DNA from: an uncultured Gammaproteobacteria bacterium
GTDB lineage: Bacteria > Pseudomonadota > Gammaproteobacteria > PS1 > Pseudothioglobaceae
Assembly: GCA_902556205.1 (NCBI GenBank)
Contig: CACDVH010000014.1
Coordinates: 1-37,817, forward strand
Direction: 5' to 3'
DNA length: 37,817 nucleotides
This document shows positions 1-37,817 of the stretch, piece by piece. The stretch's first letter is position 1. Each line of letters opens with the position of its first letter. The notes under the pieces were generated by a model. It ran no database searches. It worked only from the letters and a program-made list of their open reading frames with translations, and was not told where the DNA came from. The position numbers and the translations under genes are program-made.

Positions 1-38
1 TTATAACTTTCTTTTGTATATTAGCAACTTAAGAGCTT

Positions 39-791
39 ATGGCCACCACTGACAATTTAATTGATTTTTTAAAGCCATCAAGTGATAGCACTGAATCTTT
101 ATATAAACAATTATCTCGATCACTCAATAACGCTATTCAGGAAGGTCTCTTAAGTCCTGGTGATGCGCTCATTCCAGAGAGGGATCTGGCTACTAGACTA
201 AAAATGTCTAGAATTACTGTTCGTAAAGCTATTGATCAGCTTGTTGAAATTGGATTGCTTGTAAAAAGACAAGGAGCTGGAACTGTGGTCTCTGAAAATG
301 TTGATCTAGTTCTTCATAAAAACCTTTCATCTTTAAACAGTTTCACAGCGGATATGAAAAAGAGGGGTTTGGAGTCATACTCAAGAGTTGTTCTAAGGGA
401 AGAGGGAAAGGCTTCACCGAAGGAGGCTTTAATTCTGAATTTAAATGAAGGTGATTTAGTTCATAGACTTAATCGGGTTCGCTATTTAGTGAATGAGCCA
501 CTACTCTATGAAATAGCAGTTATTCCTGCCTCTATCATTTCCATAACATCAGCACTAGATAATTCTCTTTATGAATTACTAGAAGCTAAAAATATGAACC
601 CTGTAACAGCAAAACAAAATATTCATGCCATCATAGCCGATGATAATCTTGCAGATAAACTTGAAGTTGCTCCAGGGAGTGCTGTTTTGTTTGTTGAGAG
701 ACGAGGAAAAGATTCTAACGGAAAGGTAGTGGAATATACTCAATCTTACTATCGAGGTGATCGATATGATTATGTGGTGGAACTTGGATGA
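39..791 (+). CDS. nagR: GntR/HutC-family regulator of amino-sugar use (NagR-like)
   Basis: This 250-residue protein has an N-terminal GntR winged helix-turn-helix (about residues 17-80, containing PERDLATRLKMSRITVRKA) followed by a UTRA effector domain (about 90-245), the HutC subfamily layout. In known NagR/YvoA proteins the UTRA domain binds GlcNAc-6-P or GlcN-6-P and releases DNA. The stop overlaps the nagA start as ATGA, so it is translated with nagA and nagB, and control of this operon is the obvious job. ATG at 39 is the first in-frame start; only a weak AAGAG lies upstream, and the operator would lie before the window. The family is certain; the NagR role is inferred from context. Confidence 0.88.
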   Translation: MATTDNLIDFLKPSSDSTESLYKQLSRSLNNAIQEGLLSPGDALIPERDLATRLKMSRITVRKAIDQLVEIGLLVKRQGAGTVVSENVDLVLHKNLSSLNSFTADMKKRGLESYSRVVLREEGKASPKEALILNLNEGDLVHRLNRVRYLVNEPLLYEIAVIPASIISITSALDNSLYELLEAKNMNPVTAKQNIHAIIADDNLADKLEVAPGSAVLFVERRGKDSNGKVVEYTQSYYRGDRYDYVVELG

Positions 792-1936
792 AAAAAGCAC
801 TGACAGGGGCACGAATTTTTTCAGGCAAAGAATTTGCTGATAATAAAGCACTGTTATTTGAAAATGAAGAAATTGTTGAGATAGTTGATGAATCTCAGAT
901 TCCACAGGATTTTGAAACTCAAAATTTAAATGGTGGCATTCTCTCCCCTGGCTTTATCGACCTTCAGGTGAATGGTGGAGGAGGAAAGCTATTTAATAAC
1001 TCACCAGATAAAGAAAGCCTAAATACAATAATAAGTGCGCATCAACATTTTGGCACAACTAGCATTATGCCTACCGTGATTAGTGACTCACTCAATGTGC
1101 TTCAAGAATGCACAGACATCATTTCAAATGAGATTCATAACAATAAATCTCTGCTGGGCGTTCATATAGAGGGTCCATTTTTTAATGTTAAATATCGTGG
1201 GGTTCACCAAAAGCAATACATCAATACTATAAATGCCACCTATATGAGTCTATTTGAAACGTTGAATGAGTTTCCTGTGATGTTGACACTAGCGCCTGAA
1301 TGTATTTCTATTAAACAACTTAAGAGTCTTAAGTCATTAGGATTTAAAATCTTAGCTGGCCATACAGATGCAAACTATGATCAACTTGAAGAGTCTATTA
1401 AGTATGGGCTAGATGGCTTTACACATTTATTTAATGCAATGGGTCAAATTTCTGCAAGAGAGCCTGGAGTTGTTGGCTCTGCATTAGATTTTGATGAAGT
1501 GTGGGCTAGTATTATTGTCGACTTACACCATGTGCATCCATCCTTAATTAATTTATCGTATAAACAAAAGCCTGAAGGTAAACTGTTTTTTGTTTCAGAT
1601 TCTATGGCAACCATAAACCATGGCGAGCCCTCTTTTGAGCTTTATGATGAAGTAGTGAGTGAATCTAAAGGTCGAATTATTAACTCTGAGGGCAAACTTG
1701 CAGGCTCTTCTATCACGCAAATTGATGCCATAAAAAATGCTTATCAGAAATGCAATATTCCTCTAGAGAGTGCAATCTCAATGGCAACACTTTATCCAGC
1801 TGAATATCTAGGGGTATCTGACTATCTCGGTCAAATCAAAAAAGGTTACAGAGCAGACCTTGTTCACTTTGACTCTGATTTTAAAATCCAAAATGTCTGG
1901 TTAGCAGGCAATCAAATAGAACGGATGAAATCATGA
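788..1936 (+). CDS. nagA: N-acetylglucosamine-6-phosphate deacetylase
   Basis: Cytosolic amidohydrolase that removes acetate from GlcNAc-6-P to give GlcN-6-P. At 382 residues it has the family's usual length. The metal/catalytic set is visible: GVHIEGP with E128, AGHTDAN with H192, THLFNAM with H213, and catalytic D271 in VSDSMA. The early metal motif reads D-L-Q60-V-N62-GGGG, as in E. coli NagA, where Q and N replace the HxH of two-metal enzymes, so a single-metal centre is likely. It overlaps nagR upstream and nagB downstream by ATGA at both ends, a strongly coupled operon. No GlcNAc transporter or kinase lies in the window, so GlcNAc-6-P must come from elsewhere (uptake or cell-wall recycling). 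Confidence 0.95.
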   Translation: MKKALTGARIFSGKEFADNKALLFENEEIVEIVDESQIPQDFETQNLNGGILSPGFIDLQVNGGGGKLFNNSPDKESLNTIISAHQHFGTTSIMPTVISDSLNVLQECTDIISNEIHNNKSLLGVHIEGPFFNVKYRGVHQKQYINTINATYMSLFETLNEFPVMLTLAPECISIKQLKSLKSLGFKILAGHTDANYDQLEESIKYGLDGFTHLFNAMGQISAREPGVVGSALDFDEVWASIIVDLHHVHPSLINLSYKQKPEGKLFFVSDSMATINHGEPSFELYDEVVSESKGRIINSEGKLAGSSITQIDAIKNAYQKCNIPLESAISMATLYPAEYLGVSDYLGQIKKGYRADLVHFDSDFKIQNVWLAGNQIERMKS

Positions 1937-2712
1937 GAGTAGTCATACTTCCAACCGAGGCTGAGGCCAGTAATTTTGCAGGTCAATTTATTGCAGATTA
2001 CATGAATAATAATAAAAATCCAGTTGTTGGTTTGGCTACAGGCAGCTCAGTTCTTTTAACCTATAAAGCTTTGATTAAAAGGCATAAGGAAGGTAGGCTC
2101 AGCTTTAAGAATTTGGTAACTTTTAATCTAGATGAATACGTTGGCTTGCCACCAAATCATAATCAAAGCTATCGAAACTATATGAAAAAAGAACTTTTTG
2201 ATCATATCGATATTAATCAGAATAATGCATTTATTCCTGAGTGTTTTGATGAAAACTTTGACTCAGCTAGCTCAAACTATGAAGCTAATATAGCTAAACA
2301 TGGAGGCATTGGTCTTCAGCTCTTAGGGGTTGGATCGAATGGGCACATTGGTTTTAATGAACCTACTTCGAGCTTGCAATCCAGAACAAGAGTTAAAACA
2401 CTTACGAAAAATACGCTCTCAAAAAATGCACGTTTTTTTGACCCCAATGAAAGACAACCGTCTTTAGCTATAACCATGGGTATTGGAACGATAATGGAGG
2501 CCAAGAATATTCTTTTGATTGGTCTTGGCAAACATAAAAGCAAAGCAGTGGCTGAAGTCATTGAGGGCCCACTATCTGCATTTTGTCCTGGCAGTGCTCT
2601 TCAAAATCATGAAAATGTCACTGTCATTCTAGATAAGCTTGCTGCTGCAGACCTCAAACTATATGAATACTATATTCAAACTGAAAAAATGAAGTCTGAA
2701 TACAACTGTTAA
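1933..2712 (+). CDS. nagB: Glucosamine-6-phosphate deaminase
   Basis: Converts GlcN-6-P to fructose-6-P and ammonia, completing the NagA pathway into glycolysis. The 259 residues match NagB length. Visible motifs: GLATGSS phosphate loop (33-39), NLDEYVGLP with the catalytic base D67, and GVGSNGHIGFNEP with H138 and E143 of the ring-opening relay. The aspartate of the E. coli GNDGH motif is asparagine here (N136), a variant I recall as usual in Bacillus-type enzymes. The SRTRVKTL segment after it is typical. The start overlaps the nagA stop (ATGA). The E. coli allosteric GlcNAc-6-P site cannot be judged by eye. Last gene of the nag operon; 43 bp separate it from the next gene. Confidence 0.95.
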   Translation: MRVVILPTEAEASNFAGQFIADYMNNNKNPVVGLATGSSVLLTYKALIKRHKEGRLSFKNLVTFNLDEYVGLPPNHNQSYRNYMKKELFDHIDINQNNAFIPECFDENFDSASSNYEANIAKHGGIGLQLLGVGSNGHIGFNEPTSSLQSRTRVKTLTKNTLSKNARFFDPNERQPSLAITMGIGTIMEAKNILLIGLGKHKSKAVAEVIEGPLSAFCPGSALQNHENVTVILDKLAAADLKLYEYYIQTEKMKSEYNC

Positions 2713-2755
2713 TAATTGAGTTATAATTTTTCTAAGTTCTAAAGGAGTATTAAGA

Positions 2756-3457
2756 TTGAGCCTTATCTTTAAACAATTATTTGAAAGAGAGAGCTGCACC
2801 TATACCTATTTGATTGCCGATAGTGAATCTAAAGAGGCAGCTATTGTTGATGCAGTAGATATCATGATTGAGAGGGATACAGCTTTGTTAAAAGAACTGG
2901 ATCTAGACCTGAAATTCATTATTGAAACTCACATACATGCTGATCATATCACGAGTGCCTGCCCACTTAAAAAATACTATCCAGATGCAAGAATAGTAAT
3001 TGGGATGGAAAATGTTGATGCAGAGGCTTGCTCAGATATTATGGTCAGTGAGGGTCATATCCTCAATATTGGAAAATATCAAATCACAACAATTGAAACA
3101 CCGGGCCACACAGTTGGATGTATGTCTTACCTTATAGAAAATAAACTATTAACTGGTGATGCGCTTTTTATTAGGAGTACTGGAAGATGTGATTTCCAGG
3201 GTGGTTCTGCTGAATCTCTTTATGATTCCATTCAAAAACTCTTTAAACTTCCAGATACAACTGAAGTCTATCCAGCTCATGACTACAATGGCCTCTCGGT
3301 GAGCACAATTGGTGAAGAGAAAAAATTCAATTCAATGATCAAAGAATCATTTGATGAGCAGGATTTTATTAACAATGTCAATAGTCTTGACTTGGGCTTA
3401 CCAAAAAAAATCAAAGTTGCAGTTCCAGCCAATCAGAGCTGCGGCCTCATTTCATAA
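2756..3457 (+). CDS. Persulfide dioxygenase (ETHE1-type metallo-beta-lactamase fold)
   Basis: Predicted non-haem iron enzyme that oxidises glutathione persulfide to sulfite. The metallo-beta-lactamase motif THIHADH carries H59, H61, D63 and H64; H118 (ETPGHT), D135 (LTGDAL) and H175 (YPAHDYNG) complete the set, with H59/H118/D135 matching the ETHE1 iron triad. YPAHDY followed by STIGEEK, and a C-terminal VPANxxCG, are ETHE1 hallmarks absent from glyoxalase II. The start is TTG, chosen because AAAGGAG sits 8 bases upstream and no nearby ATG fits. No rhodanese domain is fused. Context (after nagB, before DUF2721) gives no pathway; sulfide detoxification or sulfur oxidation is inferred from the family. 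Confidence 0.87.
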   Translation: MSLIFKQLFERESCTYTYLIADSESKEAAIVDAVDIMIERDTALLKELDLDLKFIIETHIHADHITSACPLKKYYPDARIVIGMENVDAEACSDIMVSEGHILNIGKYQITTIETPGHTVGCMSYLIENKLLTGDALFIRSTGRCDFQGGSAESLYDSIQKLFKLPDTTEVYPAHDYNGLSVSTIGEEKKFNSMIKESFDEQDFINNVNSLDLGLPKKIKVAVPANQSCGLIS

Positions 3458-3508
3458 AAGGTTTAAAAAGACTTAATAATTTCTCATTACTTATTAAAAT
3501 ATAAGTCT

Positions 3509-3895
3509 ATGGATATTACAACTCCCGCACTTCTCTTTCCTGCCATTTCATTATTGTTTGTTGCTTATACGAATCGACTCCACTCCCTAAGTGTATTGAT
3601 TCGAGCAATGACAACCAAAGGCAGTAATGAATCTAAAACAAAGCATGCAGACGAGCAAATCAAGATCCTTGAAAAACGTGTTATTTATATCAGGAGGATG
3701 CAGGTCTTTGGTGTTGTGAGTTTTATCTTTAACCTGATGACAATTATTTTGGTCTACCTAAAGTTATACATTCTTGGAAACTACATTTTTGGCTTCGGAC
3801 TTTTGATGCTCTCAGGCTCTTTATTATTTGCTTTACTCGAAACTTTGATTTCAACAAAGGCGCTCGATATCCATTTGAAAAACTCGAAGAATTAA
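3509..3895 (+). CDS. DUF2721 integral membrane protein
   Basis: A 128-residue inner-membrane protein with three predicted spans (about residues 5-21, 66-86 and 90-112) and a basic, charged loop between the first two. The N-terminal TPALLFPAISLLFVAYTNR is the signature of the DUF2721 family, whose function is unknown. It follows the persulfide dioxygenase by 51 bp on the same strand. Its stop overlaps by 4 bp the stop of the convergent ureohydrolase gene, leaving no room for a terminator between them. Confidence 0.8.
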   Translation: MDITTPALLFPAISLLFVAYTNRLHSLSVLIRAMTTKGSNESKTKHADEQIKILEKRVIYIRRMQVFGVVSFIFNLMTIILVYLKLYILGNYIFGFGLLMLSGSLLFALLETLISTKALDIHLKNSKN

Positions 3896-4890
3896 GGTTT
3901 TTTGCCTACATTATCAGCTATCAAGCAAACGATCTCGAACATAATCGAATTTGCAACATGAGCGGTAATTTGATTTGGAGAGTCAACGGTTGGCATAAGA
4001 CATACAACGTCACCGCCGATAACATTCTTTCCCCTAAGTCCTTGCAACATGGAGAGAACATCCGGCATCTTGAATCCCTCAATGGCTGGCTCTAGATTCG
4101 AGACTCCAGGAGCCACAGTAACGTCTAAACAATCTAAATCAAATGTAATGTAGATTGGCGCATCGCCAACACGCTCTTGAATCATCTCAATGCATTTCTC
4201 AACACCATATTCATCATATTGATCCTTGGTAATGATTTCGTAGCCAAGTTCGTAACTTGAGTCAAGCCAGTCAAGTGTTCTTGTATTTCCTCTAATGCCA
4301 ACCTGAATACTTTTTGATGCATCAACGAAACCATCCCTCACCAAATAACTTGCCCAGTGAGCTGCTGATTTAACAGCACCTAGGAAATGATCGAGCTGAT
4401 GAAAGGCATCAGTATGAGCATCAAAATGAACAAGTACTGCCTTTTCACCATTAGTGAGTTTAGACTTGGGGCCTGCAATTGCCTGCAGAATGCCTCCAGT
4501 GATCGAGTGATCTCCTCCAATGGAAACAGGTCGAACACCAGACTCAGCAATCACATCATAAAACTCAGTAATACGCTCTATACACTGCTCATTATTATTA
4601 GCTTCAGGAAGCGGAACATCCCCAAAATCTCGAATCTCGCACATCTCCCATGGAGAGATTCCAAACCTTAAGTGGCCTCGTCTGCCCTGGGCTGAAATAT
4701 TTCTAACTGCACGTGGGCCTAGATGCTGATCGCGCTGCGTTGTTCCATTTCCAGTACTATGAGGAACACCAACAAGTGCAATATCACAGCCGTCAGTTTC
4801 AGGCTGATGTGGACATCGAAACAAAGTAGGAACGCCCCACCAATAAAGGCCATTCATCATGGCTGAGTTATCTCTTGTTTTCTTATCCAT
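3892..4890 (-). CDS. Ureohydrolase, agmatinase/guanidinobutyrase type
   Basis: Mn(or Ni)-dependent ureohydrolase of the arginase fold, predicted to hydrolyse a guanidino compound to urea plus an amine. All metal ligands are present: GGDHS with H128, FDAHTD with D157/H159/D161, and FDLDCLD with D251/D253. The family's PGxxxxEP follows as APGVSNLEP. The substrate loop reads AAHWASY (H178) where classical agmatinase has an HGTPF-like sequence, so agmatine, guanidinobutyrate, guanidinopropionate or free guanidine all remain possible. At 332 residues it is slightly longer than SpeB. A weak GAAG precedes the ATG. It lies 17 bp after a small exported protein and probably shares its transcript. Confidence 0.82.
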   Translation of the reverse strand: MDKKTRDNSAMMNGLYWWGVPTLFRCPHQPETDGCDIALVGVPHSTGNGTTQRDQHLGPRAVRNISAQGRRGHLRFGISPWEMCEIRDFGDVPLPEANNNEQCIERITEFYDVIAESGVRPVSIGGDHSITGGILQAIAGPKSKLTNGEKAVLVHFDAHTDAFHQLDHFLGAVKSAAHWASYLVRDGFVDASKSIQVGIRGNTRTLDWLDSSYELGYEIITKDQYDEYGVEKCIEMIQERVGDAPIYITFDLDCLDVTVAPGVSNLEPAIEGFKMPDVLSMLQGLRGKNVIGGDVVCLMPTVDSPNQITAHVANSIMFEIVCLIADNVGKKP

Positions 4891-4907
4891 TAATTTTCTT
4901 CAAAAAT

Positions 4908-5474
4908 TTACTCAAACTTTTCACTAATTCTCATAAGAATAGCCTTCTTATAAGGCACCTCTAACTCCTGTGAAGACCATGCCCCAAAACCTAAGTCAAC
5001 TTGCTGCTCCCATGTTTCAATTGGATTTTTAAAGATTGTAACAGAGGTTTCTTTTGGGGCGGACAAAAATAATGCCATCTCTTCAGCTTCGCCGATTTGA
5101 TTGTCTTGAGAGACATACTCACTAATGTTGATAAATTTTGCAACATCAGTCATCCAATAAACACAGCCTCTATATTCCTCAGCAAGGTTAGCACCTTGAA
5201 TATATTCTTGAGTTAACTTTGTTATAGCATCTGTTTGAGCTGCAGTGATTTGCCCATTAGTCATCTCCATCTCTTTATTATCATCAATCATATGATAGGC
5301 ATAGATTCTATTCATCAGCGCCTCACCCGCAGTGAGGCCTGCCATTTCAGGCCTTGTGAGCTGAATATAAATAAGTGCAGAGCATCTAATGGCTCTATCC
5401 GCAACCTCTTTTTCTGCATATGTTGGCGTTACAAATCCAACTAAAAGTATTAAGATAGGGAGTATTTTTTTCAT
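4908..5474 (-). CDS. Exported hypothetical protein
   Basis: 188 residues with a clear Sec signal peptide (MKKILPILILLVGFVTPTYA, cleavage before EKEVAD). The mature part holds two cysteines, one in AIRCSAL and one in YRGCVYW, which could form a periplasmic disulfide, and is otherwise acidic and helix-prone. I do not recognise the family. It sits 17 bp upstream of the ureohydrolase on the same strand, so the pair is probably co-transcribed; a periplasmic partner beside a cytosolic guanidino hydrolase does not by itself reveal a function. Confidence 0.65.
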   Translation of the reverse strand: MKKILPILILLVGFVTPTYAEKEVADRAIRCSALIYIQLTRPEMAGLTAGEALMNRIYAYHMIDDNKEMEMTNGQITAAQTDAITKLTQEYIQGANLAEEYRGCVYWMTDVAKFINISEYVSQDNQIGEAEEMALFLSAPKETSVTIFKNPIETWEQQVDLGFGAWSSQELEVPYKKAILMRISEKFE

Positions 5475-5522
5475 AAATTTAAATAGGGGTACGAATAAAC
5501 AAACGTTAAAGTATAAACAAAA

Positions 5523-5577
5523 TAAACACTTAAATCACACCTAAATTACATCTTCATTGGCAAGCAGTAAGTAAAAT
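5523..5577 (+). promoter_or_regulatory. Possible variant of the 11-bp-block promoter upstream of the SDR gene
   Basis: Three consecutive 11-bp blocks, the first two ending in TAA (5523-5533, 5534-5544, 5545-5555), resemble the promoter class found upstream of five small genes further along. The middle block, ATCACACCTAA, differs from the block at 19905-19915 (read on the minus strand) at only two positions. A TAAAAT follows at 5572-5577 after 16 bp rather than 17. It points toward the SDR gene starting at 5607. It is weaker than the five minus-strand copies. Confidence 0.35.
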
Positions 5578-5606
5578 TGGGATATTGACTAATAATAATA
5601 AAACCT

Positions 5607-6323
5607 ATGTCTGATAAATATCTAATTTTTGGCGCCACTGGATCTATAGGCTCTAGTTTGGCTCTTCAACTCAAGGAATCTAATCAAGATGTTCATCTTA
5701 TTTCAAGAAACGAGGAAGAGCTAAAAACCCTTTCCGAGAAACTAGGCTTTAGTTGCACCGTAGCTGATGTACTAGAGGATGGATTCGTCGATCAAATAAA
5801 ATCAGATATGGCTGACTCTAATGTCAAAGGACTGACTTATTGTATCGGCTCGATTGATTTGAAACCTCTAAAAAGGGTTACAGAGTCTGACATGAACCAA
5901 TGCATGAAGCTTAACCTTTACTCAGCAATTGAGGCTATCCAAGGCTTTCAAGATGAACTAAAAAAGAATAACGGATCAATTGTGTTGTTCTCATCCGTAG
6001 CTGCACAAAAAGGCTTTACTAATCACACCATTATTGCATCTGCTAAAGCTGCCATTGAGGGACTAACAGTCACTCTTGCTGCAGAACTTGCTCCAACTAT
6101 TCGAGTAAACTGCATTGCTCCGAGCCTTACAGATTCTAAGATATCTCAGTCAATGCTTAAGAGTGAGGTCGTAGCTGAAGCTCTGGCTAAAGCACATCCT
6201 CTCAAAAGACTTGGTAAGGGCAGTGATTCTGCTGCTCTCGCTAAATTTCTTTTGAGCGGTGAAAGTTCTTGGATTACAGGTCAAATCATTGGTGTTGATG
6301 GCGGCCGTTCCAGCTTAAGCTAA
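5607..6323 (+). CDS. Short-chain dehydrogenase/reductase-fold protein lacking the catalytic Tyr
   Basis: 238 residues with the SDR Rossmann fold: GATGSIG nucleotide loop (G9, G12, G15), the central serine in FSSVAA (S130), RVNCIAPS and a C-terminal ITGQIIGVDGG. Where classical SDRs have YxxxK, this reads IASAK, so the lysine (K147) is kept but the tyrosine position is I143. A divergent SDR subgroup with an NHxxIAxAK motif exists, and this protein looks like a member; whether it still reduces a substrate is unclear. It is monocistronic, diverges from the small exported gene at 5474, and converges with the gene ending at 6342. Confidence 0.8.
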   Translation: MSDKYLIFGATGSIGSSLALQLKESNQDVHLISRNEEELKTLSEKLGFSCTVADVLEDGFVDQIKSDMADSNVKGLTYCIGSIDLKPLKRVTESDMNQCMKLNLYSAIEAIQGFQDELKKNNGSIVLFSSVAAQKGFTNHTIIASAKAAIEGLTVTLAAELAPTIRVNCIAPSLTDSKISQSMLKSEVVAEALAKAHPLKRLGKGSDSAALAKFLLSGESSWITGQIIGVDGGRSSLS

Positions 6324-6341
6324 ATAGACCGCTATAGGTGT

Positions 6342-7289
6342 TTACTCTGTGACTGTTAAGTACAATTGAATTGGGTCTGCACCCATCTTTATGATGTTAT
6401 TATCATTCTCGTCATTACTAAAATCAACTGACACCGAATCTGTTGTTTTCATATTGAGCTGAAACGTTGAGTTCTCTGTAACAACATAAGGTGTTGTAAG
6501 CGTTGTAGTCCAAAGAATTCTTGCTGCATCTGTACATGCGGTAGCAAATGAATTATCTGTCTTAAGTAGAGAAACTTCAGCAGTGCCATTTCCAACGGTT
6601 CCAAAATTAGAATAGTCTCCATTAGCAACCCAACTATCAGAGCACTCCTCACCCGTTAATTTATTAATAACCTCATAGGAAAAAACAGGTGCACTTGCAG
6701 ATGCAGCTCCACAAGAAATTAATTGTGCACCATCAGCAGTAGTTGCTCCATGAGGAGAAGTGAATTGTTCATTAGTGTATGCACTTGGACCAGCAACGGA
6801 TGTCCAACAAGTAGTGCCGGCACTGGAACTAGCGCCAGTAAGACTATTAGTAGCTGTAAATGAATGCTTAATTCCAAGCTTATTACTTACCAAGACCAGC
6901 ATATGGGTATATGTTCCATTATCAATCGAAAATTCTGGAATCGCCATTGCCCCTGAAGTTCCTGCAATAATTGCGTGGGTCACACCTGCAGCATTATCAA
7001 CAATATATTGACATGAACTCAAGTCATTCGCAGCTGTTGTTGCAGTACAAAGTCCTAACTTATAAAAAGTTATCTCATATTCATCTGGTGTATCACTACA
7101 TTGATCAGATCTCTGACTGTAAGCAGTTTCATAAACAGGTGCATCAGAATTACCTGATCCATCTACTGCAACATCGAGCAATCCAGCATCTGTATACCTA
7201 CAGCTTGCATCCGCTGCCGTTGTAAAAACAGCTGATATTAGAAATAAGCTAATTAATAGTAATATTTTATTTAAGTTTAATGTTTTCAT
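6342..7289 (-). CDS. Secreted hypothetical protein coupled to the inverse-autotransporter barrel
   Basis: I start this at ATG 7289, giving 315 residues, because AGGA lies 7 bases upstream; a TTG 15 bases earlier is less likely. A signal peptide (MKTLNLNKILLL...FTTAADA) precedes a Ser/Thr/Gly/Ala-rich, acidic, lysine-poor mature region with about nine cysteines (CRYTD, QCSDT, LCTAT, SCQYI, TCWTS, SCGAA, ECSDS, ACTDA), which looks like an extracellular beta-rich protein. I recognise no domain. The start lies one base after the stop of the barrel gene upstream, so translation is probably coupled. It could be the surface passenger of that barrel, or an independent secreted protein. Confidence 0.7.
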   Translation of the reverse strand: MKTLNLNKILLLISLFLISAVFTTAADASCRYTDAGLLDVAVDGSGNSDAPVYETAYSQRSDQCSDTPDEYEITFYKLGLCTATTAANDLSSCQYIVDNAAGVTHAIIAGTSGAMAIPEFSIDNGTYTHMLVLVSNKLGIKHSFTATNSLTGASSSAGTTCWTSVAGPSAYTNEQFTSPHGATTADGAQLISCGAASASAPVFSYEVINKLTGEECSDSWVANGDYSNFGTVGNGTAEVSLLKTDNSFATACTDAARILWTTTLTTPYVVTENSTFQLNMKTTDSVSVDFSNDENDNNIIKMGADPIQLYLTVTE

Positions 7290-7290
7290 A

Positions 7291-8214
7291 TTAGTATCCT
7301 GCAACCGTTAATACGCCAGACTTTTTCTTAACAATGCGATTCTCACGCTTCACGAGTGCGTATCTCTCATTGCCCAGTTTGGTTAGCTCATAAGCTGAGC
7401 TTGAGAACTCAAATAATTTTGGTTTCGCTTCAGTCTGACCAAAGCTCCAAGTGTAATTTAGAGCTATGCTGTCAGTATCTTTAGTGGCTGCATCTTTGTA
7501 GTCAGTTCGAATGTAGTTCAGTGTCAGGTTGTCAGATAGGTTTCCACCAAGGGTATATTTTCTGCCCTTTTTATCTTTCATACCATCAATACCTTTCCAT
7601 GAAAATGCATTCATTCCAAACTTCATACCTGGCATATATGGAAGGGCAACCTTGAAGCCCATATCTCTCCCATCTAAGGCTTTTGAGTCAGTTCCACTCT
7701 TGTCTTTGATGTATCCAGTCGTTCCATTATAAATATTCACCCTAGACTCTAGAACAGAGCTCACTACCTCAAATCCAACACCATTGCGCTTGTGATCATC
7801 TGGAAATTCATGGTCATAAAATGCGTTCACACCAGTCATCCAAGTCTCATCTTGATTAAGCCTTCTGAAGCCTACCCCAAGATTCAATGTCGTGCGATCA
7901 TCGTATCGATTAAGATTGATTTGATTAAAAAGAAACGAGTTCGGGTTATCTCCGTAAGCTTTAAGAACACCAATATCGACTGTTGAATCACCCGATTTTA
8001 GATTGGTACTTACCTCAACGGTATCAAAATTGGGGCTTAATAGTGCTCCAATACCTGACGAGATAAATGAGCTCGTTGAACTAGTCATTCTACTCATAAG
8101 AGAAGACTTGATTTGCTCAGAGTCATCAGCACTTGCATTGAGTGATACACCCAATGACATTGTAAGTATTGAGCTCAGTAAAATTTTAGATAGGTTAGAA
8201 CTATAAATCTTCAT
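7291..8214 (-). CDS. Inverse-autotransporter (intimin/invasin-type) beta-barrel, no passenger
   Basis: Starting at ATG 8214 (GAAGG 11 bases upstream; an in-frame TTG at 8232 overlaps that site), the protein has 307 residues. A signal peptide (MKIYSSN...SLNASA) leads into an IAT beta-domain: TLNLGVGFRRL (109-119), TWMTGVNAFYDHEF (124-137), NGVGFEV, then DGRDMGFKVALP and MNAFSWKG strands. In intimins the barrel is followed by a VERNNxIVLEY linker and Ig-like passenger repeats. Here the equivalent KRENRIVKKK is followed by only a few residues (SGVLTVAGY) and the stop. No LysM domain is present. It would insert in the outer membrane. AT-rich DNA at 8250-8290 is a likely promoter. Confidence 0.82.
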   Translation of the reverse strand: MKIYSSNLSKILLSSILTMSLGVSLNASADDSEQIKSSLMSRMTSSTSSFISSGIGALLSPNFDTVEVSTNLKSGDSTVDIGVLKAYGDNPNSFLFNQINLNRYDDRTTLNLGVGFRRLNQDETWMTGVNAFYDHEFPDDHKRNGVGFEVVSSVLESRVNIYNGTTGYIKDKSGTDSKALDGRDMGFKVALPYMPGMKFGMNAFSWKGIDGMKDKKGRKYTLGGNLSDNLTLNYIRTDYKDAATKDTDSIALNYTWSFGQTEAKPKLFEFSSSAYELTKLGNERYALVKRENRIVKKKSGVLTVAGY

Positions 8215-8306
8215 ATTCAAGTCAGCCTTCAATATTCAAAAAAAGCTATTATATATCAATTCATATAGATATATATAGTCCATATAGACCTGTAAAGATA
8301 AGCTAT

Positions 8307-9314
8307 TTAAGTAAGTTGGCTAATCTTTTCAAATAACTCTTTTGAAATAGTTATGCTGTGTGAGCTATCACGCAGCTTTCTTTTCTCTAGCCTCTTGTTG
8401 CCAGGGAGTCTTGTTGACGGCTGCTCAAGAATAGATTCAACAATAGTTTCAGTTCTTTCTGAGAAACTATCACCTGAAAAAAAACTAGGATCAATTGCTA
8501 TGATAAGTTGTCCAACTCCAGGCGCATCTCCATCAGCATTTAGAAATGAGCTAGCTTCAAAACCAAAGTTTGACCCAGTTAAGCCTGCTGCTAATATTTC
8601 TACCATTAAGGCAAGAGCACTTCCTTTTGCGTCTCCTATTGGGAGCATGGCTCCAGCTAATGCCTTCTTTGGATCAGTAGTTGGCTTGCCATCACTATCA
8701 ATGGCCCAGCCCTCAGGAATTTTTTCATTTTGCTGATTAGCAACCATGACCTTTCCACGAGCAACCTTACTTAAACTCATATCAATAACTATCGGCGGCT
8801 CATTGTCGCGAGGCGTTGAAAAAGCAATTGGATTAGTTCCAAATAAAGCTTTTGTCCCTCCCCATGGCGGAATAGCCTGAGGCGTATTACCAAACATTAG
8901 ACCAATGAGTCCATTCTCAGCTAATATTTCAACATGTCTTCCTGCCTGACCAAAGTGATGAGAGCGAGAAATACTTGCAGCTGCAATACCAAATTTCTTA
9001 CAGGTTGAAGTGATCTCTTTGAGCGCCAAAGATATTGCGGGATATGCAAAGCCATTGTTAGCATCAATCCTTATCACACTTCCCTTAGAACTGAGGATTG
9101 AAGGCGCTTCATTTCCATTAACCTTTCCTGATGTCAGTTGCTCTACATAAGAGGGTATTCTTGACAGTCCATGACCTGACTGTCCATCAAACTCAGCGCT
9201 GATAAGTGCATCAGCCACCTCTTTTGCATTATCTTCAGTCGTCTTATTATTGACAAGGGCATTAAAAGCTAAATCCCAGGCTTCTTTTTCAGAAATTTGA
9301 ACTGTTTTAATCAT
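8307..9314 (-). CDS. Malate/L-lactate/L-sulfolactate dehydrogenase family oxidoreductase
   Basis: 335-residue NAD(P)-dependent oxidoreductase of the Ldh_2 family, which includes malate, L-sulfolactate, ureidoglycolate and piperideine-2-carboxylate enzymes and does not use a Rossmann fold. Characteristic stretches are DGQSGHGLSRIP (43-54), SRSHHFGQAGRH with the family's catalytic histidine region (around residue 120), GNTPQAIPPWGG and FGTNPIAF. DAKGSALALMVEIL near residue 225 is the conserved C-terminal helix. The substrate cannot be assigned; L-sulfolactate is attractive in seawater but unproven. It diverges from a small membrane protein gene and is followed on the same strand, after 92 bp, by the autotransporter gene. 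Confidence 0.85.
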   Translation of the reverse strand: MIKTVQISEKEAWDLAFNALVNNKTTEDNAKEVADALISAEFDGQSGHGLSRIPSYVEQLTSGKVNGNEAPSILSSKGSVIRIDANNGFAYPAISLALKEITSTCKKFGIAAASISRSHHFGQAGRHVEILAENGLIGLMFGNTPQAIPPWGGTKALFGTNPIAFSTPRDNEPPIVIDMSLSKVARGKVMVANQQNEKIPEGWAIDSDGKPTTDPKKALAGAMLPIGDAKGSALALMVEILAAGLTGSNFGFEASSFLNADGDAPGVGQLIIAIDPSFFSGDSFSERTETIVESILEQPSTRLPGNKRLEKRKLRDSSHSITISKELFEKISQLT

Positions 9315-9383
9315 CGATTGTTCCTATAAATTTAGAAGGTAAATTATAGTTATGTTAGGCCTTATAAAGTATATTTATTTGTT

Positions 9384-9629
9384 ATGTTTAAGTTCTCTTT
9401 AAAAACAAGAATCGGTTTTTATTTAAGTTGTGGTTGGCTTTTATTTTCGTTCTTTATTGCAACAACCTATTCAAAACTAAATAATCAAATTATTCTTGGG
9501 TGGTTTGATTTGTTCAATGTATATTGGCATATCTTTTATATTGTCAGCACCCCAGTATGGTTATACTGGATTGTGTTAAGACCCTATAAATGGATAAAAA
9601 AAGTTCGTACTAATGGAGCTAAAAAATGA
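9384..9629 (+). CDS. Small two-span membrane protein
   Basis: 81 residues with two predicted membrane spans (about 9-27 and 44-64) and a basic C-terminal tail (KWIKKVRTNGAKK), consistent with both ends in the cytoplasm. No family is recognised. Its stop overlaps the start of the nitrilase-family gene as ATGA, so the two are translationally coupled, but no function follows from that. Confidence 0.65.
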   Translation: MFKFSLKTRIGFYLSCGWLLFSFFIATTYSKLNNQIILGWFDLFNVYWHIFYIVSTPVWLYWIVLRPYKWIKKVRTNGAKK

Positions 9630-10399
9630 AACTTAGTCTCGGTATTTTCCAATATGAAATGCAGGATGAACATCCATTAGATAAAATTCAAAGACTAGAA
9701 GCTCATTTAAGTAATAGTAATAATTTAGATTTAGTTATCTGTCCTGAACTCTTTATTTCTGGATATGGAAGCCATAAAAAAATCAATGAATACAGTGAGA
9801 ATCATGACGGTGAATTCGCAAAAAAAATAAGTAATCTAGCTAAGAAATTTAGTACAGCGATTATTTATGGATATCCTGAAATGGATAATAATCAACTTTT
9901 CAACTCTGCTCAACTCTTCAGTAATGATGGTCTTTCCATGGCCAATCATCGTAAAAAACTTCTGCCGCCAACCGCAGAAGAATCGAAAATTTTTACACCT
10001 GGTAAAGAGAGCTCAATATTCTCAATAAAAGGAATTAAATCAGCCATCGTTATTTGCTATGAACTAGAGTTTCCCGAGCTCATTAGAGAGCTAGCTCTTC
10101 AGGGTGTTGAGTTAATTATTGCCCCAACTGGACAGTCATCTCTCTGGCCAGCAGCAGCACTTTTCAATTGCAGAACGAGGGCTTTTGAAAATGGAATATT
10201 TGTAGCATACGCCAACTCAACAGGCGATTTAAATGGAATTAACTTTATGGGTGAAAGCAAAATTATTGGGCCTGACGGTTTAGATCTTGCGAACGCAAAT
10301 ATCGGTGAAAAACTAATCGCTGCAAAGATCGATACCGACCAAATCAGCTTGGTAAGAAAAAAACTTCCATACCTAAATGATTCTAAATCTCTTCAATAG
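9626..10399 (+). CDS. Carbon-nitrogen hydrolase (nitrilase superfamily)
   Basis: 257-residue cytosolic amidase-type enzyme with the complete Glu-Lys-Cys triad: E41 in CPELFISGYG, K110 in NHRKKLLPP and C144 in VICYELEFPE. The family's second glutamate is likely E118 (PTAEES). Members hydrolyse omega-amides, N-carbamoyl compounds or nitriles; the C-Y-E-L-E-F-P-E context resembles aliphatic or omega-amidase branches more than true nitrilases. It is the second gene of a pair, overlapping a membrane protein by 4 bp, and converges with the pentapeptide gene 13 bp away. Its substrate is unknown; the agmatinase and agmatine-deiminase homologues elsewhere in the window make carbamoyl-putrescine one candidate. 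Confidence 0.85.
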   Translation: MKLSLGIFQYEMQDEHPLDKIQRLEAHLSNSNNLDLVICPELFISGYGSHKKINEYSENHDGEFAKKISNLAKKFSTAIIYGYPEMDNNQLFNSAQLFSNDGLSMANHRKKLLPPTAEESKIFTPGKESSIFSIKGIKSAIVICYELEFPELIRELALQGVELIIAPTGQSSLWPAAALFNCRTRAFENGIFVAYANSTGDLNGINFMGESKIIGPDGLDLANANIGEKLIAAKIDTDQISLVRKKLPYLNDSKSLQ

Positions 10400-10412
10400 G
10401 TTCAATAAACTT

Positions 10413-10940
10413 TTACTGGCACGATGAGTTGTCAATGCCCCAAGGCATTAGAGTGTTGCATAGAAAAGCGCCACTTAAAATTGCATTAGTCAAGTTTGCA
10501 CCTCTCAAATTAGCATTAGTCAGATTAGCTTGAGCAAAATTAACACCACTTAAATTTGCAAGGGTCAAATCCGCTTCTGTTAGATTTGCACCCGATAGGT
10601 TTGCGCCATATAAATTAACTGCAAATAGATTAGAGCCAAAAAGATTAGCATTTTCTAGATTTGATCCATTCATTTCGGCGCCAAAAAAACTGGAGCCCTC
10701 CAAATCTGCATTATAAAAATTAGAATTCGAAAGGTCGGCCGATATAAAGTCAGCACCCGAAAGCACAGCATCATTAAAGTCTGCTCCAACAAAATTTGCC
10801 TTTCTTAAAAGACAGCCCTGGCAAGCATTTAATGAGTTTAATTTGATAATATTCTCATCAATTTTCTGCCAATCATTATTTCCATCAGCAAAACTTAGAC
10901 CCGAAACTGAGAGAATAATTAAAGCTAATATTTTTTTCAT
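10413..10940 (-). CDS. Exported pentapeptide-repeat protein
   Basis: 175 residues: a signal peptide (MKKILALIILSVSGLSFA), a short linker with a CQGC motif, then roughly 22 pentapeptide repeats of the A(N/D)LxG type from about residue 47 to 157 (for example GANLSGANLTEADLT), predicted to fold as a right-handed quadrilateral beta-helix. A last cysteine-containing segment (FLCNTLMPW...SSCQ) may cap the helix by disulfide. CxxC-containing periplasmic pentapeptide proteins are common in aquatic bacteria; their role is unknown. It diverges from the small cupin gene. Confidence 0.85.
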   Translation of the reverse strand: MKKILALIILSVSGLSFADGNNDWQKIDENIIKLNSLNACQGCLLRKANFVGADFNDAVLSGADFISADLSNSNFYNADLEGSSFFGAEMNGSNLENANLFGSNLFAVNLYGANLSGANLTEADLTLANLSGVNFAQANLTNANLRGANLTNAILSGAFLCNTLMPWGIDNSSCQ

Positions 10941-10996
10941 ATTGCCGTTGTTATGTTAAAGTTATCATAAGTATATGATAAAAAAAAGGAGGTAAT

Positions 10997-11362
10997 ATGG
11001 CAAACTTAGTAAAAAAATCATTTGATAAACCTGACGACTTGGTAGCACCGGACAAAACTCGAGCAGAAATACTTGAGTTTGGAACGATTAAAGCAGTTAG
11101 GGTAACTGCTCAGCCTGGGTGGACTTGGTCTGAATGCATCAAACCGCATGTTGGAGGTGAAAGCTGTCAAGCCGGTCATTTAGGAGCTTGCATCCAAGGC
11201 AGTATGAGAGTGACTCACGATGACGGAACAGAAATGACCATTAGCGCTGGTGATGTATACTCTATTTCACCCGGACATGATGGAGAGGTCATCAGTGATG
11301 ATGCGTTTATTGGTTATGAATTTAATAATCAAGGTAAGTCATTTGCTGTTTGGGATAGTTAA
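10997..11362 (+). CDS. Small cupin-domain protein
   Basis: 121-residue single-domain cupin. The barrel is recognisable from PGWTWSECIKPH, the glycine-rich GHLGACIQGSM strand pair and ISAGDVYSISPGHDGEVISDD, where the last histidine could be a metal ligand. The usual HxH(x)4E motif is not fully present, so metal binding is uncertain. It has the best ribosome-binding site in the region: AAGGAGGT five bases before ATG, suggesting high expression. It is followed by the Rieske gene, which has its own promoter. Substrate unknown. Confidence 0.75.
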   Translation: MANLVKKSFDKPDDLVAPDKTRAEILEFGTIKAVRVTAQPGWTWSECIKPHVGGESCQAGHLGACIQGSMRVTHDDGTEMTISAGDVYSISPGHDGEVISDDAFIGYEFNNQGKSFAVWDS

Positions 11363-11395
11363 AACTTTTTCTTTGTAAACTAATATTCTGTCTTA

Positions 11396-11423
11396 TTGAC
11401 AGAGATTTCTTTCATGATACAAT
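11396..11423 (+). promoter_or_regulatory. Strong sigma70 promoter, predicted leaderless start for the Rieske gene
   Basis: A consensus -35 TTGACA (11396-11401), 16 bp, then TACAAT (11418-11423) with an extended TG one base before it. Transcription would begin about seven bases later, at or next to the A of the ATG at 11430. No ribosome-binding site lies before that ATG, in keeping with a leaderless message. Confidence 0.65.
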
Positions 11424-11429
11424 TTTTTC

Positions 11430-12608
11430 ATGAAGATAGAGCCTGGCCTAAATACACACACCAATGCACCTCTTGAGGTCTCTCTCAAGATGCTTAAAGA
11501 TTGTTCATTTAAATCATTTGAACTAGCATCTCCAATCCCTCCTGTTATTAATCACTCGATTAATTTCTATAACCATGAGCAGGATCGAATTTTCAATCAG
11601 GAATGGATTTGCATTGGTCGATGTGATGAAATTCAATCTGCTGGTGACTTCCTTACCCACCAGATTGCTGGGACTTCTGTGCTTGTTGTTAGGCAAGATT
11701 CTGGTGAAATTATAAGTTTTATTAATGCCTGTGCCCATCGCTTTACCTGCCTATCAAAAGAAAGATCAGGCCACGCCTTTGCTTTCACCTGTCCAAATCA
11801 TGCTTGGACCTATGGACTAGATGGTCAATTAAAACACGCCCCATTTATGGAAATGAAATCAAACTTTATTACGAATAAACATAAATTGGAAAGGCTTCAT
11901 ACGGAAATCTGGGAGGGATTTATTTATGTAACTCTCTCAAAAAAACCAAAAAAGAGTATAGCTAGATCGCTAGACAGGCTCAGAAAAAATATTGTTGGCC
12001 AATACGATATGGCTCGTTATAAAACAGTAATTAGAGAACGTATGAGCTGGAATGCGAACTGGAAAAATCTTATCGAAAACTTTACAGAAAGCTACCATGT
12101 ACCGATTGCTCATCCAAAGACGTTTGCAGGTCATAAGAAACAAATCAAAGATTATGAATGCGGTGAGGATAGTAATCATTTCTGCTATCACTTTGCTCCT
12201 CAAGAATCAGACAAGGGTTCAGGTGCGGCTCATGAACTCAATACAAACCTCCAAGGAAAGTGGCGTCGCACAATGGTTGATTTTTGCATCTTTCCAAATC
12301 ACTTAGTAACTCTCATGCCAGATTACCTCTGGTGGGTTTCAGTCATGCCTAAAGGAGTTGGTGGCTTTGAAGCAACTTGGGGAGTAGCTGTACCTCCAGA
12401 AATACTCAATGATATTGCTGAGGAAGATTATGATAAATGGGTTAAGGAAAAAATAGATTATATGAATAGAGCAAATGAAGAGGATAGGTCTCTCGTTGAG
12501 AGACTCTATCAGGGGAGCCAGTCCAATCGATTACCCCAAGGGACTTTCCATCCTATTGAAAAAAATCTTTGGCAGTTCATAAAGTATCTAACAAAAATAA
12601 CCGCTTAG
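11430..12608 (+). CDS. Rieske-type oxygenase, alpha subunit
   Basis: 392-residue aromatic-ring-hydroxylase-type oxygenase. The Rieske [2Fe-2S] site is complete: CAH (C101, H103) and CPNH (C121, H124). The mononuclear iron site is at NFTESYHVPIAHP (H223, H228) with a carboxylate expected from a C-terminal acidic segment near EEDRSL. Sequence style is closer to the quaternary-amine branch (choline/glycine-betaine/carnitine/stachydrine oxygenases) than to aromatic dioxygenases; the substrate is an inference. No reductase gene is adjacent, so electrons must come from a partner elsewhere. Five bases separate it from the DddQ-like cupin gene, so the two form an operon. Confidence 0.85.
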   Translation: MKIEPGLNTHTNAPLEVSLKMLKDCSFKSFELASPIPPVINHSINFYNHEQDRIFNQEWICIGRCDEIQSAGDFLTHQIAGTSVLVVRQDSGEIISFINACAHRFTCLSKERSGHAFAFTCPNHAWTYGLDGQLKHAPFMEMKSNFITNKHKLERLHTEIWEGFIYVTLSKKPKKSIARSLDRLRKNIVGQYDMARYKTVIRERMSWNANWKNLIENFTESYHVPIAHPKTFAGHKKQIKDYECGEDSNHFCYHFAPQESDKGSGAAHELNTNLQGKWRRTMVDFCIFPNHLVTLMPDYLWWVSVMPKGVGGFEATWGVAVPPEILNDIAEEDYDKWVKEKIDYMNRANEEDRSLVERLYQGSQSNRLPQGTFHPIEKNLWQFIKYLTKITA

Positions 12609-12613
12609 TTTAA

Positions 12614-13204
12614 ATGGAGCCATTGAAAAACCTATATTTGGCCCTGGCAGAAATTTTTGATTCAGAGGGCCGTGAAGGCGGTGCTCAGGCGGCAGAAGCA
12701 CTGATTAATGCTAGTCATAAAATAAAGCAGCCTGAAAAATATACCAATCCATTTTTACATGAAGTGAACTCTAGTCTCAACTTTCAAGCTCACATTTTAA
12801 ATAGACTTGTTTTAAAAGCATCTCCCTATATTAAGTGGGGTGGCTCAGATCTTAGAGAGGGAAGAATACCTGATGATTTGGCAAATCGAATGCCGATGGC
12901 TGAACTAGTTGGACCTGACGGCATGTTTTTTAATGAGACTGTTCGTGTTGGGCTATGGCTTCAGAACAAAGGGATAGTCTATGGCCCAAGACAGCACGAA
13001 GCTGAGGAAACTTTTTTTATTTTTAATGGAGAGGCTTCATGGGAAACTAAACTCACTGAGTCAAGAATACTAGGGCCAAATACATACATCTTTCATCCCT
13101 CCAATATTCTTCATACATCCATAACCACTAGCTCGTTCGTCTTCACTGCATGGCGCTGGTCAGGCAATATAGGCTTTGAAAAATACACGCTTCACAACAA
13201 ATAA
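12614..13204 (+). CDS. DMSP-lyase-family cupin (DddQ/DddL-like)
   Basis: 196 residues matching the DddL/DddQ family: MAELVGPDGMFFNETVRVGLWLQ, then the cupin metal motif YGPRQHEAEETFF and a final PSNILHTS...WRWSG. Putative metal ligands are H128, E132 and H167. The usual HxH begins with arginine (R126-Q-H128), and the tyrosine two residues after the glutamate, which I recall as metal-binding and catalytic in DddQ, is F134. It may therefore act on something other than DMSP, or be impaired. It sits 5 bp behind the Rieske oxygenase, so both probably act on one methylated sulfonio or ammonio compound. The family is solid; the substrate is open. Confidence 0.78.
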   Translation: MEPLKNLYLALAEIFDSEGREGGAQAAEALINASHKIKQPEKYTNPFLHEVNSSLNFQAHILNRLVLKASPYIKWGGSDLREGRIPDDLANRMPMAELVGPDGMFFNETVRVGLWLQNKGIVYGPRQHEAEETFFIFNGEASWETKLTESRILGPNTYIFHPSNILHTSITTSSFVFTAWRWSGNIGFEKYTLHNK

Positions 13205-13213
13205 AATTAATAG

Positions 13214-13906
13214 CTAAATTGAGTTGGGAACATGATAGTTATATTCCCCAGTTGAGGATTCATCATAAGCATAGGTTTGTCTTTTCCACTCCTGAACTTT
13301 AGGTATGTTACTAATCTCATTATATAAACTGGTAAGCCTTTCAAAAGTCTTTGGTAGATTACTAGGTATGTCATCAAGAACCCCTTGTGCAATCCACCCA
13401 AGCATACTCCAAACAGCGATATCAGCAACGGTCATCTCATCACCCACAAACCATCCCGAATCGTTTGCCTCTAAAATTTTCTCTAGATAACTAAAATATT
13501 TTGGCAAGGCATCATTACTCAGATCATGTCGCATTTGTTTTTTAATGTCTGGATTGCTTTCATTCATAGAGGGATTTATGAGTACATTAATATCTGTTAC
13601 TGTATCAATAACTTGATCCACCTTTCCGGCTTCAATCATATCGTTAGGGTACATATCAGCTATCTGTCCACAAATTCTTGCTATAGCTCCAGTTTGTGCA
13701 ATACTTTGGCCTTCAATTACGAGAACGGGTAACTGCCTAAAAGGGATGACGGTCCCATCACTTAACTCTCCATTTTCTTTAATATCATTAAGATCTTCAC
13801 TCGTAATTCTATAATCCTCAAACTCAATATCTGAGATAAATAGGCATAATCTTGCTATCTCAGCACGCCAGAAAGGTTGATCAAAATAGATTAGCTTTAG
13901 TTGCAT
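13214..13906 (-). CDS. Glutathione S-transferase family protein
   Basis: 230-residue cytosolic GST-like protein with an N-terminal thioredoxin fold (1-85) containing the cis-proline segment QLPVLVIEG and the glutathione-contacting QTGAIARI, and an all-helical C-terminal domain (about 95-205) with WFVGDEMTVADIAVW. The N-terminal YFDQPFWRAE region resembles sigma/Nu-type bacterial GSTs. It is monocistronic and converges with the DddQ-like gene 9 bp away. The role (conjugation, isomerisation or peroxide reduction) cannot be told. Confidence 0.85.
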   Translation of the reverse strand: MQLKLIYFDQPFWRAEIARLCLFISDIEFEDYRITSEDLNDIKENGELSDGTVIPFRQLPVLVIEGQSIAQTGAIARICGQIADMYPNDMIEAGKVDQVIDTVTDINVLINPSMNESNPDIKKQMRHDLSNDALPKYFSYLEKILEANDSGWFVGDEMTVADIAVWSMLGWIAQGVLDDIPSNLPKTFERLTSLYNEISNIPKVQEWKRQTYAYDESSTGEYNYHVPNSI

Positions 13907-14052
13907 TTTAAGACTCCAAATTTAATTTTTCTAATAATTTCAATTACTTATTAGAAATGGATTATACGCAGGAAATTAAATATCTTTTAATTGAATAAAT
14001 TCCAATAAAAACCATAGTTTTAGTACGTATTTTTATATTAGTTTTTTCTAGG

Positions 14053-14120
14053 TATAATCCGAAATTGTAGAAAAAGGGGCTACATGTAATATTTAATTTT
14101 ATATCTTTTTAGTTAAGGAG
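14053..14120 (+). promoter_or_regulatory. Proteorhodopsin promoter and ribosome-binding site
   Basis: TATAAT at 14053-14058 is a perfect -10; the -35 is poor (T-rich at 14030-14035), so an activator may assist. A leader of about 60 bases ends in AAGGAG (14115-14120), six bases before the proteorhodopsin ATG. Confidence 0.6.
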
Positions 14121-14126
14121 TTATAC

Positions 14127-14831
14127 ATGGAATATTTTTTACAAGACGGCGACTTTGTCGGCGTATCTTTCTGGATTGTCTCAGTAGCAATGGTTGCTGC
14201 AACTGTATTCTTTTTTTATGAAGGAATGGCAGTAAAGAAAGAGTGGAGACTTTCAATGACTGTTGCTGGACTAGTGACATTAGTTGCGGGTGTTCATTAT
14301 CTCTACATGAGAGACTACTGGGTTGCTTCGCTTATCGCTGGTGAGGCTCAGTCTCCAATTGTCTACAGATACATCGACTGGTTAATTACAGTGCCTCTAT
14401 TGATGATTGAATTCTTTATTATTCTTAAGGCGGTTGGTGCTGCAGTCTCTTCAAGTTCATTCTGGAGACTACTCATAGGTACCCTAGTTATGCTAATTGG
14501 TGGTTACCTTGGTGAAGCAGGCGTCATGTCAGCTAGCCTAGGATTCATTATAGGTATGATTGGTTGGGCTGTTATCATCTGGGAAATCTTTGGTGGAGAG
14601 GCAAGTAAAGCCGCAGAAGCTAATGCAGGTGTAAAAGCAGCTTTCAATGCGCTTAGACTAATCGTCCTCGTTGGCTGGGCAATCTATCCACTAGGATACA
14701 TTTTCGGCTACATGATGGGCTCCGTAGACAACGGCACTCTGAATATCGTATATAACCTTGCAGATTTTGTTAACAAAATCTTATTTGGTTTGATCATTTG
14801 GAATGTTGCTGTTAAAGAATCAGAAGCCTAA
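14127..14831 (+). CDS. Proteorhodopsin, green-type light-driven proton pump
   Basis: 234-residue seven-helix retinal protein of the inner membrane. Key residues are present: K217 (DFVNKI) for the retinal Schiff base, D84 (RYIDW) as proton acceptor, E95 as proton donor and H57 paired to the acceptor, which together indicate outward proton pumping. The tuning position is L92 (DWLITVPLLMIE), as in green-absorbing variants. No cleavable signal is obvious, unlike many proteorhodopsins. It is monocistronic with its own promoter and hairpin terminator. Carotenoid/retinal genes (crt, blh) are not in the window, so retinal must come from elsewhere. Confidence 0.96.
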   Translation: MEYFLQDGDFVGVSFWIVSVAMVAATVFFFYEGMAVKKEWRLSMTVAGLVTLVAGVHYLYMRDYWVASLIAGEAQSPIVYRYIDWLITVPLLMIEFFIILKAVGAAVSSSSFWRLLIGTLVMLIGGYLGEAGVMSASLGFIIGMIGWAVIIWEIFGGEASKAAEANAGVKAAFNALRLIVLVGWAIYPLGYIFGYMMGSVDNGTLNIVYNLADFVNKILFGLIIWNVAVKESEA

Positions 14832-14853
14832 TAGTTTCCTGATTTAAGCTATT

Positions 14854-14880
14854 AAAAGCCCTCTTTATTGAGGGCTTTTT
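14854..14880 (+). terminator. Rho-independent terminator of proteorhodopsin
   Basis: Stem AAAAGCCCTC / GAGGGCTTTT with a six-base loop (TTTATT) followed by T residues, 22 bp after the stop codon. The flanking A and T runs let it also work for the convergent MORN gene. Confidence 0.9.
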
Positions 14881-14906
14881 TATTTCAGCTAATAGTTTTA
14901 TTGGTA

Positions 14907-15692
14907 CTAACTTCCAACAAAAACATTCTCTTTAAATAGCCCTCTTAATCGTCGTCCATCATTTAAATAGATCATCTGGCCATTGCCATGTCGCATGTCA
15001 TTTAACCACTCACCTTCATAACGACTCCCTTCCTGATACTTAGCACCGTCCTGATAAACCATAACTCCATAGCCATTGCGCTGGTTATTGAGAAACTCAC
15101 CCTCATATCTCCTACCATCAGGATAGACCATAACTCCCTGACCTGTCATAATCCCGTTTACAAAGTTTCCAGTATAGGTCTGCCCATCAACATAACTAAA
15201 AAAACCAGGGCCATTCGCCATGTCATTTTTCCATGATCCTTCATAACGACTATTTTGCTGATACATACCCGCATCTTTGAATGTCATAATGCCAAAACCT
15301 TCACGTTTATTCTTTTTATAGCTGCCTTCGTACCTTAGACCATTTGGATAAATCATAACTCCACGGCCTTCAATCATTCCATCATAAAAGTCACCTTCAA
15401 AGCTTTGTCCATCAGCATGTCTAAATAACCCTTTTCCATTGGGTTTATTATTTAAAAAATCGCCCATATATTTTGAGCCAGCCTTAAAGGTATAAATTCC
15501 TTTTCCATGCATGCAAGTTGTCACATCAAGATCAATGACGCATTCTCCTGCCTGCCCCCTGTATAGACTCCCATCAGAAAACTCCATCAGAACAACGTCC
15601 TTAGTATTGGCAAGAAATGCATCATTAACAGTAGAGCTGGATGTGCCAGAAACTAGAATAATGGCTAAGGCAACTATGAATTTTACTTTCAT
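14907..15692 (-). CDS. Exported MORN-repeat protein
   Basis: I choose ATG 15692 (261 residues) because it opens a signal peptide ([16 protein letters not shown]) and leaves room for the divergent DUF2256 gene. The mature protein carries about eight MORN repeats (pattern YxGxFxNxxxxGxGxMxYxxG), for example [15 protein letters not shown] and [15 protein letters not shown]. Some repeats are split by a short insert containing a Q or E run ([22 protein letters not shown]). Bacterial MORN proteins bind membranes or partners at the cell envelope; no specific role is known. It ends 26 bp from the proteorhodopsin terminator. Confidence 0.85.
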
Positions 15693-15714
15693 AGTAGAAT
15701 TATATTTCAAACTC

Positions 15715-15846
15715 ATGAAATATAAGATGAAACCTGAAAAAATGTGCAAAACTTGTGGCAAGCCCTTCACCTGGAGAAAGAAATGGCGAAAGGACTGGGA
15801 GAATGTACTATATTGCAGTGAAAGGTGTAGACGAAATAAAACTTAA
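15715..15846 (+). CDS. DUF2256 small zinc-ribbon-like protein
   Basis: A 43-residue gene, short enough to be missed. It has four cysteines as CxxC (CKTC) and YCSERC, around the conserved [15 protein letters not shown] block, the full signature of DUF2256, which probably binds one metal ion. No ribosome-binding site is obvious, and MKPEKM four codons on is an alternative start. DUF2256 genes often accompany photolyase/cryptochrome-type genes and TIGR03643 proteins in marine bacteria (from memory); a TIGR03643 protein is found about 5.5 kb downstream. It diverges from the MORN gene. Confidence 0.82.
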
Positions 15847-15871
15847 AGGGTTTTCTCGTTTTACAATCAAA

Positions 15872-15894
15872 AAGGCCCTAAATGTTAGGGCCTT
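15872..15894. terminator. Bidirectional hairpin terminator
   Basis: Perfect 10-bp stem AAGGCCCTAA / TTAGGGCCTT with a three-base loop, between the convergent DUF2256 and membrane-protein genes. Confidence 0.85.
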
Positions 15895-15916
15895 AGTCTT
15901 ATTTACTCTTTAAATT

Positions 15917-16285
15917 TTATCTAGATTTCCAATAAAATAAAATAGCTAAAACAACATCAGGGGCTATATTGCCAATGACGTTAGCCGCACCTGCTGGAAA
16001 TGCACCCGTACTTATTTGAAATAAAGTTAAAGGCACCCAGATTGCATGCAGTATGGCGAAAAACATGCCAACTGACTTGATATTTTCACTAGCCCAGCTA
16101 GGCATTTGCCAACTAATATAGGCCATACCCAAAGCCATTAATGACATGCCTCTCATTATGTCCTCTGCAATAGCACTGGCTTCCACATTGAAGCTTCCCA
16201 TTAACGCACCTGGAGCAAGTAACATCATAGCTCCAAAAAAAGCAAATAAAGCAGCTTGAAGTCTAAAGATCAAAGATAAACTCAT
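15917..16285 (-). CDS. Small four-span membrane protein, unknown
   Basis: 122 residues with four hydrophobic segments (about 7-27, 45-60, 70-90 and 100-118). The layout resembles small membrane proteins of the DUF4345/DoxX-like type, but no signature is certain. An AGGGGAC ribosome-binding site precedes the ATG. It is monocistronic and shares a hairpin terminator with DUF2256. Confidence 0.6.
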   Translation of the reverse strand: MSLSLIFRLQAALFAFFGAMMLLAPGALMGSFNVEASAIAEDIMRGMSLMALGMAYISWQMPSWASENIKSVGMFFAILHAIWVPLTLFQISTGAFPAGAANVIGNIAPDVVLAILFYWKSR

Positions 16286-16397
16286 AGTGTCCCCTTATTA
16301 TTGTATGAAATTTCAATATACCATACATTCTCAATTAACGCTCAAAATGGATTTAGAAATTTTCAATAATTAAGCTCATTATGACATTTAAATTTAG

Positions 16398-16633
16398 TAT
16401 ACTGATTCTATGGCAGGGGCAAATTTAAAATTACTTTCTCCTAAAGCAATTTTCTAATATTCTACTTTTTTTTGTGGGAACACTCCCTGCCATTCAACTT
16501 AAGGCTTTAGATTTAAAAGGAGTTGGATTCTACTAAGATAATTTACAACAAGACTTTCAAAGCCGACGCGTCTTAATAGCTTTGATGTGAGAGTTCTTGC
16601 TGTAGGTCTTTCAAGCCAATCTCACTTTGGCTT
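16398..16633 (+). ncRNA. Candidate structured RNA in the largest gene-free gap
   Basis: The 358-bp gap from 16286 to 16643 has no convincing gene. It holds a TATACT -10 (16398-16403), then an 8-bp inverted pair TGGCAGGG (16411-16418) / CCCTGCCA (16485-16492), a 7-bp pair TCAAAGC (16557-16563) / GCTTTGA (16579-16585) with a GACGCGTC palindrome in the loop, a GTGAGA/TCTCAC pair, and a final perfect hairpin AAGCCAA / TTGGCTT (16613-16633). No known RNA family (6S, tmRNA, RNase P, SRP) was recognised. An alternative is a leaderless 15-codon peptide starting at 16410. Confidence 0.3.
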
Positions 16634-16643
16634 ATTAAATCGT

Positions 16644-17078
16644 TTAAATTTTGTCTAATTCATTTAAGGTATATAACTCTTTTGCAACCTTACTGTATTT
16701 TTCGTAGGTACTATTCATGACTTTTTCTAACCATTTTTTTGCCTCCCCAAGATCCTTATTAACACCAATCCCACCGATGTAGGAGGCACCAATCGAGAAC
16801 TGTGCAGGCGCATAACCAAGGTTTGCTGATTTAAGCCACCAATCAAAACCAGCCTCGTCACTCTGAACTACCCACATACCCTCTTTCATATACATCGTGC
16901 CAAATTCATACATTGCTCTAGGATGGCCCCTGGTTGCGAGTTGGCTTATTTTATAAAGCTCTTTAGCAGATTTTTCATACTCACCCGCCTGATCAAAGGC
17001 TATTGCTCTTTTAAGATCTGCATTAGCGCCGAGTGAGAGAGCAGTTAATGCAATCAATACTGTATATTTAATTTTCAT
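16644..17078 (-). CDS. Exported Sel1-repeat protein
   Basis: 144 residues: signal peptide (MKIKYTVLIALTALSLGANA), then helical TPR/Sel1-like repeats, including a good Sel1 unit (WLKSANLGYAPAQFSIGASY...GVNKDLGEAKKWLEK) at about 81-119. Sel1 proteins act as periplasmic adaptors in bacteria; the partner is unknown. The start lies about eight bases after a TAGAAT -10 that belongs to the 11-bp-block promoter described separately, so the message is nearly leaderless and no ribosome-binding site is seen. Confidence 0.8.
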   Translation of the reverse strand: MKIKYTVLIALTALSLGANADLKRAIAFDQAGEYEKSAKELYKISQLATRGHPRAMYEFGTMYMKEGMWVVQSDEAGFDWWLKSANLGYAPAQFSIGASYIGGIGVNKDLGEAKKWLEKVMNSTYEKYSKVAKELYTLNELDKI

Positions 17079-17085
17079 GGGTTCT

Positions 17086-17141
17086 ATTCTAGTATCCTGA
17101 AATGAAGATTGAATGTAGATTAAGAGTTCTTTAAATAAAGA
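17086..17141 (-). promoter_or_regulatory. 11-bp-block promoter, copy 1 (Sel1 gene)
   Basis: Read on the minus strand: blocks TCTTTATTTAA, AGAACTCTTAA and TCTACATTCAA, then exactly 17 bp and the -10 TAGAAT (17091-17086). The spacer contains a fourth, similar block (TCTTCATTTC). The third block occupies the -35 position, as expected for a PhoB/OmpR-like activator. Confidence 0.65.
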
Positions 17142-17161
17142 TTAACTTTGCGTTTAGCTGG

Positions 17162-17353
17162 CTAGCCGCAGGTCCCACCATATCGACTTCGAATAATAAT
17201 TTCCTTAGCTACTGAAGAGCTAATATTAAATTTGCGCGACAAATATTCTAAACTTTTGTGTTGATAGGTGTAGAGCATCACCATCATATAAATTTCATCA
17301 TCGTTAACATGTGATTTATTTAAATGCTGAAATGATTTTTGACCCCTTGGCAT
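17162..17353 (-). CDS. Small helix-turn-helix-like protein, unknown
   Basis: 63 residues, basic at both ends. The segment HKSLEYLSRKFNISSSVAKEIIIRSR reads like a helix-turn-helix (recruiting and recognition helices around residues 32-58), similar in form to sigma-region-4 or small DNA-binding regulators, but no family is recognised. No ribosome-binding site is evident. It stands alone between the Sel1 gene and a small exported protein gene on the same strand. Confidence 0.5.
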   Translation of the reverse strand: MPRGQKSFQHLNKSHVNDDEIYMMVMLYTYQHKSLEYLSRKFNISSSVAKEIIIRSRYGGTCG

Positions 17354-17411
17354 AATGGGAATATTTTACTGTTAATTATTTATTATGTCTAATTGACTAA
17401 ACTGTAGTTGT

Positions 17412-17762
17412 TTAAAAAGCCTTATCGATTGTGATTGATTTTTCATCGCCAAAAGTATCAATTTTTAGATTAGTGCCTGAACGCGTGGAATAAATTGGCC
17501 CCTTGCCTCTTAGCGCCTTATTCCACTTTTTAAATTTAAGTAACCTAGCAGAGTTTTTATTAATTGATATTTCTGATTCATTAACTAGAATTCCATCGTT
17601 ACAACTAATTTTCCTTTTATTTATTTCATAAGTAACTTGCGCAGAAAGTGGAGGGTCCTTTGCCATCATACAAATCTGGTCATGACTAAAACTGCTAACC
17701 TCAAGTGAGGCAGCAGCAGTTTTTAGGGTTATGGCGAGTGAGAGAGCAAGAAATATTTTCAT
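17412..17762 (-). CDS. Small exported hypothetical protein
   Basis: From ATG 17762 the product is 116 residues with a signal peptide (MKIFLALSLAITLKTAAA). An in-frame start seven codons earlier would weaken that signal. The mature part has two cysteines (QICMM and ISCND), likely a disulfide, and is rich in lysine and serine. No family is recognised. A CATATAAT-like -10 lies shortly upstream on the minus strand. Confidence 0.6.
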   Translation of the reverse strand: MKIFLALSLAITLKTAAASLEVSSFSHDQICMMAKDPPLSAQVTYEINKRKISCNDGILVNESEISINKNSARLLKFKKWNKALRGKGPIYSTRSGTNLKIDTFGDEKSITIDKAF

Positions 17763-17870
17763 TAGAAAATAATTATATGTCACTAGGAACTATATCTAAA
17801 TTTATTTCAAATAATTGAGATTTATGTATATATTTTTTTACACTAAGTTAAATATTTATTACATTATGTA

Positions 17871-17879
17871 TGGTATACT
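17871..17879 (+). promoter_or_regulatory. Extended -10 promoter of the membrane protein/XRE pair
   Basis: TGGTATACT combines an extended TGG with a TATACT -10 (17874-17879), about 30 bp before the ATG at 17911. No good -35 is visible. Confidence 0.5.
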
Positions 17880-17910
17880 TTACATATAAAAGAATTATTT
17901 AATTTACCCA

Positions 17911-18330
17911 ATGAATATAAAAATAAGAAACACTTTAGCCGAGATTGCTGGCGCATTAATTGCGATGACTTGGATGTGGCTTAACTTACTTGATGCCTTA
18001 ACAATGTCAATACAGTCAGTTTCAAAAGTACTGGCCCAAGGAATTGGAATCAGCATTATTTTAATTATTGCTCTTCACATCATTTTCAATATTCTCTCGT
18101 CAATCTTAACTGGACAGTACGAAGAAAATATTGAGGATGAAAGAGATAAAATTTATGAACTTTATGCTTTGCAGCTCAGTAGTGCTATTTTTGGGATATC
18201 GATTGTAACTACTTTTGTCTTATTAGGATGGTTTAATCTTAATATAACCACAGGTCTTATTGCTATTACTTTTTCAGGATTTATTGCGAGTATTTTTAGT
18301 CTTTTATTAAAGATTTATCTTTATAGATAA
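17911..18330 (+). CDS. Four-span membrane protein paired with an XRE regulator
   Basis: 139 residues with four predicted spans (about 10-30, 42-66, 88-108 and 114-137) and an acidic cytoplasmic loop (YEENIEDERDKIYELY) between spans 2 and 3. The layout and the DERDK loop resemble DUF2178-type membrane proteins, which are often followed by a tiny Cro/C1-type regulator, as here two bases downstream. The pair probably works together, the membrane protein perhaps sequestering or sensing for the regulator; that is inference. Confidence 0.65.
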   Translation: MNIKIRNTLAEIAGALIAMTWMWLNLLDALTMSIQSVSKVLAQGIGISIILIIALHIIFNILSSILTGQYEENIEDERDKIYELYALQLSSAIFGISIVTTFVLLGWFNLNITTGLIAITFSGFIASIFSLLLKIYLYR

Positions 18331-18332
18331 CA

Positions 18333-18551
18333 ATGTTTAAGAAAAAGATTCATATAGAAAATGCGGTGAGGAAACTCAGGTTCAATAACGATGAGATGAC
18401 TCAGCAGCAGCTTGCAGAAGAAGTCGGTGTTTCTAGACAGACCATCGTTGCAATTGAAAAATATAAATACACACCATCATTAGATCTAGCGTTTAAGATA
18501 GCGCTGGCATTTGATATGGAGATACAAGATGTTTTTTTTATAAACCAGTAA
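18333..18551 (+). CDS. XRE-family (Cro/C1-type) transcriptional regulator
   Basis: 72 residues forming a single helix-turn-helix domain: MTQQQLAEEVGVSRQTIVAIE (about 22-42) followed by YTPSLDLAFKIALAFDMEIQDVF. This is the compact YozG/YgzD-type regulator with no effector domain. It starts two bases after the membrane-protein stop and so is co-translated with it. It is likely to autoregulate the pair. Confidence 0.9.
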   Translation: MFKKKIHIENAVRKLRFNNDEMTQQQLAEEVGVSRQTIVAIEKYKYTPSLDLAFKIALAFDMEIQDVFFINQ

Positions 18552-18569
18552 TTTTTTCAGGAGGAAGTA

Positions 18570-18761
18570 ATGGAAATATCAGAGCTAGACCCAAAAATAA
18601 AAGATACTCAAGAGGAGCTTATCAAACATCAAGAAAAAACTCGAAAATTTAAGGAGTATGTACAGGGGTTATTTATAGATCTCTACACTCAAGATGAATT
18701 TAATAGAAGGGTAGATGCCATATTTAACGAAACCTTTAAAAGAGATCAAAATGACGAATGA
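18570..18761 (+). CDS. Small acidic helical protein, unknown
   Basis: 63 residues, highly charged and predicted all-helical with coiled-coil character (KDTQEELIKHQEKTRKFKEYV). A strong AGGAGG lies six bases before the ATG, good evidence that it is translated. Its last 11 bases overlap the next small gene. Family not recognised. It lies 18 bp after the XRE regulator and is probably in the same transcript. Confidence 0.6.
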   Translation: MEISELDPKIKDTQEELIKHQEKTRKFKEYVQGLFIDLYTQDEFNRRVDAIFNETFKRDQNDE

Positions 18762-18906
18762 AAATAATCAATTATTAGATCAAATGAGTAGTATTGATGA
18801 TAGCTTAGAAAAACTTAAGCAAAACTCTAAGAAAATCAGTGATCAAGTAGGTTTAATCTGGTTAACAATATTGGGTTACATCATCTATTTGGAGTTTTTT
18901 AAATAA
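18751..18906 (+). CDS. Small single-span membrane protein with coiled coil
   Basis: I start this at ATG 18751 (51 residues), inside the end of the preceding gene, because AAAGAGAT lies upstream. A charged N-terminal helix (SSIDDSLEKLKQNSKKISDQV) precedes one membrane span (GLIWLTILGYIIYLEFF) at the extreme C-terminus, a tail-anchored layout. Family unknown. The 11-bp overlap with the upstream gene suggests translational coupling. Confidence 0.5.
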   Translation: MTNENNQLLDQMSSIDDSLEKLKQNSKKISDQVGLIWLTILGYIIYLEFFK

Positions 18907-18922
18907 AAAGGATTAAATAAGC

Positions 18923-19495
18923 ATGAAAGAATATCCAGTAAAGCTAAAAATTGACTACTCAGAATCCTCAAATCGCCTTACCGCAATCTTTAGGCTGATT
19001 CTCGTTATTCCAATTGTCATTATTCTGGCTCTTATCTCAACCTATGCTGAAGCTTTGTCATTAGCTATTGCCATGATGATACTCCTTAAAGAAAAATACC
19101 CAAGGTGGTGGTTTGATTGGAATATTGGTATCACTAAATTTGCCTACAGAATTGCAGCGTATGTTTTTCTCATGAGAGATGAGTACCCATCAACGGATCA
19201 TGATCAGTCAGTTCAAATTAATATCCCTTACCCTGATGTTAAAAATGATTTAAAGAGATGGATGCCACTTGTTAAATGGATACTGGTGATCCCTCACATT
19301 ATTGTCCTTACCGTTCTTTTTATCGGAGTTGTGCTCTCAACGATTGTGGCATTATTTGCCATCTTGTTTACAGGCAAATACCCAAAAGGAATCTTTAACT
19401 TTGTTGAAGGTTTCTTAAGATGGACGCTCAGGGTGAGTGCATTCGCACTTTTATTAACTACGGATGAATATCCACCATTTAGACTCAGAGAATAG
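18923..19495 (+). CDS. DUF4389 membrane protein
   Basis: 190 residues with two hydrophobic hairpins (about 20-55 and 113-153). Signature elements of DUF4389 are all present: YPRWWFDWN, MRDEYPSTD, INIPYPD, RWMPLVKWILVIPHIIVL, FTGKYPKGIF and TTDEYPPF. Two internally related halves, each ending in a DEYP motif, suggest an ancient duplication. Function unknown. It is the last gene of the run that starts with the membrane protein/XRE pair. Confidence 0.85.
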   Translation: MKEYPVKLKIDYSESSNRLTAIFRLILVIPIVIILALISTYAEALSLAIAMMILLKEKYPRWWFDWNIGITKFAYRIAAYVFLMRDEYPSTDHDQSVQINIPYPDVKNDLKRWMPLVKWILVIPHIIVLTVLFIGVVLSTIVALFAILFTGKYPKGIFNFVEGFLRWTLRVSAFALLLTTDEYPPFRLRE

Positions 19496-19529
19496 TTTTA
19501 AGAATTAATACAATTTAAAAATCTATACT

Positions 19530-19841
19530 CTAATAACCGCCCATTTTTGACTTAGGTCCGAGCTTATGCTTAGAATGCAGCTTCTCAATCAAATCAGGGT
19601 CTGGTGAAGGAAAGCTAGTCCCATATTGCCCATTATTCGATTTAACAATTGGCAATTCATCAACTTCCAAACCTGCATAACATAGCAACCCTCTATTCGC
19701 TACCTCTGTTTGAATATTTTGTGGGACAGATGAGGAGTTCATCCACCCACATAAATCATTATTGGACCAATCATCAAAATATCCTGCGAATGAAGGAGTT
19801 ATGAAGAATGAAGCAAGAATAATGAACTGTAGCTTTTTCAC
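19530..19841 (-). CDS. Exported small protein with DDWSN-DLC motif, paralogue 1
   Basis: 103 residues: signal peptide (MKKLQFIILASFFITPSFA), then GYFDDWSNNDLCGWMNSSSVPQ and a second cysteine in RGLLC, ending with GTSFPSPDP and a basic tail. It is clearly related to the protein at 22352-22666, sharing FDDWSNxDLCxW, VPxxI, RxLLC and GTxFPSP. The paired cysteines may form a disulfide. The family is unknown to me. It carries its own copy of the 11-bp-block promoter, and about 24 bases separate the predicted transcript start from the ATG. Confidence 0.7.
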   Translation of the reverse strand: MKKLQFIILASFFITPSFAGYFDDWSNNDLCGWMNSSSVPQNIQTEVANRGLLCYAGLEVDELPIVKSNNGQYGTSFPSPDPDLIEKLHSKHKLGPKSKMGGY

Positions 19842-19870
19842 GAGAAATAAATATTGACAAAAAAAACATC

Positions 19871-19926
19871 AAATATATGCTATTTTTTTGAGTTTTAGAT
19901 GTAAATTAGGTGTTGTTTAAATGAAC
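19871..19926 (-). promoter_or_regulatory. 11-bp-block promoter, copy 2 (DDWSN paralogue 1)
   Basis: Minus-strand blocks AGTTCATTTAA, ACAACACCTAA and TTTACATCTAA, then 17 bp and the -10 TATATT (19876-19871). The spacing is identical to the other four copies. Confidence 0.65.
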
Positions 19927-19936
19927 TGATTATTTC

Positions 19937-21142
19937 ATGATTGATATCTCACGCAAAAAGTTTAATGGTGAAATGAAACTAACCGTTACTCGTGCACCCA
20001 CTCATGCAACCATAAAAGAGCTTAGGGATGAGCTTAAACTAGTCAAAGATATTGCTGATTACTGGGAAGAGAAATCAAATAAGAGAGCATTTGGTGAAAT
20101 TCAAAAGAATAATATATCTTTTGAAAAGTGGAGAGAAATCTACTTGCAACATGGATGGATTGAAATTTCAGAATATCACTGTTTTTACAATCCTAAGAGC
20201 GTATCGATTCAGTATGAGTCAATAACAGCGCTTCCATCAATCGAAGGAAATAGAGACAATGAGCAGAGCGGAACTTGGGCATCCTATGAGATGGACAAAT
20301 CATTTTCATCTTTTTGCAAGGTCTGGAATAAGTACTATCAAACATGGCAATTTAGGCTCAATAAATTAGAGAGAGAGCGCTTTGATATGAGGAGAGTCTC
20401 TCAAACACAAACCACGAGAATAGAGGAGGCGCTCTTTGTACTTCTTGGATTGAGCCCATCAGTACAAGGCACAACAGGTTTTGAAAACTTTAGTCTTAGT
20501 GAGAGATTGTTTGAAACAGATAGCATCGAGTATCAAGACTACCAAGGAAATAATCTCATTATCAACAGCAACTTATATTCCAATGATGGTTATGGACATC
20601 TTGAATGGTATCTGAAGCAGAAAGAGGAGTATATCCTTATTGAAAGACTAGCCACAAGAGGTCAGCCCTCAGATTTTAGCGACAGACTCTCATCAATAAA
20701 GTTTAATGAATGGGCTTATAAGAATCACTATATAGAGGACAGGGTGCCGATCATTAGAAATAGTAAAGAGAGTCCTTTTGGTGAGGGATTTGCCTATAAA
20801 CTTTTCAGCTCATTATTGGAAGTTGGATACATCAAAGGCACATTTGATTATACTTGGGAGCTCGCAGATGGCATGTCTTGGACCTCGCTACATTATCTAG
20901 CTTCAGAGCTCTCAAAAAGAAATCTTATTAAAACATCTAGCCCCTTTGAAGACATTCAAAAATACATCAACTATGCATCATCATATCCACTTAAGGATCA
21001 AGTCGTCTTAACATCGCCTGATCTACTCAGTCACACCAATGATGATAAGATTTATACGCAAGAATGCGATTTAATTGATTCTGCTATTAATAATATCGAA
21101 CCAGATCAAGCAATCGAAATTAAAACATTTAAGGAGGAGTAA
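19937..21142 (+). CDS. Large hypothetical protein, first of a three-gene overlapping unit
   Basis: 401 residues, soluble, charged, with many aromatic residues and no signal peptide or membrane span. I recognise no domain. The N-terminal third is helical (TIKELRDELKLVKDIADYWEE), and a C-terminal stretch (DGMSWTSLHYLASELSKRNLI) looks like a helical DNA- or protein-binding segment. Its stop shares one base with the start of a 57-residue gene (TAATG), which in turn overlaps the TIGR03643 gene by ATGA, so the three are a unit. No ribosome-binding site of quality precedes the ATG at 19937. Confidence 0.6.
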   Translation: MIDISRKKFNGEMKLTVTRAPTHATIKELRDELKLVKDIADYWEEKSNKRAFGEIQKNNISFEKWREIYLQHGWIEISEYHCFYNPKSVSIQYESITALPSIEGNRDNEQSGTWASYEMDKSFSSFCKVWNKYYQTWQFRLNKLERERFDMRRVSQTQTTRIEEALFVLLGLSPSVQGTTGFENFSLSERLFETDSIEYQDYQGNNLIINSNLYSNDGYGHLEWYLKQKEEYILIERLATRGQPSDFSDRLSSIKFNEWAYKNHYIEDRVPIIRNSKESPFGEGFAYKLFSSLLEVGYIKGTFDYTWELADGMSWTSLHYLASELSKRNLIKTSSPFEDIQKYINYASSYPLKDQVVLTSPDLLSHTNDDKIYTQECDLIDSAINNIEPDQAIEIKTFKEE

Positions 21143-21315
21143 TGAAAATACTAGAGTTATTAGACGCTGAGTTGGTATTAGTCGATCTTGAGGTCAATCT
21201 TGGAGACAACAAACAGAATAGTCCCACTCTTTGTGCTAAATACAATGGACAAATTATCCCCTTGAACACCCCTGATGGAAGGCCAATACTAATGAATAAA
21301 GATAATGCAATATGA
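21142..21315 (+). CDS. 57-residue hypothetical protein between two overlapping genes
   Basis: A short gene easily missed: ATG 21142 is preceded by AAGGAGG five bases upstream, and the product (MKILELLDAELVLVDLEVN... ending MNKDNAI) is acidic and soluble. The start overlaps the previous stop by one base, and its stop overlaps the next start (ATGA). The strong ribosome-binding site and perfect head-to-tail overlaps argue that it is real. No family recognised. Confidence 0.6.
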   Translation: MKILELLDAELVLVDLEVNLGDNKQNSPTLCAKYNGQIIPLNTPDGRPILMNKDNAI

Positions 21316-21512
21316 TTAATATAAACGAGGTCATAGAGATGGCATGGAGCGATGATGTCACTTTCTCAGATATTGAAAGAGAGATAGGAATCAAAGAGCC
21401 TGAAGTTAAACGCATTATGCAGGCAAACCTCAAACCGAGTTCTTATAAACTATGGCGAAAAAGGGTTCGTTGGATCAAAGAAAAGAAAAAGAAGTCTAAT
21501 AATTTCCCTTGA
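21312..21512 (+). CDS. TIGR03643/DUF2805 family protein
   Basis: 66-residue basic protein matching TIGR03643: IEMAWSDDVTFSDIEREIGI, EPEVKRIM and LKPSSYKLWRKRV. The first half looks like a helix-turn-helix (about 17-40) and the tail is lysine-rich, so nucleic-acid binding is plausible but unproven. I recall this family as commonly adjacent to photolyase-related genes and DUF2256 in marine bacteria. Here it ends an overlapping three-gene unit of otherwise unknown proteins. Confidence 0.82.
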   Translation: MININEVIEMAWSDDVTFSDIEREIGIKEPEVKRIMQANLKPSSYKLWRKRVRWIKEKKKKSNNFP

Positions 21513-21544
21513 GCTTGGTGAGTAATTTTTTGCTTAACTTGTGA

Positions 21545-22129
21545 TTAATAAAAACTAATCTCAGAGACTGAAACATCAGACTGAAAATCTCGACCATAAG
21601 CAACGACAGCGAAGTCTCTTATTTGATCAACTTCTAAACCTCGCTCTCTGTATTTTGAACTCTTAAATTTTTTGAACGGCAAATCCACTTGCTGCCAGTT
21701 GGGACTTGTGTCAAATGTGTGGTAATAATAGTCACTCGGTGACCAAGTGAAATAAGTTCGAATCATGACATGGTAGGTCTCACCATTACCCCTGACATTT
21801 AGCCTAACCCCCTCAAGACCTTCACCGTCTTTATCAGCTTTATGGATCAACTGGAACATCTCTGGTTTATTGAATAGTGATATTTTTGATCTAAATTGTA
21901 CAAACCCTCCATTATTCCTTGTGCTGACGTCCCCAGTTAGTCTCAAATAAAACCTATCTCCATCCTGCAGCAATGTAGTAGCTCCCTCCGAGACACCACC
22001 CATTACCTGATCGCTTAGATATTTCCATTCTTTTGCCATAGTTGGCTCAATTGGAAACTGAAGATTATCTTGGGCATAAGTAGCTAATGAAGCAAGAACT
22101 ACAAAAAACAAAATTACTATTTTTTTCAT
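21545..22129 (-). CDS. CIA30-family exported protein
   Basis: I start this at ATG 22129 (194 residues) because it opens a signal peptide (MKKIVILFFVVLASLATYA) and has GGTGG upstream, inside the preceding gene's last codons. The mature domain is CIA30/NDUFAF1-like, a jelly-roll fold: VMGGVSEG, NNGGFVQFRSKI, GVRLNVRGNGETYHVMIRT and QQVDLPFKKFKSS. In eukaryotes the family assists complex I assembly; bacterial periplasmic members are uncharacterised and may bind carbohydrate. Third gene of an operon with the 69-residue membrane protein and DDWSN paralogue 2, under an 11-bp-block promoter. Confidence 0.82.
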   Translation of the reverse strand: MKKIVILFFVVLASLATYAQDNLQFPIEPTMAKEWKYLSDQVMGGVSEGATTLLQDGDRFYLRLTGDVSTRNNGGFVQFRSKISLFNKPEMFQLIHKADKDGEGLEGVRLNVRGNGETYHVMIRTYFTWSPSDYYYHTFDTSPNWQQVDLPFKKFKSSKYRERGLEVDQIRDFAVVAYGRDFQSDVSVSEISFY

Positions 22130-22133
22130 TCGT

Positions 22134-22343
22134 TTACCACCACGATAGCACTCTGCCATTTCCAGCGATAATAAGTAGGCATGTAACGACGTGCAGAACA
22201 ATCCAAAACGTTCTAAAGAGGAGCGCTTTCTTCACATCTGTTTGGGCAATGGGTAAAAACTCAGGCTTATCCTCATCATTGAGGCCGATTGGCATGCCAA
22301 CTGTTCTTGCCCAAACCTTTAAAAATCTTCTTTGACCACTCAT
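22134..22343 (-). CDS. Small single-span membrane protein
   Basis: 69 residues: a basic and acidic N-terminal half (about 1-38) and one membrane span (about 44-61, TFWIVLHVVTCLLIIAG). No family recognised. It lies 8 bp after DDWSN paralogue 2 and ends 4 bp before the CIA30 start, so it is the middle gene of a three-gene operon. Confidence 0.6.
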   Translation of the reverse strand: MSGQRRFLKVWARTVGMPIGLNDEDKPEFLPIAQTDVKKALLFRTFWIVLHVVTCLLIIAGNGRVLSWW

Positions 22344-22351
22344 GGCTTTAT

Positions 22352-22666
22352 TTAAAGTTTGACCTTGTAATTGAAAATAAATCTTATGCCGCTTCCGTTG
22401 TGTTTATTAGTGTTTTTATTAGTAGAAGGTGAGGGAAACAATGTTCCGTGTTCTGAAGAAACAGGCTCCTTAATTGAGACTTCGATGATTTCAGGATTGA
22501 CCAGGCACAGTAAATCTCTGATTTCAATTTCCATTAATATTGGATCAGGAACTTGAAGGGCATCTACCCATCTACAGAGGTCTTCATTCGACCAGTCATC
22601 AAAAGTATCTGCATATGAAGCTGAACACATGCCTAAGAAAGTTAAGACGATTAATAATTTTTTCAT
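22352..22666 (-). CDS. Exported small protein with DDWSN-DLC motif, paralogue 2
   Basis: From the third of three consecutive ATGs (22666) the product is 104 residues. That start coincides with the predicted transcript start seven bases after TATAAT, giving a leaderless message; the two upstream ATGs would lie outside it. A signal peptide (MKKLLIVLTFLGMCSASYA) precedes FDDWSNEDLCRWVDALQVP, RDLLC and GTLFPSPS, shared with the protein at 19530-19841. The tail is unrelated. First gene of an operon with a membrane protein and the CIA30 protein. Confidence 0.7.
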   Translation of the reverse strand: MKKLLIVLTFLGMCSASYADTFDDWSNEDLCRWVDALQVPDPILMEIEIRDLLCLVNPEIIEVSIKEPVSSEHGTLFPSPSTNKNTNKHNGSGIRFIFNYKVKL

Positions 22667-22672
22667 CATCAT

Positions 22673-22728
22673 ATTATATGGCTAGATACCTCACCTTAAA
22701 TGAAGATTAGGAGTTGTTTTCATAAAGA
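22673..22728 (-). promoter_or_regulatory. 11-bp-block promoter, copy 3 (DDWSN paralogue 2/CIA30 operon)
   Basis: Minus-strand blocks TCTTTATGAAA, ACAACTCCTAA and TCTTCATTTAA, 17 bp, then a perfect TATAAT (22678-22673). This is the closest of the five to a canonical -10. Confidence 0.7.
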
Positions 22729-22841
22729 GAAACTCATTGATAAATGGTAAAAAAAGTAAAAATAAACTCGATTGAGATAGTGTATATTTATCCCAGTTTA
22801 AGCAAAGTAAATTTTTAAAAAATCATGAAAAGTGGGTAGCA

Positions 22842-23387
22842 ATGAGTAATAAAGTTATTAACCCAAAAAATAAATCTATCCTATATTTTGCCCTAGGCTC
22901 TACTCTAGCATTTATCCTCTATATATCCCTTGTGTTAAATGCAGCATCTGGCTGTTTTAGGCTGGATAGCGGGTCAAACTCCCTAGGTTTATCTTTTTCT
23001 TATACCCTAGAGATGGTTCTAGATTTCTTTGCAGCTAGAAACCAAGAGCAGCTCCTTTGCTATAGCCAGTTTCTGAAAGTGTGGGATATAATTTTTGCCA
23101 TGATTTATACCTTGATGTATGGCTCATGGATTTTATATCTGCTAAATAAGAAAATATTGTTAATTGTGCCTACACTTGGAATGGTTGCAGACTGGTCAGA
23201 GAACTTTTCTGAGCTGCTTATGATAGAAAGCTATGTAGCTTTTGGCTCAATATCACAATCACTCATTTCTATTGGATCGGGGATTAACTCGTTTAAATGG
23301 ATAATGTCAAGTCTTACCTATCTCATTGTCATAATTGGAATAATCGTTGTGATTAAGACATTCATGGTGAGAAATAAATCTAATTAA
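22842..23387 (+). CDS. Four-span membrane protein, unknown
   Basis: 181 residues with predicted spans at about 13-33, 80-98, 103-120 and 155-174 and an extracytoplasmic loop after the first span holding two cysteines (SGCFRLDSGS and LLCYSQ), possibly disulfide-bonded. A VADWSENFSELL segment in the third loop is conserved-looking but I cannot name a family. No clear ribosome-binding site. It stands alone on the plus strand. Confidence 0.6.
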   Translation: MSNKVINPKNKSILYFALGSTLAFILYISLVLNAASGCFRLDSGSNSLGLSFSYTLEMVLDFFAARNQEQLLCYSQFLKVWDIIFAMIYTLMYGSWILYLLNKKILLIVPTLGMVADWSENFSELLMIESYVAFGSISQSLISIGSGINSFKWIMSSLTYLIVIIGIIVVIKTFMVRNKSN

Positions 23388-23467
23388 ATATTTGTTATTG
23401 CTACATACATAAATATTGTCAGAAACAAATAGCCCACAACAGTCAATGCGTTTTTAAATACTCTCAT
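23384..23467 (-). CDS. Miniprotein, 27 residues, single membrane span
   Basis: MRVFKNALTVVGYLFLTIFM followed by YVAITNI: a basic start and one membrane span. AAGAGG lies three bases before the ATG and GGAGGAGG a little further, inside the end of the 62-residue gene that it overlaps by 14 bp. It is the third small gene in the unit driven by the block promoter at 23801-23856. Confidence 0.45.
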   Translation of the reverse strand: MRVFKNALTVVGYLFLTIFMYVAITNI

Positions 23468-23642
23468 TTCCTCTTACCTCCTCCTTAAGAAATGAGATAT
23501 TATCAAGATAGGCATCTTTTAAATGGCTATCCATCATTAATTCCATGTCTCGAAGCTCTTTAAATTCTACCTCTAGTGCTCTCTTTGTCTTTCGCCTATC
23601 GTTTGGCGAGCCATTTTTAGTATTGTATTTTGCTAGTGTCAT
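23454..23642 (-). CDS. Small charged hypothetical protein
   Basis: 62 residues, soluble, with a basic N-terminal half (KNGSPNDRRKTKRALEVEFKEL) and an acidic helical remainder. AAGGAT precedes the ATG. Family not recognised. It lies between two single-span miniprotein genes: 18 bp after one and overlapping the other by 14 bp. Confidence 0.5.
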   Translation of the reverse strand: MTLAKYNTKNGSPNDRRKTKRALEVEFKELRDMELMMDSHLKDAYLDNISFLKEEVRGNESI

Positions 23643-23660
23643 TGGTTAAATCCTTAAAAT

Positions 23661-23762
23661 TTAATATTGAATAAAACTACCTATAAAACTCACTGTCACG
23701 TACATAAAACTGAGCATAAATGCCATACAAGCAGTTATCCATAAGACTAATTTAGTTTCCAT
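23661..23762 (-). CDS. Miniprotein, 33 residues, single membrane span
   Basis: METKLVLWITACMAFMLSFM followed by YVTVSFIGSFIQY: one long hydrophobic segment, with an FMYV motif also seen in the 27-residue miniprotein nearby. It is the first reading frame after the block promoter (about 35 bases of leader). The ribosome-binding site is weak. Confidence 0.45.
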   Translation of the reverse strand: METKLVLWITACMAFMLSFMYVTVSFIGSFIQY

Positions 23763-23800
23763 AAATCTTTTATTATTAGTTAATTATTACAAGAAATGAA

Positions 23801-23856
23801 ATTTTAAATAAGCACAATTATTATTAGATGAAGATTAGAAGTAGTTTAGATAAAGA
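23801..23856 (-). promoter_or_regulatory. 11-bp-block promoter, copy 4 (miniprotein unit)
   Basis: Minus-strand blocks TCTTTATCTAA, ACTACTTCTAA and TCTTCATCTAA, 17 bp, then TAAAAT (23806-23801). Blocks 1 and 3 differ at one position only. Confidence 0.65.
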
Positions 23857-23937
23857 ATCTCATATTCGTTTTATTAGCCAAGAGATCAATTTTTCTGGGC
23901 TATAATAAAATGTTATGATTAATATTAAGGGGTAAAT

Positions 23938-24609
23938 ATGAAATCAATAGTTGATAATCAAATTGAATCTGCAGAAAAAGAGTGGCTTGACCTATGGAAG
24001 AAAGGTCCAACTCGACTTCGATGGGACAAAGTGCCACTTCAAGTTGGGGACTTAGCGCCTGATTTTAAATTGCGAGATACATCAGGAAAATCAGTTCATT
24101 TGGGTGATTTTTGGAGTAATGGCCCAGCCTTAATTATGTTCTGGAGGCACTATGGTTGTAGTTGCGGGGTTGATCGCGCCAATAGTCTGAAAAATGAATA
24201 TGCCGATTACATTAAGCTGGGTGCTTCCGTAGTCGTGATTGGTCAAGGTGAGCCTGAGCGCTCAAAAGAATACAGTCAAAGAAACAGCTTACCTTGCCCT
24301 GTCTTATGTGACCCAACCTTTAGTGTCTATGAGGCCTATGACCTATTAGAAGGTAAGCCTTCTCAAATAGTCTATGACGCACCTGATGAGTATCTTCATA
24401 TCGATTATGAGACTGGGGCAGAATTGCAGAAGTCGCGTCATGGAACAGATGGCGGATTAGTAGATAGTCCATGGCAGCTGCCTGGTGAATTTGTCGTTGA
24501 TCAATCAGGCATAATTCGCCTTGCTCACCGCTATCAACATTGTGAAGATTGGCCTACACCTTCGATTCTGATTCCCGCCATTAAGGAAGCTGTCTGGGAA
24601 ACCAAATAA
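23938..24609 (+). CDS. Peroxiredoxin-like protein (AhpC/TSA fold) with CxC motif
   Basis: 223-residue thioredoxin-fold protein: VGDLAPDFKLRDTSGK opens the AhpC/TSA domain and the redox site is FWRHYGCSCGVDRA, with C74 and C76 in a CxC arrangement rather than the CxxC of thioredoxins. The FWRHxGC pattern fits the PrxL2/SelL-like AhpC/TSA_2 group, some of which carry selenocysteine. The C-terminal half (PGEFVVDQSGIIRLAHRYQH) completes the fold. AAGGGGT precedes the ATG and TATAAT is at 23901-23906. Cytosolic; a peroxide or thiol-disulfide role is inferred. Confidence 0.8.
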   Translation: MKSIVDNQIESAEKEWLDLWKKGPTRLRWDKVPLQVGDLAPDFKLRDTSGKSVHLGDFWSNGPALIMFWRHYGCSCGVDRANSLKNEYADYIKLGASVVVIGQGEPERSKEYSQRNSLPCPVLCDPTFSVYEAYDLLEGKPSQIVYDAPDEYLHIDYETGAELQKSRHGTDGGLVDSPWQLPGEFVVDQSGIIRLAHRYQHCEDWPTPSILIPAIKEAVWETK

Positions 24610-24636
24610 ATCTCAATTTGCTATCAGGTTGAAATA

Positions 24637-24670
24637 AGTTATTTGAGAAACTAACGTTTCTTAAATAACT
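24637..24670. terminator. Long hairpin, likely bidirectional terminator
   Basis: A 15-bp stem with a single G-T wobble and a four-base loop: AGTTATTTGAGAAAC (24637-24651), TAAC, GTTTCTTAAATAACT (24656-24670). It lies after the peroxiredoxin gene on the plus strand and covers the stop codon of a miniprotein on the minus strand. It lacks a long T-run. Confidence 0.65.
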
Positions 24671-24741
24671 ATCCAACCCATATACATTCCGACCATTACG
24701 AATACGAATGTAAGTAGAATCATTTTGACTAGATATCCCAT
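24661..24741 (-). CDS. Miniprotein, 26 residues, single membrane span, leaderless
   Basis: MGYLVKMILLTFVFVMVGMY followed by MGWIVI: nearly all membrane span. The promoter TTGGAC-17-TATACT ends six bases before the ATG, so the transcript should start at or beside the ATG with no ribosome-binding site. A second miniprotein (26485-26559) has the same promoter at the same distance. The stop lies within a long hairpin. Confidence 0.45.
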   Translation of the reverse strand: MGYLVKMILLTFVFVMVGMYMGWIVI

Positions 24742-24747
24742 AATTTC

Positions 24748-24776
24748 AGTATAAGGTAGTTTTGACTCAGGTCCAA
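24748..24776 (-). promoter_or_regulatory. TTGGAC-17-TATACT promoter of a miniprotein
   Basis: On the minus strand: TTGGAC (24776-24771), 17 bp, TATACT (24753-24748). The stretch GTTTGGACCTGAGT resembles GTTTGGACTTTAGT at the other miniprotein promoter. It lies just past the end of the upstream Rieske gene. Confidence 0.55.
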
Positions 24777-24781
24777 ACCTC

Positions 24782-25909
24782 TTATATTATTTTATTGGCA
24801 TACCATTCAGAAAAAGCTGCAACATTTGCCTCCATTAATGTTGAGAATTGACCCTGAAGAGAAGTGGACTTATTGAGGCCCTTCTGTTGATTTTCAAGTG
24901 CGAAAATATCTTCGTCTAACGCATCATCAAGTCGCTGATAATATGCTTGGGACTTTTCTTTAAAACCAGGAAGTGTTGTTGTATTTTTTGGAAAACAAAT
25001 ACTCTGCCTAACACAACAACTCATCGACGTAATTGGGCTTGCTTCATAGACCCAAATTGCTTCTTGACTTGCTGCAAAAGTCATATTTGGAAAAATCCAG
25101 CTGTATCTAGCTCCAAGGCTCCAGGGAGCCTCTAAATTTTCCATTATCGGTAAAGCATTAATTTGATCCGCCTCTAAAAGTGCCCCTGTGCCTGTGGTAA
25201 ATCCAAATTGACTTGCAAAATCTCCCATTGTTTTATCAGCTTCTTCAGGCTTGTTATAAAGATTATCGATACTAGTTGGATGTACATTATTCAAATGGTA
25301 GTATTCATTAAAAACATCTAAAAAGGCTTTCCAATTACACTGCACCTCAAAAGTTGCACGCCTAGTTGTAACTAATTCATTCATAGACCAAGGCTGATGT
25401 AATTCAGAAAAATTACCAAGTTGATTAGATAAATCTGTTGGCTTATTTCCCAGAAAAACAAATAAAAAACCCTGCAATTCTTTTAATTTGTACTCAATTA
25501 AAGAATGCTCTGCAAAATCAAAACTGGGGTTTTCTTCCATTGTTTTAGCAAACTTTAAATTGCCATCTAGTGAGTATGTCCACCCATGAAAAGGGCAGCT
25601 GATAGCTTGACATTGACCACTTCCATCCAATAGTTTTGCGCCTCTATGGCGGCAAGTATTTGCATAAAGCCTCAGTTCTTTGTCTTGATCACGTATCAAA
25701 ACTAAGGCCTGGCCACAAAGCTCAAATACCTCATATTCTCCTGGATTTTCTAGCCTATCGGACCTGCCCAACCCAAGCCACTGATTAGAAAAAATACGCT
25801 CTTGCTCTTGGGTCAAGATTGAGTCCTCCCAGTAGCATTCGAAAGGCAGACTCCGTCTTTGAGGAGGTGGCAACTTACAAAGCTTTATTCGTTCAAGTAG
25901 TTTTTTCAT
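24782..25909 (-). CDS. Rieske-type oxygenase, alpha subunit (second copy)
   Basis: From ATG 25909 (375 residues; an in-frame TTG lies five codons upstream) this is a Rieske non-haem iron oxygenase: CRH (C86, H88) and CPFH (C105, H108) for the cluster, and DVFNEYYHLNNVHP (H205, H210) for the mononuclear iron, with a late acidic ligand expected near DALDEDIFALEN. Only modest identity to the 11430 protein, so it is not a recent duplicate. The branch resembles choline/betaine/carnitine-type oxygenases. No reductase lies nearby. Upstream, TTGAGT-16-TATAAG is a plausible promoter. Substrate unknown. Confidence 0.85.
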   Translation of the reverse strand: MKKLLERIKLCKLPPPQRRSLPFECYWEDSILTQEQERIFSNQWLGLGRSDRLENPGEYEVFELCGQALVLIRDQDKELRLYANTCRHRGAKLLDGSGQCQAISCPFHGWTYSLDGNLKFAKTMEENPSFDFAEHSLIEYKLKELQGFLFVFLGNKPTDLSNQLGNFSELHQPWSMNELVTTRRATFEVQCNWKAFLDVFNEYYHLNNVHPTSIDNLYNKPEEADKTMGDFASQFGFTTGTGALLEADQINALPIMENLEAPWSLGARYSWIFPNMTFAASQEAIWVYEASPITSMSCCVRQSICFPKNTTTLPGFKEKSQAYYQRLDDALDEDIFALENQQKGLNKSTSLQGQFSTLMEANVAAFSEWYANKII

Positions 25910-26025
25910 ATCATTTACTTTCAATTGTTTTGCTTATACCATCTTCCCACATAAACTCAAATGAGGCTTAATAATCTCACTACAGAATAGAATGAAAAGT
26001 GTGAAAGTAATCCTATAATAAGACC

Positions 26026-26448
26026 TTAATTACATTTTTCTTTTTGGTCAGTCATTTCACTTTTTCTTATTGGCATTGTATCAATAATATTGTGAATTTC
26101 TTTTAGTAATGAGGTGTCATTTGAATATGATTTATCTTCACCATCATAACCAATTAACCAAAGTCCATGTTTATTCTTATATCTTTCTGGAATAGTGAAT
26201 TTATCTATATCATCTCCAACAATTCTGATGTAAGTCAAACTTCTTTCCTCATTTTCACAGCTATTTGTTTTAAAAAAATCGTCAGTTTCATTAATAAAAT
26301 GAATATCTTTTGCAATAAAGAGAACTATTCTTCTGTCCCATGAAAATGAATTAATATAATCTTCTAAATCTATTTTCATGCTTGAATAACTCATGCCTGG
26401 AAACATTAACAAAGTTAACAACAGACACAATACTTTTATCCTGTTCAT
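26026..26448 (-). CDS. Exported DUF4174 protein
   Basis: 140 residues: a signal peptide (MNRIKVLCLLLTLLMFPGMSYS), then a DUF4174 domain, thioredoxin-like in shape: SFSWDRRIVLFIAKD, LWLIGYDGEDKSYS and the C-terminal IIDTMPIRKSEM, the family's most typical feature. Two cysteines (NSCEN and the penultimate residue) flank the domain. Function unknown. A degenerate resemblance to the 11-bp-block promoter lies upstream but lacks a proper -10. Confidence 0.75.
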   Translation of the reverse strand: MNRIKVLCLLLTLLMFPGMSYSSMKIDLEDYINSFSWDRRIVLFIAKDIHFINETDDFFKTNSCENEERSLTYIRIVGDDIDKFTIPERYKNKHGLWLIGYDGEDKSYSNDTSLLKEIHNIIDTMPIRKSEMTDQKEKCN

Positions 26449-26484
26449 CGTTTTTAATCACTTATAGAAGTAGGAGTAGTTTTT

Positions 26485-26559
26485 TCATACTCCCATCCAC
26501 CATAATTGAATAAGCGTTGCCAAAAGAAATCCTGTTAGTACTAAAGTGAGCAATCTCAT
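26485..26559 (-). CDS. Miniprotein, 24 residues, single membrane span, leaderless
   Basis: MRLLTLVLTGFLLATLIQLW followed by WMGV: one membrane span with a single basic residue at the start. The promoter TTGGAC-17-TATAAT ends six bases before the ATG, exactly as for the 26-residue miniprotein at 24661-24741. No ribosome-binding site. Confidence 0.45.
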   Translation of the reverse strand: MRLLTLVLTGFLLATLIQLWWMGV

Positions 26560-26565
26560 AAATGG

Positions 26566-26594
26566 ATTATAAGTCAATTAGAACTAAAGTCCAA
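26566..26594 (-). promoter_or_regulatory. TTGGAC-17-TATAAT promoter of a miniprotein
   Basis: On the minus strand: TTGGAC (26594-26589), 17 bp, TATAAT (26571-26566). The upstream AAATGAAGTTTGGAC is shared, with a few changes, by two further copies that flank the agmatine-deiminase gene. Confidence 0.6.
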
Positions 26595-26672
26595 ACTTCA
26601 TTTTGCATGGGGGATAGAGTATATAAATGAGGATTTAAAGGGGGCTCCTCGATGCCCTAGAAGTTTAAAAAA

Positions 26673-26696
26673 TGTGCCTTAATAATTTAAGGCACA
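26673..26696 (-). terminator. Hairpin terminator of the small exported gene
   Basis: TGTGCCTTAA paired with TTAAGGCACA around a short AT-rich loop, 20 bp after the stop of the 81-residue gene. Confidence 0.75.
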
Positions 26697-26716
26697 GTTA
26701 TCAAATTATTTATGTA

Positions 26717-26962
26717 TTAGACATCCAGTAATCTTAAAGCACCATTAAGCAAGTCTTCTGACAAACCATGGTCACCAGAGTCATGCGCTTTGACACCTTG
26801 CTCGTGAAGCATAAGAGCAAAACTAATTAAAGTTGCGTGCTTTGTTTGGTCTAACATTGCAATTTTATCTTCAACTTCTGACTTTAGCATTGGACATGCC
26901 CCAGCAAAAGCCATAGAAGGCAAAAATAAAATCATAAAAGTTATAGAAAGTATTTTTTTCAT
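26717..26962 (-). CDS. Small exported hypothetical protein
   Basis: 81 residues: signal peptide (MKKILSITFMILFLPSMAFA), then a short helical mature part (KSEVEDKIAMLDQTKHATLISFALMLHEQGVKAHDSG...) with one cysteine and several histidines. It could bind metal or haem, but nothing specific is recognised. It has its own block promoter and a hairpin terminator, so it is a single-gene unit. Confidence 0.65.
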   Translation of the reverse strand: MKKILSITFMILFLPSMAFAGACPMLKSEVEDKIAMLDQTKHATLISFALMLHEQGVKAHDSGDHGLSEDLLNGALRLLDV

Positions 26963-26994
26963 TTCGTCATTCCCAAGTTAATAAAAGAAATGCA

Positions 26995-27050
26995 ATTCTA
27001 GAATAAATACAAATCTTTAAAGTGGAGTTTAGACGTTCTTTAAAAAAAGA
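26995..27050 (-). promoter_or_regulatory. 11-bp-block promoter, copy 5 (81-residue exported protein)
   Basis: Minus-strand blocks TCTTTTTTTAA and AGAACGTCTAA, then a weaker third block (ACTCCACTTTA), 17 bp and TAGAAT (27000-26995). The TTTAAAGAAC core and the distance to TAGAAT are identical to copy 1. Confidence 0.65.
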
Positions 27051-27070
27051 TTACGTGAAGTTAATTTTGA

Positions 27071-27101
27071 ACTAAGGTCTAAATTTCGTTTGATGTGTTA
27101 G
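27071..27101. repeat. Left copy of a repeat flanking the agmatine-deiminase gene
   Basis: Contains TTCGTTTGATGTGT (27085-27098), identical to 28306-28319 beyond the gene, within a longer similar region (GGTCTAAATTTCG here, GGTCCAAGCTTCG there). Read on the minus strand it is a decayed version of the TTGGAC promoter, directly abutting block promoter copy 5. Confidence 0.5.
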
Positions 27102-27133
27102 TTAACATTCTTTCTTTATTTAAAATGGGAAAA

Positions 27134-28270
27134 ATGGACAACAGAAATACAACAATAAAAAAAAATAAAATTTGGTCTATCTCAATAGTATTTTTACTTT
27201 CAGTGATTGGGGTTAATACTCTTGCAAATGAAGTTAACAAGACAACAAAACGTGTTCCAGCTGAATGGGAGACTCAAGAAGCAATTTGGATTCAATGGCC
27301 TGGATATTGGGAAAAAGAATACGAACCAACCTTTGCAAAGATATCTGCGATTATTTCTCGTTATGAAAAACTGCACATTTTATACAATTCTGAAAAAATT
27401 TATGTAGAGGCACGTAAAGCGATAAATAACATAGGAGCAGACTCTCAAAATACTAATATCCAATGGCACGCAGTGCCTAATGACAATGCTTGGATGAGAG
27501 ATAATGGGCCTATTTATGTTTTAGAAGATAATGAGTTAAGAATTCAAAATTGGGAATTTAATGCATGGGGTGGTGCTTTTGGCTCAGACATTCCTTTTAG
27601 TTTAGACAACATGGTCCCAGACAAAGTTGGAGCGATACTTGATATGCCTGTTGATCACATAAATATAGTACATGAACGTGGCAACCTAGAGTTTAACGGA
27701 TTAGATACAGTTATTACAAATTGGAGCGCTATAGGTGATCCAAGTCGAAATTTGAACTACAACAAACAACAGGCAGAAAGTGATCTGAAGAAGAACTTTG
27801 GTGTAACAAATGTTATTTTCATTGAGGGTATTCCAGATGGAGACCTTACCAAAGGACACATTGATGGCATCGCCCGATTTATAGGAGTAGGAACTGTTGT
27901 TGTAGTTCAATGTACATCTCACTCTTTATGTCGACCAGATAGTAAAGATGCTGAAATTTATGATAATGCAGCAAAGGCAATTGAGAAGGCAGGGCTTAAA
28001 GTAATAAGAGAGCCTATTGAGGGTTTAGTAAAATATAATGATCAAAAATTTGATACAAATTACATGAACTGGTTAGTTGGTAACGGATTTGTAATTGTGC
28101 CTGGTTTTGGGAATCCTGAAACTGATATCTCAGCTAAATCTCGTATCGAAAATTACTTTCCAAATCGTGATGTATATTTAATTGAAATGTTAAGTTCTTG
28201 GGCGGCTGGCGGAGGAGTTCACTGCCATACAAATGATCAGCCTGCTAATCCAACGAAAAATAAACTTTAG
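27134..28270 (+). CDS. Exported agmatine-deiminase-family protein
   Basis: From ATG 27134 (378 residues; ATG 27125 is also possible) an N-terminal signal sequence (KNKIWSISIVFLLSVIGVNTLA) precedes a guanidino-modifying domain of the agmatine/peptidylarginine deiminase family: VPAEWE, WMRDNGP (R122, D123), FNAWGGAFG, DLTKGHIDG (H242, D244) and GGGVHCHT with catalytic C364. The family would turn agmatine into N-carbamoylputrescine and ammonia. The usual EGG is ERG (181-183), so specificity may differ. Most agmatine deiminases are cytosolic; export suggests attack on external agmatine or arginine-containing peptides. Monocistronic, flanked by related repeats. Confidence 0.82.
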   Translation: MDNRNTTIKKNKIWSISIVFLLSVIGVNTLANEVNKTTKRVPAEWETQEAIWIQWPGYWEKEYEPTFAKISAIISRYEKLHILYNSEKIYVEARKAINNIGADSQNTNIQWHAVPNDNAWMRDNGPIYVLEDNELRIQNWEFNAWGGAFGSDIPFSLDNMVPDKVGAILDMPVDHINIVHERGNLEFNGLDTVITNWSAIGDPSRNLNYNKQQAESDLKKNFGVTNVIFIEGIPDGDLTKGHIDGIARFIGVGTVVVVQCTSHSLCRPDSKDAEIYDNAAKAIEKAGLKVIREPIEGLVKYNDQKFDTNYMNWLVGNGFVIVPGFGNPETDISAKSRIENYFPNRDVYLIEMLSSWAAGGGVHCHTNDQPANPTKNKL

Positions 28271-28274
28271 CTTT

Positions 28275-28321
28275 ATTTTAAAAAGCTTAAAAGAAGGGTC
28301 CAAGCTTCGTTTGATGTGTGA
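28275..28321. repeat. Right copy of the flanking repeat, promoter-like on the minus strand
   Basis: Shares TTCGTTTGATGTGT with the left copy. On the minus strand it reads TTGGAC (28303-28298), 17 bp, TAAAAT (28280-28275), a well-formed promoter aimed antisense into the agmatine-deiminase gene; no start codon follows closely. Confidence 0.5.
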
Positions 28322-28397
28322 GGTAGAGAGGGGGCCCAAAGACCCCCCCGAGGAGAACTGATATGATTTCATTAATCAAAACTTTGCTTATTGGCTG

Positions 28398-28985
28398 TTA
28401 TATAATTTTTTTCAATTGAAGAGCACTAGTTCTAATATCATTAATTGATTTACCTTGCTTATACAAATTTGAACCAACACCGAAGCCAAAGACCCCAGCA
28501 TCCTTCCAGATATTTATATTTTCAAAAGAAATACCACCAACAGCAAATAAGGCTGTTCCCATAGGTAATACAACTTTAAGTTCTTTAATACCCTGGGGTC
28601 CTATTAATGAAGCTGGGAAAACCTTTAAAGCATCAGCACCAGCAGATAAGGCAGAAAAACACTCAGTAGCTGTGAACACCCCTGGATAAGAGCTTAATTG
28701 AAGTGCTTTAGTTTGGCGAATTATGGTTTCATTACAATTAGGAGATACTATGAATTTACCACCTGCACTAGCCACATCTTCAACCTCAGTAATTTTCGTG
28801 ACTGTACCCGCCCCAATAGTTGCCTGTTGACCAAATTCCTTTGTCATCAATTCAATCGACGTCAATACCTCAGGCGAGTTCATTGTGACTTCTATTGATC
28901 GAATATCACACTCAATAAGTACCTCAGTTACAGCAAGCACTTCATTTGGGTGAATGCCCCTAAGTATTGCGATAAGGTTATCCAT
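28398..28985 (-). CDS. dgoA: 2-dehydro-3-deoxy-6-phosphogalactonate aldolase
   Basis: 195-residue class I aldolase of the KDPG/KDPGal family: AILRGIHPNE, E32 in IEVTMNSP, IGAGTV, and the Schiff-base lysine K121 in DALKVFPAS. NSP after IEVTM and GPQGIKELKVVLP match DgoA rather than Eda. It splits KDPGal (or KDPG) into pyruvate and glyceraldehyde-3-phosphate. Last gene of the minus-strand sugar-acid operon, 10 bp after the kinase gene. The specificity between galactonate- and gluconate-derived substrates is inferred from sequence and the neighbouring DgoK. Confidence 0.92.
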   Translation of the reverse strand: MDNLIAILRGIHPNEVLAVTEVLIECDIRSIEVTMNSPEVLTSIELMTKEFGQQATIGAGTVTKITEVEDVASAGGKFIVSPNCNETIIRQTKALQLSSYPGVFTATECFSALSAGADALKVFPASLIGPQGIKELKVVLPMGTALFAVGGISFENINIWKDAGVFGFGVGSNLYKQGKSINDIRTSALQLKKII

Positions 28986-28995
28986 TATTGTCCTT

Positions 28996-29910
28996 TTATA
29001 CTGATTTCAAATTTTTTTGCATCGAATTGAAGGCGTATTTCAAGCCTGAAAGTGTAATCTGACTTGCACTGTGAGTAGAGGTTTCTACCTTCAACAAATT
29101 TAAAGCAATGGAATACAAATTATTGAGAACTGGTTCACCTATTAGTTGAACATTCTGCTGTTTCAAGTATTCTTTGGCACCTCCTAATTCTAAACCAATA
29201 ATTAAACCTGATAGTTTACTCCGGAGAAACGCTCGATCAATACTATTCATTAGGTCATCTGCTCTCAGCTTAAAAAAACTATTTGATAGAAGTTCAGGTG
29301 TCTTGAAACCAGAAAGCACACCTTCAGTAAAAGCATTATTGTCCCAACCATCTTTGTTAACACTGTAACGAATCATTGATTTATTGCTAATTAAATCGAA
29401 TAACTCACCAGTAATAAAAGTACTGAATTTTTCAATTCTTCCATCTTTAATTTGAACCCACTTGCTATGAGTACCAGGAAGGCAAACAATAGCAGAATCC
29501 ATATTGCATAGTAACCCTGCCAATTGAGTTTCTTCGCTGCGCATCAAATCTATTTGTTTGAGATTAGCCACACCTGGAATAACATAAATCTTTATTCTTG
29601 AATCATTACCAGTAATTTTGACAAACTGCTCAAAATCACAAGGTTTGCAAGGCGTTTTTTGAAAAGGCGTTTCAATCCATCCATTTCTGGAGCCAACCAT
29701 ACCACAAGCCAATATTGGAGTGACTTTCCCTGACTCTAGCCACGGATCAATAACTGTCAATAAGGCTTCTTCAAATTTTGCATCTTTAATTTTACTAATG
29801 CCATCTTTAGATGAAGCACTATCAAGTAAATTACCCTCTTCATCTAAAGCATAACACCTTAGATGAGTAATCCCCCAGTCAACTCCAATCCAAAATATAC
29901 TTTGACTCAT
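28996..29910 (-). CDS. dgoK: 2-dehydro-3-deoxygalactonokinase
   Basis: 304-residue sugar-acid kinase of the DgoK family: VDWGITHLRCYALD phosphate-binding start (9-22), CGMVGSRNGW, IPGV, LMRSEETQ (family norm MRGEETQ), CLPGTHSKWV and FTGEL-like ITGELFDL. It phosphorylates 2-keto-3-deoxygalactonate at C6. The flanking 10-bp gaps to both the ALDH and the aldolase genes show a tight operon. DgoK and DgoA together are the lower half of the De Ley-Doudoroff pathway. Confidence 0.92.
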   Translation of the reverse strand: MSQSIFWIGVDWGITHLRCYALDEEGNLLDSASSKDGISKIKDAKFEEALLTVIDPWLESGKVTPILACGMVGSRNGWIETPFQKTPCKPCDFEQFVKITGNDSRIKIYVIPGVANLKQIDLMRSEETQLAGLLCNMDSAIVCLPGTHSKWVQIKDGRIEKFSTFITGELFDLISNKSMIRYSVNKDGWDNNAFTEGVLSGFKTPELLSNSFFKLRADDLMNSIDRAFLRSKLSGLIIGLELGGAKEYLKQQNVQLIGEPVLNNLYSIALNLLKVETSTHSASQITLSGLKYAFNSMQKNLKSV

Positions 29911-29920
29911 AACAGATTAA

Positions 29921-31351
29921 CTAGGATAGGGATTGAGTCACTCTTTTTGTCACTAGATAATCATTAAGGGCTAGATGAGAACAGTCGCAACCAATTCCAG
30001 ATTGCTTAATACCAATATGTGGTAAATCAATTCCATATTTAACACCATTGATTTGAATTTCTCCAAATCGCAACTTATTGGCGCAATTATCAGCAATAGT
30101 TTGATCATCAGTAAAAATATAAGCAGTTAATCCTGCATCAGTATTATTAGCCTCATTAAGGACCTCATCATTATTATTAAAATTACAAATACTTATAACA
30201 GGACCAAAGATCTCTTCTTTGAAAACACGCATGGATGGGCTAACATTATCAATAACTGTGGGCTCATAAAAATAACCATCATCTGTAAATTTATTTGGTT
30301 TTCCCCCACCATATAACAAATTTGCACCATTTTGAATAGCATCTTTTACAAGTTCATTTACTCTTGAAAAAGCGGCGGCATCAATAAGTGGTCCCATATC
30401 AATATCCATATCTTTATTGTGGCCAATGGTTATATTTTTTGCACGTTCAACTATCAAGTTAACTAGTTTTTCTTTAATACTATCTGCAGCAAAAATTCTG
30501 TTAGGTGTTACGCATATTTGTCCAGAATTGCCAAACTTTAAGGCTGTAATAATATCTGCAGCCAATTCTAGATTTGCATCATCAAAAACTATTACTGGGG
30601 CATTACCACCCAATTCCATAGAATATCTTTTAATACTTGATGCTCCCATTTTCATAATATGCTTACCAGTATTAATTGATCCAATCAAAGTAAGCAACGA
30701 AGGAATTGATGATGATGATAGTGTATCTCCCACTACTTCATCGTCTCCACAAATAATATTCACAGCACCTTTAGGTAGACCGATTTTGACACATAACTCT
30801 CCAATTGCATAAGCTGAAAGAGGCGATTTATAAGAAGGTTTAATAATAATTGGGCAGCCCGTTGCCATTGCTGGTCCAATTTTAAAAGCTAAATTTAATA
30901 ATGGAAAATTCCAGGCAATAAATGCTACAACAACTCCTACAGATTCTTCTTTTAATATGTGCGAATGTGTCCCATCTTTATCAGGGAGTAATTCTGGCTC
31001 TCGTTTTATTATTTCTTCAGAATAAAAAGTAAGACTATTAACTAATGAATCAATATCTTCTTGGGTCGCATTCCAGGGCTTACCCATTTCTAAATGAATA
31101 CATGTGCGAAGATGATCTTCATTAGCAATTACCTCATCACGAAGTTTGATCATCCAGTCAATTCTTTCTTGAACTGGTGTATTGGACCAGCTATCAAAAG
31201 CTTTATTTGCAGATTCTAGTGCCTGATGAGTTTCTTTCTCACTCGCCCAAGCTACAGATCCAATTCTTTTATTAGTTGCAGGGCAACAAACATCAAATTG
31301 TTTTGAGTTGCCAACAAGATTTCCATCTATGTACATTTTTTTTTCAAGCAT
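29921..31351 (-). CDS. NAD(P)-dependent aldehyde dehydrogenase
   Basis: 476-residue ALDH superfamily enzyme with all catalytic residues: N148 (AWNFP), K171 (IIKPS), E246 (MELGGN) and C280 (NSGQICV). GGGAGATTGAT precedes the ATG. In this locus it should oxidise a sugar-derived aldehyde to the acid: possible substrates include 3,6-anhydro-L-galactose (as AHG dehydrogenase), lactaldehyde/glycolaldehyde, or an aldose semialdehyde. It is not the glyceraldehyde-3-phosphate type. The sequence resembles the succinate-semialdehyde/AldA group, which does not fix the substrate. Confidence 0.9.
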   Translation of the reverse strand: MLEKKMYIDGNLVGNSKQFDVCCPATNKRIGSVAWASEKETHQALESANKAFDSWSNTPVQERIDWMIKLRDEVIANEDHLRTCIHLEMGKPWNATQEDIDSLVNSLTFYSEEIIKREPELLPDKDGTHSHILKEESVGVVVAFIAWNFPLLNLAFKIGPAMATGCPIIIKPSYKSPLSAYAIGELCVKIGLPKGAVNIICGDDEVVGDTLSSSSIPSLLTLIGSINTGKHIMKMGASSIKRYSMELGGNAPVIVFDDANLELAADIITALKFGNSGQICVTPNRIFAADSIKEKLVNLIVERAKNITIGHNKDMDIDMGPLIDAAAFSRVNELVKDAIQNGANLLYGGGKPNKFTDDGYFYEPTVIDNVSPSMRVFKEEIFGPVISICNFNNNDEVLNEANNTDAGLTAYIFTDDQTIADNCANKLRFGEIQINGVKYGIDLPHIGIKQSGIGCDCSHLALNDYLVTKRVTQSLS

Positions 31352-31377
31352 ATCAATCTCCCATTACTATTAGTTAA

Positions 31378-32337
31378 TTATTTGATTAAACTCAACCAAT
31401 CTATTTCTTCAGGGCTGAGTGTAAGAGAGCCTGCTCTAGTGTTGGTTATTACTTCTTCGGGAGACTCTGCTCCAACTAATGCAACTACTGGGAATTTTTG
31501 ATTAATAACATAAGCTATAGCAACTTCATAAACAGATACTCCTTTTGTCTTAGCAAGCGAAATAGCTCTGTCTTTTCTTTCAAAGTTATCTTCAGAATAA
31601 AAAACTCTTACTAAATCAGAGTCATCCTTGAAATTTTTACTCCCTCTTGCAAAGAAACCTCGACCTAATGATGACCAAGCCACAAGTAAAAAATTATTTT
31701 TTTCGAACCAATTTTTATCATTTTGATCTGTTACAACGGTGTCAGGCCAATATGGTTCATTTGCTAAAGCCAGTGAAAAATGTGGACTTGATCCTTGCAT
31801 TGGAGTCTTTTGATTATTTTTTGCATAATCAATGGCCTTTTGAATTCTCTTTACACTCCAATTTGATGCTCCATATCCAAGTATACGTCCAGCTTTTACC
31901 TCTTCATCCAAGGCATCGACCAAGGGGCCAACATCTTGATTAGGATCATCACGGTGAAACATCCATAAATCCAAATATTTCGTTTTCATTCTTTTAAGAG
32001 AACCATCAATAGCTTTATGAATATACTCTGGATTAATTTTTGCGCCACCAGGATGTATTGGTGCGCAATACCCAGGAATTAGTCCTTTGCTAACAATAAA
32101 AACCTTATCCCTAACTCCAGGATTCTCCTCAAACCAATCTCCAACAACCATTTCTGAATATCCATGTTCTTCTATTGAGCCATAGACTTCTGCAGTATCA
32201 ATAAAAGTACCGCCTTGCTTAATGAATTCATTTAATATAGAAAAATCTCTATCTTTTGAGTCTGGATGAAAAATCATCGTTCCTAATCCAATAGTTGATA
32301 TTTTTTTGTCACTGTTCGCAATTGAAAAATATTTCAT
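31378..32337 (-). CDS. Aldo/keto reductase, putative sugar dehydrogenase
   Basis: 319-residue AKR with the catalytic tetrad: D47 and Y52 (FIDTAEVYG), K84 (IVSKGL) and H128 (WMFHRDD). AAAGGAG precedes the ATG. Members in sugar-acid loci often act as aldose 1-dehydrogenases (for example L-fucose or galactose) or reduce aldehydes. Here it lies between the ABC permease and the ALDH, so it may perform the first oxidation of the imported sugar; a lactonase gene, then needed, is not seen in the window. Confidence 0.9.
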   Translation of the reverse strand: MKYFSIANSDKKISTIGLGTMIFHPDSKDRDFSILNEFIKQGGTFIDTAEVYGSIEEHGYSEMVVGDWFEENPGVRDKVFIVSKGLIPGYCAPIHPGGAKINPEYIHKAIDGSLKRMKTKYLDLWMFHRDDPNQDVGPLVDALDEEVKAGRILGYGASNWSVKRIQKAIDYAKNNQKTPMQGSSPHFSLALANEPYWPDTVVTDQNDKNWFEKNNFLLVAWSSLGRGFFARGSKNFKDDSDLVRVFYSEDNFERKDRAISLAKTKGVSVYEVAIAYVINQKFPVVALVGAESPEEVITNTRAGSLTLSPEEIDWLSLIK

Positions 32338-32354
32338 TCTTTCTCCTTTTAAGA

Positions 32355-33527
32355 TTATTTTCTTGATGTACCACCGCGTGTTAAAGCATCTAGAGTGACA
32401 GCAATTAGAAGTATAGCCCCAGAAAACATTAATTTATCAGCAGCTTGTGCACCTGCTAAATCCAGTCCATTGCCAAGAGATCCAATAACTAAAGCACCTA
32501 GTATGGCGTTCCAAACACTTCCTCTTCCGCCAAATAAAGAGGTTCCTCCTATTACTGCTGCCCCAATTGCTTCAAGCAACAAGGGTCCTCCTGCAAATGC
32601 ATTAAACGATACAGAAGCATATCTTGATGCACCAATAATTCCACCAACAGCGGCCATAAAGCCAACAAGTGCGAATGCAGAAATACGCATATACTCAATG
32701 GATATACCGACTCGTCTAGCTGATTCTAAATTACCTCCAACTGCAAAAATGGCTCTTCCATAGGAAGTCGAAGTAGTTAACCATCCAAGAAATCCTGTGA
32801 TGCTTAATAGAATGATAATTGTTACTGGCACACCTCTATAAGCATTAAGAATTAAGGTCGCTGTGAGAACTAAAGTTGAGAAAAATACAAATTTAATAAT
32901 CGATAAATATAATAATTCATTATCTAAATTTTTTGCATTTCTAGCTCTCCTACTTTTCCAGATGGTTAATCCAAAAATGATAATACCTATGGCGGCCAAT
33001 ATTAATCCTATACTGTCAGGAAGTGTGGTTGTAGTAAGGCCACGAATAAATGGATCACGAACATTTATTGCACCGTGAATACCTAAGATTTTCATCATTA
33101 AACCTTGGAACCCAAGTAGTCCTGCTAAAGTAACCACAAAGGATGGGACTCGAAAATAAGCTATAACTGTCCCCATAATTCCACCTAATAAAGCACCTGC
33201 GCCCAATCCTACTAAACAAGCAATAGGGGCAGACACACCCATATTCGTAGAGAGTACTGCAACAATTGCTGCACAAACACCTGCAACAGTAGCAATAGAT
33301 AAATCAATATCTCCCATTAATAAAACAAGAGTTACTCCAACTGCTAAAGTTCCCACAACTGCACTTTGCATAAATAAAAAATAAAAATTCCGTGGGCTTA
33401 AAAAAACTGGTTCTACGATCCCAAAATATACCCAGATAGCAATTAGAGCTAATAACACAGGTATAAAGCTTCCAAGTTGAGTTTCTCTCAAATAGCCAAT
33501 TTTTTCTTGCATATTTTTAAGCATCAC
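32355..33527 (-). CDS. Sugar ABC transporter permease (XylH-type)
   Basis: 390-residue inner-membrane permease of the BPD_transp_2 (ribose/xylose) class with about ten spans; VTLVLLMGDIDLSIATVAG is the characteristic DLSVG-type motif and GGTSLFGGRGSVWNAILGALVIG the second signature. An insert around residues 192-208 (SRRARNAKNLDNELLYL) is cytoplasmic, as in XylH. ATGA overlap with the ATPase gene. It would form the channel of the importer for this locus. Confidence 0.92.
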   Translation of the reverse strand: MMLKNMQEKIGYLRETQLGSFIPVLLALIAIWVYFGIVEPVFLSPRNFYFLFMQSAVVGTLAVGVTLVLLMGDIDLSIATVAGVCAAIVAVLSTNMGVSAPIACLVGLGAGALLGGIMGTVIAYFRVPSFVVTLAGLLGFQGLMMKILGIHGAINVRDPFIRGLTTTTLPDSIGLILAAIGIIIFGLTIWKSRRARNAKNLDNELLYLSIIKFVFFSTLVLTATLILNAYRGVPVTIIILLSITGFLGWLTTSTSYGRAIFAVGGNLESARRVGISIEYMRISAFALVGFMAAVGGIIGASRYASVSFNAFAGGPLLLEAIGAAVIGGTSLFGGRGSVWNAILGALVIGSLGNGLDLAGAQAADKLMFSGAILLIAVTLDALTRGGTSRK

Positions 33528-34333
33528 TTACCCCTTGTTATATAACTGACAATTTGATCAGGTGCTGTATTTATGGTATCAAATACACCAATGTTTTCTC
33601 CTTGTCGCATAATAGTTATACGGTCACATACTTCAAATATATTGTTTAAGTTATGAGAGATAAGAACCACAGCATGATTAGTCTCTCTTAAACTTTTAAC
33701 TAGTTCCAATACCTCTTTAGTTTGAGAGACACCCAAAGCTGCAGTTGGTTCGTCCAGTAGGACTATTGTGGAATCAGACTTAATTGCTCTAGCAATAGCA
33801 ATTGATTGGCGCTGTCCACCTGAGAGAAAACCAATTTTTGTTCTCATTGAGGTAATTGTTTTAACTTTTAATTTTCTAAGAGCTTCTTTTGTTTGCTCTT
33901 CCATAGATAGATGGTTAAGAGGTCTTAATGCTCTAGGAATAATCTTTAAATTATCTAAGTATCGAATTTCATTTCCCAAAAACAGATTTGCAGTTACATC
34001 CAAATTTTCACATAGTGCTAAGTCTTGATATACTATTTGTATTCCCTTGCTTGAAGCGTCATGAGGTGAATCAATCTTAACTTCTTTTCCATCAATAAAG
34101 AAAGCACCACTATCGCATAACTGTGCGCCTGAAATAGCTTTCATTAATGTTGATTTTCCTGCGCCATTGTCTCCCACTAAGCCCATTACTTCACCTCGTC
34201 TTAGTTCAAAACTAACATCATTCAATGCATCAATACCACCGAATTTCTTAACAATGCCTTGAGCACTGAAATGAATTGGGTTAGTTTGTTCAGACGAGGG
34301 ATTTTTCATCAGGTTAATATTATTCTTTTTCAT
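33524..34333 (-). CDS. Sugar ABC transporter ATPase, single-domain
   Basis: 269 residues with one complete nucleotide-binding domain: Walker A GDNGAGKST (about 53-61), Q-loop IVYQD, signature LSGGQRQSIAIARAI and Walker B IVLLDEPTAALG. XylG/RbsA-type partners usually carry two ATPase domains (about 500 residues); this half-size form fits the FrcA-like group and would work as a dimer. It follows the binding-protein gene by 153 bp containing a strong hairpin and overlaps the permease gene. Confidence 0.93.
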   Translation of the reverse strand: MKKNNINLMKNPSSEQTNPIHFSAQGIVKKFGGIDALNDVSFELRRGEVMGLVGDNGAGKSTLMKAISGAQLCDSGAFFIDGKEVKIDSPHDASSKGIQIVYQDLALCENLDVTANLFLGNEIRYLDNLKIIPRALRPLNHLSMEEQTKEALRKLKVKTITSMRTKIGFLSGGQRQSIAIARAIKSDSTIVLLDEPTAALGVSQTKEVLELVKSLRETNHAVVLISHNLNNIFEVCDRITIMRQGENIGVFDTINTAPDQIVSYITRGK

Positions 34334-34380
34334 AAATACTCGGAAATGCCTTAATGTCTAAAAGGATTTTCAACCCTTTT

Positions 34381-34420
34381 GAAAAAACTTAAATGATTTT
34401 GAAAAAACTTAAATGATTTT
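34381..34420. repeat. Perfect 20-bp tandem repeat, two copies
   Basis: GAAAAAACTTAAATGATTTT occurs twice head to tail between the ABC ATPase and substrate-binding protein genes, directly beside the intercistronic hairpin. Each copy has a 3' T-run on the plus strand and an A-run on the minus strand. Confidence 0.9.
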
Positions 34421-34424
34421 GAAT

Positions 34425-34448
34425 AAGCCAGGGATTTCTCCCTGGCTT
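34425..34448 (-). terminator. Intercistronic hairpin after the binding-protein gene
   Basis: Perfect 10-bp stem AAGCCAGGGA / TCCCTGGCTT with a four-base loop, located after the substrate-binding protein stop and before the ATPase. It probably stabilises the upstream message and partly terminates, giving more binding protein than membrane components. Confidence 0.8.
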
Positions 34449-34486
34449 GATATGTTTACTTCAATTATACTTCTTTAAAAGAAATA

Positions 34487-35557
34487 CTAGCCACTACAAA
34501 AAGGTGTATCAGCTGCAGCACCTTTACAAACATCGTCCTTAGTAATGGATGAATCATTCTCAATTACATAAGCAACACCTTCGTCGCCGACAGCATTATA
34601 GAAACCAACCGGCACCATCGGAACTTCTTTACCAGCAGAGTTCGCTGGTGAAGTGCCAACTACGATTCCATCTAATGAATCACCATTAACAAGAGCTATA
34701 GTAGCTTGAGCAGTTGATAACATCATCAGATTAAAGTCTCTCCAAACACTTTGAGTCATTTCACCGGTTAACATCATTTGTAATGCTGCAACTGTACAGT
34801 CTAAACCACTAACAGGAACTTGTCCTGCCATGCCTTGTTCTGCTAGAGATGCAACTGCAGCTCCCGCATTACCGTCATTAGATGAAACAACACCTTGTAC
34901 ATTATTATTCAATTTAGTAAGCGCCTGGTCCATTGATTGTCTTGCTACGGCTGGATCCCAACCTTGCGTCCAATTTTCATAACCAAGAATACGTTCACCA
35001 GATTGGAATAAAGACCCAAGAACATCCATTTGACCATCTGCAATTGTAGGTGCATTAGGATCAGTAGGTGAGCCTTTAAGCATCACTAAAACATCACCAG
35101 GTTGAGTGTTTGCAACAATATGTGCTGCTTGTGCTCGACCTGAGGCTCTAAGATCAGCTTGAACCCAAAAACTAGTATTTTCTGACTGAATCATACGGTC
35201 ATATGCAATGACTGGAACTCCTTCTTCAGCACCCATATCAGCAATTATTGCTGCTGCTTCTCCATCAATTGGAATAACCACAAGGACTTTTGCTCCTTTT
35301 GATAAAGCCTGCTCTGCTTGACGTTGTTGAGTTGCTGTATCATTATTAGCATTTACTACTTGTACTTCAATATTGGGTGCCATTTCTTGCATATGCTTTA
35401 CGAAAAATGCTGCGTCTTGACTTTCCCATCTAGGATTAACATTTTCCGGAAGCAAAAGAGTAACCATGTCACCAGCATATGAAATACTAGTATTCATTAA
35501 TCCAGCAGTTGCAATAATTACAACAGAAAGAAATTTTGTATATTTACTCGATTTCAT
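34487..35557 (-). CDS. Sugar ABC transporter substrate-binding protein (XylF/ChvE-type)
   Basis: I start this at ATG 35557 (356 residues) because AGGAGG lies just upstream and a signal peptide begins there (MKSSKYTKFLSVVIIATAGL...SISYA). The mature protein is a type I periplasmic binding protein of the XylF/ChvE group: QQRQAEQALSKGAKVLVVIPID, VPVIAYDRMI and VVSSNDGNAGAAVASL. It should capture the sugar or sugar acid for the adjacent permease and ATPase. Two C-terminal cysteines (DDVCKG and PFCSG) may form a disulfide. It lies 56 bp after the dehydratase gene. Confidence 0.92.
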   Translation of the reverse strand: MKSSKYTKFLSVVIIATAGLMNTSISYAGDMVTLLLPENVNPRWESQDAAFFVKHMQEMAPNIEVQVVNANNDTATQQRQAEQALSKGAKVLVVIPIDGEAAAIIADMGAEEGVPVIAYDRMIQSENTSFWVQADLRASGRAQAAHIVANTQPGDVLVMLKGSPTDPNAPTIADGQMDVLGSLFQSGERILGYENWTQGWDPAVARQSMDQALTKLNNNVQGVVSSNDGNAGAAVASLAEQGMAGQVPVSGLDCTVAALQMMLTGEMTQSVWRDFNLMMLSTAQATIALVNGDSLDGIVVGTSPANSAGKEVPMVPVGFYNAVGDEGVAYVIENDSSITKDDVCKGAAADTPFCSG

Positions 35558-35613
35558 TTTTATACCTCCTATTATTATATTTAAGCCTGCAATGGACGAA
35601 TCCAATACAGGAT

Positions 35614-36777
35614 TTACCCCCGAAATGAATTAATCCATTCCAAGTTCGGTTCAACTCCCAAACCAGGTCCGTCAGGAATTTTGACAAAACCTTTATTTTT
35701 GGAAATTTGAATCTCTATATCTAATGGCTCAATAAGTAAGTCATCTACAAATAAGTTTTTTGTTGTATCAAACTCTAACATTGGTTCACGGGGGAATAAA
35801 CCTCCTGGAACTGGAGGCATAGCAGCCAATAGATGTAAATTAGTGGCAATAGATAGTGCCGATCCCCATACATGATTTACTACCGGCACAAAGTTAGTAT
35901 GTGCCATAGATAAAACTTTTAAGTATTCTGAGATGCCTCCCATTGAGCATACTTCTGGTTGAGCTATATCAATACAAGCGTTGTCAAACAAATGGCGCCA
36001 ACCCCATCGGGTAAACTCTGCTTCACCACCAGCAATATTGGTTTTTATCTGTTTTCGTAATTTGCTATAACCATTATAATCTTCTGGTGCTACCGGCTCT
36101 TCAAACCAGTAAACGTCTAGTTCGTCAAGTGCATGACCAACATATAATGCATCTCCAACTGTATAACAATGATTAGCATCTACCATGATTTGATAGTCTT
36201 TACCTACCGTTCTGCGAAGTTCTTGGACTAGTTGAATATCATTTTTTACACCGAGACCAACTTTCATTTTAGTGGCTAAAAATCCTGCATCTTGAATTGC
36301 AGCTGCCTCATTCTTGATAATTCCTAATTGATTATCCAGACTTCCCGGACGAAGCATCATGCCGTAACCATATACAGGAATCTGATCACGAAACTTGCCA
36401 CCTAAGAGTTCGTACAGAGGTTGGTTGGAAATCTTTCCAGCTAAATCCCACAAAGCAATATCAACCCCAGACAATGCTTGAATTGGCATACCTTTTTGAC
36501 CATGGTCACGAAGATTATTATAGATTTTATGCCAAATAACTTCTCTTTCTAATGGATTTCTACCCAACAACATTGGCTGGATAACCATCTCAATAATAGC
36601 CTTATTGGCTTTGGCTATATTGCCAGGACCAAAGCATTCCCCCCATCCTGTTAAACCTTCATCGGTGGAGATTTCTACCAGATGCACTGTACGTTGATTA
36701 TAGTAAGCTTGTGAATAACCAATTTCATCATCCAATTTATAAGATAAAACGTGACTTTTAATTGCGGTAATTTGCAT
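35614..36777 (-). CDS. Enolase-superfamily (mandelate racemase subgroup) sugar-acid dehydratase or cycloisomerase
   Basis: 387 residues with the muconate-lactonising/mandelate-racemase fold. Catalytic bases are K-M-K in ATKMKVG (about 172-174) and H in VVNHVWG (about 296); Mg ligands are D in VDANHCY, E in FEEPV and E in GGEAE. The KxK-plus-His set allows dehydration or epimerisation of an aldonate. It is not E. coli-type DgoD. Candidate reactions are aldonate dehydration to 2-keto-3-deoxy-aldonate or 3,6-anhydrogalactonate cycloisomerisation; either feeds DgoK/DgoA. First gene of the operon; the 209-bp upstream gap carries repeated operator-like sites. Confidence 0.9.
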   Translation of the reverse strand: MQITAIKSHVLSYKLDDEIGYSQAYYNQRTVHLVEISTDEGLTGWGECFGPGNIAKANKAIIEMVIQPMLLGRNPLEREVIWHKIYNNLRDHGQKGMPIQALSGVDIALWDLAGKISNQPLYELLGGKFRDQIPVYGYGMMLRPGSLDNQLGIIKNEAAAIQDAGFLATKMKVGLGVKNDIQLVQELRRTVGKDYQIMVDANHCYTVGDALYVGHALDELDVYWFEEPVAPEDYNGYSKLRKQIKTNIAGGEAEFTRWGWRHLFDNACIDIAQPEVCSMGGISEYLKVLSMAHTNFVPVVNHVWGSALSIATNLHLLAAMPPVPGGLFPREPMLEFDTTKNLFVDDLLIEPLDIEIQISKNKGFVKIPDGPGLGVEPNLEWINSFRG

Positions 36778-36787
36778 GTAGAAATAA

Positions 36788-36830
36788 ATGATGTTTTATA
36801 AAGTATTATGTATTAAAACATATGATGTTT
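36788..36830. promoter_or_regulatory. Two operator-like ATGATGTTT sites before the dehydratase
   Basis: ATGATGTTT occurs at 36788-36796 and 36822-36830, 34 bp apart (about three helical turns). The second is the core of the imperfect dyad AAACATATGATGTTT (36816-36830). The same 12-mer CATATGATGTTT recurs at 37745-37756 before the regulator gene. TAATACT on the minus strand between the sites is a possible -10. The rest of the 209-bp gap is AT-rich with no gene. Confidence 0.55.
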
Positions 36831-36986
36831 GAATAATCAAGTAATTTATTAGAAATATTCTCTTTATATAGAATTAAGAGTCAATATGCATTGCTAACAT
36901 CATGCATATAGTTGAATGTGGTATTAAAGTCTGCAGGATACAGAAGAAGTCCTTAACTGCGAAAATAACAGCGAGGGTTATATAAA

Positions 36987-37730
36987 TTATTTTTTTGAGG
37001 TATTAATTTGCTTTTTTAATCGATGGCCTGCATCACTCAATAGACTTTCCATCATTATTTCAGCCTTATCAGCATCTCTTTTAATAATAGAATCAGCTAC
37101 TTTTCTGTGGAATAAAATTGAATCTTTGTTTTTGCGAGGATCTTTATTTGTTAGTCTAATTAAACTGAGTAGGGCCGAAAAAATTAGCCCCTCCATTGCC
37201 CGTATGATTTCATTATTTGAAGCTCGAAATATTGCCCTATGAAATAAAGCATCAGAGATCACAAAGTCCTCAATTGAAGATTGTTCTTCTTCCATACGTA
37301 TTTGTGCTATTTCAATTTCTGCTAACTGTTTATCTCTTCCATGTTCGCAAGCCCAACGAGCAGCTTTAGGCTCAATTATTAGTCGCACCTCCATTAATTG
37401 TCTTAGAAACTCACGATCAGGAGGAGATGATAAATGCCATGCCAATACATCATTATCTAATAAACCCCATTTTGTCCTTTCTTGAACACGTGTTCCAATA
37501 CCCCTTCTTACTTCTAATAAGCCCTTACCAACAAGAATCTTGACTGCATCTCTAACAACAGATCGACTTACACTAAAGCGCTCACTTAACGACACCTCAT
37601 CTTCTATTAAGTCGCCTGGCTTATAGTTACCTGATACAATTCTACGACCTATTTCACGTGACACCTGAACTGCAGTGCTGTGTGCAAGACTATCTGTTTC
37701 CTTAAGGTCATAGTACATTAATTCACTCAT
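36987..37730 (-). CDS. GntR/FadR-family regulator of the sugar-acid locus
   Basis: 247 residues: an N-terminal winged helix (about 20-88; DEVSLSERFSVSRSVVRDAVKIL) and an all-helical FCD effector domain (about 105-235) with the usual Asp/His metal-binding spots (SDALFHRAI, ILFHRKV and AGHRLKK). FCD regulators bind carboxylic acids, fitting an aldonate or keto-deoxy acid inducer. It is transcribed in the same direction as, and just upstream of, the catabolic operon, and both upstream regions share CATATGATGTTT. Confidence 0.9.
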   Translation of the reverse strand: MSELMYYDLKETDSLAHSTAVQVSREIGRRIVSGNYKPGDLIEDEVSLSERFSVSRSVVRDAVKILVGKGLLEVRRGIGTRVQERTKWGLLDNDVLAWHLSSPPDREFLRQLMEVRLIIEPKAARWACEHGRDKQLAEIEIAQIRMEEEQSSIEDFVISDALFHRAIFRASNNEIIRAMEGLIFSALLSLIRLTNKDPRKNKDSILFHRKVADSIIKRDADKAEIMMESLLSDAGHRLKKQINTSKK

Positions 37731-37744
37731 AAGACAATTATAAT

Positions 37745-37756
37745 CATATGATGTTT
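37745..37756. promoter_or_regulatory. Operator-like site before the FadR-type regulator
   Basis: CATATGATGTTT, identical to 36819-36830; it contains ATCATATGAT, a perfect 10-bp palindrome (with the preceding AT). It lies 15 bp upstream of the regulator ATG, consistent with autorepression. Confidence 0.5.
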
Positions 37757-37817
37757 AAAAAAATACAGTTTGTTTGAAGAAAATCATAATTTATTTAAAA
37801 ATTAGACACAGTAACAA

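Follow-up and report, generated by a model that had tools for sequence, protein, structure and literature searches.

An uncultured ocean lineage of Gammaproteobacteria carries one repeated DNA switch ahead of the gene of a UV-repair enzyme and of those of many small envelope proteins, and this switch is probably worked by a sensor system of the CreB/CreC type. It came to light in a window of 37,817 nucleotides (the whole stretch of DNA analysed, contig CACDVH010000014.1), where a preliminary description had taken five promoters of identical geometry as the mark of an undescribed regulon. These promoters are members of a real regulon, a conclusion that we regard as solid; with 67 sites in 17 related genomes, it turns out to be larger than was reported at the time. 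This gives the lineage a regulon with a defined operator, listed genes and a regulator open to testing; small proteins of the DDWSN type, of 81 and of 33 residues acquire a likely context.

Five promoters of one design

The shared design, three 11-bp blocks followed by 17 bp and a -10 hexamer, is present at all five minus-strand places (Table 1), except that site 2 had been set one base off, at 19871-19926. The distance of 34 bp from the C of the AAC or TAC in block 2 to the -10 is constant in 5/5 sites, and the five -10 hexamers read as had been claimed. Columns identical in all five are T3, T4, T7, A10-A12, A15-C16, T20, A21-A22, T25, C27-A28 and A33, then T51, A52, A54 and T56 in the -10. 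Block 2 has little in common with the others except C5 and T9-A10-A11. At site 1 the ATG of the Sel1 gene comes 7 nt past the -10, with the promoter spacing CTTCAT, 10 bp, TAGAAT; a divergent ORF begins at 19937, its first codon 9 bp from the upstream end of site 2; at site 3, ATGATGATG directly follows the TATAAT. Continuation of the array beyond three blocks had been missed: the 17-bp spacer of site 1 contains a fourth repeat, TCTTCATTTCA (17108-17098), and site 5 has an additional in-phase block, ACTTCACGTAA, on its upstream side (27061-27051).

Table 1. Operator sites, genes and neighbouring features in the window.
Feature	Coordinates	Strand	Details
Site 1	17086..17141	-	TCTTTATTTAA / AGAACTCTTAA / TCTACATTCAA, 17 bp, -10 TAGAAT; upstream of Sel1 gene
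Site 2	19872..19927	-	-10 TATATT; upstream of DDWSN-type gene
Site 3	22673..22728	-	TCTTTATGAAA / ACAACTCCTAA / TCTTCATTTAA, -10 TATAAT
Site 4	23801..23856	-	TCTTTATCTAA / ACTACTTCTAA / TCTTCATCTAA, -10 TAAAAT; upstream of 33-aa miniprotein
Site 5	26995..27050	-	TCTTTTTTTAA / AGAACGTCTAA / ACTCCACTTTA, -10 TAGAAT
Sel1-repeat protein, 144 aa	16644..17078	-	PF08238, 1.7e-8; N-terminus signal-peptide-like by eye
DDWSN-type small protein, 103 aa	19530..19841	-	weak likeness to Ish1 (PF10281, E 0.039, below cut-off)
DDWSN-type paralogue, 106 aa	22352..22672	-	heads run with 22134-22343 and CIA30 gene; without Pfam match
CIA30-family protein	21545..22129	-	PF08547, 2.2e-24
33-aa miniprotein METKLVLW...	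23661..23762	-	site upstream in 9/17 motif-positive genomes
81-aa protein MKKILSITFM...GACPMLKS	26717..26962	-	site upstream in 7/17 motif-positive genomes; without Pfam match
Proteorhodopsin	14127..14831	+	context near site cluster, not itself a match
TIGR03643-family small protein, 66 aa	21312..21512	+	context and rival regulator candidate

Support and spread across genomes

It might be argued that the likeness is due to chance, or that copies of a promoter rode on duplicated genes, and two of the five window genes are indeed paralogous (DDWSN). Yet in leave-one-out scans of the window each held-out site ranks first among 75,496 positions, with scores of 19.5-31.2 against 10.8-13.6 for the next best (56 columns), and the sites precede eleven labelled gene families across 17 genomes; this explanation is hardly credible. 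The fifth site, the weakest of the five with either column set, scores 19.5 on 56 columns and 21.7 on 33 when held out from a model of the first four; the maxima that this model reached over 40 first-order Markov simulations of the window were 18.2 and 21.5, respectively.

With the 33-column model, which leaves out the spacer and the -10, 67 sites were found at E<0.01 in 17 of the 29 genomes of the genus Ca. Pseudothioglobus/SUP05. Outside the genus, in the same class, 4/228 genomes have one weak match each (E 0.0077-0.0088), some 2.3 being expected at this threshold. The outcome named beforehand as refuting the regulon, matches at random positions or inside genes, did not come about: 66 of the 67 sites are outside any ORF of at least 80 aa in the sequence covered, and they stand shortly before genes of a set of families that recurs. 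A broader set of 70 sites comprises the 71 matches of the R2 model at E<=0.02 minus G004:C41:15746, which falls inside a 396-aa ORF of a motif-negative genome; three of its sites (G022:C34, G008:C4, G002:C8) were shifted by one base to correct an alignment that the model had drawn across an indel. R2 was trained on 47 of 51 distinct sites; four R1 matches were excluded, G027 and G022:C14 by choice and two others as identical-letter duplicates. Of the broader set, 3/70 rows are without a family label, one of which, G002:C1, is DDWSN-type by eye.

The genes downstream belong to the families of the window, which had suggested a regulon of small exported and membrane proteins, and also comprise photolyase, lipocalin, M3 oligopeptidase, Adhesin_E-like and other genes. 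The original families do recur, but since photolyase, lipocalin and oligopeptidase are included, the regulon is not one of small exported proteins alone. In G002, G008, G009 and G015 a separate site precedes the CIA30 gene, and proteorhodopsin is at most 3 kb from the Sel1 site in G000, G005, G010, G013 and G042.

Within the genus, the regulon co-occurs with photolyase and proteorhodopsin. In raw counts, uncorrected for phylogeny, PF03441 is found in 16/17 motif-positive genomes (15 strong), a proteorhodopsin-type rhodopsin in 11/17 (one as a split frame) and TIGR03643 in 10/17 (the G040 copy with an internal stop), against 0/12 motif-negative genomes in each case; another rhodopsin is present in two of these 12. 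TIGR03643 is found in all six motif-positive genomes of at least 90% completeness.

Architecture of the operator

In 63/70 sites the distance to a -10-like hexamer downstream is exactly 17 bp; two sites, ahead of a 131-aa gene in G015 and G024, lack one at 16-18 bp. Conservation of block 2 (AACNYCTAA) is roughly at the level of block 3. Outside blocks 1-3, CTTYAY occurs 48 times in the 70 sites, as counted with a model blind to the flanks, 29 times at +34 and 7 times at -10, which are the two in-phase places. This further repeat is often found 10 bp before the -10 hexamer. At the -35 place the consensus is ATYTAA, not TTGACA-like. In sequence, this is the pattern of OmpR/PhoB-type class II promoters, with tandem 11-bp half-sites in the -35 place at a fixed distance from the -10.

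The five sites would then be activator-dependent sigma-70 promoters of one regulon. Their operator would be an array of 11-bp direct repeats, one helical turn each, with the half-site CTTYAY at positions 0, 1, 3 and 4 and the fixed AACNYCTAA at position 2, though not every promoter has all four CTTYAY positions. The promoter-proximal repeat core precedes the -10, with 10 or 21 bp between its end and the hexamer; because of this distance, and because ATYTAA is not TTGACA-like, a bound activator would stand in for the -35 contact. Many of the mRNAs look leaderless. An ECF sigma factor using AAC as its -35 was discarded, by reasoning only: AAC is too far, at 34 bp, from a -10 that is itself sigma-70-like.

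Which regulator reads the array?

Tandem 11-bp repeats are the layout of PhoB class II promoters, and PhoB itself, binding the present repeats under phosphate starvation, has to be considered. It belongs to the same family, and pstS of the same genome (TGTCAT, 10 bp, TATACT) has the same direct repeat with its core at the same 10 bp from the -10. However, the pstS box is CTGTCATATTC/TTGTCATATTC, not TCTTCATNTAA, a TGTCA-type core where the five sites have CTTYAY, and the pstS promoter is absent among the matches listed for either profile in this genome. The genes differ as well: photolyase, lipocalin and CIA30 are not known as members of the classical Pho set. As its box at pstS differs, we rejected PhoB, and a Pho regulon seems improbable.

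A light regulator of the MerR type is another thought that the gene content invites. LitR/CarH operators are 11-bp direct repeats, photolyase and lipocalin are typical targets, and such a receptor would repress the regulon in the dark. But the promoters lack a consensus -35 that a repressor could occlude, and PF13411 (MerR_1) at E<=0.001 was found in 0/29 genomes of the genus, against 12/14 control genomes searched in the same way; on that count LitR/CarH was set aside as very improbable.

A PhoB/OmpR-type activator, as first proposed, draws support from the geometry and from a CreB-like candidate with similar half-sites in its own promoter. In the assembly of the window, which is 92% complete, OmpR-family (PF00486) proteins number two, PhoB and a CreB-like regulator; a third exists in G005, beside a sugar ABC transporter, so that 'only two' holds for this assembly. 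The response regulator has CreB as its best NCBIfam match (237 bits, first of 97 families; next PhoB, 179), and the kinase encoded next to it has CreC (300 bits, first of 83; next 141). Both fall under the equivalog cut-offs (273 and 356 bits) and are therefore named CreB-like and CreC-like only.

The published cre/blr tag is TTCACnnnnnnTTCAC, as quoted in passages of PMC3660660. Exact CTTCAY-N5-CTTCAY is present in 16/19 creB promoters with upstream sequence, the other three being off by one base, and in 10/70 regulon promoters, most others combining degenerate pairs with AACNYCTAA. CTTCAYNNNNNCTTCAY occurs 93 times in the 29 genomes, against 13 for its reversed control, with 28 places in creB promoters (20 genomes), 10 in regulon promoters and 9 in RND-efflux promoters (8 genomes); in the latter, CTTCAT is 10 bp before TATAAT in 7/8 and 11 bp in one. 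Because creB and RND-efflux promoters bear these same CTTCAY repeats, close to TTCACnnnnnnTTCAC, the activator is rather likely to be the CreB-like regulator of the genus.

To be sure, the AACNYCTAA block was not seen in phase in creB or RND promoters, and hence the operator of the regulon is more than a plain cre array. The expected co-occurrence is also partial: the genus has its CreB-like candidate, but creB is found in motif-negative genomes too, so its presence does not track the regulon, whereas TIGR03643 does. A creB gene was not found in three motif-positive genomes, G012, G018 and G022 (54-70% complete). These points favour some other, lineage-specific reader, such as the TIGR03643 protein, whose gene sits amid the clustered sites, or an HTH protein that escaped recognition, with CreB reading only the cre pairs of creB and RND promoters. 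Against this, DNA binding by TIGR03643 is a guess from sequence, 66 residues seem few for an array of 33-55 bp, and the half-site with its 10-bp gap to the -10 is the same as in RND promoters, including those of motif-negative G003 (11 bp) and G011. We consider such a reader possible but doubtful.

A change of CreB specificity between clades was dismissed: KTINTHIK, which we take to lie in the recognition helix, is kept in motif-negative creB too, and the CTTCAC-to-CTTCAT difference at creB therefore does not argue for it. Nor does the regulon model detect creB promoters; its five weak matches near creB (three inspected, two judged by distance) correspond to another element about 285 bp away, and the cre array itself was not reported. 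No known RNA family was found in the region divergent from creB.

Likeness to CreBC/BlrAB and proposed wiring of the regulon

The arrangement resembles CreBC/BlrAB (PMC3660660, PMC3962086, as far as their relevant passages describe it) in that a CreB-like regulator lies beside a CreC-like kinase and TTCAY half-sites keep an 11-bp register, pairs of which are borne by the creB and RND promoters of the genus. It departs from these systems by the sub-cut-off scores of its proteins and by its arrays, which can extend to five positions and include one fixed block that is not cre; those passages do not name photolyase, lipocalin, CIA30 or the small exported proteins as targets.

With the CreB-like regulator as activator, the CreC-like kinase would drive it, and in the photolyase/proteorhodopsin lineage the system would have come to control photolyase, lipocalin, CIA30, M3 oligopeptidase and small exported or membrane proteins, for an output of repair and envelope maintenance under sunlight. 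A more speculative version, which we think rather unlikely, has a composite operator: the CreB-like protein on CTTYAY and a lineage-only second factor (candidate TIGR03643) on AACNYCTAA would make a switch for light or UV damage and envelope stress without a known photoreceptor family, many messages being leaderless and beginning at their start codon. The data suggest how this branch may have placed its repair and envelope genes under a two-component system, not under the known light regulators. Photolyase lacks the operator in five photolyase-bearing genomes, where the gene is 12-16 nt behind tRNA-Ser(GCT), while in eight others the operator is upstream of photolyase and adjoins tRNA-Ser(GCT) in the six where one was called, a difference among close relatives that points to possible rewiring.

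Distribution of the promoter sites

The five sites that the preliminary description had reported in the window (contig 14 of the source genome, G000, 1.65 Mb and 92% complete) are all present, the coordinate of site 2 alone being off by one base. In a leave-one-out scan every held-out site ranked first of 75,496 window positions, whether the model was restricted to the blocks or also covered spacer and -10. The held-out fifth site scored 19.5 (56 columns) and 21.7 (33 columns) against the four-site model, whereas the top scores of that model in 40 simulated windows were 18.2 and 21.5, so that the 33-column margin is small. Directly upstream of site 1 lies a 63-aa ORF, HTH-like by eye, which found no match in NCBIfam.

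A 56-column profile built from the five window sites retrieved in the source genome these sites and one convincing extra (E 0.005, the runner-up having 0.13), which precedes a lipocalin gene and shares the 17-bp spacer, its -10 being TAAAAT. Over 40 genomes, matches were found in 15 of 25 members of the genus (source genome included) and in one of 15 outside it, the latter weak (E 0.03). A second profile, limited to blocks 1-3 and trained on 47 sites, gave 67 matches at E<0.01, many of them its own training sites, in 17 of 29 genus genomes (motif-positive below); in the 12 remaining, motif-negative genomes the best match has E 0.018. Among 228 further genomes of the class, searched with stricter filters (204 of them not itemised singly), four had a single match, E 0.0077-0.0088, none stronger, and two listed as the same family had none. 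Matches at random positions or inside genes had been named beforehand as the outcome that would speak against a regulon; 66 of the 67 sites lie outside ORFs of at least 80 aa, and the remaining one overlaps a frame of 128 aa on the same strand as the gene.

Promoter geometry and predicted leaderless starts

For geometry, 70 sites at E<=0.02 were kept, with one match dropped and three re-registered by one base. TANNNT stands at spacer 17 in 63 of them, and in 14 of the 16 absent from the first-profile list, hence outside the training set (G040 and G042 had not been in that search); one of these 14 hexamers, TATCGT at the HAD site, is poor. This site, in the source genome, is partial, covering model positions 13-33 only. 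Block 2 carries about as much information as block 3. Beyond the three blocks, CTTYAY occurs 48 times in the 70 sites, 29 times at offset +34, where a fourth repeat would be in phase, and seven at -10, where a zeroth one would be. Between the fourth repeat and the -10 are 10 bp, the distance that also separates TGTCAT from the -10 in the pstS promoter of the source genome. A start codon follows 5-8 nt past the -10 in 42 of the 68 sites whose -10 lies at 16-18 bp, which leads us to predict that mRNAs from such promoters would be leaderless.

Gene families behind the sites. Labels rest on Pfam for one representative per family; the DDWSN, miniprotein, 81-aa and 131-aa groups had no Pfam match above cut-off or were unscanned.
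Family	Sites	Start codon 5-8 nt past -10
DDWSN-type	13 (14 counting one by eye)	10/13
Sel1	9	9/9
Miniprotein	9	0/9
Photolyase	8	8/8
81-aa	7	0/7
Adhesin_E-like	6	6/6
CIA30	4	4/4
M3 oligopeptidase	4	0/4
131-aa	3	1/1
Lipocalin	3	3/3
HAD hydrolase	1	0/1
Unlabelled	3	1/3

Photolyase and rhodopsin genes

In raw counts that ignore kinship, over genomes many of which are incomplete, the photolyase domain PF03441 is found in 16 of 17 motif-positive genomes, TIGR03643 in 10 and a proteorhodopsin-type rhodopsin in 11 (ten at E about 1e-48, and G008 with a split frame), with 0 of 12 motif-negative genomes in each case. From this photolyase and rhodopsin content we infer a sunlit-water habitat for the motif-positive branch. 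In the source assembly the PF03441 match is weak (28.6 bits). In the window, the interval from the proteorhodopsin gene to the Sel1 site encodes a DUF2256 miniprotein (PF10013, 2.7e-19), a member of a photolyase-associated family.

Eight of the 15 strong photolyase genes in the set have a site, with tRNA-Ser(GCT) directly upstream in six and no tRNA call in two. In G008, G009, G022, G023 and G040 the photolyase gene follows tRNA-Ser(GCT) after 12-16 nt, without operator; at G015 neither was seen, and G002 was unreadable. G000, G008, G013 and motif-negative G014 and G019 have a second rhodopsin that scores lower (E about 1e-29 to 1e-33); it may be of the flotillin-associated type (FArhodopsin), which the accessible text of PMC10308929 reports from Pseudothioglobus.

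CreB as candidate regulator

An OmpR-type DNA-binding domain is present in two proteins of the source assembly: one is PhoB, the other is CreB-like and encoded together with a CreC-like kinase. CreB is the best candidate for regulator of the regulon, because the creB and RND-efflux promoters bear CTTCAY-type pairs, close to the cre/blr tag TTCACnnnnnnTTCAC given in the accessible text of PMC3660660. Among 20 creB loci, one lacking upstream sequence, the 19 promoters compared carry in-phase repeats reading away from creB, exact in 16 and with one deviating base in three; the repeat is CTTCAT in motif-positive genomes and G003, and mostly CTTCAC in the other motif-negative ones. Across the genus there are 93 copies of the pair CTTCAYNNNNNCTTCAY and 13 of the reversed control; the source genome has just two copies of the pair, one at creB and one within a DDWSN gene of the window. 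Of the 93, creB promoters account for 28, regulon promoters for 10 and RND-efflux promoters for nine; among the 50 whose surroundings were inspected, further intergenic pairs precede genes assigned by Pfam to DsbD, RuvB and the MsrA family, and one gene that resembles outer-membrane efflux genes below threshold, and most of the remainder lie inside ORFs. Clean cre-like arrays before RND-efflux genes, in eight genomes of both clades, end in CTTCAT-10 bp-TATAAT in seven and with 11 bp in the eighth; this gene, with a PF00873 match in three of the eight, is likely a core CreB target.

Several observations count against CreB: the CreB-like and CreC-like scores are below cut-off, the cre tag leaves block 2 unaccounted for, creB and the regulon are not co-distributed across genomes, the regulon profile matches do not include the creB array, and G005 has a third OmpR-family regulator. 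The CreB of G003 is 92% identical, yet this genome has no motif, photolyase or rhodopsin match. In named records, close relatives of CreB occur among others in Candidatus Thioglobus, Ca. Pseudothioglobus and genomes of the SUP05 cluster.

Location of individual features (G, genome; C, contig; L, genomic stretch).
Feature	Location	Strand	Remark
DUF2256 miniprotein	window 15727-15846	+	
63-aa HTH-like ORF	window 17162-17353	-	
CTTCAYNNNNNCTTCAY in DDWSN gene	window 19790-19806		
Site before lipocalin gene	C22:5104		
Second, more distant rhodopsin	G000:C3:67779-68417		
Photolyase right behind tRNA-Ser(GCT)	L083 1048-1179; L084 1563-1693; others		
RND-efflux promoters with cre-like array	L241-L247, L224		
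Single cre-like pairs, motif-negative genomes	L252, L253, L254, L257		DsbD (G001), RuvB (G001, G019, G043), MsrA-family (G017)
Additional OmpR-family regulator/kinase pair, G005	L271 6505-8666	-	beside sugar ABC transporter genes; none found in source assembly
Stretch divergent from creB	L011 11296-11610 and orthologous regions		

Among the open-licence papers listed for CreBC, CreB, the cre tag, photolyase, SAR86, Thioglobus, Pseudothioglobus proteorhodopsin, light regulons and SUP05, no account of such a regulon was seen, which is weak evidence of absence. Divergent from creB, a conserved stretch precedes an ORF of about 50 aa and contains a strong stem-loop (z -4.8); it has no match in Rfam, and may be a regulatory leader or a small RNA.
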